Shown here: positions 1 to 64,000 of the stretch, in pieces | How positions within the stretch are numbered: position 1 is the first letter of the stretch | Layout: each line of letters starts with the position of its first letter | Assembly: GCF_900109545.1 (NCBI RefSeq) | Contig: NZ_FOAP01000002.1 | Location: 62,001 to 126,000, forward strand | Direction: 5' to 3' | Length of the DNA: 64,000 bases | From: Stigmatella aurantiaca | GTDB taxonomy: Bacteria; Myxococcota; Myxococcia; Myxococcales; Myxococcaceae | The notes under the pieces: generated by a model | Seen by the model: only the letters and a program-made list of their open reading frames with translations | Database searches by the model: none | What the model was told of the DNA's origin: nothing | Translations under genes and position numbers: made by a program

Positions 1-716
1 GTGTTCTCCTCGGAGATGATGGAGGGCTCGTCCGGGCCTCGCCCTTCGACCTGGTCGATGAGGCCCTTCAGGACATCCGGCGACTTGCCCACCATGAGGA
101 GCTGGTTGTTCCAGGTGGCCAGGGACCGGGAGAACCGCCCCCGGGCCACCCCGCCGTCCTCCTGGGGCATGACCCACGTGCCCGGCTCGTAGACCCGGGC
201 ATCGGCGCCGTAGTCCATGGAGACGTTCTCCTGGAGCACCTCCTGGAAGCGTGCCTTCGAGAAGTCCCCCGACAGCATGATGCCGTCATCCGTGATGACC
301 AGCCGATCCAGGTCTTTCAGGGGGTCGATGCCGCTGAACTGCTTGAACTGCTCCAGGTCCTTGCCCCCATCGCGCATCAGGCAGGCCAGCAGCAGCTCCC
401 CGATGGGGGAGTGGCGCAGGGCGTTGGTCTCGATGACCACCGCGGAGCGGCCCTTGCCCCGGGGCAGGGCGGCGAGCAGCGGATCCCGGGGCCGGGCGGG
501 CCTTGCCGGCTCCACGCCCGCGGCCACCACGGGGGCCGCTTGCGTCCGGCGCTTCTCGGCGCGCTGCCAGTCCTCGTGCCGCATGCGGCGCGGGAAGGTG
601 ACCTGGGGGGCCTCCGCCTGGGGGATTTCGTCGCCCGAGCCCGTGAACATCAGTCCCGCGCCCAGCGCCAACAGCACCAAGGCCAGGGCCAGCCATATGC
701 CACGCCGCCGGTTCAT
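1..716 (-). CDS. Membrane-anchored hypothetical protein, partial at left edge
   Basis: The reading frame starts at an ATG at 716 and stays open to the window edge (about 238 codons seen), so the C-terminus is missing. An N-terminal basic stretch (MNRRR) and one hydrophobic segment (residues about 6-25) predict a single membrane anchor. A Pro/Ala-rich spacer and a soluble domain follow. The start codon overlaps the stop of the upstream ABC permease (TGATG), so the two are almost certainly translationally coupled and in one operon. I do not recognise the soluble domain. The context suggests an accessory protein of the ABC exporter, but that is inference. The start has no plausible competitor. 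Confidence 0.65.
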   Translation of the reverse strand, partial: MNRRRGIWLALALVLLALGAGLMFTGSGDEIPQAEAPQVTFPRRMRHEDWQRAEKRRTQAAPVVAAGVEPARPARPRDPLLAALPRGKGRSAVVIETNALRHSPIGELLLACLMRDGGKDLEQFKQFSGIDPLKDLDRLVITDDGIMLSGDFSKARFQEVLQENVSMDYGADARVYEPGTWVMPQEDGGVARGRFSRSLATWNNQLLMVGKSPDVLKGLIDQVEGRGPDEPSIISEEN

Positions 717-1552
717 CAGTAGTCCTTCCCTTCGAAGTGCCAGAAGCCCACCGCCAGGATGCCCAGCCCGAACACGAAGACGCCCGCGAGCAGCATCCCC
801 AGGGACTTCACCTCCAGGGGCTGCGAGGTGGCCAGGTCCGCGGAGGCATTCGCCAGGGACGACAGCCGGGGCAGCGCCAGCGTCACCGCCTGGAAGATCT
901 CCCGGCTCGCCCCCTCTTCGAACACCGGGGCGATGGAGGTGCGGAACCCCGCGATGATTCCGCCCACCAGCGCCAGGCCCCCCGTGGCCGCGCACAACGC
1001 GGCGCTGCGCACCACCGTGGCCGTGGTCAACATCACCGCGTACACCGCCGCGAAGCTCACGCACGCCAGCAGCGCCGCGATCAACGGCCCCGCCGTCCAG
1101 TAGCCCGTCTTCACCCCGAGGATGAGCACCAATCCTCCCGAGCCATAGAGCGCCCCGCACAGCATCATCGTCAGCACCCCGAGGAAGGTGCCCGCGAGGA
1201 TGTGCCAGCGCTGGAGGGGCAGGGCGAGCAGGTGCTCGATGCGGCCCGGGGACATCAGGCTGGGCGCGAAGTCCGAGCAGGCGACGATGCCGAAGAGCAT
1301 GCCTCCATAGAAGACGGCATAGGCGGAGGCCTGGAACAGCGGCCGCAGCGCCACATCCACCGCGCGGATGCTGGTGCCGATGTCCTGGCCAAAGAGGCGC
1401 GTCGCGGCCAGGGCCCCATCCAGCACCTCCAGCCGGAGGCTCAGCGACAGGACGAGCAGCAGCAGGGTGATGCCGATGACGAAGGCCAGGATGAACTTGC
1501 GCGAGGCGGCCTCCCGCAGCACGTAACCAGCGATTCCGAGGATGGGACTCAT
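716..1552 (-). CDS. ABC-2 type transporter permease
   Basis: Inner-membrane subunit (278 aa) of an ABC exporter, paired with the ATPase encoded just upstream. It has about six hydrophobic segments: one near the N-terminus, one pair around residues 100-160, two further ones, and a last segment near the C-terminus ending just before WHFEGKDY. This matches the ABC-2 permease layout. The same frame stays open another 73 codons upstream, but the ATG at 1552 overlaps the ATPase stop (ATGA) and begins exactly where hydrophobic, family-like sequence begins, so I chose it. The substrate cannot be read from the sequence. The family includes lipid, antibiotic and polysaccharide exporters and gliding-motility GldA/F-type systems. 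Confidence 0.8.
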   Translation of the reverse strand: MSPILGIAGYVLREAASRKFILAFVIGITLLLLVLSLSLRLEVLDGALAATRLFGQDIGTSIRAVDVALRPLFQASAYAVFYGGMLFGIVACSDFAPSLMSPGRIEHLLALPLQRWHILAGTFLGVLTMMLCGALYGSGGLVLILGVKTGYWTAGPLIAALLACVSFAAVYAVMLTTATVVRSAALCAATGGLALVGGIIAGFRTSIAPVFEEGASREIFQAVTLALPRLSSLANASADLATSQPLEVKSLGMLLAGVFVFGLGILAVGFWHFEGKDY

Positions 1553-2457
1553 GCCGCTTCTCCCAGGGTGGACGCCAGCACGGACTCGAGATCCTGCCCA
1601 TCGCGCTTGAGTTCCAGCAGCAGCGCCCCGGCCGCGCGCGCCCGGTCCAGCGCGGAGTTCAGCACCACCGGATCCTCCGCTTCGAGCTGGTACACGCCCT
1701 CGGTGCCGCTTCGCTGGAAGCCCGAGGCCAGCACCGCCTCCTCCGGGCCCGGGGCGAAGCGCACCATCCACCGCGGCCGGGGCCGCGCCAGCTCGTCGAG
1801 CCGTCCCTCGCGCATCACCCGTCCATTCGCGAGGATGGCCACCCGGTCACACACCCGCTCCGTCTCCGCCAGCAGGTGCGAGTTGAGGAACAGCGTGGTG
1901 CCGCGCCGCACCTCTTCCTGGAGAATCCCTCGCACCTCCACCCGGCCCAGGGGATCAATCCCGTCGGTGGGCTCGTCCAGCACCAGCAGGGCAGGGGCGC
2001 CGAGCAGCGCCGCCGCCAGCCCGAGCCGCTGCCGCATCCCTTTGGAGTACCCCCCAATGCGCCGCCCCTGGGCGGCCTCCAGCCCCACGCGCTCCAGCAG
2101 CCGCCGGTGCTGCGCCGCGTCGGGCACAAGGCCCTTGAGCTGCGCCACCGTGCGCAGGAACGCGGGCGCCGTCCATGAGCCAGGCAGGTGCAGGCGCTCG
2201 GGCAGGTAGCCAATCCGCGCGCGGATGCGGGGATCCTCCGGCGAGCCGCCCAGCACCCGCACCGCGCCCGCCGTGGGCTGGACGATGCCGAGGATGGACT
2301 TGATGAACGTCGTCTTCCCCGCGCCGTTGGGGCCAATCAAGCCGAAGGCACAGCCCTCGGGGACCGTGAGGTTCACCCCCCGCAGTGCTTCCTGGCCCCG
2401 GCGGCCGAAGGCCCGCCGGTAAACCTTATGAAGACCAACGACTTCGATGGCTGGCAC
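1549..2457 (-). CDS. ABC transporter ATP-binding protein
   Basis: Cytoplasmic ATPase (about 302 aa) powering the downstream ABC-2 permease. From the chosen start, Walker A GPNGAGKT lies at residues 42-49, the signature region is YSKGMRQRLGLA, and Walker B is LLVLDEPTDG. The C-terminal third is the usual variable extension of drug/lipid ABC-2 ATPases. The open frame extends to 2790, but that stretch has no family similarity and runs through the neighbouring intergenic region. I chose the GTG at 2457 because AGAGG sits about six bases before it; a GTG at 2463 is the alternative. The stop overlaps the permease start, giving an ATPase-permease-anchored protein operon. Confidence 0.85.
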   Translation of the reverse strand: MPAIEVVGLHKVYRRAFGRRGQEALRGVNLTVPEGCAFGLIGPNGAGKTTFIKSILGIVQPTAGAVRVLGGSPEDPRIRARIGYLPERLHLPGSWTAPAFLRTVAQLKGLVPDAAQHRRLLERVGLEAAQGRRIGGYSKGMRQRLGLAAALLGAPALLVLDEPTDGIDPLGRVEVRGILQEEVRRGTTLFLNSHLLAETERVCDRVAILANGRVMREGRLDELARPRPRWMVRFAPGPEEAVLASGFQRSGTEGVYQLEAEDPVVLNSALDRARAAGALLLELKRDGQDLESVLASTLGEAA

Positions 2458-2667
2458 GGACACCCTCTGGAGACGGCGCAGGCGGCAGGCGATTGCGGCG
2501 CCCGCGACCGCGTCAAGCGCGTCAGGCCCTACGCGGTTCTGGAGAGGAGGATACGCAGAAGCCGCGCGGGAAAATCCGCCGCCTGTCCAGTTTTCGCGCC
2601 TTTCGGCCCGGGGCCCCGTTGGTCCGTTCCGTGCAACAGTGAATCCCGGAACACCGGAGAAACACGT

Positions 2668-2859
2668 ATGAACTGGGTAGAACTGGTGAAGCAGGAGCTG
2701 GCGCAGGCGCAGCGCGAACTGAAGGCCGCCCAGGAGGGGTTGCGGGCGGGCACGGAGGCGGCGCGCACCCGTTATGCCCGGGCGCTCCACGAGGCGGAGC
2801 GGGCCCTGGGCCGCGCGTCGCTGGCGGGGCGGGATCCCCGCTGGGGCCAGACGATCTGA
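2668..2859 (+). CDS. Small coiled-coil hypothetical protein
   Basis: A 63-residue protein with an ATG preceded by GGAG at good spacing. Residues about 5-50 are strongly helical with heptad-like spacing of Leu/Ala/Val (VELVKQELAQAQREL then AAQEGLRAG), rich in Glu, Arg, Ala and Gln, so a short coiled coil is likely. No catalytic motif, signal peptide or membrane segment is seen. It is transcribed away from the ABC operon, and its stop lies one base from the stop of the convergent receiver gene. I do not recognise the family. Support for being real comes from the ribosome site, codon use and lack of a better frame on either strand. Confidence 0.55.
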   Translation: MNWVELVKQELAQAQRELKAAQEGLRAGTEAARTRYARALHEAERALGRASLAGRDPRWGQTI

Positions 2860-2860
2860 G

Positions 2861-3277
2861 TCACTTCCGGGTGCAGTGCGCCCGGACCAGCTCCAGCAGG
2901 GCCGAGGGGGCGAAGGGCTTGCGCAGGCAGGCCTCCACGCCCACGGGCGCCGGGCTCTCGCTGGCCGTCATCGCCACCACGGGCAGGCGGCACCGGCTGG
3001 GGTGTTCCTTCAGCCGGGAGATGAACTCGTCTCCCGACATCAACGGCATCCACAAATCCACCAGGACGAGGCACGGAAGTCCGAGGCAGGCCAGCACCTG
3101 GAGCGCCTCCTTGCCGTTGGCCGCCGCCGCCACGTGGAAGCCCGCCTCCTCCAGCAGTCCGGACAACGCGTCCCGGATGCCGGGATCATCCTCGATGATG
3201 AGCAGAGGACCGCGCCGCGTCAGAGGATTGCTGCTCACGATCTGACTGACCTCGAGGGACGCGCCCGCAGTGCTCAT
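2861..3277 (-). CDS. Stand-alone response regulator receiver (CheY-like) A
   Basis: A single receiver domain of 138 aa with no output domain, expected to act by phosphorylation-dependent protein contacts. The acidic pair is in IIEDD (residues 28-32), the phospho-acceptor is D74 in VDLWMP, Thr104 lies in MTAS, and Lys120 in LRKPF. About 20 residues before the domain are an unstructured leader. It is transcribed divergently from a second receiver (3440-3808) that shares unusual signatures with it: DLWMP, an MTAS segment, a Ser/Pro-rich stretch before CLRKPF, and a His-Cys pair near the end. The two look like an inverted gene duplication sharing a 160-bp control region. No histidine kinase is adjacent. 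Confidence 0.88.
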   Translation of the reverse strand: MSTAGASLEVSQIVSSNPLTRRGPLLIIEDDPGIRDALSGLLEEAGFHVAAAANGKEALQVLACLGLPCLVLVDLWMPLMSGDEFISRLKEHPSRCRLPVVAMTASESPAPVGVEACLRKPFAPSALLELVRAHCTRK

Positions 3278-3439
3278 TGTTGAGTTCCTCGCGTTGGGAG
3301 GCCAGGGTCGACATCGCGGGCTTCGCCGGCAAGTGCCACAGGGCAATGGCTCTGGCATGCTCTGAACAAGATTCCAAGCGCACTCTGATCTGAAGGGGGG
3401 GAGGGACCGCGCGGATGAGCGTTCACGGGCGAGGGTTGC

Positions 3440-3808
3440 ATGCGCGGAACAGTGTTGCTGTTGGAAGATGATGTGGATGTCCGGGATGCGGTAGCGGGCG
3501 TTCTGGAGGACGCCGGGTTCCGCGTGGCCACGGCCGCGAACGGCCGCGAGGGCCTTCAGGTGCTCGCACAGGACACCTCGCCCTGCCTCATCGTCCTGGA
3601 CCTGTGGATGCCCATCCTGTCCGGGCGTGAGTTTCTCGCGCAGCTTCAGGCCGAGCCCGAGAAGTCCTCCCTGCCCGTCGTGCTGATGACCGCCAGCGAC
3701 AGCGCGCCCCCGTCGGGCGTGGTGGAGTGCCTGCGCAAGCCTTTCGGGATTTCCCAGTTGGTGAAGACGGTGGAGAAGCACTGCCTCAAGGTGAACCGGG
3801 CCGCCTGA
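3440..3808 (+). CDS. Stand-alone response regulator receiver (CheY-like) B
   Basis: Receiver domain of 122 aa without an output domain. Key residues are the acidic pair in LLEDD (residues 8-11), phospho-acceptor D54 in LDLWMP, Thr84 in MTAS and Lys100 in CLRKPF. It is the sister of the divergent receiver at 2861-3277 (roughly half the residues identical by eye), differing mainly in the absence of the N-terminal leader. The start is at 3440; the frame has no good upstream alternative. hemB lies 89 bases downstream on the same strand, so co-transcription is possible but not shown. Its partner kinase is unknown. Confidence 0.88.
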
Positions 3809-3897
3809 GGGGCCGTGGGCTTGCCGCCTGCTGGGGAGGCGGCCTCGAGAGGGGAAGACGTGGCGGGCACCCGGTCTCGGTTTATACCGTGCACCCC

Positions 3898-4866
3898 ATG
3901 GCTTATCCCATCCATCGCCCCCGCCGCCTGCGCCGCTCCGCCGTCCTCCGGGACATGGTGCGTGAGACGTCGCTGGCCCCCTCGGACTTCATCTACCCGC
4001 TCTTCGTCGTGGAGGGCCGGGACGTGCGGCGTCCCATCTCCTCCATGCCCGGCATCTTCAACCTCTCGGTGGAGCACGCCGTCGCCGAGGCGAAGCAGGC
4101 CAAGGCGCTGGGGGTTCCCTCCATCATCCTGTTCGGCATTCCGGACCAGAAGGATGGGCGCGCCACGCAGGCCTACGCCCGGGACGGCATCGTCCAGCGC
4201 GCCATCCGCGCCGTGAAGGAGGCCGTTCCCGAGATGCAGGTCATCGCGGACGTGTGCCTCTGCGAGTACACGGACCATGGCCACTGCGGCGTGATTGACG
4301 GGGGCCACGTGGCCAACGACGCGACGCTGCCCCTGCTGGCGCAGATGGCCGTCACCTGCGCCCAGGCCGGCGCGGACATCATCGCCCCCTCGGACATGAT
4401 GGACGGGCGCGTGCTCGCCCTGCGCAAGGCGATGGACGAGGTGGGGCAGGTGGACACGCCCATCCTGTCGTATGCGGTCAAATATGCCTCCGGCTTTTAC
4501 GGTCCCTTCCGGGAGGCGGCCCAGAGCGCGCCCCAGTTCGGCGACCGCCGCGGCTACCAGATGGACCCGGGCAACGCGCGCGAGGCCCTGCACGAGCTGG
4601 CGCAGGATCTCTCCGAGGGCGCCGACATGGTCATGGTCAAGCCCGCGCTGTCCTACCTGGACATCATCCACCGGGTGAAGGAGCGCTGCGATGTGCCCGT
4701 GGCCGCCTACAACGTCTCCGGCGAGTACGCCATGCTCAAGGCCGCCGCCCAGAACGGGTGGGTGGATGGCGATCGGGTGATGATGGAGATTCTCACCTCC
4801 ATCAAGCGCGCCGGGGCGGACCTCATCCTGACCTACCACGCCCTGGAGGCCGCCAAGCTCCTGTAG
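3898..4866 (+). CDS. hemB: Delta-aminolevulinic acid dehydratase (porphobilinogen synthase)
   Basis: Condenses two 5-aminolevulinate molecules to porphobilinogen, the second common step of tetrapyrrole (haem) synthesis, in the cytoplasm. The 322-aa length is normal. The two Schiff-base lysines are K195 (SYAVKYAS) and K248 ([10 protein letters not shown]). The metal site is the zinc type, with Cys120, Cys122 and Cys130 in [13 protein letters not shown]; Mg-type enzymes replace these cysteines with Asp. The flap/active-site segment FYGPFREAA and the C-terminal [11 protein letters not shown] are conserved. The ATG at 3898 is chosen because family similarity starts there; a GTG nine bases upstream is possible. 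No other haem gene is adjacent. Confidence 0.97.
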
Positions 4867-4945
4867 GCGACACCCCGGGGAGGCAGGCCTGTGCACCTGC
4901 TTGATCGCGCCCCGGACTGCGCGCAAAGTGATCGGCGGACAATCG

Positions 4946-5455
4946 ATGCCCACTCAGAAGAAGCGGCCGAAACGCAAGCAGGCAAAACCCCCGCCTGAAC
5001 GCCCTCGCCGGGCCCGGCCCTCGCCCAAGGTGGGCGCGGGCCCCGTGCTCCGGGCGCCGGGTCCCCTCCAGTACAAGGTCGTCGAGCTGTCCACGGTGGA
5101 CGAGGGCTCCCTGGAGCGCACCGTCAACCAGTGGGTGAGGCAGGGCTGGAACCTCGATGGCGTGCAGTTCGCCATGCGCGAGTCCTCCAAGCGGCCCGCC
5201 ATGGCCTTCGTCTTCCTCACCCGCGAGGGGGACGCCGCCGCGCACGATGCGGAGGAGGCCCGCGAGCGGCTGATGCGGCTGTCCGAGACGGGCTCGCTCA
5301 CGGCGGAGCTGGCCGCGGACCATGCCCGGGTGCACGCCAAGCGCACGCAGGGCCGGGGGCTGCCCATCAGCGCGCACGAGCGGCTGGCGCAACTCGCGGG
5401 GCTGGATGAGGCGGAGCCGCCCGAGCGCGGCCTCATCCTGGAGCCCGAGGAGTGA
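4946..5455 (+). CDS. DUF4177-like small protein with basic leader
   Basis: A 169-aa cytoplasmic protein. Residues 1-30 are a Lys/Arg/Pro-rich leader. Residues about 42-95 (starting YKVVELSTVDEG, with the tryptophan-containing QGWNLDGVQ core) resemble the small DUF4177 alpha/beta domain. The rest is an acidic helical tail. ATG at 4946 is preferred over a TTG at 4901 because the upstream stretch looks non-coding. It is the first gene of an operon: its stop is overlapped by the GTG of the RDD gene, which in turn overlaps the tandem ATP-grasp gene. The function of DUF4177 is unknown. The basic leader could contact nucleic acid or membrane, but that is a guess. Confidence 0.7.
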   Translation: MPTQKKRPKRKQAKPPPERPRRARPSPKVGAGPVLRAPGPLQYKVVELSTVDEGSLERTVNQWVRQGWNLDGVQFAMRESSKRPAMAFVFLTREGDAAAHDAEEARERLMRLSETGSLTAELAADHARVHAKRTQGRGLPISAHERLAQLAGLDEAEPPERGLILEPEE

Positions 5456-6096
5456 GCCCCGCCCCTCAACGTGCCCTGATGGCGGCCCAGCGCGGCACGC
5501 GCGTGCTGCGCATCGTCCAGGAGGACGAGCCCGTCATGGGCTCGCCCTATCCCAAGGCCTCGCTGTGGCTGCGCGTGGGCGCGCGCCTGGTGGACGTGGC
5601 CGTGGCCTGGGGGCTGGCGGCCGTGTGCGGCGCGGCGGGCTCCGTGGTGGCGCTGCTCTTCCTGCTCCTGGCCGATGGGATGATTCAGGGCCAGAGCGTG
5701 GGCAAGCGCATCTTCGGGGTGAAGGTGATGCACCTGCCCACCCGGTCTGCGGCGCGCCACCGCGACAGCACCCTGCGCAATGCGCCGCTGGCGCTCATCG
5801 TGCTCCTGGGAATGATGCCCCTGCCGCTGGGCCAGGTGGCCGCAGCGGCGGGCCTGGTGGTCATCGGGGGGCTGGAGGCGTGGCGGGTCCTGAGGGATCC
5901 GCTGGGCTGGCGGCTGGGCGACAGGTGGGCCCAGACGCAGGTGGTGGACGGGAAAGTGGTGGCGGGGGCGACGGTGGCTCCTCGCACGCCGGTGGCGCAT
6001 GAGCGCGCCCCGGGACGGTTGCTCTCCGCGGCCAAGGTGCGCCGCGGCCGTGTGCTGAAGAAAGTAAGAAAGGGAAAGCCGTGCGCATCGCGTTGA
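5452..6096 (+). CDS. RDD family integral membrane protein
   Basis: Inner-membrane protein of 214 aa. The RDD-type opening is seen at residues about 41-50 (LRVGARLVDVAVAW). It is followed by a hydrophobic hairpin, the GQSVGKRIFGVKV segment that typically follows TM2 in RDD proteins, and a third hydrophobic stretch around residues 115-145. The C-terminus is a basic cytoplasmic tail. RDD proteins are poorly understood; some act in ion exchange or metal handling. The GTG start overlaps the preceding stop (GTGA), and the gene overlaps the next one by 16 bases. An internal ATG at 5479 is an alternative start. Tight coupling to an ATP-grasp ligase gene is unusual. Confidence 0.75.
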   Translation: MSPAPQRALMAAQRGTRVLRIVQEDEPVMGSPYPKASLWLRVGARLVDVAVAWGLAAVCGAAGSVVALLFLLLADGMIQGQSVGKRIFGVKVMHLPTRSAARHRDSTLRNAPLALIVLLGMMPLPLGQVAAAAGLVVIGGLEAWRVLRDPLGWRLGDRWAQTQVVDGKVVAGATVAPRTPVAHERAPGRLLSAAKVRRGRVLKKVRKGKPCASR

Positions 6097-8261
6097 CGCA
6101 CAACCTCAGGCTGTCCGATCTGGAAGAAGAGGCGGAGTTCGACACCCAGGAGACGGTCAATGCCCTGGCGGGCGCCATCGAGCGGCTCGGCCACCGGCTG
6201 GAGCGCTTCGAGGTCAGCGGTCCCGCCTCGCGCACCGTGGCCCGGTTGGAGGCCTACAGCCCGGATCTCATCTTCAACACCGCCGAGGGCCGGCGCGGCC
6301 GCTTCCGCGAGGCCTTCTATCCGGCGCTCTTCGACGAGCTGGGCTTCCCGTACACCGGCAGCGACGCGTACGCGCTGGCCATCACCCTGGACAAGCAGCT
6401 CACCAAGCTCATTCTCGCCAAGCACGGCATCCGCACGCCGGGCTGGCAGTACGTGGAGAAGCTCAGCGAGCTGACGGCGGAGAACCTGCACTTCCCCGTC
6501 ATCGTCAAGCCCAACTTCGAAGGCTCCTCCAAGGGCATCACCCAGGACTCCATCGCGGAGACGCTGGAGGAGGTGCACGAGAAGGTGACGCAGGCGCTCG
6601 CCAAGTACCCGGCCGGCGTGCTGGTCGAGGAGTACATCAGTGGCCGGGACTTGACGGTGCCCTTCCTGGCCGCGGTGGACAACGACTACGACGGGGTCCT
6701 CTCACCCGTGGAGTACGTCATGGATCCGGCCACCACCGAGGGCCGCAAGTACCAGATCTATGACTATGAGCTGAAGACGAAGCACAACACCGCCGTGCGC
6801 GTGCGCGCCCCCGCGAGCATCTCCGCGAAGACCGCGGAGGACGTGCGCAAGATGGCGCAGACCATCTTCCAGGTGCTCGACTGCCGGGATCTGGGCCGCA
6901 TCGACTTCCGGCTCAGCGACGCAGGGGTGCCGTACTTCCTGGAGATCAACGCGCTGCCCAGCCTGGAGCCGGGCGCCGGCATCTACGCCGCCGCGGAGCT
7001 GGACGGGCTGCACCTGGATGGGGTCATCAACTCCATCATCCAGAGCGCCGCCAAGCGCTACAAGATCAAGGACTCGGCCCGGCGCCAGGGCAAGCCCGCG
7101 CGCAAGACGGGCCCGCTGCGCGTGGGGTTCACCTACAACGTCAAGCGCGTGAAGCCCACGGTGGATGCCTCGGAGGACAGCGAGGCCGAGTACGACTCGC
7201 CGGCCACGCTCCAGGCCATCCGCGAGGCCATCGCCTCGTGGGGCCACGAGGTGGTGGACCTGGAGGCCAGCCCGGAGCTGCCCAGCGTGCTGGCCAGCAC
7301 GCCCCTGGACGTGGTGTTCAACATCGCCGAGGGCTTCAAGGGCCGCAACCGCGAGAGCCAGGTGCCCGCGATGCTGGAGCTGCTGGACATCCCCTACACG
7401 GGGAGCGATCCGGCCACGCTCTCCATCGCGCTCGACAAGGCGCTGGCGAAGAAGATCGTCCGCCAGGCGGGCATCCACACGCCGAACTTCCAGCTGATGA
7501 TCACCGGCAAGGAGCGGCTCAACAAGGACTTCACCACCTTCCCGCTCATCGTGAAGCCGGTGGCGGAGGGCTCCTCCAAGGGCGTGGTGAGCAAGAGCGT
7601 CTGCCACAGCGAGGCGGAGCTGCGCGAGGTGGTCAAGGAGATCGCCAGCAAGTACCAGCAGCCGGCCCTCATCGAGGAGTACATCCGGGGCCGCGAGTTC
7701 ACCGTGGGCCTGCTGGGCGAGCGCCGGCCGCGTGTGCTGCCTCCCATGGAGATCGTCTTCCTGGACAAGGAAGAGAAGAACCCCGTCTACAGCTTCCAGC
7801 ACAAGCTGGATTGGACCGATCGCATCCGCTACGACGCGCCCGCCAAGATCGAGCCCGCGCTCCTGGAGCGGCTGCGCACCGCGGCGCGCGGCTCGTTCAT
7901 GGCGCTCGGGTGCCGGGACGTGGCGCGCATCGACTTCCGCATGGATGACAAGGGGCGCATCTACTTCATCGAGTGCAACCCGCTGCCGGGCCTGACGCCG
8001 GGCTGGAGCGACCTGGTGCTCATCGCCCAGGGCGCCGGCATGGACTACCGCGGGCTCATCGGGGAGATCATGGCCCCGGCCATCCGCCGCTACAAGGAGC
8101 GGGAGGCCCGCCGCGCCGCGGACGAGCAGCCCCCCGCCAAGGTCATCCTGGAGAAGAGCGCCCAGGAGAAGGCCGCCGGGGAGGAGAAGTCCGGAAACGG
8201 CCACCACGGCACGCCCGCCCCGGTGAGCGGGGATCCCCGGACGGAGCCCAAGCCCTCCTGA
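6081..8261 (+). CDS. Tandem D-Ala-D-Ala-ligase-like ATP-grasp protein (two complete units)
   Basis: A cytoplasmic 726-aa protein holding two successive units, about residues 1-340 and 350-690, each resembling a full D-alanine-D-alanine ligase; normal ligases are 300-370 aa. Both units keep the YTGSD segment followed by a Leu-Asp-Lys element, the phosphate-loop-like KPxxEGSSKG, the Glu-Glu-Tyr-Ile hinge, and the Mg-binding DFR...(E)xNxLP segment (FLEINALPSLEPG in unit 1, FIECNPLPGLTPGW in unit 2). Both could therefore be active. A charged, Gly/Pro-rich tail of about 45 residues ends it. The GTG at 6081 has AAAGGG upstream. ATP-grasp ligases join a carboxylate to an amine through an acyl phosphate; the substrates here are unknown. 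A peptide or peptidoglycan-precursor ligase is the natural guess. Confidence 0.85.
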   Translation: MRIALTHNLRLSDLEEEAEFDTQETVNALAGAIERLGHRLERFEVSGPASRTVARLEAYSPDLIFNTAEGRRGRFREAFYPALFDELGFPYTGSDAYALAITLDKQLTKLILAKHGIRTPGWQYVEKLSELTAENLHFPVIVKPNFEGSSKGITQDSIAETLEEVHEKVTQALAKYPAGVLVEEYISGRDLTVPFLAAVDNDYDGVLSPVEYVMDPATTEGRKYQIYDYELKTKHNTAVRVRAPASISAKTAEDVRKMAQTIFQVLDCRDLGRIDFRLSDAGVPYFLEINALPSLEPGAGIYAAAELDGLHLDGVINSIIQSAAKRYKIKDSARRQGKPARKTGPLRVGFTYNVKRVKPTVDASEDSEAEYDSPATLQAIREAIASWGHEVVDLEASPELPSVLASTPLDVVFNIAEGFKGRNRESQVPAMLELLDIPYTGSDPATLSIALDKALAKKIVRQAGIHTPNFQLMITGKERLNKDFTTFPLIVKPVAEGSSKGVVSKSVCHSEAELREVVKEIASKYQQPALIEEYIRGREFTVGLLGERRPRVLPPMEIVFLDKEEKNPVYSFQHKLDWTDRIRYDAPAKIEPALLERLRTAARGSFMALGCRDVARIDFRMDDKGRIYFIECNPLPGLTPGWSDLVLIAQGAGMDYRGLIGEIMAPAIRRYKEREARRAADEQPPAKVILEKSAQEKAAGEEKSGNGHHGTPAPVSGDPRTEPKPS

Positions 8262-9326
8262 TCAGGGAATGTCGCGGCCCTCGCCGAAGCCGAGCACCCA
8301 GAAGGCCGGCTTCGGCTCTGCTTGCGCCTCCAGGGCCGCGCGCAGCCGGGTGACGGGCTCCTCCTGCCCGTCATCCGCCAGCCGGAAGGTGCCGAAGTGC
8401 ATGGGCACGGTGACCTGGGCCTCCAGGTCCCGGTGGGCCTGCACCGCCTGCTCGGGCGAGACGTGCACCACCTCCATGAAGGCCTCGGGCCGGAAGGCGC
8501 CGATGGGCAGCACGGCGAGCCGGGGCGGGCCGAAGCGCTCGCGCACCTGGCGGAAGTGTTTGCCGTAGCCGGTGTCTCCCGCGAAGTACGTCACCCCCGA
8601 GGGGCCCTGGAGCACGTAGCTTGTCCACAGCGTGCCGTCCTTGTCGCTCAGCCCCCGGTTGGAGAAGTGGTGCGCCGGGGTGCTCACCAGCTTCACCTCC
8701 GGGCTGAGCGGAACCTCCTGCCACCAGTCCAGCTCCACCGTGTTGCGCAGCCCCTTGGACTCGAGGAACGCCCGGTTCCCCAGCCCCGCGAAGAAGCGCA
8801 CGTTCGGGAACTGCGCCGCCAGGCGCTTCAGCGTCGGCACGTCCATGTGATCGTAATGGTTGTGGCTGAGGATGACCGCGTCGATGGGGGGCAGGTCCTC
8901 GAAGCGCACGCCCGGCGGGCGCACGCGGTGGGGGCCCGCGAAGGACACGGGGCTGCAGCGATCCGACCAGATGGGGTCCGTCAGCACGTTCAGCCCATCG
9001 AGCTGGAGGAGCGTGGTGGCGTGGTTGATGAATGTCACCCGCAGTGCCCCCCGGGGCACACGCCGGGGTGGAGGCGGGCCCGGAGGGGCCTCCGTCCAGT
9101 CCTGCCAGGGGCCTTGCTGCTTGTTGAGCTGCCAGTCCCAGAAGCCCATCTGGGCCTTGCGCGGATCCTGGTTGTGAAACCGCTCCCCGTCGAAGTGATC
9201 TGACTTGGGCCCCTGGTACATGGGGGCGGAGAAGGCGTGGCAGCCCACCCCCATCGCCGTGGCCCCGAGCAGGCCGGACAATCCGAGCACGGTGAGCCAG
9301 GTGCGGCGCCGCCGGGTCATGGTCAT
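8262..9326 (-). CDS. Metallo-beta-lactamase-fold hydrolase (NAPE-PLD/UlaG-like), exported
   Basis: A 354-aa hydrolase with an N-terminal signal segment (residues 1-29, RRRRTW then a hydrophobic core). A Cys at 29 makes a lipoprotein possible, although the lipobox is imperfect. The metal motif is SHNHYDHMD (about residues 152-160), with later ligands in TPAHHFSNRG, YFAGDTGYG and VPMHFGTF. The layout, with a WxDW-containing leader and INHATTLLQLDG before the first motif, matches the NAPE-PLD-like branch acting on phosphodiesters or lipids. The substrate is not determinable. Its stop directly abuts the stop of the tandem ATP-grasp gene with zero bases between them. Confidence 0.85.
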   Translation of the reverse strand: MTMTRRRRTWLTVLGLSGLLGATAMGVGCHAFSAPMYQGPKSDHFDGERFHNQDPRKAQMGFWDWQLNKQQGPWQDWTEAPPGPPPPRRVPRGALRVTFINHATTLLQLDGLNVLTDPIWSDRCSPVSFAGPHRVRPPGVRFEDLPPIDAVILSHNHYDHMDVPTLKRLAAQFPNVRFFAGLGNRAFLESKGLRNTVELDWWQEVPLSPEVKLVSTPAHHFSNRGLSDKDGTLWTSYVLQGPSGVTYFAGDTGYGKHFRQVRERFGPPRLAVLPIGAFRPEAFMEVVHVSPEQAVQAHRDLEAQVTVPMHFGTFRLADDGQEEPVTRLRAALEAQAEPKPAFWVLGFGEGRDIP

Positions 9327-9505
9327 GGAGAGGCTCCGGGGAAAAGCAGGAAGTCACCTGTTTTAGCCCAGGAAAAGGGCACGGGGGGCCCTGGAAATCC
9401 GAAACCTGGGAAGGGCCGCAGGTCCCGGACGAGCCGCCCTCTACGTCAGCGGCGAAAGTTGTGGTGAGATGGAGGCCGAGCAACCAAGCACTCGGGTGAC
9501 GGTCC

Positions 9506-11461
9506 ATGTCGGGACGCCAGGTGGGCGGCAGGTACATCCTGGAAAAGAAGATCGCCGGCGGTGGCATGGGTGCCATCTGGCTGGCGCATGATCCCCAGTT
9601 GGATCGCAAGGTCGCGCTCAAGCTGACGACCTCGCTGCGCATCTCCTCGGACTCGGCCCGGCGCCAGTTCGAGCAGGAGGCGCGCGCCATCGCCCATTTC
9701 CGCCACCCGAACGTGGTGCAGATCTACGACTTCGGCCTGGACAAGGGCGAGGACCCGTACATCGTCATGGAGCTGCTCGACGGGGAGGACCTCGAGGCCC
9801 GGTTGCGGCGGCAGCCACAGCTTCCCCCGGGCGCCGTGGCCTCCATCCTGCTCCAGGTGGGCAAGGCGCTAACGGCCGCGCACACGGCGGGGATCGTCCA
9901 CCGCGATCTCAAGCCCGCGAACATCTTCCTGGCCCGTGTCGACGGCGAGGAGGTGGTGAAGATCCTCGACTTCGGCCTGGCGCGGCTGGTGAAGCGCTCC
10001 GAGGATGTCTCCTTCGACACGCCCGCGGACGGGATGATCGGCACGCTGCGCTACATGAGCCCCGAGCAGATCCGGGGCGACCGCGCGCTCGATCACCGCA
10101 GTGATTTGTGGTCCATCGCGGTCGTGATTTTCCGGGCGCTCACCGGGCAGTTTCCCTTCACGCTCGAGCTCGTCGGCCCGCTGCTGTCGGGCACGTTCCA
10201 CCCGCCCGAGACGGCCCCCTCCACGATGAACCTGGGGTTGAGCGCGGAGCTGGACGGGTTCTTCAAGCGCGCGCTGCACCCGGATCCCGCCCTGCGCTTC
10301 GGCTCCTCGCACGAGATGGTGTCCTCCTTCGCCACCCTCGTGAAGACGGCGGAGCGGCCCCAGGCGTGCAAGATCCTCGTGGTGGATGACGAGGCGGACG
10401 TGGAGATGCTGCTCAAGCAGGCCTTCCGCCGGCAGATCCGCGACAACGTCTACCAGTTCCTCTTCGCCTCCGATGGCGAGAACGCGCTGGAGAAGCTGCG
10501 CCAGTCGCCCGACATCGAGGTGGTCGTCACGGACATCAACATGCCGCGCATGGACGGGTTGGCCCTGCTCAGCCGCGTCAGCGAGGCCTATCCGCTCGCC
10601 AAGGTCATCATCGTCTCGGCCTACAGCGACATGACCAACATCCGCACGGCGATGAACCGGGGGGCCTACGACTTCCTGGTCAAGCCGCTGGACTTCCAGG
10701 ATCTGGAGACGACGCTCAACAAGACGCTCCGGCACGTGCGGGAGCTGCGGCAGATGGCGCGCTCCATCAAGGAGAACGAGCTGCTGGCGCTGTTCGTCCA
10801 GAGCACGGTCCTGTCGCTGTTGCGCACGCTCACGCAGGGGCGCGAGGCGCTGGCCGGCGAGCGCGTGGACTCCACCGTGGTGTTCATTGGCCTCAAGGGC
10901 CTCACCGCCGCCACGCGCCACGAGGCGCCCGTGGGCATCATCCAGAAGCTCAACGACAGCCTCCACATCATCGTCCCCGAGCTGACGTCGCGGCAGGGCG
11001 TGGTGGACCGGTTCATGGGCGACACGGTGATGGCCGTGTTCCGGGGCCACGAGCACCTCTACCGGGCGATGGCGGCCTGCATCTCCATCCGCCAGGAGCT
11101 CCAGACGCGCGCCTTCCGCTCGGGCGACGCCTCCCCGTACGCGCATGGGGTCAGCATCGGGCTGGACTCGGGAAAGGTGGTCGCCGGGGGGCTGGGGAGC
11201 CATGATCTCGGACGGCTGGACTACGCCGTGCTGGGGGACGTGGTGACCACCTCCGCGGCCCTGTCCTCGCTGGCGGGGCGGGATCAGATCCTGGTGACCG
11301 AGCGGCTAATCGAGCGATTGGCGGAGCGCTTCCGGTGCCAGCACCTGGGGGCGCGGATGCTCCCGGGGAGCGGTGATCCCGTGAATCTCTACGAGGTCCT
11401 TGGGCCGTACAATATGCCGGCACTGCCCGACGACTCCGCGACCAATCCAAACACGCAGTGA
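9506..11461 (+). CDS. Ser/Thr protein kinase - receiver - degenerate class III cyclase fusion
   Basis: A 651-aa cytoplasmic regulator with three parts. The protein kinase (residues about 8-275) has glycine loop IAGGGMG, ATP lysine K39, HRDLKPAN (D134) and DFG (155-157), all intact. The receiver (about 288-405) has DD at 294-295, phospho-acceptor D343 in VTDINMP and K393 in LVKPLD. The adenylyl/guanylyl cyclase-homology domain (about 453-615) looks inactive: the first metal Asp is Gly462 in VFIGLKGLT, and the GDTVNxAAR motif reads GDVVTTSAA, losing the catalytic Asn and Arg; the second metal Asp (D506) remains. No membrane segment is seen. It lies 81 bases upstream of the decarboxylase-like/FAD cassette on the same strand and may control it. 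Confidence 0.92.
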   Translation: MSGRQVGGRYILEKKIAGGGMGAIWLAHDPQLDRKVALKLTTSLRISSDSARRQFEQEARAIAHFRHPNVVQIYDFGLDKGEDPYIVMELLDGEDLEARLRRQPQLPPGAVASILLQVGKALTAAHTAGIVHRDLKPANIFLARVDGEEVVKILDFGLARLVKRSEDVSFDTPADGMIGTLRYMSPEQIRGDRALDHRSDLWSIAVVIFRALTGQFPFTLELVGPLLSGTFHPPETAPSTMNLGLSAELDGFFKRALHPDPALRFGSSHEMVSSFATLVKTAERPQACKILVVDDEADVEMLLKQAFRRQIRDNVYQFLFASDGENALEKLRQSPDIEVVVTDINMPRMDGLALLSRVSEAYPLAKVIIVSAYSDMTNIRTAMNRGAYDFLVKPLDFQDLETTLNKTLRHVRELRQMARSIKENELLALFVQSTVLSLLRTLTQGREALAGERVDSTVVFIGLKGLTAATRHEAPVGIIQKLNDSLHIIVPELTSRQGVVDRFMGDTVMAVFRGHEHLYRAMAACISIRQELQTRAFRSGDASPYAHGVSIGLDSGKVVAGGLGSHDLGRLDYAVLGDVVTTSAALSSLAGRDQILVTERLIERLAERFRCQHLGARMLPGSGDPVNLYEVLGPYNMPALPDDSATNPNTQ

Positions 11462-11542
11462 AGCGCTTCCGGGGGAGGGGCGGGGGCAGTGGCACCCAGC
11501 AGCTGTCCGCGCATGCCGCGCGGCCGATGGAGGTCCCCTCTC

Positions 11543-12349
11543 ATGCAGATGACGAAGACCGAGTCTTCTCTGTTCGATGCCTATCCCTGCACCGAGAAGT
11601 ACGAGCTGTCCTCGGGCGCCGTCTGCGCGGTGCCCTACGTCTGCCGCTCCGCGGACATGCTGGTGCTCCACGGACCGGCGGACCTCGAGGCCGTCCGGGG
11701 CCTGCTCGCGGGGCAGCGCTACCAGCCGGTGTCCATCGGGGGCGGCCAGTGCGCCATGTCGCTCTGGGTGGCGGACTACCACGACACCACGTGTGGGCCT
11801 TACAAGGAGTTCATCGTCGCCTTCATGGTGTCGCTGAAGCCGGTGGAGGTGGCAGTCCACTCTCCGATGGAGATGCTCCAGCCGCTGGGCCATCCGGAGG
11901 TCACCACGTTTTGTTACAAGCTGGTGCTGGATCAGCAAGTGCCCATCGACTTTGGCCGGGAGGTTCACGGCCACGCCAAGCACCCGGCGCCCCAGCCCGT
12001 GAACATCGCCTTCGGCGCCCCGTGGTGCCAGTTCGACATCGCCTGTGATGGCAAGCCGCTCGTTCAGGGCCGCGTCCGCTACCCGGCGGAGCCGGCCAGG
12101 TTCCAGCGGCTCTCCGTGGGCTTCGTCACCCCCAAGGAAGTGTTCCAGACGCGCAACATCATGCACTTCGAGATGGAGTCGCGCCTGCGGCTGTTCGGCG
12201 AGGGGGATGCGTTCTCGCTCTCCGGCGAGAGCCCGCTGGGCCGCGCGCTCGTGCCGCTGAACTACACGCCCCAGGTGGTGCAGTACCTGCCCCGGGTCCG
12301 CTTCGTGATGCCCAAGCCCCTCAACTGGCACGGGCCGGAGGGCCGATGA
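11543..12349 (+). CDS. Acetoacetate decarboxylase-like protein 1
   Basis: A 268-aa protein whose segment at residues 137-148 (FGREVHGHAKHP) aligns with the GRE-x-x-GFPKK active-site motif of acetoacetate decarboxylases. The first Lys (K146) is kept, but the second is His and the usual Phe-Pro is His-Ala, so chemistry may be altered. The following segment starting NIAFGAPW and the C-terminal half fit the same fold. No signal peptide. ATG at 11543 is chosen for GGAGG nine bases upstream. First gene of a four-gene cassette whose members overlap by ATGA. ADC-fold proteins also include cyclases, dehydratases and aldolase-like enzymes in natural-product pathways, so decarboxylation should not be assumed. 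Confidence 0.7.
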   Translation: MQMTKTESSLFDAYPCTEKYELSSGAVCAVPYVCRSADMLVLHGPADLEAVRGLLAGQRYQPVSIGGGQCAMSLWVADYHDTTCGPYKEFIVAFMVSLKPVEVAVHSPMEMLQPLGHPEVTTFCYKLVLDQQVPIDFGREVHGHAKHPAPQPVNIAFGAPWCQFDIACDGKPLVQGRVRYPAEPARFQRLSVGFVTPKEVFQTRNIMHFEMESRLRLFGEGDAFSLSGESPLGRALVPLNYTPQVVQYLPRVRFVMPKPLNWHGPEGR

Positions 12350-13362
12350 GCCCTCCAGGCCGCAAGTACGTCGACCATCCGTCGCTCCAGGTCTTCCCTC
12401 CGCCGAGCCTGTGCCAGGACGTCAACCTGTCCGTCTTCTTCCTCAAGGGGCGGCAGGACCGGCTCCAGGCGCTCTGTGACCGGTTCCTCAACGAGCCCTC
12501 GGGAGGCGCGGTCCACTACCGCCCACGGTTGCCCTTCGTCATGCTGACGTTCCAGCACGTGGGCCGGCTGTCCTCGGAGGCCGAAGGCTTCCGGGACTGG
12601 GGCTTCACCTCCGAGCGCGAGGTGACGTTCTGGATCGCCGCCAGCGACACCCGGCGGCACGGGCCGGATGAGCTGTGCCAGCGCGTGGAGCTCTTCGTCC
12701 CGTACATCTACACGGACAACCCGTGGGCGGTGGCCGGGGGGCGGGAGATCTACGGCTTTCCGAAGCAGGCCGCCGACATCCGCATGCCCGGCACGGGGCA
12801 GGGCGCGGGGGCCTTCGAGGTGCGGACCCTGGCATACCGCACGCTCAGCCCCGGCACGCGGGCCGAGGTGGCCCGGCTGCTGCTGCTGGAGCGGGCGGAT
12901 GGCCAGCCCATGGACATGGACATGGACCTGGGCATGTCCTCGGACACGGACGGCGCCGAGGGCTTCCGGGCGGAGAACCTGCTGCAGCAGGTGAGCGTGC
13001 TCCGGGACGAGCTGGGCTCGCTGCTCGACTTCAACTTCGAGGTGGGCTCGCGCATCCTCGACTTCCTGTTCCGGCCCACCCTGCCCATGGTCTTCCTCAA
13101 GCAGTTCCGCGGGGTGGGGACCCGCACGGACGCGTGCTACCAGGCCATCGTGGGCGCGGAGGCCGACCAGCTCAAGCTCCGGGGGCTGCGGCTGCTGCCC
13201 CGGCGCTTCCGGCTGACGATCGATTCGCTGGCCACGCAGCCACTGGCGGAGGATCTCGGGCTGGAACTCAACTCCCGGGGCCAGCTGTCCATCGCCGGGG
13301 GACTGCAGATCCAGTTCGATTTCCGGATCAACGAAGGACACCTCATCTGGAGCGGTTCATGA
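12346..13362 (+). CDS. Acetoacetate decarboxylase-like protein 2
   Basis: A 338-aa cytoplasmic protein with the clearest ADC signature in the window, GGREIYGFPKQAAD (residues 131-144), in which K140 would be the Schiff-base lysine and the second Lys is Gln. It is about 70 aa longer than its upstream paralogue, mainly at the N-terminus and in an insertion with three ATGGAC codon pairs (12910-12927) encoding Met-Asp repeats. The stretch ending DFRINEGH near the C-terminus is also family-like. ATG overlaps the previous stop (ATGA), and its stop overlaps the next start. With two ADC-like and two FAD proteins translated in series, a multi-step modification of one substrate is likely but uncharacterised. 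Confidence 0.75.
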   Translation: MSPPGRKYVDHPSLQVFPPPSLCQDVNLSVFFLKGRQDRLQALCDRFLNEPSGGAVHYRPRLPFVMLTFQHVGRLSSEAEGFRDWGFTSEREVTFWIAASDTRRHGPDELCQRVELFVPYIYTDNPWAVAGGREIYGFPKQAADIRMPGTGQGAGAFEVRTLAYRTLSPGTRAEVARLLLLERADGQPMDMDMDLGMSSDTDGAEGFRAENLLQQVSVLRDELGSLLDFNFEVGSRILDFLFRPTLPMVFLKQFRGVGTRTDACYQAIVGAEADQLKLRGLRLLPRRFRLTIDSLATQPLAEDLGLELNSRGQLSIAGGLQIQFDFRINEGHLIWSGS

Positions 13363-15530
13363 CGGAGGGCGGTGCGGCGTCACCTCGGAAGAAGGTCGTG
13401 GTGCTGGGGGGCGGTGCCGGTGCGCTGACGACGGCCTATTACCTGTCGAGCACGCCCGAGCTGCGCGCGCGGTACGAAGTCACGGTCTACCAGGTGGGCT
13501 GGCGGCTGGGGGGCAAGGGCGCCAGTGGGCGAGGGCCCCATGGGCGCATCGAGGAGCATGGGCTGCACATCTTCTGGGGCTTCTACGAGAACGCCTTCCA
13601 GTTGATGCGCGCGTGCTACCGGGAGATGAACCGGCCCGCGACGATGCCGCTGGCCACCTTCGAGCAGGCCTTCCTGCCGAGGGACTTGCTGGCCCTGCAG
13701 GAGCTCGTCCACGGCACGTGGCAGCGCTGGGTCATCCCGTTTCCCTCCAACTCCCGCTCGCCGGGGCAGTCCGGCAGCATCGACTCCTCCCAGGAGGTTC
13801 TCGGGGTCCTGTTCCAGACCATCCTGGACCTCTTCAACCGGACCCAGGCACTGCTGGTGGGCACGGCGGCGGAGGGCACTGCGCAGGACTTTCTCGGCAG
13901 GCTCCAGGAGGTGTTGGCGGAGAGCATGGAGCGGGGGGCCGACCTGCTCCTGTCCGTGCGCCTGCTCGTCCAGGAGGGGCAGCGGCTGCTGGAGCAGGCC
14001 CATGTGCGCGTGCTCGCGGTGCTCCGGGGCGAGGTGGAGGCGCGCGGGATGCTGGACGCGGCGCTGCTCGACACGCTGCGCGGCTTCCTGCGCTGGCTGT
14101 GGGCCCGGTTCACGCCCCTGCTGGAGTCGAACTTCCTGCTCTTCCAGATGTGCGTGGGGCTGGACTTCCTGGTGGCCAACCTCGTCGGCATCCTCTCGGA
14201 TCAGGTGTTCGTCCGGGGCTTCAACGCCATCGAGGAGATGGACTACCGCGCGTGGCTGGCGAAGCATGGGGCCAGCGAGCTGACGCTGAAGTCGGCGCTG
14301 TCGCGCACCATCTACGACGCGGCCATGTCCATGGTGGATGGGGATCCCGACTGCCAGGCCATCGGCGCGGGCAGCGCGCTCCGGGCGCTGCTGCGCATCG
14401 GGCTCACGTACCAGGGGCACATCGCCTACGAGTTCGCCGCCTCCATGGGCGACGTCATCTTCGTGCCGCTCTACGAGGCGTGCCGGAAGAACGGCGTGCG
14501 CTTCGAGTTCTTCCACCGGGTGGAGGAGCTGGTCGCGGACGACGTGACGGGCCTGCCGCAGATCCGGCGCATCCGCATCGGGCGCCAGGTGACGCTGAAG
14601 GATCCCTCGCGGGAGTACGAGCCCCTCATCTATGTGAAGAACCTGCCGTGCTGGCCCAGCCAGCCGCTGTGGGATCAGCTCCTGGAGGGCGACAACCTCC
14701 TCCGGGAGGGCATCAACCTGGAGTCCTTCTACACGCCGTGGCGGAGCGTGGAAGAGCGCGTCCTGGAGGCAGGCCGGGACTTCGACCATGTCGTCTTCGG
14801 CATCCCCGTGGCCTCGGTGCCCTTCCTCTGTCCGAGCCTCGTGGAGAAGAACGCCGCGTGGCGGCGGATGGTGGAGCAGGTGGCCACCATCCAGACGCAG
14901 TCCTTCCAGATCTGGACCTCCAAGGACCTGAGCGCCATGGGGTGGACGGTGGGCAGTCCCATGCTCACCGGCTACGTCGAGCCCATCGACACGTGGGCGG
15001 ACATGACGAACCTGCTGCCCCGGGAGGGCTGGGCCCAGCCCAATGCGCCCCGCAACGTGGCCTACTTCTGCGGCCCCCAGCCGGGTCCGCGCCAGCCGCC
15101 CCCCCCGGACGCGCACGCCTTTCCCACGCAGGAGACGGAGCGGGCCCGGCAGGACGCGGTCCACTTCCTGAACCACCACATCGGCGTGCTCTGGCCGCGT
15201 GCCACCCAGCCCCGGGCGCCCGGCGCGTTCGACTGGACGCTGCTGGTGCCCTCGAATGGCGGGGAAGGGGAGGCGCGCTTCGAGACCCAGTACTGGCGCG
15301 CCAACGTGGATCCGAGCGAGCGCTACACGCTGGCCCTGCCCGGCACGTTCAAGGCGCGGATCCGTCCGGACCGGACGGGCTTCGCCAACCTGTCCATCTG
15401 CGGGGACTGGGTGGACAACGGCTTCTACATTGGCGCGGCGGAGGGGGCCGTCATCTCCGGCATGCTCGCCTTCCGCGCCGTGACCGGGCAGCGGCTGCCC
15501 ATCTCCGGTGAGGCGTTCTGGTACCGATGA
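13359..15530 (+). CDS. FAD-dependent oxidoreductase 1 (amine oxidase/phytoene desaturase-like)
   Basis: A 723-aa protein with an N-terminal Rossmann dinucleotide motif (VLGGGAGALTTAYYLS, residues 15-30). It is followed by GWRLGGKGASGR, typical of amine-oxidase/carotenoid-desaturase flavoproteins, and EEHGLHIFWGFYENAF. The C-terminal cofactor-binding signature ICGDWVDNGFYIGAAEGA closes the fold. Desaturases are usually 450-550 aa; the extra length is a helical insertion about residues 130-300. The frame is open far upstream of 13359, but only from this ATG does family sequence begin, and it overlaps the previous stop. Its closest visible relative is the next gene. Substrate unknown; a hydrophobic or polyene molecule would fit the family. 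Confidence 0.8.
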   Translation: MTEGGAASPRKKVVVLGGGAGALTTAYYLSSTPELRARYEVTVYQVGWRLGGKGASGRGPHGRIEEHGLHIFWGFYENAFQLMRACYREMNRPATMPLATFEQAFLPRDLLALQELVHGTWQRWVIPFPSNSRSPGQSGSIDSSQEVLGVLFQTILDLFNRTQALLVGTAAEGTAQDFLGRLQEVLAESMERGADLLLSVRLLVQEGQRLLEQAHVRVLAVLRGEVEARGMLDAALLDTLRGFLRWLWARFTPLLESNFLLFQMCVGLDFLVANLVGILSDQVFVRGFNAIEEMDYRAWLAKHGASELTLKSALSRTIYDAAMSMVDGDPDCQAIGAGSALRALLRIGLTYQGHIAYEFAASMGDVIFVPLYEACRKNGVRFEFFHRVEELVADDVTGLPQIRRIRIGRQVTLKDPSREYEPLIYVKNLPCWPSQPLWDQLLEGDNLLREGINLESFYTPWRSVEERVLEAGRDFDHVVFGIPVASVPFLCPSLVEKNAAWRRMVEQVATIQTQSFQIWTSKDLSAMGWTVGSPMLTGYVEPIDTWADMTNLLPREGWAQPNAPRNVAYFCGPQPGPRQPPPPDAHAFPTQETERARQDAVHFLNHHIGVLWPRATQPRAPGAFDWTLLVPSNGGEGEARFETQYWRANVDPSERYTLALPGTFKARIRPDRTGFANLSICGDWVDNGFYIGAAEGAVISGMLAFRAVTGQRLPISGEAFWYR

Positions 15531-17692
15531 GCGACAGGGTGGGACAGACGGGGCGCCAGGGCCGCAAGCGCAGGATCGTCATCCTGGGCGGTGGCGTGGG
15601 CGCCATGACGGCGGCGTACGGGCTGACGAGCGCCCCCGGGTGGAAGGACCAGTACGAGGTCGTCCTCTACACCCTGGGCTGGCGGCTGGGCGGCAAGGGC
15701 GCCAGTGGCCGCAACGCGGACGTGGCCCAGCGCATCGAGGAGCATGGCCTCCATGTGTGGATGGGCCACTACGAGAATGCCTTCCGGATGATGCGCCAGG
15801 TCTACGCGGAGCTGGGCCGCCGCCGGGGGGCGCCGCTGGCCACGCTGGAGGAGGCCTTCAAGAAGCAGTCGCTCATCACCCTGTTCGAGCGCACCCCCCA
15901 GGGCTGGGTGGACTGGAACTTCCACTTCCCCACCAACGCGAAGGAGCCCGGGCAGGGGGAGGGCATGGAGCCGCATTCGCTGGCCGATGCCCTGGACCGG
16001 GGGCTTCAGCTGCTCGTGGATCAGCTGCGCGGCGCGCCAGGGGCGGGCCTCGCGGCGGCGACCCCTCCGCCCGAGTCGTTGCCCGCCCAGGTCGAGGGGG
16101 TGATGCGCTCCCTGGGGCTGCCGCTCCTGCCGAGGCTCGGGGCGCCGGGAATTGGCCGCACGCTCCAGCTCGCGCAGCAGCTCGCCGCCCGGCTCCCGCG
16201 AGGACAGGGGGCGCAGGACTCGAACCACCTCCAGGCGATCCTCTGGCTCATCGAGGAGGCCTGGGGCCGCCTGTCGGCGCGCGTCGTGCGCCAATGGGAG
16301 GACAGCGCCGTGCGCAAGCTCTGGTCCGTGCTGGAGCTGGGGCTCGTCATCGCCCGGGGCATCCTGCGGGACCGGGTGCTGGAGACCGGCTTCAACGGCA
16401 TCGATGGCGAGGACTTCCGGGCCTGGCTCGCGCGTCACGGCGCCAGCGACTTCACGCTGTACCGGGCCCCCCTCGTCCCGGGCATGTACGCCCTGCTGTT
16501 CGCTTACGTGAAGGGCGACCCGGCCCACCAGTCCCTGGCGGCGGGCGTGGCCACGCGCTTCCTGCTGCGCATGGGGATCACGTACAAGGGCGCCATCTTC
16601 TACAAGATGCGTGCGGGCATGGGGGATGTGGTGTTCGCGCCCCTCTACGAGGTGCTGAAGCGGCGCGGGGTGGAGTTCCACTTCTTCCACAAGGTGGACC
16701 AGCTCCGGGTCAACTCGCTCACGCGCAACATCGACCGGGTGGAGATGACGCGCCAGGTGACGCTGAAGGACCCGGCGGCCGGTTACCAGCCGCTCGTGGA
16801 CGTGCTCGGCTTGCCGTGCTGGCCCGACCGGCCCCGCTACGAGCAGCTCGTCGAGGGCGAGCAGCTCCAGGCCTCCCGCATCAACCTGGAGTCCGCCTGG
16901 GCGCCCCGCGGGAAGAGCGAGCAGTACCTCACCCTGGAGCGGGGCCGGGACTACGACTTGCTCGTCATGGGCATCTCCCTGGGGGCCTTCCCCCACGTGG
17001 CCGGGGAGCTGATGGAGCACAGCCCGCGCTGGCAGCGGATGGTGGAGGCGCTCCAGACGAACCAGACGATGGGCGTGCAGCTGTGGCTGTCACGCAGCCT
17101 GGAGGGGCTGGGCTGGCAGGAGGAGCCCACGGTGTCCACCACCTACGCCGAGCCGGTGAACACCTACGCGGACATGTCCCAGCTGCTTCCCCGGGAACCG
17201 TGGCCCGCGGGCACCGTGCGCAACCTGGCCTACTTCACCGCGCCGTTCACCGACGCCCCGGAGATTCCGCCCTTCACCGACACGGACTTTCCCCGGCGGG
17301 AGCACGCGCGGCTCAAGGAGATCGCCCTGCGCTGGTTCCGGGAGTGGACGGGCGCGCTGTGGCCCCATGCGACGGGCTACAACCCCACGGCCCTGAACTG
17401 GGAGCTGCTCGTGGACCTGGACGGCGCCCGCCGGGGCGTGGACCGCTTCGACAGCCAGTTCTGGAAGGCCAACATCGATCCGTCCGAGCGCTATGTGCTG
17501 TCGCTGCCGGGCTCCACCGAGGCCCGGCTCGGCTCGCACGACTCCGGGTATAACGGGCTGTACCTGGCCGGTGACTGGACGCTCACGGGGCTCAACTGCG
17601 GGTGCGTGGAGGCGGCGGTGATGTCCGGCCTCCAGGCCGCCCAGGCCATCTCCGGCACCCCGGCGCACATCTCCGGGGAGAGCGACTTCTAA
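15527..17692 (+). CDS. FAD-dependent oxidoreductase 2 (amine oxidase/phytoene desaturase-like)
   Basis: A 721-aa paralogue of the preceding protein. It shares VILGGGVGAMTAAYGL at the N-terminus, GWRLGGKGASGRN, EEHGLHVWMGHYENAF, the central FNxID/E-x-x-DxRAWLxxHGAS segment and the closing AGDWTLTGLNCGCVEAAV. Identity is moderate across the whole length, so this is an old duplication with probable specialisation. The middle insertion (about residues 150-290) differs most and is Pro/Ala-rich here. ATG overlaps the previous stop (ATGA). It is the last gene of the cassette; a GC-rich hairpin follows at 17699-17720, and the next gene is convergent. No signal peptide or membrane span. Confidence 0.8.
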   Translation: MSDRVGQTGRQGRKRRIVILGGGVGAMTAAYGLTSAPGWKDQYEVVLYTLGWRLGGKGASGRNADVAQRIEEHGLHVWMGHYENAFRMMRQVYAELGRRRGAPLATLEEAFKKQSLITLFERTPQGWVDWNFHFPTNAKEPGQGEGMEPHSLADALDRGLQLLVDQLRGAPGAGLAAATPPPESLPAQVEGVMRSLGLPLLPRLGAPGIGRTLQLAQQLAARLPRGQGAQDSNHLQAILWLIEEAWGRLSARVVRQWEDSAVRKLWSVLELGLVIARGILRDRVLETGFNGIDGEDFRAWLARHGASDFTLYRAPLVPGMYALLFAYVKGDPAHQSLAAGVATRFLLRMGITYKGAIFYKMRAGMGDVVFAPLYEVLKRRGVEFHFFHKVDQLRVNSLTRNIDRVEMTRQVTLKDPAAGYQPLVDVLGLPCWPDRPRYEQLVEGEQLQASRINLESAWAPRGKSEQYLTLERGRDYDLLVMGISLGAFPHVAGELMEHSPRWQRMVEALQTNQTMGVQLWLSRSLEGLGWQEEPTVSTTYAEPVNTYADMSQLLPREPWPAGTVRNLAYFTAPFTDAPEIPPFTDTDFPRREHARLKEIALRWFREWTGALWPHATGYNPTALNWELLVDLDGARRGVDRFDSQFWKANIDPSERYVLSLPGSTEARLGSHDSGYNGLYLAGDWTLTGLNCGCVEAAVMSGLQAAQAISGTPAHISGESDF

Positions 17693-17698
17693 GCCCCG

Positions 17699-17720
17699 CC
17701 CCCCGCTCAGGCGCGGGGGG
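17699..17720. terminator. GC-rich hairpin between convergent genes
   Basis: CCCCCCGC (17699-17706) pairs perfectly with GCGGGGGG (17713-17720) across a six-base loop. It sits exactly between the FAD oxidoreductase stop and the stop of the convergent giant kinase, so it could end transcription in both directions. No T-tract follows, so intrinsic termination is uncertain. Confidence 0.4.
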
Positions 17721-20700
17721 TCTGGGAGCGGGGGCCGCTGGGCAGCACCACGATGAACTCCGCGTACTGGCCCTCCTCGGACTCCACCACCAGCTTGCCC
17801 CCCAGGGAGACCACGACGATGTCGTGGCTGATGGACAGGCCCAGCCCGGTGCCTTCCCCGGTGGGCTTGGTGGTGAAGAACGGGGTGAAGAGCTTCTCGC
17901 GCGCCGCCTGTGGAATGCCCTGGCCGTTGTCCCGGACCCGGATCTCCACGTTGCTGCCCGTCCACCGGGTGGACACCTTCACCCGGGGCTCCTCGACGGG
18001 CTCGGCGGGGCGGACCTTGTCGCTCGCCGCATAGCAGGCGTTGTCCACCAGGTTGAGCACCACCCGGCGGATGTCGTCGGACACCAGGTCCACCTCGGGC
18101 ACCTGGGTGTCGTAGGAGGTCTCGATGACGACGTTGCGACGGGAGCTCTTGGCGTTCAGGCCGTGGTGAACGAGCCGGACGGCCTCCTCCACCAGCTGGT
18201 TCACGTTGGTGCGCCGCCGCTCGCCCCGGTTGCTGCGCGCGTGCTGGAGCATCCCGTCGATGATGCCGCTGGCGCGCTGGCCGTGCTCGCGGATCTTCTG
18301 GGTGTTCAGCTCCAGCTCGTCCAGCAGGGTGTTGAGTTCCTCCTGCTGCCGGTCGATCTGCGGCTTGTCGAGGCCGGGCTGGAGCAGCGGGCGCATCTCC
18401 TGGCGCAGCTCGCGCACCCGGTCGGTGGATAGCAGGGCGAAGTTGGTCACGAAGTTGAGCGGGTTCTTCAGCTCGTGGGCGATGCCGGCGGTGAGCGAGC
18501 CCAGGGAGGCGAGCTTCTCCTGGGTGACGATCTGCGCATGCATGGTCTTGAGCGTCTCGAGCGCCCGGTGCAGCTCCGCGTTCTTGCTGTGCAGCTCCTG
18601 CGTCCGGTCCGCGACGCGCTCCTCCAGCGTGTGGCTGTAGTCCTCCAGCCGCCGGTACAGCTCCGCGTTCTCGATGGAGATGGAGGCCTGGGCGGTGAGC
18701 ATGCCCAGCACCTTGAGCCGGCTGGCGTTGAAGGCCCCCGGCGTCAGGTTGTTCTCCAGGTAGAACAGCCCAAGCGTCTGCCCCCGGTGGCGGATGGGCA
18801 TGCAGAGCACCGAGCGGACCCCGTTGCGGATGACGTACTCGTCATTCTGGTAGGGGGCCGTGGAGGAGGCATCGTCCAGGAGGACCGGCGTCCCGGCGCG
18901 CAGGGCCTGCTCGACCACGGGGCGGCACAGCGCGCTGCTGTGGGAGAGCAGGTGGGGCGGCTCCGGCGCCATGTCGCGGCGCCGCACCTCGCCCGAGGCC
19001 TCGACGAAGTAGTCCGCCCCGCGCTTGAGCGCCAGCACCCCGCGCTGGGCCCCGGCGCTCTCCATGATGACGTGGATGAGGTTGTCGACGAGCTGGGGGA
19101 AGAGGATCTCGCTGGAGATGGCCTGGGAGGCCTTCATCGCCGAGGCCATGTCCAGGGACTCGACGAGCGACTCGGAGTTGGTGGGCGAGGTGGGGGAGGT
19201 GGGGTGCGTGTTGGGGTGCGTGCTCGGCTGGGTGCTCGGGTGGGTGGTGGCCCCGCGCTCCGTGGCCGTCGTCCCGCCCCGGGCCTTGGGGTTCCAGTAG
19301 CGCAGCGTGGAGCCCTGGGACATGAGCAGGTTGGACTGCTCCTGCGTCAGCAGCCGGGTCTTGCCCGTGGCGCCCCAGCGCTCGTAGGCGTAGAGGGCCT
19401 CCAGCAGGTAGGCGGAGGCGATGATGCGGCGCTCCCGGGTGGTGAGGAAGCGGAAGGTCAGCTCGCACGCCAGCGCCTCCACGCCCAGGAACCCGCTCTC
19501 TCGCGCCGCGGCGATGGCCCGCTCGAAGGTGACGAGCGCCTCGTCGTCGTGCCCCTTCGCCTGGGCCTTCTCCGCGCTGACCAGCAGGAAGTAGGGCGCG
19601 AAGCTCCCGGGGTTCCGGCGGGCGCACTTCTCCAGGAAGGCCCGGTGCCGCTCGGCCACCTGGAGCAGCTCCTCGCGGCGCTCCTCGCTCGCCCCCGTGG
19701 AGACGGCCACCGCGCTCAGCGCGTGGTAGAAGGCGAAGGTGGCCACCTGGAACAGGCCGGCCACGAAGGGCAGCAGCGGCTCGGCCTCCTCGGCCTTCGC
19801 CAGCGCCTCCTGCGGGGTGCTCAGCAGGTAGAGCCGCTCCAGCTCGCCCAGCGCCTGGTAGGCCCGGGCCGTGTTCCCCTCGCTCCGGGGCGTGCTCTGG
19901 AGCAGGGGCTCCTCGCTGCCGGTGAGCGCCAGCACCGTCCGGTGGGCCGCCAGGAACATCTCCAGCGCATCCGGATCCCGCTTCGTCTGGAGGAACTCGA
20001 TGAAGCGGCCGTTCTCCGCCTGGAGCTCCTTCAGCGGATCTCCCACCGCGAGGCGGCGCCACAGCCGGACGATGACGCAGTGTCCCGCGTAGATCCAATC
20101 GCCGCTCTCCATCGAGCCCTTGTAGGCCTCGGTGAACTCGCTGATGCCCTCGCGGGCGTTGCGCGTCCAGTGATCGATGAGCCCCGCGCGCAGGTAACGG
20201 ACGCGGGCGTGCAGCATGGGCGCCCGGAAGCGCGCGGACAGCTCCACGGCGAGCTGGCCGAACTCGCTGCCCGTGGCGGGATCATCAATGACGGAGGACA
20301 GCAGCACGCCGTAGATGACGTAGCCGAAGGCGGACAGGCTGCTGTGGCCATGCTCCAGGGAGATCCGGACGATGCGCAGCGCCAGCAGCGCGAAGAGCCC
20401 CTGATGGACCATGTACGCGGAGGCCGCGATGCTGGCCAGCAGGTTGAGCGCGAGCTCCTGGTTGGGATCGCTCATGGGCGGCAGCCCGAGCAGCGCCGCG
20501 GCCCGGCGGCCCTGGAGCCGCTCGGCCACGGCGGTCAGCTCCTGGCCCAGCTCCGCCTGGCCCGGCTCCGCGGGCAGGTCCACGCCCAGCAGCCGCAGGC
20601 CCTCCAGGCCCAGCTGGATGGCCTCCGTGTGCTGGCTGTTGAGCGAGGCCAGGGTGGCCCGCATCGCGAGCACGTCCGCCTTCTGCGCCACGGAGCGCGC

Positions 20701-23172
20701 CTGCTCCAGCAGCGTGGCGAAGCCCGTGGAGGCCGCGGCGAAGTCCCCCGCCAGGTAGCTGGACTCGGCCAGCTCGAGCTGGAGCGGGAGGATCCGCTCG
20801 TACTCGTCCCGCCAGGCGGTGACGTCAAGCAGCGCGATGCCGGTGCGGAACAGGTTGCAAGCGGTGCGGTAGGCCCCCGAGGCCTTCGCCTGGCGCCCGG
20901 CCTTCAAGTGCAGGTCCGCCAGCTCCTGGCGCAGCGCCGCGGTGCTCACCTGCTCCGGGGCGTAGGCCACGTGCGGCAGGATGTTGAAGGCCCGCGCTTC
21001 GATGGCCCCTACCGCCCGGGCATCCTCCAGCAGCCGCAGGCCGATCTGCGTGTGCCGCCCGGCGCGCTCCTCCGGGGGGAGCTGCAGGTAGGCCGCCTGG
21101 CGGACGCGCTCGTGGAGGAAGCGGAAGGTCAGCTCCAGATCCGCCGGCAGGACGAGGCCGCCCTGGGGATCCAGCAGCAGGTAGTCCTTGCTGAGGGGGA
21201 GCACGAGCCCCTGCTCGATGGCGCTCCACAGCGTGCGCGCGGTCTCCGCCGCCGTGGCCTGGCGCACCACGGTCAGGTCCTTGAAGTGGAACACGCTGCC
21301 CAGGCAGGCCGCGTACTGGAGCACCTCCGTGGTCTCCGGCGGCAGGCGGCGGATCTCGGCCGCCATCAGGTCCGCCACGTCGTTGGGAATCTCCCGGGCG
21401 TCGATCTGCGCGAGATCCCAATCCCACCGGCCCGCGCTCGCGTCGAAGCGCAGCAGCCGCTGGTCGTGCAAGAAGCGCAGGAACTCGCGCACGGAGAAGG
21501 GGTTGCCGCCGGTGCGGGCATGGAGGAGCTGGCCCAGCTCCAGCGCGTTCAGGGGCTCGGCGGAGGTCGCCTCGCGCACCATCCGCACCACCTCCTCGAT
21601 GCCGAGCGGGGAGACGCGGATCTCCTGGAAGGGGCTCTCGGCGGAGCGCAGGCTGGCCAGGGCCTGCTCGAGCGGATGAGAGGGGGAGAGCTCCGTGCTC
21701 CGGTAGGCGCAGAGGAGCAGCAGGTGGTGGCTGTCGGGCTCGCACGCCAGCGACTGCATCCACGAGAGCGTCGCGACGTCCGCCCACTGGAGGTCATCCA
21801 GGAAGATGACGAGCGGGCGCTCGGGCCGCGTGAAGGCCTGGAGCGCCTGCACGAGCACGCGGTTGAGGCGGTTGCGGGACTCGGAGGACGGGAGCGGGGT
21901 GGGCGGGGGCTGCTCACCCAGCAGCGCGCGCACCTCCGGGACGGCCTGGACGAGCACGGACGTGTTTACGCCCAGCGCGTCCTTCAGGCTCCGCTGGACG
22001 CGCGCCGTCTCCGGGCCGCCCTCCTCGCGCATCTGCTGGACGAGGTGGTTCAGGACTTGATGGACGGCGTCGAAGGGCACCCCGCGCTGGAGCGGATCGC
22101 ACTTGCCCGTGGCGAACAGGCCCTGGCGGGCGGCGGTCACCCGGTGCAGCTCGTTGACGAGCGACGACTTGCCAATGCCCGGCGAGCCGGTGATGAAGAG
22201 CAGCTCGCTGCTGCCCTTCACGGCGCGCTCGTGGGCCTCCTTCAATTGATCGACGTCCGCGGCGCGCCCGTAGAAGCCCTGGGGCAGGCGGAACTGATGG
22301 GTCCGGTCCGAGGTGCCCAGCGGAAAGGACGAGACGAGCTGCCATTCCTTCAGGCGGCGCCGGCACTCCTCCAGGTCCGCGATGAGGCCGAAGGCCGTCT
22401 GGTACCGGGCCTCGGGATCCTTGGCGAGCAGCTTGACGACGATGGCGGAGATCGGCTCCGGGAGGGAGGGCACCAGCTCGCGGGGCGAGGGAGGCATCTG
22501 CGCCACGTGGGCATGGAGCAGCTCCAGCGGCGTCTCGGACTCGAAGACGTGGCGGTGGGTGAGCAGCTCGAAGAAGGTGGCGCCCAGCGCATAGAAGTCC
22601 GCGCGGTAGTCCACGCCGCGGTTCATCCGCCCCGTCTGCTCGGGCGCCATGTAGGCCAGGGTTCCCGTGAGCACCGTGGGGTTGTCGGGGGTGACGGCCT
22701 CCACCGCGATGGCCACCGAGATGGAGAAGTCGGCGATCTTCAGCAGCCCCGTGTCGGGGTTGACGATGATGTTCTGCGGCTTGATGTCCTTGTGGATGAC
22801 GCCATGCCGGTGGATGTGCCCCAGCGCCGTGGTGATGCGGATGGCGTAGTCGAGGAACGTCTCCACCCCCAGCGCCCCGCGCTCCTCCAGCAGGTGGTGG
22901 AGCGAACGGCCGCCGAAGTCCTCCAGCACGAGCGCGGCCCGGTCGGTGAACTCCTCCACGCCGAACACCTGGATGATGCCATCGCCCTCCACGCGGCGGG
23001 CGATGGCGTACTCACGCTGGATCTCCAGGGTGCGGCGCCGGTCCAGGTAGTCGCTGCCGGGCAGCTTGAGGATGACGGGGCACTCATCCTTGAGCCGCGT
23101 CGCGCGGACGAGCATCGAGCGCGAGCTCTCGTGAATCGTCTCGTGGAAGGTGTATCCCGCCCGACTGGCCAT
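17707..23172 (-). CDS. Hybrid Ser/Thr kinase - AAA ATPase - TPR - GAF - histidine kinase
   Basis: A 1821-aa cytoplasmic signalling protein. The N-terminal Ser/Thr kinase (about 8-275) has K36 and catalytic-loop HKDIKPQN (D129), but DFS (148-150) instead of DFG. A predicted P-loop ATPase follows (GSPGIGKSS at 329-337, FLDDLQWAD as Walker B), then about 600 residues of helical TPR-like repeats. A low-complexity linker rich in His/Pro/Ser/Thr leads into a GAF domain (about 1370-1530) and a C-terminal histidine kinase with H1566 in AHELKNPLN, N-box Asn1707/Asn1711, DNGQGIP and GTGLGLS. This trifunctional architecture is common in myxobacteria and cyanobacteria. The signal is unknown. It is convergent with the FAD cassette and may sense related metabolism, which is speculation. 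Confidence 0.93.
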   Translation of the reverse strand: MASRAGYTFHETIHESSRSMLVRATRLKDECPVILKLPGSDYLDRRRTLEIQREYAIARRVEGDGIIQVFGVEEFTDRAALVLEDFGGRSLHHLLEERGALGVETFLDYAIRITTALGHIHRHGVIHKDIKPQNIIVNPDTGLLKIADFSISVAIAVEAVTPDNPTVLTGTLAYMAPEQTGRMNRGVDYRADFYALGATFFELLTHRHVFESETPLELLHAHVAQMPPSPRELVPSLPEPISAIVVKLLAKDPEARYQTAFGLIADLEECRRRLKEWQLVSSFPLGTSDRTHQFRLPQGFYGRAADVDQLKEAHERAVKGSSELLFITGSPGIGKSSLVNELHRVTAARQGLFATGKCDPLQRGVPFDAVHQVLNHLVQQMREEGGPETARVQRSLKDALGVNTSVLVQAVPEVRALLGEQPPPTPLPSSESRNRLNRVLVQALQAFTRPERPLVIFLDDLQWADVATLSWMQSLACEPDSHHLLLLCAYRSTELSPSHPLEQALASLRSAESPFQEIRVSPLGIEEVVRMVREATSAEPLNALELGQLLHARTGGNPFSVREFLRFLHDQRLLRFDASAGRWDWDLAQIDAREIPNDVADLMAAEIRRLPPETTEVLQYAACLGSVFHFKDLTVVRQATAAETARTLWSAIEQGLVLPLSKDYLLLDPQGGLVLPADLELTFRFLHERVRQAAYLQLPPEERAGRHTQIGLRLLEDARAVGAIEARAFNILPHVAYAPEQVSTAALRQELADLHLKAGRQAKASGAYRTACNLFRTGIALLDVTAWRDEYERILPLQLELAESSYLAGDFAAASTGFATLLEQARSVAQKADVLAMRATLASLNSQHTEAIQLGLEGLRLLGVDLPAEPGQAELGQELTAVAERLQGRRAAALLGLPPMSDPNQELALNLLASIAASAYMVHQGLFALLALRIVRISLEHGHSSLSAFGYVIYGVLLSSVIDDPATGSEFGQLAVELSARFRAPMLHARVRYLRAGLIDHWTRNAREGISEFTEAYKGSMESGDWIYAGHCVIVRLWRRLAVGDPLKELQAENGRFIEFLQTKRDPDALEMFLAAHRTVLALTGSEEPLLQSTPRSEGNTARAYQALGELERLYLLSTPQEALAKAEEAEPLLPFVAGLFQVATFAFYHALSAVAVSTGASEERREELLQVAERHRAFLEKCARRNPGSFAPYFLLVSAEKAQAKGHDDEALVTFERAIAAARESGFLGVEALACELTFRFLTTRERRIIASAYLLEALYAYERWGATGKTRLLTQEQSNLLMSQGSTLRYWNPKARGGTTATERGATTHPSTQPSTHPNTHPTSPTSPTNSESLVESLDMASAMKASQAISSEILFPQLVDNLIHVIMESAGAQRGVLALKRGADYFVEASGEVRRRDMAPEPPHLLSHSSALCRPVVEQALRAGTPVLLDDASSTAPYQNDEYVIRNGVRSVLCMPIRHRGQTLGLFYLENNLTPGAFNASRLKVLGMLTAQASISIENAELYRRLEDYSHTLEERVADRTQELHSKNAELHRALETLKTMHAQIVTQEKLASLGSLTAGIAHELKNPLNFVTNFALLSTDRVRELRQEMRPLLQPGLDKPQIDRQQEELNTLLDELELNTQKIREHGQRASGIIDGMLQHARSNRGERRRTNVNQLVEEAVRLVHHGLNAKSSRRNVVIETSYDTQVPEVDLVSDDIRRVVLNLVDNACYAASDKVRPAEPVEEPRVKVSTRWTGSNVEIRVRDNGQGIPQAAREKLFTPFFTTKPTGEGTGLGLSISHDIVVVSLGGKLVVESEEGQYAEFIVVLPSGPRSQTPRA

Positions 23173-23257
23173 GGGGCTCCCTGGAGCCCCTGCCGGTGGG
23201 GTCTCCCGGACAAGCCTAGCGAAGCGGTATGACCCGTGCAGCCATGCCCTGGGGCCG

Positions 23258-24607
23258 CTACATGGCGAAGCCGACGGCCACGTTGGTGACGAGCTTTTTC
23301 GTGTCCGGAGATCGGATCAACTCGAAACCCACGGCGGGGATCGCCAGATTTCTCAGGTAAGCGCGCAAACCCACCCCCGGGGCGACATATCGGGTGGGGT
23401 GGCTGTTCCAGCGTGTGGCACCGACATCCACGAAGGCGTGGGCGGTGAAGGTGGCGAAGCGCGGGCTCCAGAGGGGGGCCTGGTACTCGACGGTGAGCAT
23501 GCCCGCCTCCTCGGCCCACAGGCCCGCGTTGACGAAGCCGCGGCTTCCGGTGCGGCCTCCCAGCAGCACCGCGTCCAGCGTGGGGTCGCCGTTCGAGCGC
23601 TCGTAGGCCCCGCTGAAGGTGAGGGAGTGGTTGCTGAACACCGCCTGGGTGTAGCTGGCGCCCAGGGACACCTGGCGCAGGTCTCGCGCGGAGCCGAGGA
23701 AGTTCAGCCCCTCGCGGTAGCGCACGCGGGCCGAGAGCCCCTCATTGAAATAGAAGTGGAAGTCCTGGCCCTGGTACTCCGCCGCCACCGTCACCCCGTG
23801 CACATCGCTCCGGGGCGGCGAGAGCGTGTAGCCCTCCCGGACGGAAGGGCGGTTGGTGAGGCTGAACCAGCCGGCGCCCACGTTCAACTCGGGCGTCAGC
23901 TGGTAGCCCAGCACCCCTCCGAAATCCAGGCGCTGGTCCTCATAGCTGTCGGCGATGGCGTCGTCCTGGTAGCGCTCGCGATCCGCCCGGGAGAAGAGGA
24001 ACGAGAGATCTCCTGTCCAGCGGCTGCCGAGGATGCCGGGATCCTTATAGAGGGCAAAGGCACTGCCGCCCCGGTTGGAGATGATGCCGCCGCCCACCAG
24101 CACCTTGTTGAGGCCGAGCAGGTTGGACTCCAGGGCGAAGATGCCGGCCTGCCACCGGTTCTTGCCGCTGGAGAAGAAGGGCACGGGCAGGAGCGTCCAG
24201 CGCTCCTCCACCACCACGTGGAGCACCACGCCGGTGCTGCCCGGCTGGGTGAGCACCTCCACGCTCTTGAAGAGCTTGAGGTTGAGCAGCCGCCGCTTCA
24301 GCTCGCCCTGCATGTCGGGCTTCACCGCATCGCCCGGGGCCACGCGCAGCGCGCGCAGGATGACGAAGTCCTGGGTGCGCGTGTTGCCTTTGACTTCGAT
24401 CCGCTCGACGCGGCTGTCCTCTTCCTCGCGCGAAGCCGCTTCCGGGACGGAAGGGGCGGCCTCGGCGGGAGGCAGGGCCTCTTCGAGCACCTCCGGCACG
24501 GGCTCCTGCGCCCCCGAAGTCACCGGGGCCAGCACCGCCACGGAAGCCGTGGCGGTGAGGGTGCGCAGCCAACGGACAGACACCGGGTGGGGATGTGTCT
24601 TCACCAT
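23258..24607 (-). CDS. Omp85/BamA-like outer-membrane beta-barrel protein
   Basis: A 449-aa protein with a signal peptide (about residues 1-33) and an acidic Pro-rich spacer. One POTRA-like domain follows (about 66-135, beginning RVERIEVKGNTRTQ), then a C-terminal barrel with alternating polar/hydrophobic strands. The barrel contains GGRTGSRGF and a final strand ending VAVGFAM. BamA has five POTRAs and is near 800 aa, so this is a short Omp85-family member, of the kind used for surface assembly or secretion of particular partners. It lies 24 bases downstream of the TolC gene and probably shares its transcript. What it inserts or secretes is unknown. Confidence 0.8.
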   Translation of the reverse strand: MVKTHPHPVSVRWLRTLTATASVAVLAPVTSGAQEPVPEVLEEALPPAEAAPSVPEAASREEEDSRVERIEVKGNTRTQDFVILRALRVAPGDAVKPDMQGELKRRLLNLKLFKSVEVLTQPGSTGVVLHVVVEERWTLLPVPFFSSGKNRWQAGIFALESNLLGLNKVLVGGGIISNRGGSAFALYKDPGILGSRWTGDLSFLFSRADRERYQDDAIADSYEDQRLDFGGVLGYQLTPELNVGAGWFSLTNRPSVREGYTLSPPRSDVHGVTVAAEYQGQDFHFYFNEGLSARVRYREGLNFLGSARDLRQVSLGASYTQAVFSNHSLTFSGAYERSNGDPTLDAVLLGGRTGSRGFVNAGLWAEEAGMLTVEYQAPLWSPRFATFTAHAFVDVGATRWNSHPTRYVAPGVGLRAYLRNLAIPAVGFELIRSPDTKKLVTNVAVGFAM

Positions 24608-24631
24608 AAAGCCGGAGGACTGCGAAGAGGG

Positions 24632-26077
24632 TTAACGCGCGGAGGACTTCACGGGCTCCGGCATGTCGGAGGGCTCGGCCAGGCTGTTGCCGGTGGGATC
24701 GAACAGCCCCATGGCCCGGGCCAGCGCCAGCCGCGACAGCCGGAGGTTGAGCTCCTCGGCCACGGCCGACAGCTCCGCGGCGGCCAGCGACGCGTTGATG
24801 TCCGTCACCTGGAGGTAGGTGGCGGCGCCCGCCTCGAAGCTCTCCTTGGTGAGGCGCGCCGTCTCCCGGGCGATCTTCACCCGGTCTTCGGCCGTTTTGA
24901 GGTTGACCTCGGAGGTGCCGAGCTCCAGCGCCGCGCGGCGCACCTCGTCGCGCGCCCGCTGCTCGGCGCCACGCAGGTTGGCGTTGGCCTCGGCGATCTT
25001 CGCCGAGCCCTCGCGGATGTTGGCCTCGCGCAGGCCGCCGTCGAACAGCGTCCAGGAGAGCGCCAGGCCCGCGGTCCAGGCCGTGGTCTGCCCGGTGAGG
25101 CCCGCGGCGTTGCTCGCGGTGAAGCCGCCGGTGGCGTAGAGGTTGGGGAAGTACTGGAAGATGTACTGCCGGCGGCCGAGGCGGGCGATGTCCACGCTGA
25201 GGCGGGCGGCGCCCACGTCCTGGCGCTTGTCGAGCGCCGTCTGCTCCGCGGTCTCCGGGTTGGCCGCCTCGGCGGGCACGGCGACCTCGGGTTCACTGGG
25301 CGGGGCCACGTCGAAGTCCACGGGGCGCGCGAGCAGCGCCGCCAGCGAGCTGCGGGCGGAGGCATAGGAGTTGCGGCTGCGGACCAGCTCCTGCTCGGCC
25401 TGCTTGCGGTCCAGCGTCGCGCGCAGCACGGCCAAGCGCTCCACGTCACCGACGTCGAAGCGCACCTGGGCATCGCGCTCGAAGCCGCGGCGCACCTCGA
25501 GCAGCTGCTCCTGGACGGCGAGCGAGTCCCGGAGGCTCGCGGCCCCCAGGTAGGCCTGTGCCACGGCGAAGAGCAGCTGCCGGCGCGCATCCTCCACGGT
25601 CAGGGCCGCGACGCGCTCGCCCAGGTAGGCGCTCTGGATGGCGGGCCACAGCTGCGGGACGATCAGCGCCTGCCGCAGGGTGCCCTGCGCGCCGAGCTGG
25701 TTGGCCTGCTGGATGGCGACGGGGGGCTGGTCCGGGAGGAGCGGAATCAGCACTTCCTGCTGCCGCGTGTAGGAGGCGTTGAGGACGATGTTGGGCAGGT
25801 AGCCCGACCAGGCCTTGTTGCTGAGCTCATCGGCCTGGCGCAGCCGGGCACGGGCGGCCTCCAGGCTCGGGTTCTGCTTCTCCGCCAGGTTGATGGCCTG
25901 CTCGAAGGTGAGCACGGGCAGCGAGGGGGCCGTGGTGGAGGAGGGCGCCGTGGGCGAGGCGGCGGCGGCTTCTGGAGAAGAGGGTGCCGCTGCTTCCGGG
26001 GCCTCCCGGGTGGGAGCGTCGGAGGCGCTGGGTGCCTGGGTCAACAAGAGGCCGGACAGGAGGGTGCGGATAAACAT
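24632..26077 (-). CDS. TolC-family outer-membrane efflux channel
   Basis: Outer-membrane/periplasmic channel component (481 aa) of the tripartite RND efflux system encoded upstream. A short signal segment (MFIRTLLSGLLL) and a Pro/Ala/Ser-rich stretch to residue about 55 precede two long repeats of helical hairpins with Ala/Glu/Arg-rich heptads, as in OEP-domain proteins. LTFEQAINLAEKQNPSLEAA is the family-typical first helix. The frame runs upstream to 26173, but ATG at 26077 is where the signal peptide begins. It is separated from the MarR gene by 102 bases with a hairpin, and from the Omp85-like gene by 24 bases. Confidence 0.88.
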   Translation of the reverse strand: MFIRTLLSGLLLTQAPSASDAPTREAPEAAAPSSPEAAAASPTAPSSTTAPSLPVLTFEQAINLAEKQNPSLEAARARLRQADELSNKAWSGYLPNIVLNASYTRQQEVLIPLLPDQPPVAIQQANQLGAQGTLRQALIVPQLWPAIQSAYLGERVAALTVEDARRQLLFAVAQAYLGAASLRDSLAVQEQLLEVRRGFERDAQVRFDVGDVERLAVLRATLDRKQAEQELVRSRNSYASARSSLAALLARPVDFDVAPPSEPEVAVPAEAANPETAEQTALDKRQDVGAARLSVDIARLGRRQYIFQYFPNLYATGGFTASNAAGLTGQTTAWTAGLALSWTLFDGGLREANIREGSAKIAEANANLRGAEQRARDEVRRAALELGTSEVNLKTAEDRVKIARETARLTKESFEAGAATYLQVTDINASLAAAELSAVAEELNLRLSRLALARAMGLFDPTGNSLAEPSDMPEPVKSSAR

Positions 26078-26128
26078 AAAGGTCGAGAGACGGCTTCGAG
26101 GAAAGGAAGAGGATGCACAGGGGGCGCT

Positions 26129-26151
26129 GCGGGCCCTTTGCAGGGACCCGC
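26129..26151 (-). other. Hairpin between marR-like and tolC-like genes
   Basis: GCGGGCCCT and AGGGACCCGC can pair around a TTGC loop with one bulged base. On the transcript it lies just upstream of the TolC start. It may tune relative expression of pump and channel genes (partial termination or mRNA processing), or simply reflect high GC. No T-tract is present. Confidence 0.35.
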
Positions 26152-26179
26152 TCCAAGCGCCGGGCTGGACCAACGGGGG

Positions 26180-26721
26180 CTAGGTATCGACAGGCTGCGG
26201 GGCGCAGCCGGTCTGTTTCGCGCTCATACCCTGGATGAGACGCTCGACGATGTCGAAGAGCGCGGTCTGATAGTGGGGCTCCAGCATGCCGAGAAGATTG
26301 CCGAGCCCCGTCTCGATGAGGGTGGTGATCTGCGCGTAGAGCTTCTGGCCCTCCGCGGTGAGCTGGATGGAGACGCTGCGCCGGTCTTCTGGCGAGCGTG
26401 TCCGCTCGACGAAATCCATCTTCTCGAGCCGGTCGACGACCCCGGTGATGCTCTTGTCGTGGATGGCCGCGCGCCGCGCGAGCACGCCGATGTGCAGCGG
26501 CCCCTCATACCCCAGCCACATGATGACGTGGAACTGGGGCGAGCTGAGCTGCAGGTTCTCGCACAGCAGCGAGATGGGATCCCTCAACATCGAGCGGGTG
26601 CGGCCAGCCCGCATCAGCATCTCGTGGAGGCGGGAACCCATGTCGCGCAGGTGGGCAGGCAGCTCCGGCGCGGAGGACTGCTCCGGCGCCGGGGCCTGCT
26701 CTGGCGACAGCGGGGTTTCAA

Positions 26722-26725
<4 letters not shown>
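26180..26725 (-). CDS. MarR-family transcriptional regulator
   Basis: A 181-aa DNA-binding regulator. A Pro/Glu-rich leader (1-25) precedes the MarR winged helix. The recognition-helix region is ARRAAIHDKSITGVVDRLEK, followed by the wing VERTRSPEDRRSV, the DxR signature of the family. Dimerisation helices flank it. Its start overlaps the stop of the RND pump gene (ATGA), so it is made from the efflux transcript and is the obvious local autoregulator. A 25-bp near-perfect inverted repeat over the operon promoter (31121-31145) is the likely binding site. MarR proteins usually release DNA when they bind a phenolic or drug-like ligand. Confidence 0.93.
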
Positions 26726-29862
<3,137 letters not shown>

Positions 29863-29900
29863 GGTGGTTGGCGGGCTTTCGCTCGACTCGCTTTAAAGGT

Positions 29901-31022
29901 TCACTGCACCACGCGGACGGCGGTGCCGTCCTTCATCGGAAGGCTCGCGTCGGCAACGACTTGCTCCTGCGAGGACAGCCCTTCCACCACGCGTACATAG
30001 CCGGGCAGCACGCGCTGGACCTTCACGTCGCGCCGCTGCACCTTGCCGTCCTGCACCACCCACACGAAGCCCTGCTGGCCCTTGCTGCTCACCGCCTGGG
30101 CGGGCAGGAACAGGCCCTGGTCCCCGGCGGCCTCACCCGCGACGGCCGAGAAGTCGAGCTCCACGAGCGCGCCGGGGCGCAGGGTGGCCTCGGACTTGCC
30201 GGGCACCACGTCCGCGAGCACCTCCACGGTGCGGCTCTGCGGATCGATGACGGCGCCCAGGTTGGCCACCTTCACCTCGAAGCGCGCGCCGCTCGGGTTG
30301 AGCGTGCCCTGGGCAACGGTGCCCTGCTGGATGCGGTCGATGATGGCCTCGGGCACCAGCACGCGCACCTCCAGGCCCTCGGTGTCCACGATGCCGAAGA
30401 TGTTGGTGCTGGTGTTGACCATGTCCCCCACGTTCTTGTTGCGCGCGGTGATGACGCCGTCGAACGGGGCCACGATGCTCGCGTCCTTCAGCATCTGCTG
30501 GGCGTTCTTGTAGGCGGCCGAGGCCTGGGCCGCCTGGGCCTGGGCCTGGCGGAAGCCCACCTCGGCCTTGTCCAGCCCCGACTGGGCCAGGCTGCCCGAG
30601 GTGGCGAGCTTGCGGGCCCGCTCCACGTCAATGGTGGCGCCATCCAGCAGCGCCGCGGCGGCGGACCGGGCGGCGGCCGCCTGCTCCACGGCGATGTGCA
30701 GGGTGTCGGTGTCCAGCTGGGCCAGGACCTGGCCCTTCTTCACCTTGTCACCCACCTTGACGAGCACGCGGGTGAGGGGACCCGAGGCCCGGGCGCTCAG
30801 CGTGGCCTCCTGCTTGGAGCGCAGCTGACCCGTCGCCTGCATCACGTTGGCCTCCAGCTTCGTGGCCGGGGCAATGGCCTTCACGCCCAGGGCGTTGGAC
30901 GTCTGGGTGGCGTCAGGAGCGGGCAGGGCCGCCTTGGCGCTTGCGCCGCCCGAGCACCCACCCGCCGCCACCGCCACCATCGCCGCCGCCATCACTGCCT
31001 TCACTCCGATGCGCTTCGTCAC
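29901..31022 (-). CDS. RND efflux membrane fusion protein (HlyD/AcrA-like lipoprotein)
   Basis: Periplasmic adaptor (373 aa) linking the RND pump to TolC. A signal peptide with lipobox-like AAGGC (Cys23) predicts a lipid anchor. A lipoyl-like half-motif (VLVKVGDKVKKGQVLAQLD) is followed by an Ala-rich coiled hairpin, the second half lipoyl motif (IVAPFDGVITARNKNVGD), a beta-barrel domain and a membrane-proximal C-terminal domain. It is first in the efflux operon; the promoter and inverted repeat lie 84-123 bases upstream. The lipoyl and barrel motifs look intact, so a working adaptor is expected. Confidence 0.94.
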   Translation of the reverse strand: MTKRIGVKAVMAAAMVAVAAGGCSGGASAKAALPAPDATQTSNALGVKAIAPATKLEANVMQATGQLRSKQEATLSARASGPLTRVLVKVGDKVKKGQVLAQLDTDTLHIAVEQAAAARSAAAALLDGATIDVERARKLATSGSLAQSGLDKAEVGFRQAQAQAAQASAAYKNAQQMLKDASIVAPFDGVITARNKNVGDMVNTSTNIFGIVDTEGLEVRVLVPEAIIDRIQQGTVAQGTLNPSGARFEVKVANLGAVIDPQSRTVEVLADVVPGKSEATLRPGALVELDFSAVAGEAAGDQGLFLPAQAVSSKGQQGFVWVVQDGKVQRRDVKVQRVLPGYVRVVEGLSSQEQVVADASLPMKDGTAVRVVQ

Positions 31023-31105
31023 AGTCGTCCCGCTCCTGCCGGTCTTGCCTCGGGAGATTTCTCCCGGAACCCCGGCGATACATCAGCCAAAAGATCTTGG
31101 ACGGG

Positions 31106-31133
31106 GATATACCCCAATCTAGATATCCTGCAA
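31106..31133 (-). promoter_or_regulatory. Candidate sigma-70-type promoter of the efflux operon
   Basis: On the minus strand TTGCAG (31133-31128) and TATATC (31111-31106) are separated by 16 bases and point toward the membrane fusion protein gene 84 bases away. It stands out because the surrounding genome has very few AT-rich blocks. The -35 box lies inside the inverted repeat 31121-31145, as expected for repression. Confidence 0.5.
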
Positions 31134-31145
31134 TACAGAATATCT
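31121..31145. promoter_or_regulatory. Inverted-repeat operator, probable MarR binding site
   Basis: Arms AGATATCCTG (31121-31130) and CAGAATATCT (31136-31145) match at 9 of 10 positions around a CAATA spacer. Its size and symmetry suit a MarR or TetR dimer, and it covers the -35 region of the efflux promoter. The operon encodes its own MarR protein, the likely ligand. A GGGG-ATATA-CCCC repeat (31103-31115) and an AAGATCTT palindrome (31091-31098) lie just downstream on the transcript. Confidence 0.6.
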
Positions 31146-31411
31146 TGTGTGCGGCTATCCCGCGTGGTGGGTAATCCACGCCAGGCATGACAGCCAGGGC
31201 TACCTGGGCTGCCTGCTCCACGGGCACCCGAGAGGGGGGTGGCCGGAGCGGCCGGGGGAGACTACGCCGCACTGCATCAGGGCGCGCTTGTAGTACGGGA
31301 CGTGCCGGAAGGGCGCCATCCTTTCGTGAGGGCTGCGCGTGTCCCTCAAGACTCGTCCGGGGTGCGCAAGGCGGTTGACCCCTCGTGAGGCTGGACTAGC
31401 TTGCCTGCCCT
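31146..31411. other. Rest of the intergenic region between efflux operon and peptidase gene
   Basis: The 389-bp divergent region 31023-31411 holds the promoter and operator described separately. In this remaining part I see no credible gene: short frames lack ribosome sites and family-like sequence. It should contain the promoter of the peptidase gene, but no clear -10/-35 or sigma-54 element is visible. Confidence 0.5.
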
Positions 31412-32749
31412 ATGTCCGCTCCCCTCGAACCGAATGGACCGCGTGTGCGCGCGCGGGAGCTGGGTCTTCCCCTGGGCCGCTTCAAGCCGGGCCGCTACAA
31501 CGCCATCACCGACGTGGAGGGGGTACTGGTCGGCCACTGCACGCTCATCCATGGCGAGGGCCCCCTGCGGCCCGGCCACGGCCCCGTGCGCACGGGCGTC
31601 ACCGCCATCCTGCCCAACAACGGCAACATCTTCATGGAGCGCATGAGCGGCGGCGGCTTCGTGCTCAACGGGGCGGGCGAGGTGTCCGGAATGACCCAGC
31701 TCATGGAGTGGGGGCTGGTGGAGACGCCCATCCTGCTCACCAACACCATGGCGGTGGGGGCAGTGTCGGACGGGGTGGCGCGCTACCTGGTGGAGCGCTA
31801 CCCGGGCATTGGGGACGAGCTGGACGTCATCATCCCTATCGTCGGCGAGTGCGACGACAGCTACCTCAATGACATCTCCGGCCGGCACGTGCGCAACCAG
31901 CACGTGCTCCAGGCCATCCAGAACGCGAAGACGGGCCCGGTGCCCGAGGGCAACGTGGGCGGCGGCACCGGCATGGTGACGTGCGACTTCAAGGGCGGCA
32001 TCGGCACCGCCTCGCGCAAGCTGCCCGAGGCGCTGGGGGGCTACACCCTGGGCGTGCTCGTCATGTCCAACTTCGGGAAGATGCACAACCTGCGGGTGGG
32101 CGGCCTGCCCGTGGGGGAGGTGCTGGCCGAGAAGTTCAAGGACGTGCCCCGGCGCGGGCAGACGTACGGCTCCATCATCGCGGTGGTGGCCACGGACGCG
32201 CCCCTGCTCAGCCATCAAATCAACCGCCTGTGCAAGCGCGTGGGGCTGGGCATTGGCCGGGTGGGCAGCTACGCGGCGCACGGCTCGGGAGAAATCGTCG
32301 TCGGCTTCTCCACGGCCAACATCATCCCCCGGCGCACCCAGAAGATGGTCTACAAGATGAAGATCCTCCTGGATCAGCGCCTGGACCCCCTCTACGAGGC
32401 GGTCATGGAGGCCACGGAGGAGGCCATCCTCAACGCCATGTGCATGGCCGAGCCCATGACGGGGGTGAACGGCAACTTCTGCCCGGCGCTGCCGCTGGAC
32501 GAGGTCCGCCGCTTCGTGGACGCCTGCCGCCCCATCTTCGCCTCGGTGAAGAAGCGCCTGGCGCAGAGCAGCGCCCCGGCCTCCCGGGAAAAGCCCCTGG
32601 ATGTGGACAAAGAGGGGGATGTGCGGGTGGCCGCGGCCCTGCCGACCGAGGTCCGGGGCGCCGAGGGCATTCCGTACCCGACCCGGCCCGCCCCCGAAGA
32701 CACGGACGATACGGAGGGTTCCGCTTCCGGGGGATCTTCTGATACGTAG
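31412..32749 (+). CDS. P1 family (DmpA-type) self-processing aminopeptidase
   Basis: An N-terminal nucleophile hydrolase of 445 aa, related to the L-aminopeptidase/D-esterase DmpA and beta-aminopeptidases. The precursor is expected to cut itself before the nucleophile Ser254 in YGSIIAVVATDAP, giving alpha and beta chains; the matching DmpA segment is Gly-Ser-Ile-Ile-Val-Val. Other family landmarks are GRYNAITDVEGVLVGH near the N-terminus, GNVGGGTGMVTCDFKGGIG and SNFGKMHNLRVGG. About 55 C-terminal residues after the catalytic domain are Pro/Glu/Asp-rich and probably disordered. No signal peptide is seen, so it acts in the cytoplasm, on N-terminal small residues or beta-amino acyl peptides. Confidence 0.92.
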   Translation: MSAPLEPNGPRVRARELGLPLGRFKPGRYNAITDVEGVLVGHCTLIHGEGPLRPGHGPVRTGVTAILPNNGNIFMERMSGGGFVLNGAGEVSGMTQLMEWGLVETPILLTNTMAVGAVSDGVARYLVERYPGIGDELDVIIPIVGECDDSYLNDISGRHVRNQHVLQAIQNAKTGPVPEGNVGGGTGMVTCDFKGGIGTASRKLPEALGGYTLGVLVMSNFGKMHNLRVGGLPVGEVLAEKFKDVPRRGQTYGSIIAVVATDAPLLSHQINRLCKRVGLGIGRVGSYAAHGSGEIVVGFSTANIIPRRTQKMVYKMKILLDQRLDPLYEAVMEATEEAILNAMCMAEPMTGVNGNFCPALPLDEVRRFVDACRPIFASVKKRLAQSSAPASREKPLDVDKEGDVRVAAALPTEVRGAEGIPYPTRPAPEDTDDTEGSASGGSSDT

Positions 32750-32779
32750 CGCCCTTTCTTTTCAGCGAGGAGTCACCGC

Positions 32780-32899
32780 ATGGCCCGTAGCAAGAGCAAG
32801 CACAAGCGAGTCCAGATGAAGATCCGTCAGGCGTGGAAGGCCCGCGCCAAGCGCAAGAAGGAAGCCGCGAAGACCGAGGCCTCCAACAAGAAGAAGTAG
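32780..32899 (+). CDS. 39-residue highly basic microprotein
   Basis: ATG at 32780 has GAGGAG eight bases upstream, and the frame ends at a TAG at 32897-32899. The product starts MARSKSKHKRVQMKIRQAW and ends in a Lys-rich tail; about half of its residues are Lys or Arg, there is one Trp, and no Cys. It lies 30 bases after the peptidase stop, so it may share that transcript. Its size and charge resemble small ribosome- or nucleic-acid-binding proteins, but I cannot assign it to a known family. The strong ribosome site and clean codon use argue that it is real. Confidence 0.6.
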   Translation: MARSKSKHKRVQMKIRQAWKARAKRKKEAAKTEASNKKK

Positions 32900-32927
32900 G
32901 CCTCCGGGTGCCGCACGGCTGCTCCCT

Positions 32928-33383
32928 CTACTGGCGGGTAGCCGTGAAGGACCGGACGAGGGAGCACGGCGCGGTGGCGCTTCCCGCCCGTGTAAACCCC
33001 CGGGTGAGGGAGCCGGTGAGCTGGGCATCCGTCCCGCCATCCGGGCTCCCCCCGCTGTAGGTGCCGTTGAAGCTCAGGCTGTCACTGCCCCCATCCAGCC
33101 CCTGGCTGCCCAGCAGCAGGAACGTGCTGTTGGCGTAGACGGAGCCCTGCAGGGCGACCCCCTCCACGCTGCCGGTGAGCTGCGAGCCCGACCGCTGGAG
33201 GTCCAGAGGCCCCCGGGGCAACCCCACCCCCTCCGAGGCGCAGGCAGCGGGCAAGGTCCCCTCGGCGAAGACGAGGGCATACCGTCCCTCGAGGGCCGGA
33301 CAGTCCGTGCAGGGCGCCCCCTCCTCGTCACAACCGGTGGCCAGCAGACACAGCGCGGCGAGCCATAAACGTCCAGAAGTCAT
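32928..33383 (-). CDS. Small putative lipoprotein
   Basis: A 151-aa protein with a lipoprotein signal (RLWLAALCLLATGCDEE, lipidated Cys18). The body contains a CxxC pair shortly after the anchor (PCTDC) and Gly/Ser-rich beta-type segments. The DLQRSGSQLTGSVEGVALQG stretch resembles the short repeated strands seen in many myxobacterial lipoproteins of unknown role. The stop lies 28 bases from the convergent microprotein stop. No enzyme motif. Likely periplasmic or outer-membrane attached. Recognition is limited to the lipoprotein class. Confidence 0.7.
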   Translation of the reverse strand: MTSGRLWLAALCLLATGCDEEGAPCTDCPALEGRYALVFAEGTLPAACASEGVGLPRGPLDLQRSGSQLTGSVEGVALQGSVYANSTFLLLGSQGLDGGSDSLSFNGTYSGGSPDGGTDAQLTGSLTRGFTRAGSATAPCSLVRSFTATRQ

Positions 33384-33419
33384 TGGTCGGTTCCTTGGAG
33401 GGGGAGGCAGGGCTTCCTG

Positions 33420-34562
33420 GTGAAGGTGAGCAGTCCTACGTTCATCTCGGCGCAAGGGGCTGTGGGGGCGCCAGGGCGGTGGGGCGTGTCGGCGGCGGAA
33501 TCCAAGCGGTGGTCCAATCTGGTCTTCGCCGGGCTCTTCGCCCTGGCGATCATCCTCTTCTCTCGAATCTTGCTTCCCTTCGTGATGCCGGTGCTGCTGG
33601 GCGGCTTTCTGGTCGTCCTGTTCATGCCGGTCCAGGACTTCCTGTGCCGGAAGTTGAAGGGACGAAAGTCGCTGTGCGCCGCGCTCTGCACCGCGACGGT
33701 GTTCCTGCTCATCCTCGTGCCGCTGGCCGGGGTGGGGTGGCTGGTGGGCCGCGAGCTGCTGCTGCTCATGGCGGACTTGCCGGCGCTGCTGGAGCGCATG
33801 GACCTGCGCAATGATCTCATCGCCAACCTGCCGCACGGCCTGGGCCGCTTCGTGCGCATGGACCCCGAGGGCTCGGAGGCGGAGCGCATGCTCCTGTCGG
33901 CCGCCGCCGGGGGCGCCGCCGTCATTCAGCACCTGCTGAACATGGGCTCGGAGCTGGTCATCGACCTGTTCCTCATGACGGTGGCCATGTACTACTTCTT
34001 CCTCGATGGGCGCCGGCTCTTCACCGAGGCCACCCGGCTCGTGCCCCTGGACAAGCGCTACATCCAGGCCTTCGCCCGCGAGTTCTCCGACGTCGCCTAC
34101 GCCATCGTCTACGGCAACACCGTCACCGCGCTCGTGCAGGGGGCCGTGGGCCTCGTGGGGCTGCTGATCGTGGGCGTTCCCCACGCCCCGGTGTGGGGCG
34201 CCGCCATGGTCATCGCCGCGCTGGTCCCCGTGGGGGGCACCACGCTCATCTGGGGGCCCATTGGCATGCTGCTCATCCTGTCCGGCAAGGTGGGAGAGGG
34301 CACGTTCGTGCTGGCCTGGGGCGCCGGCGTGGTGAGCACCATCGACAACGTCATCCGCCCGCGGCTGTGCGGCTCGCGCATGGCGCTGCACCCGCTGCTC
34401 GTCTTCCTCTCCATGTTCGGGGGCATGGCGGTGTTCGGGATGATGGGGCTCTTGGTGGGCCCGCTCATCGCCGCCATCTTCATGGCCATGGTGCGCATCT
34501 ACCGGCGCGACTTCCTCGGGGTCACCCCTCCCGCACTCCAGGCATCCTCCGCGGAGACCTGA
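33420..34562 (+). CDS. AI-2E family transporter (UPF0118)
   Basis: An inner-membrane protein of 380 aa with about seven to eight hydrophobic segments in the AI-2E arrangement. Two spans occur near residues 35-75 and one near 90-110, then a large soluble loop (about 115-170). The C-terminal bundle contains the conserved GxxxxLIWGPIGM-like segment and the DNVIRPRL motif near residue 310. Members export autoinducer-2, organic anions or act as Na/H antiporters, so the substrate is open. The start is GTG at 33420 (a second GTG six bases on is equally possible); GGAGG lies slightly far upstream. It is divergent from the lipoprotein gene. Confidence 0.88.
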   Translation: MKVSSPTFISAQGAVGAPGRWGVSAAESKRWSNLVFAGLFALAIILFSRILLPFVMPVLLGGFLVVLFMPVQDFLCRKLKGRKSLCAALCTATVFLLILVPLAGVGWLVGRELLLLMADLPALLERMDLRNDLIANLPHGLGRFVRMDPEGSEAERMLLSAAAGGAAVIQHLLNMGSELVIDLFLMTVAMYYFFLDGRRLFTEATRLVPLDKRYIQAFAREFSDVAYAIVYGNTVTALVQGAVGLVGLLIVGVPHAPVWGAAMVIAALVPVGGTTLIWGPIGMLLILSGKVGEGTFVLAWGAGVVSTIDNVIRPRLCGSRMALHPLLVFLSMFGGMAVFGMMGLLVGPLIAAIFMAMVRIYRRDFLGVTPPALQASSAET

Positions 34563-34596
34563 TGCGGGTGGTTGTGGACAATCGCTGGCAGGGTGG

Positions 34597-36261
34597 GTGA
34601 ACCTCACCCTCCGGATGATGGTCTCGCGACGCTGGATGAGTGGGTGGAGCGCGCTGCTCGCCCTGGTTTGGGTGCTGGTCTCGCCGGCGGCGCTGGCGCA
34701 GAAGAAGAAGGCCGCCCGCCCCGCGAAGCCGCGGGTGGTGGTGCTCGACTTCGACGGAGACAAGCGCGACGCGCTGCGCAAGCAGGTCGAGGCGGCGCTG
34801 CGCAAGGGCGGCCAAGTTCAGCTCGTTCCCCTCAAGCAGTACACGGCCGCCGCCACCCAGGCGAAGCTGCGCGGCGCCAATGCGCGCACCCCCGAGGCGG
34901 TGGCGCGCCTGGCCCCTGGCCTCAAGCTGGATGCGGTGGTGACGGCCACGGCGGCCAAGTCCCTCGACGTGCGGGTGCTGAGCGCCAGCGGCCTGGAGCT
35001 GTGGACCAAGCAGGTGAAGCTCCCGCGGGGCCGGTTGCCGGCCAGCGATGTCCGGAGGTTGGCCGCCGGTATCGCCACCCTGGCCACCACGCCCCCGCCG
35101 GGGGCCGTGGCCCAGGCGCCCGTTGCCGAGCCCCCGCCGGAAGCCGCGCCCGTTGCACCCGCGCCCCTGACGCCCGAGGTGGCTCCGGCCGCGAAACCGG
35201 CCCCGGCCGAGGAGGCGAAGGAGGTGGCCCCCGTGGCCCCAGCTCCCGTGGCGCAGGCCCCCGCAGCACCGGCTCCGGCCGAGCCCCCGGCGCCCCCCGA
35301 GGAGCCGGTGGTGGCGGTGGAGCTGCCGCGCCAGGATGACGAGTCCCATACCACCACCCGGGTGGCCTACCGGGAGCCTGCCCCACGGCCCCGGGCCGCG
35401 CCCGCCTCTGGGCCGGCCGCGAAGCCCGAGCGCCGCCTGCCGGTGGTGCGGGTCTTCCTGGGAGGCATCTCGACGTTCCGCAACTACTGCGCGCGGCCGG
35501 GCGTTGGCTCCTGTGGCGAGTTCGATTCGAAGCCCGAGGCGCAGCGCGTGGGCGACACCATCGACTTCAAGTCGGGGACGCCCTACCTGGGCCTGTCGGG
35601 CCAGCTCGAGCTGATGCCCCTGGCGCGCTCGGCGTCGTGGGTGCGCGGCTGGGGACTCCAGCTGGGCGCCTCCCGGGGCTACTCGGAGACGCAGGTGACC
35701 ATCACCACCTCCACGGGAGAGACCCCCGAGCGGACCGTGGTGGCCACGGACACGGTGCTCTCCGCGCAGCTCCTGTACCGCTACTCCTTCAGCCTGCTCG
35801 CGGATCCCCGGTTGCAGCTGGCCTACGTGGGCGTGCGCGGCGGCGGGATGAGCCGCGTCTTCGATGTGGATGAGCAGGCGCGCGTGCCGCTCACGGGCTC
35901 GCACCGGCTGTTTCCCACTGCGGGCCTGGAGGTCTCCATTCCCCTCAAGCCGTGGCTGCGCGCCGAAGCAGGCGGCCTGTTCTTCCTCTCCCCCAAGGCG
36001 GGCCAGGGCATCCTGTCGGACGAGGACGAGCGCGAGCTGGAGGTGAGGGATTTCGGCACCGAGGTGTCCAGCTCGGGCTGGTCCGCGGAGCTGGGCGTGG
36101 CCGGGGAGGTGTGGGGCCCGGTCGGGTACCGCGTGCGCGGCCGGTTCTCTCAGGTGAAGGACACCTTCACGGGCCGCGGGGCCCGCTTCGGCTGGGACAA
36201 GGGCGGCGTGGCCCGCGAGCGGCACATCGACATCGAGTGGGGCGTCACCGCCTCCTTCTAA
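34597..36261 (+). CDS. Outer-membrane barrel protein with Pro/Ala-rich linker
   Basis: A 554-aa exported protein. A hydrophobic signal peptide ends near AALAQ (residues about 14-35 from the GTG start; ATG at 34615 or 34618 could also be the start). A small periplasmic domain (about 45-165, PRVVVLDFDGDKRD onward) resembles the N-terminal domain of proteins that sum gene-family 'CsgG/TolB-like' inputs. A long Ala/Pro/Val linker (about 168-260) follows. The last 260 residues alternate like barrel strands and end in Phe (WGVTASF), the outer-membrane sorting signal. This layout is frequent in myxobacteria. The function is not known. Confidence 0.72.
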   Translation: MNLTLRMMVSRRWMSGWSALLALVWVLVSPAALAQKKKAARPAKPRVVVLDFDGDKRDALRKQVEAALRKGGQVQLVPLKQYTAAATQAKLRGANARTPEAVARLAPGLKLDAVVTATAAKSLDVRVLSASGLELWTKQVKLPRGRLPASDVRRLAAGIATLATTPPPGAVAQAPVAEPPPEAAPVAPAPLTPEVAPAAKPAPAEEAKEVAPVAPAPVAQAPAAPAPAEPPAPPEEPVVAVELPRQDDESHTTTRVAYREPAPRPRAAPASGPAAKPERRLPVVRVFLGGISTFRNYCARPGVGSCGEFDSKPEAQRVGDTIDFKSGTPYLGLSGQLELMPLARSASWVRGWGLQLGASRGYSETQVTITTSTGETPERTVVATDTVLSAQLLYRYSFSLLADPRLQLAYVGVRGGGMSRVFDVDEQARVPLTGSHRLFPTAGLEVSIPLKPWLRAEAGGLFFLSPKAGQGILSDEDERELEVRDFGTEVSSSGWSAELGVAGEVWGPVGYRVRGRFSQVKDTFTGRGARFGWDKGGVARERHIDIEWGVTASF

Positions 36262-36300
36262 AGGAGGCGTCCCCGGAAGCCCCCGCTGCGCCGAGGGGCC

Positions 36301-37614
36301 TCAGTTACACGAGTACGTGTAGGTGCTGGCCTTGCTCCAGCTCCCATCCGGGCTGAGCCGGTAGACGGTGTAGCCGCTGGCCGGGTAGCTCGACCCCCAG
36401 CAGTCGCGGGCGCGCACGTCGTTCAGCACCTCGGTGGCCAGGTCCATGTTGTTGCGCCGGCGCGCCTTCTCGTAGGCGGCCACCCGGTCCACGGCGCTGG
36501 CCCAGGTCGAGTCCGAGGCGAGCGTGTCCCGGCGCTTCTCCAGGAACTTCTGCAGGAAGGCGGTCTCGGTGATGCCGTTGTAGCCCACGGCGGGCGCCAC
36601 CTGGCCGGAGTTGCCGAGCGCGGTGTTGGCGGCCTTGATGAACTGCAGTGCGCCCCATTCGCCGTGGTTGATGAACGCGTCGTAGAGCGCCGCCTTCGAC
36701 AGCGCCTTGACGAGGCCCCACTTCTTGGCCGCGTTCATGGCGGGCGTGTAATAGAGCTGATCGCTGATCTTGTCCTGGCAGCTCTTGAAGTCCGCCCGGG
36801 TGGTGGTGTTGGTGTAGCTGGCGGCCCAGTCGGACACCCAGTTGCCCACGCTGTCGAGCTCCGCCGTGGAGGCCTGGGACTGGCCCGTGGACAGGAAGCG
36901 GTTGTTGATGGTGGTGAGCCCCGGCATGTACTTGGCCAGCCGGTTGCCGTTGGCCTCGGAGCGCAGGTTCTTGTAGCACTGGACGACCAGGATGGCGTCG
37001 CCCGTGCCGGTGCAGAAGCCCGCCCGCCCATTCGTGTACCCGCGGCCGTCGTGGATGTTCTCCGCGTACGCGTAGTCGATGACCGGCGTGTCGTTCTCCC
37101 AGATGCTGGTGAGCCCCTCGGCCACCTTCTTCTGGTGGGCGGTCATCCCCTCGGTGCCACCAGGGTTCTCACCGCCCGTGCCGCAGCTCGCCGAGGTGAG
37201 CTGCACGTTCGTGGCGGTGAACGAGCTGTTGGAGTTGGTGGAGTAATAGAAGGTGTACGACGCGTTCGCGCCGATCGTCACGCTGGAGCTGGAGTATGTG
37301 CACGTCACGCCGCTCTGGGTGTGCGTCCAGCCGGGCTCGTCGTGATCACACGCCACGCCGCTGGGCACATTGAAGATGACCTGAGGGCTCGTGATGGTGG
37401 CCGTGCCCGTGTTCTTGAACACCAGGGTGCCCCACCAATCGGAGCCCACGTAGGTGTTGGTGGTGACCGTGTGCGAACAGGCCGCCAAGGCCTGCGCCAC
37501 CGTCTCCGGAACTGCCTCGGCTTCGCCCACCGCTCCGCCACAGGAGATGAGCGTGGCGGCGGCCCCCATGAGTACCCAGTGCTGGCCGCGTGTCCGGTGA
37601 TGACGCTGGTGCAT
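36301..37614 (-). CDS. Chitosanase (GH46) with N-terminal carbohydrate-binding domain, lipoprotein
   Basis: A secreted endo-chitosanase of 437 aa. The signal peptide carries lipobox LISC (Cys25), so it is probably tethered to the outer membrane. Residues about 45-145 form a beta-sandwich resembling a CBM2-like module (paired Cys, SDWWGTLVFKNTG). The GH46 domain spans about 157-435: the general acid is E173 (SIWEN) and the nucleophile-activating residue is D189 in HDGRGYT, followed by GFCTGTGDA, as in Streptomyces chitosanases. It hydrolyses chitosan of fungal walls. The ATG at 37614 has an excellent AAAGGAGG. It is divergent from a histidine kinase gene, which could sense cell-wall material. 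Confidence 0.93.
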   Translation of the reverse strand: MHQRHHRTRGQHWVLMGAAATLISCGGAVGEAEAVPETVAQALAACSHTVTTNTYVGSDWWGTLVFKNTGTATITSPQVIFNVPSGVACDHDEPGWTHTQSGVTCTYSSSSVTIGANASYTFYYSTNSNSSFTATNVQLTSASCGTGGENPGGTEGMTAHQKKVAEGLTSIWENDTPVIDYAYAENIHDGRGYTNGRAGFCTGTGDAILVVQCYKNLRSEANGNRLAKYMPGLTTINNRFLSTGQSQASTAELDSVGNWVSDWAASYTNTTTRADFKSCQDKISDQLYYTPAMNAAKKWGLVKALSKAALYDAFINHGEWGALQFIKAANTALGNSGQVAPAVGYNGITETAFLQKFLEKRRDTLASDSTWASAVDRVAAYEKARRRNNMDLATEVLNDVRARDCWGSSYPASGYTVYRLSPDGSWSKASTYTYSCN

Positions 37615-37754
37615 CAGCCCTCCTTTGTATGTTTAAATAGAAATCCGTGTATAGTACGCCTTTTTGGAAGAGCTGGAAGGCTTCTTGTTCTAAAGCGGAT
37701 GCCAGGCTGAAGAGGCCACGACGGCTTCCCGTGGAAAGGCAATCTTCCAGGGTG
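37615..37754. promoter_or_regulatory. AT-rich divergent control region, chitosanase / histidine kinase
   Basis: This 140-bp region contains the most AT-rich block nearby (about 37620-37665, including TTTAAATAG and TATAGTAC). Each strand offers -10-like hexamers: TATAGT toward the kinase and TACTAT toward the chitosanase. No -35 box is convincing on either side, so I mark only the region. Confidence 0.4.
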
Positions 37755-39083
37755 ATGAGTGCCGCCAATACCGCCGATCCCTATGCCCTGCGCCGGATGA
37801 AAGGACGGACCTTCGTGGTCTCGGCGGGCATGATGCTGGCGAGCCTGGGGCTTCAGTGCCTGCTCTTCGGGGTGCCACCGGCCACGCTGCTGTGGGCCCA
37901 GTTGTTCTGGGTCGGCAGCTTCATGGCGCTGGGGCTGGGCGTGCGCTTGGGGTGGCTGTCGCACGCGCTGGCCGGCCCCCTGTCCGGCCTGGTGTGCATC
38001 GTCCCGCTGACGGTGATCATCGACTACACCGGGGGGCCGGCGAGCCCCTATTTCGTGACGCTCATCTCCGTGCCGCTCCTGCTGGCGATGTTCACCCCGG
38101 ACTCCTCGGTGTCCACGCTGGTGGGCCTGGGGGCGATGGTGGGCGCGGTGGGGGTGCTCGACGCGAGGGCGGGGGTGCCGTGGGAGGAGTTCCTGCGGCA
38201 GGCCGTGGTCTATCTCCTCATTGGAAGCATCGGGCTGTACGGGGGAAGGACCTACCAGAAGCTGGCGGCGGCGGAGCGGCGGGCCCAGGAAGAGCGCCTG
38301 AAGGCGCTGGAGCAGCTGGCGGAGAGCGAGCGCGTCCGGCGGCAGGCCGAGGCCCAGCGCTCGGAGGTGGAGCGGCTGGTGCTCGTGGGCCAGCTCGCCT
38401 CGGGCGTGGCGCACGAGGTGAACAACCCGCTGGCCTTCGTGAAGTCCAACCTGCACTACCTCGACCGGGAGCTGTTGGGCACGCTGTCGCCGGAGAAGAC
38501 GGAGCTGCGCGAGCTGCTGAACGAGACCCGGCAAGGGGTGCTGCGCATCCAGCAGATCGTCATGGATCTGCGGCGCTTCGCGCGCCCCACGCTGGAGCCC
38601 GAGGAGCAGGGCCACCCGCAGGAGGCCATGGAGGAGGCCCAGCGGATGGCGGCCATGCGCCTGCACGGGCAGGGGGAGGTGGTGCTGGAGGTGCCCCCGG
38701 AGCTACCCCCGGTCCGCCTGGGGCAGCGCTACCTGGTGCAGGTGCTGCTGAACCTGCTCTTGAACGCGGCGGACTCGGTGGAGGGGGTGGTGCCGCCCAG
38801 GCCCCCCCGCATCCTCATGCGGGCCCGGAGAACGCGGGAGGGGGTCCGGCTGGAGGTGGAGGACAACGGGACGGGCATTCCCCAGGATGTGATGCCCCGG
38901 CTCTTCGATCCCTTCTTCACCACGAAGCCGCCCGGCAAGGGCACGGGGCTGGGGCTGGCGCTGTGCCGCGAGTACGTGGCCCGGGTGGGGGGAACGCTCT
39001 GCGCGGAGAACCGCCCCGAGGGCGGCGCCCGCCTCATCCTCTCGTTGGGAGAAGTGCCCACCCGCCCTCGCCCCCTGGCCTGA
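37755..39083 (+). CDS. Membrane sensor histidine kinase
   Basis: A 442-aa inner-membrane kinase. The first 165 residues hold five to six hydrophobic segments (for example 20-40, 45-65, 72-90, 100-115, 120-135, 148-163) with little periplasmic sequence, suggesting sensing in or near the membrane. A coiled helix (about 170-208) leads to the dimerisation domain with H220 in GVAHEVNNPLAF. The ATPase has N-box LLNAADSV, DNGTGIP and GKGTGLGLAL. No receiver is attached and no partner regulator is adjacent. ATG at 37755 is preferred; the frame is open upstream to 37647 but reads through the promoter block. Confidence 0.93.
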   Translation: MSAANTADPYALRRMKGRTFVVSAGMMLASLGLQCLLFGVPPATLLWAQLFWVGSFMALGLGVRLGWLSHALAGPLSGLVCIVPLTVIIDYTGGPASPYFVTLISVPLLLAMFTPDSSVSTLVGLGAMVGAVGVLDARAGVPWEEFLRQAVVYLLIGSIGLYGGRTYQKLAAAERRAQEERLKALEQLAESERVRRQAEAQRSEVERLVLVGQLASGVAHEVNNPLAFVKSNLHYLDRELLGTLSPEKTELRELLNETRQGVLRIQQIVMDLRRFARPTLEPEEQGHPQEAMEEAQRMAAMRLHGQGEVVLEVPPELPPVRLGQRYLVQVLLNLLLNAADSVEGVVPPRPPRILMRARRTREGVRLEVEDNGTGIPQDVMPRLFDPFFTTKPPGKGTGLGLALCREYVARVGGTLCAENRPEGGARLILSLGEVPTRPRPLA

Positions 39084-39092
39084 GCGGCCGCG

Positions 39093-40205
39093 CTACTGGG
39101 GCCAGTCGTTGGGGCGGCTGACGCCGTCGGCGCCCACCAGATCCCCCGTGTGGACCTGATCCAGGCGCCGGATGGCCATGACCTCGCCCATCAGCGCGGT
39201 GCCGATGGAGTGCTGCGCCGCGCCGTGTGGGCGCAGCACGCCCTCGATGCGTATGCCGCCCAGGGTGCTCCCGTCCTCCACCTGTCCCCGCCACAGGCGC
39301 ATCAGGCACTGCTTGCCCTCCTGGGGCAGATGGTACGTCTTGAAGCACTGGGCCAGGGGGCCTCCCTCGGCGGTGAGGTGCAGGCGCACGCGGGTCTCCT
39401 CGACCGTGGGCGCCTCGTGGCGCAGCCCTTCGAGCAGCTGGGCCAGGCCCCAGCCCTGCTCGGCCGAGCCGATGAAGACGGGCACCAGCCGGTTGTCCTT
39501 CAGGGCCCGGGCCATCTGCTCGTGGAGCATCTCGGGCGGCGGCACCGAGTCCTCGACGAGCGCCTCGAGCAGCTCGTCGTCCTGATCCGCCAGCCGCTCC
39601 AGCATCTGGCGCCGGGCGGCCTGCTCGATGGGCCGCTGGGAGGCGGGAACCACCATCGGCGGGGCATCGCTCGCGGCGGTCACGCCCCAGGAGTGCTCGC
39701 TCACGAGGTCCACGACGCCCACCGTGCGCTGGCCCTCCCGGAGGGGGAACTCCCGGAGCACCAGGGGGTGGGCGGAGACGACCTGGAGGGAGCTCAGCAG
39801 GGCGCGCACCGAGGCGCCGCTCTCGTTGAGGGCGTTGAGGAAGAAGAAGTGCGGAATGCGGCGCGAGTCGAGAAAGCGCAGCACGGGGGCCAGGGCTCGC
39901 GCGCAGTCCTCCCGCGCGTCACACACCACCAGGGCCGCATCGCTGATCATCAGGGCGTGCTGGGTCTCCTGGAAGGCCTCGGGGGCACTGGGACAGTCGA
40001 TGAAGGTCCACCGCTTGCCCTGGAGATCGACGGTGGCCACGGAGAGTTCCTGGGGCGGGCTCCGTCCCGCCGGGGCCCCGGGGCTCTGGGGGCAGGGCAT
40101 GGCGCTCGTGCGGGCCAGCCACATCAGTGAATCCCAGAAGGCAGTCTTCCCCTCTCCCTGAACACCCACGACAGCAACCACCCGAGGCGGTGCGGAAAGT
40201 TTCAT
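39093..40205 (-). CDS. Truncated EF-G-like GTPase-fold protein with degenerate nucleotide motifs
   Basis: A 370-aa cytoplasmic protein similar to the first two domains of elongation factor G. The P-loop is GVQGEGKT (14-21), still functional-looking. The DTPGH switch II motif has become DCPSAP, and the NKxD guanine motif is replaced by LNALNES, so GTP specificity or hydrolysis is doubtful. A domain-II-like barrel follows (CLMRLWRGQVEDG, then the region up to RRLDQVHTGDLVG). Domains III-V of EF-G are absent. The start is ATG at 40205 (GTG at 40208 possible) with GGAG upstream. It follows the MshEN/pseudo-receiver gene on the same strand. A regulatory rather than translational role seems likely, but this is inference. 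Confidence 0.75.
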   Translation of the reverse strand: MKLSAPPRVVAVVGVQGEGKTAFWDSLMWLARTSAMPCPQSPGAPAGRSPPQELSVATVDLQGKRWTFIDCPSAPEAFQETQHALMISDAALVVCDAREDCARALAPVLRFLDSRRIPHFFFLNALNESGASVRALLSSLQVVSAHPLVLREFPLREGQRTVGVVDLVSEHSWGVTAASDAPPMVVPASQRPIEQAARRQMLERLADQDDELLEALVEDSVPPPEMLHEQMARALKDNRLVPVFIGSAEQGWGLAQLLEGLRHEAPTVEETRVRLHLTAEGGPLAQCFKTYHLPQEGKQCLMRLWRGQVEDGSTLGGIRIEGVLRPHGAAQHSIGTALMGEVMAIRRLDQVHTGDLVGADGVSRPNDWPQ

Positions 40206-40317
40206 CACCGTTCACTCCATTTAGGGGCCAGTGGAACCCCCAGAAGGTGCGATCGGAATGGGCGGCAGGGGAGGTACGAAGGAGACGGCGGGAGGCTGCC
40301 CCCTCGTCTGCCCTGTC

Positions 40318-41202
40318 TCAACCGGGCAAGAGATCCGGGGCAGGGGCGCCGCGGGGAATCACCGGCCGCAAACCCCGCGAGGCGGGAGGCCGCAGCCGGT
40401 GGATGGCCCGGAGCAACAGCTCCTCGTCCAGGGGGTTGGCGAGGAACCCCCGTGCGCCCAGGGCCTGGGCCCGCTCGAAGCCCTCACCGTCCGAGTCCCC
40501 ATGGATGATGAGCGCGCTGTTGAGCCGGGCTTCGCCCATGAGGAGCCCCTCCATCGCCTGCATGGGCGCGACGACGATGTCGGAGGGGCCCGCGTGGAAG
40601 ACCTCCAGGGGCGTCACCACGCGCGTCTCATAGCCATGCCGCGCCAGCACCCGGGTCATCAGCACCGAGGTGACGGGCGGCCAGCCATAGAGCAGCAGGG
40701 CTGCCTCGTCGGAGGGCGAGGGGGCAGCTTCGAGGGGCTCCCGGGCAGGCTCCCGGATGCCATACAGCACCGCGAGCGCCCGGGAGAGGGCGGTGTCGGA
40801 GGCCAGATGGGGCTCGACCCGGGGCTTTCCCGAGATGGCGCGGACAGCGTCCAGGGCTTCGATGGACGCAGGGGCGGGCAGGGCGACGTGCAGCACCTCC
40901 CGATCTCGCTGCTCCAGCCGCAGGGGCACGATGCGGTATTGCTGGGCGATCCGGGTGGGGATGAGCCGGGCGAGCTTGGGCTCGAGCCGCTCCTTTTCCA
41001 GGGCCACGGCGTCAATGCCGAGCTGATCCGAGAGGGCCTGAAGCACCTGGGATTCGGTGCAGATCCCTTCCCGCACGAGGGCCCGGCCCAACGGAACGCG
41101 AACCTCGTGGTGGTGCACCAGCCCCAGCCGGAGCTGCGCGCGGTTGACCACGCCTCGCTCCAGAAGGATCTCGCCCAGCATGCGTCGGGTGCCTGGTTCC
41201 AT
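40318..41202 (-). CDS. MshEN domain - pseudo-receiver protein
   Basis: A 294-aa protein. Residues about 1-150 match the N-terminal domain of type II secretion/type IV pilus ATPases (GspE/MshE N-domain), beginning RMLGEILLERGVVNRAQLRLG and containing the paired helical repeats; in MshE this fold binds cyclic-di-GMP. Residues about 165-285 look like a receiver fold, but the phospho-acceptor position reads DIVVAPMQ and the usual Lys-Pro is Asn-Pro (LANPLD), so it cannot be a normal phospho-receiver. No ATPase motor domain is attached. Its likely operon partner is the EF-G-like protein downstream. A c-di-GMP-responsive adaptor is plausible but untested. Confidence 0.72.
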   Translation of the reverse strand: MEPGTRRMLGEILLERGVVNRAQLRLGLVHHHEVRVPLGRALVREGICTESQVLQALSDQLGIDAVALEKERLEPKLARLIPTRIAQQYRIVPLRLEQRDREVLHVALPAPASIEALDAVRAISGKPRVEPHLASDTALSRALAVLYGIREPAREPLEAAPSPSDEAALLLYGWPPVTSVLMTRVLARHGYETRVVTPLEVFHAGPSDIVVAPMQAMEGLLMGEARLNSALIIHGDSDGEGFERAQALGARGFLANPLDEELLLRAIHRLRPPASRGLRPVIPRGAPAPDLLPG

Positions 41203-41285
41203 ATAGGTGGTTCATGGCCACCCGCGCCCCCAAAGACGATGGGCAGGAGGAGGAGGGCCTGGCGGGCTGCATGGTGTCGCGCCCT

Positions 41286-41321
41286 GGTGACTGAAGTCAT
41301 CAACCCCTGACTCCAGTCACC
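41286..41321. repeat. Long inverted repeat / hairpin in intergenic region
   Basis: A 14-base arm (41286-41299, starting GGTGACTG) pairs with 41308-41321 (ending CAGTCACC) at 13 of 14 positions around an 8-base loop. It lies between the divergent MshEN and repeat-protein genes. No T-tract follows on either strand, so an operator, protein-binding site or mobile-element remnant is as likely as a terminator. Confidence 0.55.
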
Positions 41322-41374
41322 GCCTCTGTGGGAAACATGCCCTGTAAAATCAAGGACTTCCATCGCCCGACATG

Positions 41375-41390
41375 TGGCATGTGCGCTGCA
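41375..41390 (+). promoter_or_regulatory. Candidate sigma-54 promoter upstream of repeat protein
   Basis: TGGCAT (41375-41380), five bases, then CTGCA (41386-41390) keeps the required GG-N10-GC spacing. The -12 element is CTGC rather than TTGC. The predicted start would fall about 30 bases before the ATG at 41436. Confidence 0.45.
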
Positions 41391-41435
41391 GTAGGCCCAG
41401 GCACGCTCCCTCGCGGTCCTGAACGGTGAAAACAC

Positions 41436-42632
41436 ATGAACACGATCAATTCGGCGAACCGGTTTCCCTCCGTTGCTCAGCAGCCCCGCACTGCCACGCC
41501 CGGTCCCACGGAGCGCTCGCGCACGCCGCACCTGGATAACCCGATGGCGCAGCTCCGCGTGGGCGGGGTGGTGCGGGAGCCCCGCGCCCTGGAGGCCCGG
41601 ACTGCCATGCCGGGTCCCTCGCGCACGCCACACCTGGATAACTCGCTGGCGCAGCTTCGCGTGGGCGGGGTGGCGCGGGAGCCCCGCGTCCCGGTGGATG
41701 GGTTCGGGGCCGGTGGCTTCGGCGCCCATGAGTCCCGGATGAGCCCTGCCTATCTTCCGACCCGGGATGTGTTCGAGGCTCCCATTGAGCTCGAGGCTCC
41801 CATTGAGCTCGAGGCTCCCATTGAGCTCGAGGCTCCCATTGAGCTCGAGGCTCCCATCGCGCAGGAGACCCTGGAGGCCCCGGAGGCCCCGCAGTCCGAG
41901 GGCCTGAGCGCCACGCAGAAGCGGCCGAAGGGGGACACCCGGTCGGCGGAGGACATCGTCAACGACACGCCCGTCCTGGCCAAGCTGGGCCGCCAGAAGG
42001 ACATCAAGTTCAACGACCTGTGCAAGCAGACCGGCGTCGACCCCAAGCTCTCCCTGAAGGATGCCAAGCAGAACCCGGACGCCGTGTACCGGCTGGCCAA
42101 GGTGCTGGAGCACATCGACAGCGCCAAGAGCTCCACCGGCGGTGACCGGTCGAACAAGGTGAAGGACGGGCAGGGCGACGGCAACATCGAGGGCATCACC
42201 AAGGACGGCGACGCCCGGCACGGCACGGAAGCCGGCATGGTGAAGGACTTCGCCGAGAAGGGCTACAGCTCCCTGGGCGCGGATCACCAGCTGCCGACCA
42301 CGTCGGACACCCACGTCAAGGCGGACGGGAGCAACAAGGACAACTTCCAGTGGTTTGCCGGCGAGGTGGGCAAGCACACGTGGTTCATCCCGGGGCTCAG
42401 CAACGTGCTGACGGGGATCGGTGAGTCGGAGGGTGGGCTGGGCGGGGTCCTCAAGGGAGGCGCGGAGGGCGTGCTCAACACCTGGAAGGGAGCCGCCGAG
42501 GGCGTGCTGAGCGCCGTGACGACGGGCAAGGTCAACCCTGCGACCCTCGCGCTGGGCGCCTACGCCGGTGCGCTGGGCGAGACCGAGGCCGCCCCCGACG
42601 TGGTGAAGGACATCGCCAACTTCTTTGCCTGA
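41436..42632 (+). CDS. Repeat-containing protein of unknown function with hydrophobic Gly-rich C-terminal part
   Basis: A 398-aa protein without a signal peptide. Residues about 18-50 and 55-84 are two copies of a 30-residue unit containing SRTPHLDN and AQLRVGGV. Residues about 113-140 are four exact copies of the hexapeptide EAPIEL encoded by an 18-bp tandem repeat, then a Pro/Glu spacer. A soluble charged domain (about 165-270) precedes a Trp-containing segment (DNFQWFAGEVGKHTWFIPGL) and a Gly/Ala-rich hydrophobic stretch (about 330-385) with repeated GxxEGVL units, which could insert in a membrane. The modular layout recalls secreted effectors or toxins of contact systems, but no known toxin domain or immunity gene is recognised. 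A sigma-54-like promoter precedes it. Confidence 0.7.
   Translation: MNTINSANRFPSVAQQPRTATPGPTERSRTPHLDNPMAQLRVGGVVREPRALEARTAMPGPSRTPHLDNSLAQLRVGGVAREPRVPVDGFGAGGFGAHESRMSPAYLPTRDVFEAPIELEAPIELEAPIELEAPIELEAPIAQETLEAPEAPQSEGLSATQKRPKGDTRSAEDIVNDTPVLAKLGRQKDIKFNDLCKQTGVDPKLSLKDAKQNPDAVYRLAKVLEHIDSAKSSTGGDRSNKVKDGQGDGNIEGITKDGDARHGTEAGMVKDFAEKGYSSLGADHQLPTTSDTHVKADGSNKDNFQWFAGEVGKHTWFIPGLSNVLTGIGESEGGLGGVLKGGAEGVLNTWKGAAEGVLSAVTTGKVNPATLALGAYAGALGETEAAPDVVKDIANFFA
41775..41857 (+). repeat. 18-bp perfect tandem repeat inside a coding sequence
   Basis: Four exact in-frame copies of an 18-bp unit (GAGGCTCCCATTGAGCTC) at 41775-41846, plus an 11-base partial fifth copy. Each copy encodes Glu-Ala-Pro-Ile-Glu-Leu. 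Perfect identity, including third positions, indicates recent expansion; copy number should vary between strains and would lengthen or shorten the linker without frameshift. Confidence 0.95.
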
Positions 42633-42635
42633 TGC

Positions 42636-43313
42636 CTACGCGGGCCGGCGGACTCCAGGAGGAGGTTCCGTGGGTTGGTACTCGTGAATCCACACGGATT
42701 CGATGCCCCACGTGAAGAGCATCCACCTCCGGGAGTGCCGCACGAAGTCCGGGGCTTCGATGGGCCGCGTCACGGTGATGAAGCGGGTTCCAGGACGGCA
42801 CGTCCGGAACCGCTCGATGAGCCGCGCCTTCGTCTCGGGTTCGAGCGCCAGCCAGTTGGTGAAGACGTGGGTGGGGTCCTCCAGGTCCGCCTGGGTGGCA
42901 TCGCCCACCTGCAGGCGGGCCCCCACGCGCGCCAGCGGTGCTTCCACCCGCGTCACGTGGTCCGCGATCAGCTCGATGCCACGGGCCTCGGCGCCTAGCC
43001 ACCGTGCCGCCAGCAGCACCCGGCCCCGGCCCGCGCCGAGATCCACCAACCGGCTGCCCCGGCCCACGCCCGCCCGGCGGAAGGCCAGGATCGCCGTGAG
43101 CAGCGGCGTCTCGCCGTAGATGAGCTCCCGGAAGCGCTGGCCGCTGGCATTCAAGGCACGAATCACCTCGAAGGTGCGCCGCGCCCGGTAGGGCGTATGC
43201 CGGAACTCCTCCCGCCAGAGGCTCCCATAGGGCCTCAACAGCCGGGGACGGACGAGCAACAACAGCAAGTCGGTGAAGCGGGTGAGGATGCCGATGAGCA
43301 GCACCGACACCAT
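42636..43313 (-). CDS. SAM-dependent class I methyltransferase-like protein with N-terminal membrane segment
   Basis: A protein of about 225 aa with a hydrophobic N-terminal helix (MVSVLLIGILTRFTDLLLLL) that should anchor it in the membrane, then a Rossmann methyltransferase core. SAM motif I is VDLGAGRGRVLLAARWLG, the acidic post-I residue lies in GIELI, and motif II is near VGDATQADLED with FTNWLALEP following. The acceptor is unknown. The start is uncertain: ATG at 43313 lacks a good ribosome site, and the frame stays open upstream; a CTG overlapping the previous gene's stop (43382) with GGAAG before it could give a coupled, longer form. Its stop lies three bases from the stop of the convergent repeat-protein gene. 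Confidence 0.75.
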   Translation of the reverse strand: MVSVLLIGILTRFTDLLLLLVRPRLLRPYGSLWREEFRHTPYRARRTFEVIRALNASGQRFRELIYGETPLLTAILAFRRAGVGRGSRLVDLGAGRGRVLLAARWLGAEARGIELIADHVTRVEAPLARVGARLQVGDATQADLEDPTHVFTNWLALEPETKARLIERFRTCRPGTRFITVTRPIEAPDFVRHSRRWMLFTWGIESVWIHEYQPTEPPPGVRRPA

Positions 43314-43384
43314 GAGGACGAAGCGCTGGAGGAGGGGAAGATCGAACTCCTCCAGGTCATCCTTGGGAGGCGGAGCCGTCTGGC

Positions 43385-43615
43385 TCAGCGCTCGGCTTCC
43401 TTCGAGCCGACGACGGTCAGGTTCATGCCGATCTGCACCGAGACCGGCTTGCCATCGATGGTCACGGTCGTCTTGCCGTTGATGTACCAGCCGAAGGAGC
43501 CGGTCGAGAACGCCTTGACCTCGGCGATGTGCTCCTGGCCGTTGATCACCACCTTGAGGGGCTCGGCCTTCTCTTGGAACTGCGACAGCGACACGGGGCA
43601 GGGGGACTTGGCCAT
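43385..43615 (-). CDS. Conserved-looking 76-residue protein
   Basis: A 76-aa soluble protein with predicted beta-strands: LKVVINGQEHIAEVKAF, then GSFGWYINGKTTVTIDGK, then VSVQIGMNLTVVGS. The strand-turn pattern (NGQ, NGK, DGK turns) suggests a small beta-barrel or half sandwich. No Cys except one near the N-terminus, no signal, no known motif. It is immediately upstream of the membrane-anchored methyltransferase on the same strand, with possible overlap if that gene uses a CTG start, so the two may act together. Unrecognised family. Confidence 0.65.
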   Translation of the reverse strand: MAKSPCPVSLSQFQEKAEPLKVVINGQEHIAEVKAFSTGSFGWYINGKTTVTIDGKPVSVQIGMNLTVVGSKEAER

Positions 43616-43652
43616 GGCGCGGCCACCCTAGCACCAGGCCCCGTGCGGGGAC

Positions 43653-43696
43653 CACAAAAGGCAAAAGGCCTGGAACCGGCACCGGTCCCAGGCCTT
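43653..43696 (-). terminator. Rho-independent terminator of the TPR lipoprotein gene
   Basis: A 15-bp stem (43665-43679 with 43682-43696, one mismatch) capped by a two-base loop is followed on the minus strand by a TTTT-GCC-TTTT tract. It lies 21 bases after the TPR gene stop and is the clearest intrinsic terminator in the window. Confidence 0.85.
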
Positions 43697-43716
43697 CGCG
43701 AGTGTTGCCGCCTGGA

Positions 43717-44508
43717 CTACTTGGTGGCGGCGCCCGCCTGAGCGGCCTTGGCGGCCTTCGTGGCCGCGGAGAACTTCTGGCTGAGCTCATCGAACTGCTT
43801 CTTGAACTCCTCCATGCGCGCCTGGTGCTGCTCGGCCCGCGCCCGCGCCTCGGCGGCCTTGGCGGCGTCCTTGGCGTTCTCCTTCGCCTCCAGCTCCGCC
43901 ACGTCCTTCTGCTGCTTCTCGTGCTCCATGTACTTGGCCATCACGATGCGCTTGTTGAGGTACGTGTTGGCCGAGTTCGGGTTGAGCGCGATCACCTTGT
44001 CGTAATACTCGAGCGACTTCTGCAGGTCCGCCTCGACCGGCGCGGCCGCCATGGAGCGCGCGCCGCCGCGCTGCGAGTAGATCTCCGCCAGCCACCCCAG
44101 GGACGCCTCGTCCTTGGGCTCGAGCTTCAGCGCCTCGTTGAAGTACTGCTCGGCCTTGTCGCTCTGGCCGCCCGTCATGTGGAGGCTCGCCAGGCCGCGG
44201 TACAGCTCCGCCTTCTGCGCGGGCTCGGTCTTGAACTCCATGAGCTTCAGCAAGGACTCGACGGCCTTGTCCGTCTCGCCCATCTGCATGTGGGCGTAGG
44301 CCTTCTTCTCCCAGACCTTGTCCTGCTTGGGGTCCGCCTGGAGCGACAGCTCGTACGCCGCGGCGGCTTCCTTCCATTCCTTCTTGCTGAGGTGATCGCT
44401 GCCCTTCACGCGGTGGATCTTGGCGGGCTCCGGCTTCTCTTCACAGCCGGTGGCCGCCGTCAGCGTGAGCACTCCGAGCATCCACCCCAGTCTTCCCAAT
44501 CGGTTCAT
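43717..44508 (-). CDS. TPR-repeat lipoprotein
   Basis: A 263-aa envelope protein. The signal peptide ends at lipobox ATGC (Cys22 in LTAATGCEE). Residues about 35-195 are four to five tetratricopeptide repeats with the W/L/G/Y/A/F/P pattern, for example WKEAAAAYELSLQADPKQ and AEQYFNEALKLEPKDEASLG. The remaining 65 residues form a charged coiled coil (many Glu/Lys/Ala) ending in an Ala/Lys-rich tail. Such proteins usually scaffold envelope complexes, pili or motility machinery; the partner here is unknown. It is monocistronic, ended by a strong terminator, and divergent from the SulP-Dab operon. Confidence 0.85.
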   Translation of the reverse strand: MNRLGRLGWMLGVLTLTAATGCEEKPEPAKIHRVKGSDHLSKKEWKEAAAAYELSLQADPKQDKVWEKKAYAHMQMGETDKAVESLLKLMEFKTEPAQKAELYRGLASLHMTGGQSDKAEQYFNEALKLEPKDEASLGWLAEIYSQRGGARSMAAAPVEADLQKSLEYYDKVIALNPNSANTYLNKRIVMAKYMEHEKQQKDVAELEAKENAKDAAKAAEARARAEQHQARMEEFKKQFDELSQKFSAATKAAKAAQAGAATK

Positions 44509-44621
44509 GCACAGCCTTTCAAGCGTTGCGTGCGCCGGAGCATAGCCGAATTCTTCCCAGCCACCCTTCCCAGCAGGTCGTCTGGCCGCCCCCTGGGCCC
44601 TCCTCGGAGGGAGGGGTCCGT

Positions 44622-44689
44622 GGGGCAGAGTGCCCCATGTCCTCATCCCGCGGGGCAGCCTGCCCCAGCCCCATGCCGCGCAGCGGCAT
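44622..44689. promoter_or_regulatory. Three phased palindromes upstream of the SulP-Dab promoter
   Basis: Two 15-bp palindromes of form GGGGCA-NNN-TGCCCC (44622-44636 and 44652-44666) lie exactly 30 bp apart centre to centre. A third, ATGCCGC-GCA-GCGGCAT (44673-44689), follows 22 bp later. They sit about 60-120 bp upstream of the predicted sigma-54 start, where enhancer-binding proteins bind. The first two share the same arms, as expected for sites of one dimeric activator. They could also regulate the divergent TPR gene. Confidence 0.6.
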
Positions 44690-44719
44690 TTCGCCTCGTG
44701 ACAGCGGCCCTCCGGGACG

Positions 44720-44735
44720 TGGCGCACCCTTTGCT
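44720..44735 (+). promoter_or_regulatory. Sigma-54 promoter of the SulP-dabAB operon
   Basis: TGGCGC (44720-44725), five bases, then TTGCT (44731-44735) matches the sigma-54 consensus (TGGCRY-N5-TTGCW) with the invariant GG and GC at correct spacing. Transcription would start near 44747, about 70 bases before the SulP ATG. The rest of this 308-bp intergenic region (44509-44816) holds the palindromes listed separately and nothing else I recognise. Confidence 0.75.
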
Positions 44736-44816
44736 TAGGGCAATAAGTACCCGAGGGCGCTTGCTCGTCCCCTGTCCGTGCTCCCGTTTTCGCCCAGTAC
44801 CCATAAGGAAAGCTTC

Positions 44817-46292
44817 ATGAGTTCGAACCTTTCATCCTCGCTGATCAAGGACGTCCCCGCGTCCTTGGTGGTCTTCCTGGTCGCGCTGCCGCTGTCGCTG
44901 GGCATCGCCGTGGCGTCGGGAGCCCCGGTCCAGGCGGGCCTCATCGCCGCCATCGTCGGGGGCATCGTCGTGGGCGTGCTGGGCGGAGCGCCGTTGCAGG
45001 TGAGCGGTCCCGCGGCGGGCCTGTCCGTCATGGTCTATGGCTTCGTGCAGAAGTTCGGCTTCGAGACCACGTGCGTCGTCGCCGCCATGGCCGGCATCCT
45101 CCAGATCGCCGCGGGCTCGGCGGGCATCGCGCAGGCCGCGCTCGCCATCTCCCCGGCGGTGCTGCAGGCGATGCTGGCCGGTATCGGCATCCTCATCGCG
45201 CTGGGCCAGATGCACGTGCTGCTGGGCCACACGCCCAAGGGCTCGGCGCTCAACAACATCCTGGGGCTGGCGGACTCCGTGCCCCATGTGAACGTCAGCG
45301 CGCTCATCGTCGGCGGCTCGACGCTGTTCGTCCTCCTCGCGTGGAACCGCTTCGTGGCCAAGCGTGTGCGCCTCATCCCCGGCTCGCTGATCGCCGTGGT
45401 GGTGGGCACCCTCATGTCGTTCTTCGTGCCGGGTGAAATCCCCCGCGTGTCCATTGGGGCTGGCGTCTTCCAGGAGTTTCACCTGCCCACCCTGGGTGGC
45501 CATCCCATTGGGGACCTGGTGCTGGCGGCCCTGGCGCTCTTCGTGGTGGCCAGCGCCGAGTCGCTGCTGTGTGCCGTGGCCACCGATCAGCTCCACTCCG
45601 GGCCCCGGGCGAACCTGAACCGCGAGCTGTTCGCCCAGGGCGTGGGCAATACGCTCTCGGGCCTCGTGGGAGGCCTGCCCGTCACGGGCGTCATCGTGCG
45701 CAGCTCCACGAACATCGCCGCCGACGCGAAGACGCGCCTGTCGGCCATCCTCCACGGCGTGTGGATGCTGGTGTTCGTGCTGATGTTCTCCGGCCTGCTG
45801 GCGCGCGTGCCCATGGCGGCACTCGCGGCGCTGCTCGTGCACGTCGGCGTGAACCTGGTGAAGATCAAGGAGATCCGCAAGATCGCCGAGTTCAACGAGG
45901 TCATCGTCTATGCCGTCACCCTGACGGGCGTCGTCTTCATCAACCTGCTCTGGGGCATTGGCATCGGCTTCGCCCTGGCGCTGGTGCTGCTGCTGCGCCG
46001 CACGGCCAAGGTGAACCTCTCCACGGAGACGCGCGGCGAGGAGATCCACGTGACGCTCCGAGGCCACCTGAGCTTCCTGTCGGTGCCCGCGGTGACGTCG
46101 CAGCTGCGCTCCATCCCGGCGGCCCGCACGGTGCACATGCGGTTCGAAGTGGATCAGATCGATCACGCGGCCATCGAGGCCATCCGCGCCTGGCGCGTGG
46201 GCTACCAGAACGCAGGCGGCAAGGTCGTGAAGGAGCCGCTGGACGTGCTCTGGCGGGAGCTTCTACCCCGTTCGCTCAGCCCCGCCGCCTAA
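44817..46292 (+). CDS. SulP-family inorganic anion transporter with STAS domain
   Basis: An inner-membrane anion transporter of 491 aa. It begins with the SulP-typical DVPASLVVFLVALPLSLGIA, contains the PVTGVIVRSSTNI segment of the transport core, and ends in a cytoplasmic STAS-like domain (about residues 400-490). Bacterial SulP proteins move bicarbonate, sulfate or dicarboxylates; being first in an operon with dabA and dabB favours bicarbonate. The ATG at 44817 with AAGGAA upstream is preferred over a start at 44778. Expected roughly 12-14 membrane segments, of which 10-11 are evident by eye. Control is by the sigma-54 promoter described at 44720-44735. Confidence 0.93.
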   Translation: MSSNLSSSLIKDVPASLVVFLVALPLSLGIAVASGAPVQAGLIAAIVGGIVVGVLGGAPLQVSGPAAGLSVMVYGFVQKFGFETTCVVAAMAGILQIAAGSAGIAQAALAISPAVLQAMLAGIGILIALGQMHVLLGHTPKGSALNNILGLADSVPHVNVSALIVGGSTLFVLLAWNRFVAKRVRLIPGSLIAVVVGTLMSFFVPGEIPRVSIGAGVFQEFHLPTLGGHPIGDLVLAALALFVVASAESLLCAVATDQLHSGPRANLNRELFAQGVGNTLSGLVGGLPVTGVIVRSSTNIAADAKTRLSAILHGVWMLVFVLMFSGLLARVPMAALAALLVHVGVNLVKIKEIRKIAEFNEVIVYAVTLTGVVFINLLWGIGIGFALALVLLLRRTAKVNLSTETRGEEIHVTLRGHLSFLSVPAVTSQLRSIPAARTVHMRFEVDQIDHAAIEAIRAWRVGYQNAGGKVVKEPLDVLWRELLPRSLSPAA

Positions 46293-46316
46293 AGCAGACC
46301 CGGACAGGTGAAGCCC

Positions 46317-48845
46317 ATGGATACCCCCTCTCGCGTGGACGGCTGGCTCTCCGAGTGCCGCCCCAAGCTGCCGATCCAGAACCCTCTTTGGGCTTTCATC
46401 CACAACAACATCCTGCTCAACCTGGAGGACCGGCCGTTCCGGGAGGTGGTCCGCGAGGCGGCGGCGCTCTACCGGGCGCGGCCCTACGAGACCGAGGACT
46501 TCTACCGCTCGGAGCTCCAGCGGGGCCGCATCCGGCGGGAGAGCCTGGAGGCGGTGCTCGCCCAGGCCCTGCCGGGCAGCGGGCCGGACCGGGTGGAACG
46601 GTTCCTGGCCGAGCCGTCGTTCGGCAACAGCGTGGCGCCGGTGCCGTTGCTGCGCGCCGCCCCGCGCCTGGACGCCGCATACCACGCCTCCTACGACCGG
46701 CTGCTGCAGGACTTCGTCGTGCCGCTCATCGCCTCGTTCCTCGACCAGGGCATGGCGGCCTGGGCCAACCCTTTCAACGAAGGGGCGCTCTGGGGGTACT
46801 TCCAGGCGAGCGTTCACGCCGCGCCGGGCTGGGGGTTCGACTGGGCGGGCCCGCTCAAGGCGAGACAGGAGGCCCACGAGCGGGCAGGGCGCACGGTGGA
46901 CGAGATCATCGACGCCGAGGTGCGCGAGGCGGCCCCCGAGGGACAGGAGGCCGCGTACTGCCTGGAGACGCTCTTCGCGCTCAAGGGCTGGTCGGGCATG
47001 GTCATGCGCCTGGAGGCCGAGCCCGCGCTCGCCCCGGTGGAGGCGCCGCAGGCCTCGCTCAAGGACTGGCTGGCGGTGATGCTCGTCTCCACGCACGCGC
47101 TGGATACGTGGCTGATGGAGCGGCACGGCACCCGCCGGGCGGAAGTGCTGGCCCGGCCCGCGGTGGCCCCTGAGACGGTGTCCCTGGGCCGATTGCACCT
47201 GTGGCAGGAGGCCTACGAGCGGTCCTTCGCGGGCGACTTCCTGGCCCACATCGAGAAGGGGCTCCGTCCGGACACGCCCGGGGCGGTGAGCGCCGCGCCG
47301 CGCTTCCAGGCCCTGATGTGCATGGATGACCGGGAAGAGTCCATGCGGCGCGCGCTCGAGTCGAAGGAGTGCGGCATCGAGACCTGGGGCTACGTGGGCT
47401 TCTTCAACGTGGACATGCGCTTCGAGGCCGTGGGCGCCAGCCGCGCCACCCGCCAGTGTCCCCCCGTCGTCGAGCCCTCGCGCACCATCAAGGAAGTGCC
47501 CCTGGACGGAGAGGCCGAGCGGCTGGCGCGGGCGCGCAGCGCGGGCCGGGCCGGGGGCAGGGCGCAGCTCTTCAGCTTCTACCACTCGCGGACGTTGATC
47601 CGCGGCTTCTTCGTCTCGCTGGCGCTGGGGCTGTTGAGCTTCCTGCCACTGGTGCTGAAGGTGCTGATGCCCAGCCGGATGACCCGGCTGCGCCGCGCCG
47701 TGCAGCGCAAGGCCTTCCCGCACCCGCGCACGGCCCTGGCGCTGGATGCGCAGGGCGGGTACTCGCTGGATGAGCAGGCGAACATCGTTGAAGGCGCCCT
47801 GAAGACCATCGGGCTGACGCGCCAGTTCGCCCCGCTGGTGGCGGTGGTGGCCCACGGCTCGACGAACACGAACAACCCTTTCCGGCAGGCGTACGGCTGC
47901 GGCGCGTGCTCGGGCAACCCGGGCGAGCCCAACGCCCGGGCCTTCACGCTGATGGCCAACCGCCCCGAGGTCCGCGAGCGTCTGGCCGCGCGGGGCCTGA
48001 ACATCCCGGCCACCACGCTCTTCGTGGCCTGCTACCACGACACCAGCGTGGACACCGTGGAGGTGCTCGACCGGGACCGGCTGCCGGCGGAGCGCCTCGC
48101 GGAGGTGGCGGAGCTGGAGGCGCGCATGGGCCGGGCGTGCCGGATGAACGCCCTGGAGCGGTGCCAGCGGTTCAGCCAGGGGCCCAAGGTGGGCTTGGAG
48201 GCGGCGGCGCAGCACGTGCTCGACCGGGGCCATGATCTCTCCCAGCCCCGGCCCGAGTACGGCCACAACCGCGTCGCGGCCTGCATCGTCGGACGGCGGG
48301 AGCTGACGGCGCAGACGTTCCTCGATCGCCGCTCCTTCCTCGTGTCGTACGATGCGACGCAGGACCAGGGTGGGGCGAACATGCGCTCGGCCATCCTCGG
48401 CACGGTGCCCGTGGCGGTGAACATCGCCATGGACTACTACTTCTCGCGCGTGGACAACGAGGGGTTCGGCGCGGGCTCCAAGCTGCCGCTGAACGTCGTG
48501 TCGCTGCTGGGGGTGCTCACCGGCTCCAAGAGCGACCTGCGCATCGGCCTGGCCCAGCAGATGGTGGAGCTGCACGAGCCCATGCGCATCCTCGTGGCCG
48601 TGGAGGCCACCGAGAAGGATCTGCGGCACCTGATCGACACCCATCCGCGCATGCGCCGCATGGTGCGGGGGGAGTGGATGCGGCTGGTGCGGATCGATCC
48701 CTCCACCCGTGCCATCGAGCTCTGGGAGGGCCAGGACTTCGTGCCCTGGCGTGCGCTGTGGCCGGAGTTCCGCGAGGTGAAGCCGCCCGCCTTGCCCGCC
48801 ATCCTCGATCTTCGCCACGACCGGCCCGCCGAGGTGTACGCGTGA
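46317..48845 (+). CDS. dabA: DabA-type inorganic carbon transporter subunit (DUF2309/UPF0753)
   Basis: Cytoplasmic, membrane-associated subunit (842 aa) of the DAB complex, a beta-carbonic-anhydrase-like protein thought to hydrate CO2 in one direction using the ion gradient through DabB. The zinc-site residues proposed for Halothiobacillus DabA (Cys351, Asp353, His524, Cys539) correspond to C335 and D337 (ALMCMDDREE), H513 (VAHGSTNTNN) and C528 (AYGCGACSG), with the His-Cys spacing of 15 conserved, so the site is intact. The start is ATG at 46317 with AGGTGA six bases upstream (GTG at 46308 is less likely). It lies 24 bases after the SulP stop, and its stop is overlapped by the dabB start. 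Confidence 0.93.
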   Translation: MDTPSRVDGWLSECRPKLPIQNPLWAFIHNNILLNLEDRPFREVVREAAALYRARPYETEDFYRSELQRGRIRRESLEAVLAQALPGSGPDRVERFLAEPSFGNSVAPVPLLRAAPRLDAAYHASYDRLLQDFVVPLIASFLDQGMAAWANPFNEGALWGYFQASVHAAPGWGFDWAGPLKARQEAHERAGRTVDEIIDAEVREAAPEGQEAAYCLETLFALKGWSGMVMRLEAEPALAPVEAPQASLKDWLAVMLVSTHALDTWLMERHGTRRAEVLARPAVAPETVSLGRLHLWQEAYERSFAGDFLAHIEKGLRPDTPGAVSAAPRFQALMCMDDREESMRRALESKECGIETWGYVGFFNVDMRFEAVGASRATRQCPPVVEPSRTIKEVPLDGEAERLARARSAGRAGGRAQLFSFYHSRTLIRGFFVSLALGLLSFLPLVLKVLMPSRMTRLRRAVQRKAFPHPRTALALDAQGGYSLDEQANIVEGALKTIGLTRQFAPLVAVVAHGSTNTNNPFRQAYGCGACSGNPGEPNARAFTLMANRPEVRERLAARGLNIPATTLFVACYHDTSVDTVEVLDRDRLPAERLAEVAELEARMGRACRMNALERCQRFSQGPKVGLEAAAQHVLDRGHDLSQPRPEYGHNRVAACIVGRRELTAQTFLDRRSFLVSYDATQDQGGANMRSAILGTVPVAVNIAMDYYFSRVDNEGFGAGSKLPLNVVSLLGVLTGSKSDLRIGLAQQMVELHEPMRILVAVEATEKDLRHLIDTHPRMRRMVRGEWMRLVRIDPSTRAIELWEGQDFVPWRALWPEFREVKPPALPAILDLRHDRPAEVYA

Positions 48846-50140
48846 ACCTCCAGAACTTCTCCCTGCTGGCCCTGGCCTGGGCGGCGCTCATTCCCGCCGT
48901 GCTCGGGATCGCCCAGCTGTGCGGCCTCCGGCTTCCGGAGCGGCTTACGCAGCGGCTCGCCGTGGCGCATGCCGCGGGGTTGCTGGCCGCGGCCCTGGTC
49001 CTGGGGGGCCTCTTCGTCCAGACGCCCGAGCGCCTCGTGGAGGTGGCGACGCCGCCCCTGCTCGTGACGCACGGCTACGAGTGGCGGGTGGTGCTGCTCA
49101 TCGACCGGCTCTCCGTCACGTACATGGCCCTGGTGGCGCTCATCTACCCGGTCATCGTGCGCTTCTCCCGTCCGTCGTTCCACCGGGAGCCGGGCTCCCA
49201 GCGCTACTGGTTCCTCGTGACGCTGCTGGCCTTCGCGCTCACGTCCGTGTCGCTCGCGGGCAACATCGACGTGCTCTACCTGGGCTGGGAGCTGGTGGGC
49301 GTCTCGTCGGTGATGCTGATCGCCTTCTTCCGGCGCAACCCGCGCAGCTACCAGAACAGCCTGCGCGCGCTCGTCTACTACCGCGTGTGCGATCTGGGGC
49401 TGCTCGGCGCGGCCATGTGGATCCACCACGCGCTGCCCACCGCGGACTTCTCCCACTTCGCGGAGAACGCCTCGGTGCCCACGGCGGCGGGGGTGGCCCT
49501 GGTGCTGCTGTTCGCCACGCTGGCGAAGTCCGCCCAGTTTCCCATGTCGCCCTGGCTCCACCGCGCCATGGAGGGCCCGGCGTCCTCGAGCGCCATCTTC
49601 TATGGCGCGCTGTCCGTCCACCTGGGGCCCTTGCTGCTCCTGCGCACGAGCGCGCTGTGGATGCCGCACCCGGGGGTGCGCGTGGCCATGGCGGCGGTGG
49701 GCCTGCTGACGGCGGTGTTCGCCACGCTCGTGGGCCACACGCGCCCCGATGCGAAGACGTCGCTGGCCTATGCGACGATGGCGCAGCTCGGGCTGCTGTA
49801 CGTGGAGATCAGCCTCGGGCTGCACACGCTCGCGCTCGTCCACCTGTGCGCGCACGCCGGCCTGAGGTCGTGGCAGTTCCTGCGCTCCTCCTCACTCATC
49901 CAGGACTTTCAGGACAACCCGCTCGTGGGGACGGATGTCCGCCTGCGGCGGCGTGCCCGCTGGGAGCTGCTGCTGCCCGTGAGAGCCCGCCAGTCGCTGT
50001 ATCTGGCGGCCTCGCGGTTGTTCTGGCTGGACAGCATCCAGTGGCGCTTCATCGCGCGGCCCTTCCTGGGGTTCTTTACGTGGCTTGCCACCCTTGAGGA
50101 CCGTCTGCTCGGGGGCTCCCCGCGCCAGCGGAACAGCTGA
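48842..50140 (+). CDS. dabB: DabB-type ion-conducting membrane subunit (NuoL/MrpA-like)
   Basis: A proton/sodium-conducting membrane subunit of 432 aa from the proton-conducting membrane transporter family (PF00361). The core motif FATLAKSAQFPMSPWLHRAM, with its buried Lys, and EGPASSSAIFYGALSVHLG match NuoL-type antiporters; about eleven hydrophobic segments are seen. GTG at 48842 overlaps the dabA stop (GTGA), a strong coupling that fits a two-subunit complex. The C-terminus loses the long amphipathic helix of NuoL and ends in a basic cytoplasmic tail. It probably couples ion flow to CO2 hydration by DabA. Confidence 0.9.
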   Translation: MNLQNFSLLALAWAALIPAVLGIAQLCGLRLPERLTQRLAVAHAAGLLAAALVLGGLFVQTPERLVEVATPPLLVTHGYEWRVVLLIDRLSVTYMALVALIYPVIVRFSRPSFHREPGSQRYWFLVTLLAFALTSVSLAGNIDVLYLGWELVGVSSVMLIAFFRRNPRSYQNSLRALVYYRVCDLGLLGAAMWIHHALPTADFSHFAENASVPTAAGVALVLLFATLAKSAQFPMSPWLHRAMEGPASSSAIFYGALSVHLGPLLLLRTSALWMPHPGVRVAMAAVGLLTAVFATLVGHTRPDAKTSLAYATMAQLGLLYVEISLGLHTLALVHLCAHAGLRSWQFLRSSSLIQDFQDNPLVGTDVRLRRRARWELLLPVRARQSLYLAASRLFWLDSIQWRFIARPFLGFFTWLATLEDRLLGGSPRQRNS

Positions 50141-51204
50141 TGGCCGAAGCATCCTTGAATCTCGGTGAAGGACAGATGGCCTCAGCCGTTCCCGCCCGTG
50201 CCACGGGCCGATGGTCCTTGGGGGTGGGCGGTGCCGCCGCGCTGGGCATCTGGCTGGCCCCGACGCGTCCGCTGTTCGCCGTGGCGTGGGCGGCCTTCTT
50301 CGTGTGGCTGTGCGTGCGGGCCAGCGTGGGAAGCCCGGGGCGCTCCGGCCGCATCCCCCTCCTGCCGATGGTGGCGGGGCTGGTGACCACGGTGCTGGCG
50401 ATCTGGACCACGCCGGCGCAGCCGCTCGCCGCGCTGGGGGCCGCCGTGGCCGGAGGGCTCCTGCCATTCCACCTGTGGGTGGAGGACCTGCGCCGGCGGC
50501 TCCAGTGGCAGGAGTTCCTCCTGCTCCTGCTCTGCCAGCCGGGGGTGGCCTGGCTCCACCGCGCCGTGGGGGAGGACCCCACCGCGCTCAGCGGCTCGCG
50601 GGGCACCGTGGTGCTGATCCTCTTCGTGGCGAGCGCCCTCGTACAGTCCGGCCTCGGGCTGGTGCGCCAGGAGCCCACGCGGGCGCTCTCGGCCATCACC
50701 TTCTCGCAGTCCTGGCTGCTGATGGCGGGCGCCTTCGCCGGACACATCGGCTGGGAGTCAGCGCGGGTGCTCCTCATCTCCACCGTGGCGGGCAGCTTCG
50801 TGCTGATGACCATCACCGGCCTGCTCAAGGACACCTATGGCATCGAGCGGCTGGCGCCGGACAATGGGCTGGCCGAGGTGGCGCCGGACTTGCACCGGCT
50901 CTTCATCGCCATGGGGTGGCTCTTCGTCGGGCTCCCGGGAGGCCTGGCCTTCTTCGCGGAGGACCTGCTCTTCCACGCGCTCCTGGAGCACTCCCTCACG
51001 GCCACGATCGGGTTCCTGGCCGCCACGGCGCTGAACGGCATCGTGTTCTACCGGGTCTACGCGAGCCTCTTCTGCGGACCCACGCGCCCCGAGCTGAGAG
51101 ACCTTCCCTCCAGCGCGGCCTCCCGCCGCTGGCGCGTGGCGCTGCTGACGGCGGTGACGGGGCTCGTCATCCTGGGAGGTTTCGTTCCCGCGCTCTTCGT
51201 GTAA
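50140..51204 (+). CDS. Second NuoL/NuoM-like membrane subunit of the Dab operon
   Basis: A 354-aa membrane protein with nine to ten hydrophobic segments, distantly like proton-conducting quinone oxidoreductase subunits; GGLLPFHLWVEDL resembles the conserved 'FPFHxWLP' loop of NuoL/M. Motifs are weaker than in DabB: the buried Lys motif is not obvious, and the loop after LLKDTYGIERLAPDNG is novel. The ATG overlaps the dabB stop by one base (TGATG), so it belongs to the same translation unit. Standard DAB systems need only DabA and DabB, so this may be an accessory or regulatory channel subunit. Identification beyond the superfamily is tentative. Confidence 0.75.
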   Translation: MAEASLNLGEGQMASAVPARATGRWSLGVGGAAALGIWLAPTRPLFAVAWAAFFVWLCVRASVGSPGRSGRIPLLPMVAGLVTTVLAIWTTPAQPLAALGAAVAGGLLPFHLWVEDLRRRLQWQEFLLLLLCQPGVAWLHRAVGEDPTALSGSRGTVVLILFVASALVQSGLGLVRQEPTRALSAITFSQSWLLMAGAFAGHIGWESARVLLISTVAGSFVLMTITGLLKDTYGIERLAPDNGLAEVAPDLHRLFIAMGWLFVGLPGGLAFFAEDLLFHALLEHSLTATIGFLAATALNGIVFYRVYASLFCGPTRPELRDLPSSAASRRWRVALLTAVTGLVILGGFVPALFV

Positions 51205-51271
51205 CGGGGGCGCAACGTTTGGCGCCTCCTGCCGACAATCTAGGCAAGACACACACACAGGAGAGCCAAAC

Positions 51272-51835
51272 ATGTTCAAGCGAATCTTTGGATCTGCTCC
51301 CCAGACCCCTCCTTCCTATCCCTCTTCCAAGCCGACCTATAAGGACCTGAAGGCCTCCATCGGCCAGGACGACTTCTACAAGAAGATGGCCGAGGCCGAT
51401 CCGGCCAACGCCGGCAAGTGGAAGGAGATGGTGGAGGTCCAGAAGCAGTTCAAGGACGCCGAGCCCTCGTACCGCCACCCGGAAGCGCGGACCTACAGCG
51501 AGTCCAACCGCGAGACGTTGCACCGCGCGGCCACCAAGCTGCTCAAGGAGCAGGGCGCGGACCATGTCTACGACGACTTCATCCGGATGCACCCGGCGGT
51601 GTTCAAGGAGAACGGGGCCTGCTCGCTGCCGGTGATGGCGCAGGTGAGCATCCTCGGCAACACCAAGTCGACCATGGTGAACGGTGAGAACGCGAAGCAC
51701 CTGCTCACCGGCCTGAAGAACGACTCCCAGTACCTGGATCTCGTCCAGGCCGCGGCCCAGAAGACGCGCGAGGCCCGCCAGAAGGAGGGCAAGCCCGTCA
51801 CCCTCAGCGGCTATACGATCCGGAAGCAGGATTAG
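51272..51835 (+). CDS. Hypothetical 187-residue protein
   Basis: A cytoplasmic protein without signal peptide or membrane segment. It is rich in Lys, Glu and Gln, with helical segments (DDFYKKMAEADPANAGKWKE, then RETLHRAATKLLKEQGADHV) and a short beta region around residues 120-140 (SLPVMAQVSILGNTKS). ATG at 51272 has AGGAGAG seven bases upstream, a strong ribosome site. A hairpin at 51855-51869 ends the transcript. It is 67 bases downstream of the Dab operon and may have its own promoter. I do not recognise the family; no catalytic motif is apparent. Confidence 0.7.
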   Translation: MFKRIFGSAPQTPPSYPSSKPTYKDLKASIGQDDFYKKMAEADPANAGKWKEMVEVQKQFKDAEPSYRHPEARTYSESNRETLHRAATKLLKEQGADHVYDDFIRMHPAVFKENGACSLPVMAQVSILGNTKSTMVNGENAKHLLTGLKNDSQYLDLVQAAAQKTREARQKEGKPVTLSGYTIRKQD

Positions 51836-51854
51836 GGCAGCGGCTGTCCCAAAA

Positions 51855-51869
51855 TGCCCCGGTGGGGCA
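51855..51869. terminator. Bidirectional terminator-like hairpin
   Basis: TGCCCC (51855-51860) pairs with GGGGCA (51864-51869) across a three-base loop, with ATTT after it on the plus strand and a TTTT run after it on the minus strand. It lies between two convergent genes (stops at 51835 and 51872). Confidence 0.6.
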
Positions 51870-51871
51870 AT

Positions 51872-52300
51872 TTAGGAACAGGGCACCAGCGTCCAGGCCG
51901 CGGCGCACAGCTCGTCCACGTCGAACGGCTTGTCGATGACCTGGGCCGCGCCGAGCCGCCGGGCCTCCTCGTGGGTCGCCTCGTCCCCGAAGCTGGTGAT
52001 GAGGATGACGGGGAGCCCCGCGTGCACGCGCCGCAGCTGGGCCAGCACCTCCAGCCCCGTGCAGCCCGGCATCCGCACATCGCTGATGAGCAGGTGGGGC
52101 AGTTGCTCGGGGGCCTGGGTCGCGCAGTGCACCAGCAGGCTCAGCGTCTCCCGTCCATCCCGGAGCTCGGTGACGTGAAAGCCCGAGCGCCGCAGGGCCC
52201 GCGCCAGCAAGCACCGCAGCTCCGTGTCATCCTCCGCCAGCAGCAGGCGGGGCGTGGCATCGGCGGGCATCCCCTCGGTACGCGGTGGCGAGTGCTTCAT
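51872..52300 (-). CDS. Stand-alone response regulator receiver
   Basis: A receiver domain of 142 aa without output. The acidic pair is in LAEDDTELR (residues 21-28), phospho-acceptor D74 in LISDVRMPG, Thr102 in LITSFG, and Lys124 in VIDKPFD. It is the last gene of a minus-strand cluster, 35 bases after the NtrC-type regulator, so it may compete for or relay phosphate from the same histidine kinase. ATG at 52300 has no strong ribosome site nearby; an internal Met at residue 11 is an alternative start. Confidence 0.9.
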   Translation of the reverse strand: MKHSPPRTEGMPADATPRLLLAEDDTELRCLLARALRRSGFHVTELRDGRETLSLLVHCATQAPEQLPHLLISDVRMPGCTGLEVLAQLRRVHAGLPVILITSFGDEATHEEARRLGAAQVIDKPFDVDELCAAAWTLVPCS

Positions 52301-52335
52301 GCTGGGAGATTCAAACCAGCATTTCCCGTGCCACC

Positions 52336-53705
<1,370 letters not shown>

Positions 53706-53706
<1 letters not shown>

Positions 53707-55157
53707 CAGGGGCCTCCGGGGGGAAGATACACGGAGAAGCAACTGCCACGGCCGGGCTCGCTGCGCACGGCAATCCAGCCGCCGTGGTCCTGCACGAGCC
53801 CATGGGAGACGGACAGCCCCAGGCCCGTGCCCTCGCCCACGTCCTTGGTGGTGAAGAACGGATCGAAGATGTGGGGCAGATCCTCCGGCTGGATGCCCTC
53901 GCCCTCGTCCTCCACGTCCAGGCGGATCCACTCCGTCTCCGGGGCGCCCGGCTCGCTGGGGACGGCCGCGCGGGCAGGCCCGGCGCGCACGCGCAGGGTA
54001 CCGGGGCGCTTCATGGCATGGATGCCGTTCATCACCAGGTTGGTGAGCACCTGCTGAAGCTGGCCGTTGTCCACCTCCAGGACCAGGGACTCGGGCACCT
54101 CGGAGACCAGGGTGACGCTGCGCTTGCTGGCCAGGGGCCGCAGCAGCGCCAGGGTGTGCGTGACGAGCTGGGCGATGTTCTCCGGGGCCCGGCGGGGCGC
54201 GCGGCGGCGGGCGAAGTCCAGGAGCTGGCGGATGATGCGCGTCATGTGCTGGGCCTGCTGGGAGATGATCTGCGCGCACTCGGCCACCTCCTCGCCCACC
54301 GCCTCGCCGGAGGAGATCATCTTCGAGCGGCCGAGCACCACGTTGAGCGGGGTGCCCAGCTCGTGCGCCACGCCCGAGGCCAGCTTGCCCACGGTGGTGA
54401 GCCGGTCCGCATGCCGCAGCCGCTCCAGCGTGGACAGGTGCGCGGTGGTCTCCTGGGCGATCTTCTCCCGGGCCGCCAGGAGCAGCTCCGCCATGCGGTT
54501 CATCGCCACGGCGAGCGTGCGCAGCTCGTCGTTCTGGCTCAGGTAGACGCGCTCCTGCAGGTGGCCCTCGCCGATGCGGTGCGCCAGCCGCACGAGCTGA
54601 TTGACGGGCTTGCCGACGAGGCGGCGGCCCATCGCCATGGCCACCAGCAGGAACGCCCCGGCGATGGCGCAGGTGGCGATGGCCGCGTTCTGCACCGTGT
54701 TGCGCACGTGCTGGTGCTCCTCGCCCAGGGACTCGGAGATTTCAATGGCCCCCAGGTGCGTGTTGATGAAGACCGGGGTGTAGGAGCGCAGCATCCCGGC
54801 GCCCGCGCTGTTGTCCACCAGCGAGCCATCCTGCCCCGCGCGGAGCGTGCCCAGCAGCGGGGCGGGGAGGGCCGGGGGCACGTGGCCTTGGGCCCCATCC
54901 AGCCACACCCAGCGCAGGTACACCTGGGCCTGGAAGCGGTTGGCCTGCTCCAGCAGCGTGAGCGCCTCGGCTTCGCCTTCCTCCTGCCAGGCCCGGGCGA
55001 TGGAGCCCGCCAGGGTGTGGCCCAGCAGCCGGTGGTCGTGCCGCATGTCAATGGCGGAACGGTCCAGCTCCCGGCGGACTTCCAGCGTCTCCAGCACCGT
55101 CATGACGGCGATGGCCAGCAGCGTGAGGGCGAGGGTGATTTTGCGCGCGAGTTTCAC
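53706..55157 (-). CDS. Membrane sensor histidine kinase (NtrB/NtrY-like)
   Basis: A 483-aa inner-membrane kinase. A first hydrophobic segment (about 9-24), a periplasmic sensor of about 130 residues, and a second segment (about 155-178) are followed by a HAMP-like linker (about 178-230). The dimerisation domain has H265 in GVAHELGTPLNVV, and the ATPase has LTNLVMNGIHAM, the DEGEGI box and GEGTGLGLSV. The sensor domain has no clear ligand motif. It partners the NtrC-type regulator whose start overlaps its stop. The 221-bp region upstream is AT-richer than its surroundings and probably holds its promoter. Confidence 0.93.
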
Positions 55158-55378
55158 GGAGGCTTCGACAAACCATGTATCCGGTATCCGCGCAAAAGGG
55201 TGCTACCACTGTGTGCGGCGTTCAACAGGGGTCTCTGAGTTTCACTGATTTCATAAACAATCAGAACACGTCGTGAAGTTTGGCGCGTAAGTGAAAGCAG
55301 AAACTCGAAAATATCCGGGATGATCTTTTTAGACGCGGAAGCGCTGTGCGCGCCTCTGCTCCACGAGGGAGAGCGGTC

Positions 55379-55756
55379 ATGACGGGATTGTTGCTCATGG
55401 GTTTGGCTTCACTTCATCTCGTCACGGCGGATGTTTCAGGCGCAGCTGTTCCCACGTGTCAGGCCACCGCCGAGGGCCCCACGTTCGGGCTGGGCACCGG
55501 GTTGATGTATTTCCATTTCACCACCACGTGCGATGCTGTGGTGAACGCCATCACCGTCAACGCGTCCGTGGACGGCCCGCGCCAGGATCGCTCGGGCTCG
55601 AAAACGTGTGTTGACAGCAGCACGTGTACGTATGTGCTCAGCGTTCCGTATGCGCGCGGCACATGGCTGTGGACCAACGCGTCAGCCATTGTGTCTCAGC
55701 CTTCGTCGAAGTCGGTTCCGCTCTCGGCGACGAACGCTGTCACCTATAGTCAGTAG
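55379..55756 (+). CDS. Small secreted protein
   Basis: A 125-aa exported protein with a signal peptide (about residues 1-22, GLLLMGLASLHLV) and four Cys, of which three lie in the central part, suggesting a disulfide-bonded beta-rich fold; TCDAVVNAITVNASVDG and CTYVLSVPYARGTW look like strands. ATG at 55379 has GGGAGAG nine bases upstream; an upstream GTG at 55346 is less likely. The gene and its 220-bp upstream region are less GC-rich than neighbours, and codons ending in A or T are commoner, hinting at a recent acquisition or an orphan gene. Unrecognised family; 26 bases upstream of the CBM lipoprotein gene. Confidence 0.65.
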   Translation: MTGLLLMGLASLHLVTADVSGAAVPTCQATAEGPTFGLGTGLMYFHFTTTCDAVVNAITVNASVDGPRQDRSGSKTCVDSSTCTYVLSVPYARGTWLWTNASAIVSQPSSKSVPLSATNAVTYSQ

Positions 55757-55782
55757 GAGGTGTTGAAAACCGGGAGGGAGCC

Positions 55783-56763
55783 GTGGTGTTTCATCGCAAG
55801 GGGGGGGGATGGCTGGCGCTGGTCCTGGCCGCTGGCTGTGGGGAGGAGCCGCAAGCGCCCCAGATTGGCACCAACCAGGTGACGAACGGCTCCTTCGAGC
55901 TCAAGCTCAGCGGCTGGTGGTCCAACGCGGATGTCGAGGATGGCACCGTCGAGGTGCTCCCGGAGGCCGCCGACACGGGGGCCCTGGGCCTGGCGCTCAC
56001 CAAGGGAACCGGGGGCTGGGGAATCGTCGTTGGCCAGGACACCGCGCCTCATACCGCGGGGCAGACGTATCACGTCCACGCGCGCATCCGGGGCAAGGCG
56101 GGCGGCGAGCGCGTCAGCATCAGCTTCCACGGCCAGGGCTTCGAGGTGGAGGCCGGGAAGCAGTGGCGGACCGTGGAGCGGCTCGTGTACCTGCCCGGGG
56201 ACAGCAAGGACTTCAGCGCCATGATCGCCAACACCACGGACCACTCCACCGTGTACGTGGATGACGTGGCCTTCGCGCCCACGCAGGTGGCGCAGGGCGA
56301 GGCGGACAAGCACCGGGACAACCTGATGCACAACGGCTCCTTCGAGAGTGGGCTGGGGATGTGGAGCTTCTGGTCCGGCTCGGATGGCCAGGGCAGCACC
56401 TCGTTCGATGCGCGCCACTCGGGCTATGCGGGCCTCGTGCTGAGCCTGGGCGGGGAGGGGGGCGGTGCCTCCGTGAAACAAGCGCTCCCGGAGCCCGTGC
56501 GGGCCGGCGAAGTGTATCGCGTGGAGGCGCGCGTGCGGGGGGCCCTGGGGGGCGAGACAGTGTCGCTCTGCCTTCAAATCAATGAGGAGCCGTGGGATGG
56601 GCCCTGTCTTCCCTTCACCGCGACGTCCAAGTGGACTCACGTCTCTGGGAAGGTGGCCATCGAGGAGCCCCTCGATGATCAGCGCCTGGGGCTCGTGCTG
56701 TCGCTGTTCGGGGAGGGCACCGTCCAGGTGGATGACGTGATAGTGGTTCGCGTCAACCCTTGA
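55783..56763 (+). CDS. Lipoprotein with two carbohydrate-binding-like beta-sandwich domains
   Basis: A 326-aa surface or periplasmic lipoprotein: lipobox LAAGC gives Cys19. Two similar jelly-roll domains follow, each starting with an NGSFE sequence (VTNGSFELKLSGW near residue 33, MHNGSFESGLGMW near 182) and ending in a VDDV strand, the hallmark of CBM4/9-type carbohydrate-binding modules. No catalytic domain is attached, so it should bind rather than cut polysaccharide. GTG at 55783 has GGAGG upstream. A run of nine G (55800-55808) lies within the signal-peptide codons, a possible slippage site. It probably shares a transcript with the small secreted protein upstream. Confidence 0.85.
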   Translation: MVFHRKGGGWLALVLAAGCGEEPQAPQIGTNQVTNGSFELKLSGWWSNADVEDGTVEVLPEAADTGALGLALTKGTGGWGIVVGQDTAPHTAGQTYHVHARIRGKAGGERVSISFHGQGFEVEAGKQWRTVERLVYLPGDSKDFSAMIANTTDHSTVYVDDVAFAPTQVAQGEADKHRDNLMHNGSFESGLGMWSFWSGSDGQGSTSFDARHSGYAGLVLSLGGEGGGASVKQALPEPVRAGEVYRVEARVRGALGGETVSLCLQINEEPWDGPCLPFTATSKWTHVSGKVAIEEPLDDQRLGLVLSLFGEGTVQVDDVIVVRVNP

Positions 56764-56777
56764 GGTGAGACGTCCCG

Positions 56778-57650
56778 ATGAGCCGTGTTCTGGAGGATTT
56801 GCTGGCGCTCCTCAAGCTGGAGCCCATTGAGGAGAACCTGTTTCGCGGGCCCAGCCAGGACCTGGGCTTCCGGCAGCTGTTCGGGGGCCAGGTGCTCGGC
56901 CAGTCCCTGTCGGCCGCCAGCCGGACGGTCCCCCCCGAGCGCCAGGTGCACTCGCTCCATGGCTACTTCCTGCGCCCGGGGGATGCCTCCATGCCGGTGG
57001 TCTACACGGTGGACCGGGTGCGGGATGGGGGCAGCTTCACCACCCGGCGCGTGGTGGCCATCCAGAAGGGGCAGCCCATCTTCACGGGGATGGCGTCCTT
57101 CCAGGGCATGGAGCCCGGCTTCTCCCACCAGGTGCAGATGCCCCAGGTGCCCGCACCGGAGGAGTGCCTCACGGACGTGGAGCAGATGCGCGCCCAGGCG
57201 GACCGCATCCCCGAGCGCCTGCGCGACAAGTTCCTCGGCCCCAAGCCCATCGAGATGCGGCCGGTCCCCTATGTGGATCCCTTCTCGCCCCAGCCCCGGG
57301 AGCCCCGCTGGTCCGTGTGGTTCCGCGCCAACGGGCCGATGCCGGAGGATCCCCAGGTCCACCGGTACCTGCTGGCCTACGCCTCGGACTTCAACCTGCT
57401 GGGCACCGCGATGCAGGCCCACGGCATGAGCATCCTGAACCCCCGGCTCCAGCTGGCCAGCCTGGACCATGCCCTGTGGTTCCATGGGGACCTGAGCATG
57501 AGCGACTGGCTGCTGTACGCCATGGACAGCCCCTGGACGGGCAACGCGCGCGGCCTGGCCATGGGCCGCGTCTTCACCCGCGAGGGCCGGTTGGTGGCCT
57601 CCGTCTCCCAGGAAGGGCTGATGCGCCTGCGCGAGGCCACCCCGGGCTGA
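56778..57650 (+). CDS. tesB: Acyl-CoA thioesterase II
   Basis: A double-hotdog thioesterase of 290 aa (E. coli TesB is 286) that cleaves medium and long acyl-CoA to free acid and CoA in the cytoplasm. The N-terminal hotdog contains LFGGQVLGQSLSAASRTV and HSLHGYFLRPGD. The second half has the catalytic set: Asp in LAYASDFNLL, Ser in QLASLDHALWFHG (Thr in E. coli), and Gln in VASVSQEGLMR. It follows the CBM lipoprotein gene by 14 bases on the same strand but is functionally unrelated, so co-transcription is not informative. Start at ATG 56778 agrees with family length. Confidence 0.96.
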   Translation: MSRVLEDLLALLKLEPIEENLFRGPSQDLGFRQLFGGQVLGQSLSAASRTVPPERQVHSLHGYFLRPGDASMPVVYTVDRVRDGGSFTTRRVVAIQKGQPIFTGMASFQGMEPGFSHQVQMPQVPAPEECLTDVEQMRAQADRIPERLRDKFLGPKPIEMRPVPYVDPFSPQPREPRWSVWFRANGPMPEDPQVHRYLLAYASDFNLLGTAMQAHGMSILNPRLQLASLDHALWFHGDLSMSDWLLYAMDSPWTGNARGLAMGRVFTREGRLVASVSQEGLMRLREATPG

Positions 57651-57995
57651 GGCCTCTTCCTCGCACCTTTCCCTTCATCCAGAGAGCAGGGCGAACCCGG
57701 AAATTGTCCAAAAATTGGACAACCGAGACATCTGCCCTCCACCGGAAGACTCACCCCCTCTCAGGCCTCGATGACGCGGGGCTTCCTTCTTGAATTCTCA
57801 GGGGTTGCAAATAGGCGGGGCGCCTCCGGACGCTCAGGGGGGCCCAGGCGAGTGGAGCATGCATGCACCACCCGGCCGGCGCGCCCCGAGGGGCGGGGGC
57901 TTGGCACAGGGCGTGCTCCATGGAGGCTGCCGGCTCCCTCGGGATCGAGGGTGGAGCCGCGGAAGTCCCCCATCCACTCATTTGAAGGAGCATTC
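57651..57995 (+). other. Intergenic region upstream of the amidase gene
   Basis: This 345-bp gap holds one notable element, the palindrome at 57704-57722 described separately. The rest is GC-rich with no credible gene or RNA. It should carry the amidase promoter; weak -10/-35-like sequences occur around 57790-57815, but none is convincing. Confidence 0.5.
57704..57722. promoter_or_regulatory. Perfect palindromic operator-like site
   Basis: TTGTCCAA (57704-57711) and TTGGACAA (57715-57722) form a perfect 8+3+8 inverted repeat with an AAA spacer. Its symmetry and AT-rich centre in GC-rich DNA suggest a dimeric repressor site (size suits GntR/FadR- or TetR-type proteins). No regulator gene lies next to it. 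Confidence 0.55.
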
Positions 57996-59618
57996 ATGGA
58001 TTCGTTGCGCAACCCGCTCGCGGCGGCCGCCCTGGCCCTGGCCCTGAGCGCCTGTGGGCCCCAGACCCCGGAGGGCCAGGAGCCCGCGCAGTCTCCCGCC
58101 AGCAACGCCGTCGCCGACGCGGCGCGTGATGCCGCGGGGAAGGGCGTACAGGAAGGGCTGGATCCGCTGTTCGAGAAGGCTGCCCGCGAGTTCAACGTCC
58201 CGGCGGACCTGCTCAAGTCCATCTCCTTCACCGAGACGCGCTGGCAGATGGTGCGCGGCGAGGAGGAGTTCGAGGGGCTGGCCCCGGCCTTCGGCGTGAT
58301 GGCGCTGCGCGGTGAGCGGCTGGAGCGCGGCGCGGCCCTGGCGGGCGTGTCCGCGGAGGCGGCGCGCACGGACGTGCTGGCCAACATCCGCGCGGGCGCG
58401 GCGCTGCTGTCGGCCGAGGCCGACGCGCTGAAGGTGAACCGGGCGGACCTGGGTGACTGGGCCCCGGCCGTGGTGCGCCTGAGCGGAATTACCCACACGG
58501 ACGCGCAGGCCGAGTACGTACACAACGAGGTGTTCGCCACGCTGCGCCAGGGCGTGGTGGCCGAGGCGGAGGGCACGGTGACCGCCTCCATCATGCCCAC
58601 CGAGGTGCAGGCGAAGTTCGCGCTGCCCGCGCTGCGCACCCAGTCCGCCGACTACGGCCCCGCCATCTGGCGCGCGTCCCCCAACTTCAACGCGCGCCCC
58701 GCGGGCACCGACATCTCGATGATCGTCATCCACACCTGCGAGGGCGGCTACTCGGGCTGCTGGAGCTGGCTGGCGAACTCGTCCGCGGGCGCCTCCGCCC
58801 ACTACGTGGTGAACGAGAGCGGCAGCGAAATCACCCAGCTCGTGACCGAGGCCAACCGCGCCTGGCACGTGGCGGCCTCCTACAGCTGCAGCCTCAACGG
58901 CAACGTGAGCTGCGGCCTGAACGGCCTCTCGACGAACCACTTCTCGGTGGGCATCGAGCACGGCGGCTACGCCAGCCAGACGAGCTTCCCCGCGGGGCAG
59001 ATCACCGCTTCGGCCAAGCTCACGTGCGACATCTCCAAGAGCCAGGGCGTCGTCCGGGACAGCTACCACATCGTGGCGCACGGCCGGCTCCAGCCCAGCA
59101 ACCGCACGGACCCGGGTCCCAACTGGCCGTGGGCGAGCTACATCGACAAGGTGAAGGCCGAGTGCGGCGAGGGTGGGGGCACGACGCCGTCGCCCACCGC
59201 CATCACCGTGGACTCCGACAACGCCAACAACAACGCGGCGGTGGCCAAGTTCACGGGCTCCGCCAGCTGGATCACCTCGTCGGCCTCGGCGGGTTACTAC
59301 GGCTCGAACTACACCTACGCCGCCACCCAGCCGATCTCCGACACGGTGACGTTCTCGTTCTACCTGTCGGCCGCGGGCGCGCGGACCATTGATGCGTACT
59401 GGGTCGCGGGCACCAACCGCTCCACGGCCACGCCCTTCATCATCTCCAACGCCGCGGGCACCGAGCTGGGCCGGGTGGCCGTGAACCAGCAGGTGAATGG
59501 CGGCAAGTTCAACGCCCTGGGCACCTGGAACTTCTCGGCCGGGTGGAACACGGTGAAGATCAGCCGCTGGGCCCCGGAAGGCTTCGTCGTCGTCGCGGAC
59601 GCCATCCGCGTCCGCTAA
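57996..59618 (+). CDS. Lipoprotein peptidoglycan hydrolase: transglycosylase-like, amidase and binding domains
   Basis: A 540-aa exported lipoprotein (lipobox LSAC, Cys20). Residues about 55-185 resemble a lytic transglycosylase fold: AAREFNVPADLLKSISFTETRW with candidate Glu80, then a GVMALRG turn and DVLANIRAGAALL. Residues about 238-395 are an Amidase_2 zinc N-acetylmuramoyl-L-alanine amidase, with H246 (IVIHTCEGG), H362 (IVAHGRLQPS) and D372 (RTDPGPNWPW) as ligands. The C-terminal 125 residues (SPTAITVDSDNANNN, then YAATQPISDTVTFSF) match the golvesin/Xly-type beta domain that binds cell-surface sugar. It probably cuts peptidoglycan of prey or self. The ribosome site GAAGGAG is strong. 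Confidence 0.88.
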   Translation: MDSLRNPLAAAALALALSACGPQTPEGQEPAQSPASNAVADAARDAAGKGVQEGLDPLFEKAAREFNVPADLLKSISFTETRWQMVRGEEEFEGLAPAFGVMALRGERLERGAALAGVSAEAARTDVLANIRAGAALLSAEADALKVNRADLGDWAPAVVRLSGITHTDAQAEYVHNEVFATLRQGVVAEAEGTVTASIMPTEVQAKFALPALRTQSADYGPAIWRASPNFNARPAGTDISMIVIHTCEGGYSGCWSWLANSSAGASAHYVVNESGSEITQLVTEANRAWHVAASYSCSLNGNVSCGLNGLSTNHFSVGIEHGGYASQTSFPAGQITASAKLTCDISKSQGVVRDSYHIVAHGRLQPSNRTDPGPNWPWASYIDKVKAECGEGGGTTPSPTAITVDSDNANNNAAVAKFTGSASWITSSASAGYYGSNYTYAATQPISDTVTFSFYLSAAGARTIDAYWVAGTNRSTATPFIISNAAGTELGRVAVNQQVNGGKFNALGTWNFSAGWNTVKISRWAPEGFVVVADAIRVR

Positions 59619-59630
59619 CCGGCACGGGTG

Positions 59631-59658
59631 AAGAGGCCCCGCCCTCGCGGGGCTTCTT
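59631..59658. terminator. Hairpin between convergent amidase and fruA genes
   Basis: AAGAGGCCCCGC (59631-59642) pairs with GCGGGGCTTCTT (59647-59658), 11 of 12 bases, around a CCTC loop. It is placed 13 bases after the amidase stop and serves either strand. No T-tract. Confidence 0.5.
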
Positions 59659-59685
59659 CCTCGCCGGAGGGGAGGGGGCTTGCGT

Positions 59686-61476
59686 TCACGCGGCCCCGCT
59701 CCCGCTTTCCGCCCCGGGCATCTCGGTCTTGCCAGGCTTGAGCAGCGCGTAGCCGGCGCAGACCACCAGGGAGCCCACGAGGATCGCCACCAGGTAGAGC
59801 AGCACGTGGTTGACCGCGTTGGGGATGAGCAGCACGAACAGGCCTCCGTGGGGGGCCATGAGCTGCACGCTGAAGAACATGGACAGCGCCCCGGTGATGG
59901 CCCCGCCCACCATGCAGACCGGGATGACGCGCAGGGGATCCTTCGCCATGAAGGGAATCGCCCCCTCGGAGATGAAGCACAGGCCCAGCGCCAGCGAGGC
60001 CCGTCCCGCCTCGCGCTCGGACTCGGAGAACTTGGAGCGGGCCAGGAGGCTCGACAGCCCGATGCCGAGCGGGGGCACCATGCCCGAGGCCATGATCGCC
60101 GCCATGGGGCCGTAGGCGCCGGGGCCTCCCGCCGAGAGCAGGCCCACCCCGAAGGTGTAGGCCGCCTTGTTGACCGGCCCGCCCAGGTCGAAGCACATCA
60201 TCGCGCCCAGCAGCAGCCCCAGCAGCACGGCGTTGCCGGAGCCCATGTGGGTCAGGAACGTGGTCATCGCCGACATGACGGCGGCCACGGGCGTGCCGAT
60301 GACGTAGATCATCACCAAGCCCGTGACGAGCCCCGCCCCCAGGGGAATGAGCAGGATGGGCTTGAGCGCCTCCACGCTGCGGGGGAGCTTGAGGTAGCGG
60401 CTCATGGCCTGGGCCGTGTAACCGGCGAGAAAGCCCGCGACGATTCCGCCCAGGAAGCCCGCGCCCAGATCGCTGGCCAGATAGCCGCCGATCATCCCGG
60501 GCGCGATGCCGGGCCGGTCGGCGATCGAGTACGCGATGTAGCCCGCGAGCAAGGGCACCATCAGCTTGAAGGCCGCCCCGCCGCCGATGCGCATGAGCGC
60601 CGCGGCGAGCGTGCCCTCCTGCTTGAAGGCATCGATGCCGAACACGAAGGACAGGGCGATGAGCAGGCCGCCCGCGACAACCATGGGCAGCATGAACGAC
60701 ACGCCGGTGAGCAGGTGCCGGTAGGGGCCGCGCTTGCCGCTGGCGCTGGCCTTGCCCCCGCTGCCGGGCTGCGCCGTGGGGCGGTGGGCCTCGCCCCCCA
60801 AGGGCTGGGCCTTGTCCAAGGCCTCCTGGATCGTCTGGTTCGATTTCTTCAGCGCGGCGCCGGTGGAGGTCCGCCAGACGCGCTTCCCGGCGAACCGGGA
60901 CTGATCGACCTCGATGTCACAGGCGAGGATGACGACCTCTGCCTCTTGAATCTCTTCCGGGGTCAGCTTGTTCTGCGCGCCCACGGAGCCTTGCGTCTCC
61001 ACCCGGATGGGGTGGCCCAGCCCCCGGGCGGCCTGGGTGAGGGCCTCGGCTGCCATGAAGGTGTGGGCCACGCCGGTTGGACAGGCCGTCACGGCCACGA
61101 TCTTCTTCTCCCGCGAAGGGGCTGCGGCTGCGGGAGCCGCCAGGGGGTGCTTCGGGGGGAGCGCGGCCAGGGGCTTCGCCTCGTTCTCGGCACGGCTCAG
61201 GAAGCCGTCGGGATCCGGGAGCGCCTGGGCGATGGGCGCCTGGTAGACGCGCTTGCCCACGAACCGCGAGAGATCCACTTCCGTGCCCGCTGCCACGATG
61301 ACCAGGTCCGCGGCGCCCACCTTCTCCGGGCCGAGCGGCACGGGCGGCTCCAACTGGCTGTGCATCTCCACCGAGGGGATCCACCCGCGCTTCCGGGCGG
61401 CACGCTCCAGCGCCCGGGCGGCCAGGAAGACCGTGGCCACGCCGCTGGGGCAGGCCGTGACGATGATGACGTTCAT
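59686..61476 (-). CDS. fruA: PTS fructose transporter, EIIB'BC (FruA)
   Basis: Inner-membrane fructose permease and phosphotransferase (596 aa) that imports fructose as fructose-1-phosphate. Two EIIB domains precede the EIIC membrane domain: the second (about 124-225) has the standard CPTGVAHTF with phospho-Cys132, while the first (1-100) has CPSGVATVF, keeping Cys9 but losing His. EIIC (about 250-590) has eight to ten membrane spans, with GGPVNKAAYTFG and FISEGAIPFMAKDP typical of the fructose family. ATG overlaps the fruK stop (ATGA). Phosphate comes from the enzyme-I-containing protein encoded upstream. Confidence 0.96.
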   Translation of the reverse strand: MNVIIVTACPSGVATVFLAARALERAARKRGWIPSVEMHSQLEPPVPLGPEKVGAADLVIVAAGTEVDLSRFVGKRVYQAPIAQALPDPDGFLSRAENEAKPLAALPPKHPLAAPAAAAPSREKKIVAVTACPTGVAHTFMAAEALTQAARGLGHPIRVETQGSVGAQNKLTPEEIQEAEVVILACDIEVDQSRFAGKRVWRTSTGAALKKSNQTIQEALDKAQPLGGEAHRPTAQPGSGGKASASGKRGPYRHLLTGVSFMLPMVVAGGLLIALSFVFGIDAFKQEGTLAAALMRIGGGAAFKLMVPLLAGYIAYSIADRPGIAPGMIGGYLASDLGAGFLGGIVAGFLAGYTAQAMSRYLKLPRSVEALKPILLIPLGAGLVTGLVMIYVIGTPVAAVMSAMTTFLTHMGSGNAVLLGLLLGAMMCFDLGGPVNKAAYTFGVGLLSAGGPGAYGPMAAIMASGMVPPLGIGLSSLLARSKFSESEREAGRASLALGLCFISEGAIPFMAKDPLRVIPVCMVGGAITGALSMFFSVQLMAPHGGLFVLLIPNAVNHVLLYLVAILVGSLVVCAGYALLKPGKTEMPGAESGSGAA

Positions 61477-62426
61477 CCGAGTGTCTCCCCGGTGCTTGGA
61501 TTGCGGACAACGGTTTGGTGCTGAAGGGCTTCGAAATCCACGGCCTTGGGGTCGCCCACGCCCACGTGGCGCACACATTCGGCGGCCAGGGCCGTCGCGA
61601 AGCGCAAGGTGCGCTCCCGGGGCCAGCCGGACAGGAGGCCGTGCAAGGCTCCCGCGAGCAGCGTATCGCCCGCGCCGACGGTGCTGAGCACGGTGACCCG
61701 GGGAGGGACGGCCTCCAGGGCCGTGCCCCGCTGGGCCCAGAGCACGCTCCCGGCCCCCGCGGAGACCAGCACGTCCTCGATGCCCTCGGCATTGAGCCGC
61801 AGGGCCGCCTGGAGCCGGGCTTCGGCGGTCTCCAAGGGGCGCCCGGCCCAGCCCTCCAGCTCGGTCTCATTGGGTTTGATGCCGGTAGGGCGCGCGGCGA
61901 GGCCCGAGGTCAGCGCGGGGCCACTGGTGTCGAGCCAGACGGGAAGGCCGTGCTCCCGGATCGCCGTGATGAGGCCCGCGAGCTGGGCCGGAGAAATGTT
62001 GGGCGGCAGGCTGCCGGCGATCACCACCGCCTCCTGTCCGGGCGCGAGCGTGCCCAGCCGCGCCTTCAGCGCTTCCAGTGCGTGCTCGGGGATGCGCAGG
62101 CCGGGCCCATTCAGGTCCGTGACGCGTCCCCCGGCCTCGGAGAGCTTCGCGTTGATGCGGGTCTCTCCCGGCACCCGGATGAAGGCGTCCCGCAGGCCGA
62201 GCTCGGCGAAGGCCCTGACGAAGGGCGCCTCGTTGTCCGCGCCGAGCAGGCCCGAGACGGTGACGTCATGCCCCAGGCCCGTGAGGACCCGCGCCACGTT
62301 GATGCCCTTGCCCCCCGCGTCGAGCCGGGTGCTCTCGGCGCGGTTGACCTCTCCGGGCTGGAGCGTGCCCAGGCGGATCGCGAGGTCCAGGGCGGGATTC
62401 AGGGTCAGGGTCAGGACGCGCGCCAT
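61473..62426 (-). CDS. fruK: 1-phosphofructokinase
   Basis: Cytoplasmic PfkB-family kinase (317 aa) converting fructose-1-phosphate made by FruA to fructose-1,6-bisphosphate with ATP. Family signatures are LTLNPALDLAIRLGTLQPGEVNRA near the N-terminus, DAGGKGINVARVL, and the PfkB C-terminal GAGDTLLAGALHG with the catalytic Asp. It is in the usual fru operon order between the enzyme-I/HPr-type protein and fruA, sharing start/stop overlaps with both (TGATG upstream, ATGA downstream). Expression is presumably induced by fructose; no operator is visible within the window because the operon start lies beyond the right edge. Confidence 0.96.
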   Translation of the reverse strand: MARVLTLTLNPALDLAIRLGTLQPGEVNRAESTRLDAGGKGINVARVLTGLGHDVTVSGLLGADNEAPFVRAFAELGLRDAFIRVPGETRINAKLSEAGGRVTDLNGPGLRIPEHALEALKARLGTLAPGQEAVVIAGSLPPNISPAQLAGLITAIREHGLPVWLDTSGPALTSGLAARPTGIKPNETELEGWAGRPLETAEARLQAALRLNAEGIEDVLVSAGAGSVLWAQRGTALEAVPPRVTVLSTVGAGDTLLAGALHGLLSGWPRERTLRFATALAAECVRHVGVGDPKAVDFEALQHQTVVRNPSTGETLG

Positions 62427-64000
62427 CAGACGGCCTCCAGGGCTTCGCGCACGGCGGCGGCGGTGGGTTGGCGCAGCGCGAGCGCGGCCAGCTCGCGGGC
62501 CTGCGTCAACGTCAGCCCCCGGATCCGCGCCTTCACCATGGGCACGCTGCGGCTGCTGACGGACAGCTCGTCCACCCCCAGCCCCACCAGCACGGGGATG
62601 GCCAGCGGGTCCGAGCCGAGCTCGCCGCAGACGCCCACCCAGCGGCCCTCGGCGTGGGCCGCCTCCACCGTCATCCGGATGAGCTGGAGCACCGAGGGGT
62701 GGAGGGCATCGGACTGCGCGGACAGCATCGGGTGGCCGCGGTCGATGGCGAGCGTGTACTGGGTGAGATCGTTCGTCCCGATGGAGAAGAAGTCGACCTC
62801 CTTGGCGAGCGTGGGGGCGAGCAGCGCGCAGGACGGCACTTCGATCATCACCCCGAGCTGGACGTCGGGGGCCTTCACCTCGGCCTGGACGCGGTCGAAG
62901 AGGGCTTTGCCTGCCCGGAACTCCTCGATGTCCTTCACCATGGGGAACATGATGCGCACCGGGCGGCTCTTCGCGGCGGTCAGCAGCGCGCGGAGCTGCA
63001 GCTCGAAGACCTCGGGCCGCGTCAGCGTGAGGCGGATGCCGCGCACGCCGAGGAAGGGGTTGTCCTCCTTGGGCATGGGCCAGTACGCCAGCGGCTTGTC
63101 CCCGCCGACATCCAGGGTGCGCGCGACGAGGGGCCGGCCCGCCAGCGCATCGAAGGCCTCCCCGTACTCGGCGATCTGGGTCGCCAGGTCCGGCATCTGG
63201 GAGTGGGCCATGAACACGAACTCGGTGCGCAGCAGGCCCACGCCCTCGGCGCCTCGCTCGACGGCGTCCGCCGCGTGCGCCGTGTCCCCGAGGTTCGCGC
63301 CCACCTCGATGCGGTGGCCATCGCGGGTGCGGGCCTCCTCGTGGCGCTGGCCATAGGCCGCCCGCTGAAGCTCCTGCTGTTCCTGGAGGCGGCGCTCGCT
63401 GCGCTGGCGGCGATCGGGGGTAGGGGAGGCGACGATGCGTCCATGCTCCCCGTCGACGATCAGCTCGACGCCCGTGGTCAACGCGAGCACGCGCTCGCCC
63501 GCGCCCACCGCCGCCGCGATGCCGAGCGCCCGGGCGAGAATTGCGCTGTGGGAGGTGGCGCCGCCCCGGGCCGTGACGAGCCCCCGGACCTTCGCCGTGT
63601 CGAGCCGGGCCACATCGGACGGGCCCACGTCATCGGCCACCAGGATGTAGGGCTGATCCGGCGGCGCCGGCATCTCGACGCCACAGAGCAGGCCCAGCAC
63701 CCGGCGGCCCACGTCCCGGAGATCCGCCGCGCGCTCGGCGAGCAGCCGGTCCGTGAGGGCTTCCTGGGCCCGGGCCGCCGTGTCGATGGCCCGCCACCAG
63801 CCCGCTTCCGCCGACAGCCCTTCGCCGATGGCTTCGAGCGCGGACTCCCTCAGCGCGGGGTCCTCCAGCATCTCCGAGTGGATCGACAGGATCTGGGCGA
63901 CCTCGCCCCCGGCCGTGCGCTTCACCAGCGCCGCGAGCTGGAGGTGGGCCTCCTGGAGAGCCTTCTCGAGCCGCTGGCGCTCCCGCGCGGCATTGTCTGC
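62426..64000 (-). CDS. PTS enzyme I-containing phosphotransferase (FPr/multiphosphoryl transfer type), partial
   Basis: The frame runs from the stop at 62426 to the window edge without a start or stop (about 525 codons), so the N-terminus is missing. The visible part is a nearly complete enzyme I: the phosphohistidine is in GGATSHSAILARALG, the PEP-binding barrel has GVGLLRTEFVFM, DVGGDKPLAYW and GIRLTLTRPEVF, and the catalytic Cys lies in VGVCGELGSD. In fru operons enzyme I is often fused behind EIIA-Fru and HPr domains (multiphosphoryl transfer protein), which would lie beyond the edge. Its stop overlaps the fruK start. Phosphoenolpyruvate is the donor. Confidence 0.92.
   Translation of the reverse strand, partial: ADNAARERQRLEKALQEAHLQLAALVKRTAGGEVAQILSIHSEMLEDPALRESALEAIGEGLSAEAGWWRAIDTAARAQEALTDRLLAERAADLRDVGRRVLGLLCGVEMPAPPDQPYILVADDVGPSDVARLDTAKVRGLVTARGGATSHSAILARALGIAAAVGAGERVLALTTGVELIVDGEHGRIVASPTPDRRQRSERRLQEQQELQRAAYGQRHEEARTRDGHRIEVGANLGDTAHAADAVERGAEGVGLLRTEFVFMAHSQMPDLATQIAEYGEAFDALAGRPLVARTLDVGGDKPLAYWPMPKEDNPFLGVRGIRLTLTRPEVFELQLRALLTAAKSRPVRIMFPMVKDIEEFRAGKALFDRVQAEVKAPDVQLGVMIEVPSCALLAPTLAKEVDFFSIGTNDLTQYTLAIDRGHPMLSAQSDALHPSVLQLIRMTVEAAHAEGRWVGVCGELGSDPLAIPVLVGLGVDELSVSSRSVPMVKARIRGLTLTQARELAALALRQPTAAAVREALEAV

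Follow-up and report, generated by a model that had tools for sequence, protein, structure and literature searches.

Four consecutive genes in a stretch of Stigmatella aurantiaca DNA form a single unit that brings together two proteins of the acetoacetate decarboxylase (ADC) superfamily and two flavoprotein oxidoreductases (FAD1 and FAD2). Throughout, the window means that whole stretch of 64,000 nucleotides. Our proposal is that the four genes together specify a single enzymatic module. Its substrate would be long, hydrophobic and most likely isoprenoid-derived, and would be tailored by flavoenzyme oxidation and then by ADC Schiff-base chemistry; we regard the case for this proposal as evenly balanced. 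Both folds are known. What is new, relative to the literature searched, is their coupling in one module. As the original prediction had supposed, that literature yielded no characterised pathway composed of an ADC and a phytoene-desaturase-like flavoenzyme. The genes and their surroundings are as follows.

9506 to 11461, forward strand: signalling protein with Ser/Thr kinase, receiver and class III nucleotide cyclase domains (Pfam); flanks the cassette and is associated with it.
11543 to 12349, forward strand: ADC1, ADC-superfamily protein of 268 aa (PF06314, 30.8 bits; cut-off 29.8).
12346 to 13362, forward strand: ADC2, ADC-superfamily protein of 338 aa (PF06314, 36.3 bits; cut-off 29.8).
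13359 to 15530, forward strand: FAD1, flavoprotein oxidoreductase of 723 aa with a predicted phytoene desaturase fold (Pfam and NCBIfam matches; predicted structure).
15527 to 17692, forward strand: FAD2, second flavoprotein of the FAD1 family, 721 aa, anciently diverged (40% identity to FAD1).
17693 to 17720, no strand: GC-rich inverted repeat seen by eye, possible bidirectional terminator.
17707 to 23172, reverse strand: signalling protein of 1821 aa with Ser/Thr kinase, AAA_16, GAF and histidine kinase domains (Pfam); flanks the cassette and is associated with it.

The cassette extends from position 11543 to 17692. Its boundaries, the four protein lengths and the ATGA overlaps at all three junctions (positions 12346, 13359 and 15527) are as originally described. 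The kinase-receiver-cyclase gene ends 81 bases before ADC1 starts. FAD2 is convergent with the gene for the 1821-aa protein, and the inverted repeat lies at the two convergent stops. A terminator scan that required a T-run did not list this repeat, and a scan for σ70-type promoters gave no match.

The order ADC1-ADC2-FAD1-FAD2, between the same two signalling genes, is found in seven myxobacterial genomes. These are the window's own genome, five congeners and one genome of another genus (locus L008 is the same locus as that of genome G041). An eighth genome, that of the congener G040, has the same two signalling genes directly adjacent, 58 bases apart. The encoded proteins are 63% (9506–11461) and 70% (17707–23172) identical to those of the window. 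The region fetched between them contains no FAD or ADC gene, and no FAD match was found genome-wide. In a tree of three flanking proteins, G040 is nested within the carriers and fully supported there. Hence, a single loss of all four genes is probably the simplest account. Estimates of dN/dS (Nei-Gojobori, three pairwise comparisons) were ~0.14–0.40, consistent with purifying selection on the cassette. With dN/dS low, and with orthologues keeping order and length in seven genomes, the four open reading frames are genuine genes. The view that they form one unit is upheld by their identical order and joint loss. The genome search that had been suggested for the ADC-ADC-FAD-FAD neighbourhood thus found these genes together outside the window too.

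Both flavoproteins match the Pfam families NAD_binding_8 and Amino_oxidase and, weakly, the NCBIfam models for HpnE and phytoene desaturase. A structure was predicted for FAD1 (pLDDT 85.5, built from twelve sequences). Foldseek and VIA-align both ranked rice phytoene desaturase (5mog) first; its Z was 28.0, and the runner-up reached 23.0. The alignment covered residues 7–712 of FAD1, with 452 aligned. By fold, the FAD1 model thus resembles plant-type phytoene desaturases; by TIGR02731 score, neither protein belongs to them (28.5 and 17.2 bits for FAD1 and FAD2; cut-off 569.4). The original prediction had drawn attention to a helical insertion. The FAD1 model has one, consisting of five helices (residues 144–280, with low pLDDT in part). 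This stretch varies in length and is nearly absent from the 607-aa protein L102_6. No other part of the family alignment varies as much, so the insertion is not a defining feature of the family.

The ancestry of the flavoproteins was examined using a tree of 30 family members. A joint clade of FAD1 and FAD2 was rejected (AU p 0.0018); a wider group that adds L087_5 was not (p 0.071). Two cross-phylum clades, A and B, are well supported (100/100 and 100/98). Members of both occur together at single loci (L015, L081, L096 and L102, from Nevskia, Azospirillum and two myxobacterial families), so distinct FAD paralogue pairs recur. Placement of FAD1 in either clade was rejected (p 0.039 with A, 0.007 with B). 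Placement of FAD2 was not (p 0.26 with B, 0.051 with A). ADC1 and ADC2 share 17% identity and fall in different clades of the ADC tree. ADC1 groups with a 305-aa ADC of genome G080 (support 99/96), and most of the ADC domains that are fused to a FAD share ADC2's side of the tree. Local tandem duplication was therefore discarded for both pairs, as their members are not closest relatives. Judged by these trees, each pair represents ancient paralogues. The original interpretation stands in part: the unit, a hydrophobic substrate and the absence of a known pathway in the literature searched are retained. Duplication within the operon, and with it two parallel copies of one step, is not supported by the trees.

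Turning to the ADC proteins, both exceed the PF06314 cut-off. The predicted ADC2 structure (pLDDT 71.7, built from seven sequences) matched 12 ADC-superfamily entries at Z 16.9–19.6, against 4.5 or less for unrelated entries. A search of solved structures with the ADC1 sequence gave no match. On the models, then, the folds of FAD1 and ADC2 are as assigned. The alignment confirms that each ADC keeps one motif lysine and has replaced the second, by His in ADC1 (GREVHGHAKH) and by Gln in ADC2 (GREIYGFPKQ). Across several phyla, the Schiff-base lysine motif is present in every aligned ADC except that of L139. Where the motif is recognisable, the first lysine is always kept and the second never is. 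The adjacent pair of true acetoacetate decarboxylases (GFPKK in 3c8w and 3bgt) is thus replaced by GHAKH and GFPKQ in the cassette. Because the second lysine is absent, decarboxylation may not be the reaction. We also noted a Met-Asp repeat in ADC2 (MDMDMDLG, within 12900–12970 of the window). At this point the protein is ten residues longer in the window's genome and G038 than in other orthologues.

Fusions connect the two kinds of protein directly. The ADC domain is C-terminal to the flavoprotein at twelve loci (L013, L079, L095, L096, L098, L099, L104, L105, L107, L108, L139 and L146) and N-terminal at two (L088 and L153). L015 carries two FADs in one frame. Fusions of FAD and ADC, in both orders, are spread across Myxococcota, Pseudomonadota and Actinomycetota; from this we infer that the two kinds probably work together on one molecule. 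We joined loci at 50% FAD identity to give 32 lineages. An ADC was fused to the FAD, or lay within four genes, in 15 of these. The domain HMMs behind this count, and behind those for signalling genes and polyprenyl synthases given below, were built from members of the same loci. Among 156 more distant genes used as a control, none matched an ADC, a signalling protein or a polyprenyl synthase. Genes on unannotated loci were called by an in-house script, checked on the window only. The remaining 17 lineages have no ADC nearby, and some of the genomes concerned have no PF06314 match, so FAD enzymes can act without an ADC. All ten ADC-positive relatives, which are phylogenetically non-independent, were among the FAD-positive genomes. 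Likewise, all nine plasmid records with an ADC2 homologue also have a FAD homologue. G080 (locus L096) has an ADC of either type together with two FADs; one FAD is fused to the ADC2-side ADC, and the ADC1-type gene is separate. Judged by sequence, this repeats the composition of the window's cassette in another arrangement.

Three observations fit the supposition that the substrate is hydrophobic: the modelled flavoprotein has a desaturase fold, polyprenyl synthases occur next to related FAD genes, and a FadL-type protein is encoded between cassette-related genes of Azospirillum. Polyprenyl synthases lie nearby in 4 of the 32 FAD lineages and occur in Myxococcota, Actinomycetota and one Pseudomonadota locus. 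On dereplicated lineages this linkage is no more than suggestive (p 0.07). Of the neighbours scanned in the window, none was a polyprenyl synthase, a terpene cyclase or a hopanoid gene. The FAD1 model also matches amine oxidases, amino-acid oxidases and a fatty-acid isomerase in fold, at Z ~20–23; hence, resemblance to phytoene desaturase, as modelled, does not fix the substrate. An isoprenoid is the reading that we favour as most likely.

Several related loci have other companions. A third FAD family member in the window's genome lies on contig C14 in a separate cluster (L090:1237-12568) with a polyprenyl synthase and a kinase-cyclase-AAA_16 protein. Clusters of this type also occur in seven other genomes of the same bacterial family, and most copies include a saccharopine-dehydrogenase-like protein. 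Small proteins adjoin the polyprenyl-synthase-type loci (L090:2268-2936, L140:11131-11898, L009:12292-13026 and L143:6020-6682). Each seems to consist of helices and then a region rich in beta structure. They are putatively phasin-like, and scans against Pfam and NCBIfam matched none of them. In one protein at L144, a stretch resembling them comes before the polyprenyl synthase. Azospirillum and Massilia each have genes for ethanolamine ammonia-lyase next to FAD family genes (L081:9615-11815 and L018:12131-14320); the Azospirillum annotation names them eutB and eutC. In Bacteroidota, similar proteins of 279–304 aa are encoded beside the FAD gene (L014:9102-9986, L080:14228-15064 and L149:8049-8960); the one scanned, from L014, had no family match.

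In the module that we propose, FAD1 and FAD2 would act on different positions of the substrate, or at different stages, by oxidation or desaturation. The single conserved lysine of the ADC-fold proteins would then form a Schiff base with a carbonyl of the flavoenzyme product. Decarboxylation, dehydration or retro-aldol cleavage could follow. Plant NXD1, which belongs to the ADC family, has been linked to neoxanthin and to lipid droplets. The cassette ADCs might similarly be non-catalytic, binding a hydrophobic ligand and presenting the flavoenzyme substrate or receiving it, as perhaps NXD1 does. An NXD1 homologue annotated as ADC-family, all0736, is listed in PMC12923008 among the proteins of carotenoid-rich lipid droplets in Anabaena. 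Fusion to a FAD is compatible with a partner role, and the second lysine is never kept. However, mere binding would not need the Schiff-base lysine and GRE motif, which nearly all aligned ADCs carry across phyla, and we think a purely binding role improbable. The choice of substrate can be questioned in the same way. ADC chemistry acts on beta-keto acids, and the cassette could thus handle a fatty-acid or polyketide beta-keto compound; the product could then be, for example, a ketone acting as a volatile or pheromone of myxobacteria. The FadL-type gene beside the Azospirillum copy would suit such a substrate. So would the fatty-acid isomerase and oleate hydratase among the structural matches of FAD1 (Z ~19.7). 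Rice phytoene desaturase, however, stands clear of the other entries at Z 28, and it is polyprenyl synthases that recur nearby; the neighbour sets scanned contain no fatty-acid or polyketide synthase genes. A beta-keto substrate accordingly seems to us improbable as well.

A further explanation, compatible with hydrophobic tailoring, has the enzymes serve a signalling system, as either its output or its input arm. Their product would be sensed by the AAA_16 cyclase or kinase, or the enzymes would themselves be controlled by cyclic nucleotides. Linkage to signalling genes does recur. Of the 32 lineages, 17 have a gene for an AAA_16 or cyclase/kinase signalling protein within four genes of the FAD; among the 156 distant genes there is none (p ~2e-14 with a conservative background of one hit, for lineages that share deep ancestry). 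At L102, an ADC with an N-terminal cNMP-binding domain (L102:11612-12940) sits beside two FAD genes. At L079, a fusion gene, a cyclase-AAA_16 gene and a Crp/Fnr gene are consecutive. Conversely, G040 lacks the cassette yet retains both of the signalling genes that flank it elsewhere. Kinase-AAA_16-GAF-histidine-kinase proteins are also abundant, each of these genomes having at least 12 matches, which weakens the argument from adjacency in myxobacteria. We therefore hold this explanation, and with it the idea that the signalling proteins nearby control the enzymes, as tentative and somewhat unlikely. Anti-phage defence was considered and set aside: PADLOC matched none of the four cassette proteins, and the only models it assigned to the signalling proteins, whether flanking or related ones, were for kinases or class III cyclases.

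Returning to the hydrophobic-tailoring module, a bolder version can be stated. A desaturase-like flavoenzyme and an ADC-fold Schiff-base enzyme, in a widespread but rare system, would make an isoprenoid-derived hydrophobic signal or stress metabolite tied to cyclic-nucleotide or AAA_16-kinase signalling. We consider this version unlikely as a whole. The FAD family is rare: it was found in 22 of 195 genomes sampled from the window's phylum, and in 5 of 398, 6 of 396 and 3 of 296 in the phylum samples around L010, L009 and L014, where copy numbers from the large scans are lower bounds as two or three candidates were scored per genome. Since an ADC and a desaturase-type flavoprotein are fused in either order across several phyla, a two-step reaction can be predicted that is absent from the literature searched. 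The pathway is accessible through culturable hosts such as Stigmatella-type myxobacteria and Azospirillum, and may bear on the unexplained role of NXD1 in carotenoid metabolism.

Comparison with known systems places the cassette close to several families. Rice phytoene desaturase (5mog) has the flavoprotein fold of the FAD1 model, and its N-terminal FAD motif region is matched by sequence. However, identity is 17%, and FAD1 exceeds it by ~250 residues and carries a helical insertion that varies within the family. HpnE (TIGR03467) is the best NCBIfam match of FAD1 and FAD2 (38.9 and 57.6 bits), yet both are far below the cut-off of 283.05 and the best matched stretch is the N-terminal region only. 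NXD1 and all0736 share with the cassette an ADC-family protein, here one found in carotenoid-rich lipid droplets; the likeness to ADC1 and ADC2 is one of family annotation, and the portion of PMC12923008 used mentions no flavoprotein fusion. The acetoacetate decarboxylases 3c8w and 3bgt resemble the ADC2 model (Z 19.6 and 18.9) and share the GRE..GFPK lysine motif. They differ in that the cassette ADCs have no second lysine, are 14–17% identical and are fused to, or paired with, flavoproteins. Finally, the ADC-like aldolase-dehydratases and MppR (4zbo/6eej, 5upb and 4jm3) have the fold of the ADC2 model (Z 17–18). Their identity to ADC2 is ~15%, and we know of no flavoprotein fusion among them, but they provide a precedent for other Schiff-base chemistry on the ADC fold.

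Follow-up and report, generated by a model that had tools for sequence, protein, structure and literature searches.

A conserved palindrome as the candidate operator of the MarR protein encoded within an RND efflux operon of Stigmatella aurantiaca

Which regulator acts on an efflux operon that carries a regulatory gene among its pump genes, and at which site, is the question raised by a locus in Stigmatella aurantiaca (assembly GCF_900109545.1, contig NZ_FOAP01000002.1). The window, i.e. the whole stretch of DNA that was analysed, comprises 64,000 nt (positions 62,001-126,000, forward strand) and contains a row of five genes on its minus strand. The first of these (29901-31022, GTG start codon at 31022) encodes an RND efflux periplasmic adaptor of the HlyD/MFP type, which scored above the cut-offs of Pfam HlyD_D23 and NCBIfam RND_mfp (218.7 against a cut-off of 94.9 for the latter). 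It is followed by genes encoding an RND permease of the AcrB/AcrD/AcrF family (26722-29862; Pfam ACR_tran, 959 bits), a MarR-family regulator (26180-26725), a TolC-like outer membrane efflux protein (24632-26173; Pfam OEP above cut-off) and an Omp85-superfamily outer membrane protein with a POTRA domain (23258-24607; Pfam POTRA and Omp85). The score of the permease against the multidrug model RND_permease_2 of NCBIfam (939.1) is below the cut-off of 1250, and the TTG start listed for the TolC-like gene may sit upstream of the true start. The marR and permease genes overlap by 4 bp, and the listed open reading frames of the operon are separated by no more than 38 bp. The five genes would form a single transcript, in which the Omp85/POTRA gene is probably the last. 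An earlier, sequence-only reading of this DNA had stated that the operon encodes its own MarR protein, and this is correct: marR is the third gene, on the same strand as the pump genes. Adaptor, permease, outer membrane factor and regulator are thus adjacent on one strand, as in an autoregulated RND efflux operon.

The same reading had placed an inverted repeat ahead of the operon as the site of this MarR, and the repeat was confirmed exactly where it had been placed. The candidate operator, AGATATCCTG-CAATA-CAGAATATCT, occupies positions 31121-31145 (25 bp, assigned to neither strand) and consists of two 10-bp arms, complementary at nine of ten positions, around a 5-bp spacer. Its GC content is 32%, against 70% in the window. 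Taken alone, the repeat is weak evidence for function. Repeats of this quality (10-bp arms, at least 9/10 complementary, 5-bp spacer) occur 14 times in the window and 2-11 times in each of 10 first-order shuffles, and at least one was present in 15.6% of 500 shuffled versions of the intergenic region (389 bp) when spacers of 0-10 bp were accepted. Since similar repeats are so frequent by chance, the significance of this one derives from its conservation.

Conservation was followed in 78 loci, representing all matches to the first gene of the operon at E <= 1e-70 in 96 genomes of the family. A marR relative is located 3.5-5.5 kb downstream on the same strand in 51 of these loci and is absent from the remaining 27. 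Every marR-bearing operon contains the palindrome (48 exactly and three with one mismatch, taking the better of two consensus forms), which begins 108-142 bp ahead of the extrapolated start of the adaptor. The palindrome was found in none of the marR-less loci, whose best places have 5-8 mismatches; one of them, L213, was searchable over only about 130 bp upstream. Fisher's test of site against marR gives p = 1.5e-21, which is not a true probability, as the loci are related. A first set of 35 loci, which included L060-L074 as the first 15 of 80 loci with the remainder left out as distant, gave the same picture: the palindrome, at two mismatches or fewer, was present in 26/26 loci with marR and in 0/9 without it, where the best places had at least seven mismatches. 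The operon of Myxococcus xanthus, a laboratory species, is represented in this first set by L070. The two sets overlap (most of L060-L073 belong to both, and L051 is L069), and their counts were never summed. In a tree built from 42 of the 78, the presence of marR requires two changes, and at these the site and the gene change together. Counts over related loci are not independent, the underlying events being two changes in marR and one in half-site and helix. Both kinds of pump copy coexist in some genomes; in G072, for example, one copy has marR and two are without it. The upstream gene was scanned for four marR-less copies and encodes a TetR protein in three (L044, L056 and L068) and a different, MarR_2-type protein in the fourth (L057). 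The co-occurrence of site and gene is strict and directly observed; by this comparison (51/51 against 0/27), the proposal of autoregulation is strongly supported, and the site is very probably the docking place of the operon's own MarR.

The internal pattern of the palindrome points in the same direction. Information content is 1.65 bits per position in the arms, 1.03 in the spacer and 0.48 in the preceding 45 bp (25 distinct rows). When symmetry was scored on the 28 distinct 25-mers from the 51 marR loci, arm positions 3, 4, 5, 8, 9 and 10 were complementary in all 28, positions 2 and 7 in 25 each, position 1 in 18 and position 6 in just five, with G opposite G at the last in 22. Position 9 varies on both sides together, being C-G in 23 sites and T-A in five. 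Such a pattern is what would be expected of a dimer-binding site. A functionless chance repeat, for which the frequency of comparable repeats in the window and its shuffles could be cited, is extremely improbable in view of its occurrence in all marR operons, its symmetric variation and the variability of its flanks. The repeat also lies within an intergenic region shared with a divergent S58 peptidase gene (start at 31412, opposite to the operon) and could in principle serve that gene. Among the 35 loci, whose flank lengths differ, the window and L040-L042 are the only ones in which an S58 gene was found next to the operon, and the site is present in all 26 loci with marR, which makes this assignment hardly credible.

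The MarR protein itself passes the PF01047 cut-off clearly (61.4 bits against 24.6), and its helix and wing residues are conserved. Residues D114, R115 and R116, which we take to mark the MarR wing, are present in 51/51 orthologues. A single-sequence structure model was too poor to rely on (mean pLDDT 59); a winged helix would be compatible with its helices at 82-85 and 91-102 and its strands at 106-110 and 118-122. The two states of the half-site are paired with two forms of the recognition helix in the 51 marR operons: CTG half-sites occur with IHDKSITG (5/5) and CCG half-sites with IT[KRE]KTITG (46/46), so that the helix opens with H89-D90-K91-S92 in the former and with T-[KRE]-K-T in the latter. 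In the MarR tree, in which long branches were flagged, the CTG type forms one clade, which suggests that half-site and helix changed in a single event. A strict recognition-helix code is weakened by two paralogs, L174 and L177, in which an INDKSITG helix is paired with CCG-type sites; because of these, at most H89 alone would track the CTG half-site. A cysteine, C55 (window 26561-26563), is found in 50/51 orthologues, and a role for it as an oxidant or redox sensor is speculation.

The sequence-only reading had also suggested that a genome-wide search for the repeat might reveal a regulon. A strict pattern with three or fewer mismatches gave a single place in the organism's own genome, and a wide regulon was rejected on this result. 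The repeat does appear to serve as a local marker, as a related site was found beside a MarR paralog. A relaxed pattern (at most one mismatch) matched in 53/96 genomes, against 0/96 for its reversed control, and gave one further place in the own genome, adjoining a paralog that is 45% identical. This second site (L059:7008-7032; C5:51008-51030) is at the start of the marR-like gene (L059:7017-7526; C5 51061-51480), which is divergent from a type III polyketide synthase gene, a layout also seen in L172; the paralog has a TEKT helix with a CCG-type site. Seventeen further sites were examined, 16 among the matches listed and the own genome's second, with likely orthologues among them. Eleven of them, including the own genome's second, are located at a MarR relative's gene. 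In two cases (L181 in G009 and L180 in G010), the site is placed where a row of same-strand genes begins, marR first and RND pump genes after it. For the other six, no MarR relative was found in the 12-kb stretch examined, and one of these sites (L183) is inside a long open reading frame.

These six sites, together with the phylogenetic clustering of the loci, would be in keeping with a different dimeric regulator, encoded elsewhere, that binds the repeat, the link with marR reflecting shared operon ancestry only. Such a regulator is improbable, given that both changes in the tree involve the site along with marR, that related sites are located at the own genes of MarR relatives in different contexts, and that half-site and recognition helix differ jointly. 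Binding by the operon's own MarR remains the preferred reading.

Several further palindromes deserve a brief description. Those at L175:5773, L185:6004 and L179:6227 share the same design and are without a MarR relative in the stretch looked at; the proteins encoded near them are alike by eye, those scanned (L175 and L179) gave no Pfam match, and L175 also has a divergent RoxA-like gene. These three are possible distant targets. The MarR relatives at L174:5308-5955 and L177:6053-6559 each have their own palindrome and an Omp85 gene behind them, and that of L177 is divergent from a short-chain dehydrogenase gene. An Omp85 gene is likewise the probable last gene of the window's operon. At L170:6145, the palindrome of a MarR paralog adjoins a divergent gene for a solute-binding protein (SBP_bac_11). 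In L045 and similar loci, a degenerate second copy, AGATAATCGAGTGTCGGTAATTTCT, was seen by eye 7 bp past the palindrome, centred 32 bp downstream, and is perhaps a weak second site; the second-best palindrome score in these loci is five mismatches, a score that gives no position.

The effect of MarR on transcription depends on where the promoter lies. According to the sequence-only reading, the repeat covers the -35 box of a recognisable promoter. A -35-like TTGCAG (31128-31133, minus strand) is indeed located inside the repeat, 16 bp from a -10-like TATATC (31106-31111, minus strand), with transcription predicted to start at about 31099. A consensus promoter scan found none at 31106-31133, so the hexamers are weak by consensus and the putative promoter draws its support from conservation. 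Overlap of repeat and -35 proved to be a feature of a minority of relatives. In 6/51 marR operons, including the window's, TTGC[AG]G is kept inside the repeat and is followed, after 16 bp, by TATAT[CT], whereas in the other 45 the repeat ends 2 bp before a TTGACA, from which 16 bp lead to TA[GA]TT[TA] (TAGTTT in 27, TAATTT in 16 and TAGTTA in two). With the -10 set at -12 to -7, the calculated centre of the operator is at about -34 in the first type and about -49 in the second. The operator has stayed constant, and the promoter has moved by about 15 bp. A palindrome, GGGGATATACCCC, also spans the -10 (window 31103-31115) and is shared by L040 and L042; it is broken in L041, L043 and L060, and a second operator at this place was rejected for that lack of conservation.

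In the 45 operons, the centre of the site is shifted upstream by about 15 bp relative to the promoter, a less usual place for a repressor, and repression best suits the six in which the operator overlies the -35. With the site ending just before TTGACA and with a poor -10, the 45 could accommodate a MarR that binds the repeat and activates transcription or has a dual role, aiding polymerase from a position next to the -35 on its upstream side; this would apply at least to the Myxococcus/Corallococcus type. We regard such a role as unlikely: in the lineage to which the window belongs, the -35 itself falls inside the site, and the related site of the own-genome paralog sits at the start of the marR-like gene, both of which suit repression.

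Taken together, the repeat is probably, and in our view with good confidence, the operator of a negative-feedback switch, in which MarR would occupy the repeat and repress the operon as long as no ligand releases it. In the proposed scheme, the product of the third gene would bind the palindrome as a dimer, with one recognition helix and one wing per arm, the helix on the inner CTG/CAG and the wing on the outer AGATA. Bound MarR would cover the -35 in the window's lineage and hold down expression of the hlyD-RND-marR-tolC-Omp85 operon. It would be released by a ligand, which may be a toxic compound of aromatic or lipophilic nature or an oxidant that acts through Cys55; the pump, whose substrates we likewise infer, and MarR would then be made together, and repression would return once the compound was gone.

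The gene order of this putative switch differs from that of mexR, which lies upstream of, and divergent from, its pump genes; the window's marR sits within the operon in third place, on the strand of the pump genes. Chains of MexR, the regulator of mexAB-oprM in Pseudomonas aeruginosa, are among the solved structures matching the window's MarR (1lnw, E 4.9e-8). Control of an RND pump by a MarR-family protein is known from MexR, and MarR sites are given as 16-20 bp, in a review (PMC6018408); at 23-25 bp, the present palindrome is longer than the sites given there. The best NCBIfam match of the window's MarR is HpaR, at 54.4 bits far under the equivalog cut-off of 121.2, and marR has pump genes as neighbours instead of the aromatic degradation genes to which the name HpaR refers. 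Closer at hand, the TetR-led pump copies of the same family (L044, L056 and L068) have an adaptor and a permease closely related to those of the window; in these, the TetR gene is ahead of the pump and neither marR nor the palindrome is present. Among the literature matches listed, no paper concerned this operon by its title or the opening of its abstract. The proposed switch would be a MarR/RND switch of a familiar kind, and what appears new is this conserved instance with clean comparative evidence.

Myxobacteria are predatory and antibiotic-producing. A broader and rather doubtful idea is that a MarR subfamily has expanded in myxobacteria, the present operon being one of its branches and each member guarding its own palindrome of a shared design, with regulator and half-site changing together, the promoter shifting by about 15 bp relative to an operator that stays fixed, and paralogs that may cross-talk. 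If this were true, the pump and the synthesis of a polyketide, which may be a phenolic lipid, could answer to one signal family, a suggestion drawn from the second site, between the MarR paralog and the type III polyketide synthase gene. The natural variants described here are suited to studies of how repressors and their sites change together: the half-site occurs in two types and the promoter in two geometries, paralogs have related sites, and in some pump copies TetR takes the place of MarR. For the myxobacterial RND pump family, the comparison provides a precise and testable candidate operator and regulator.
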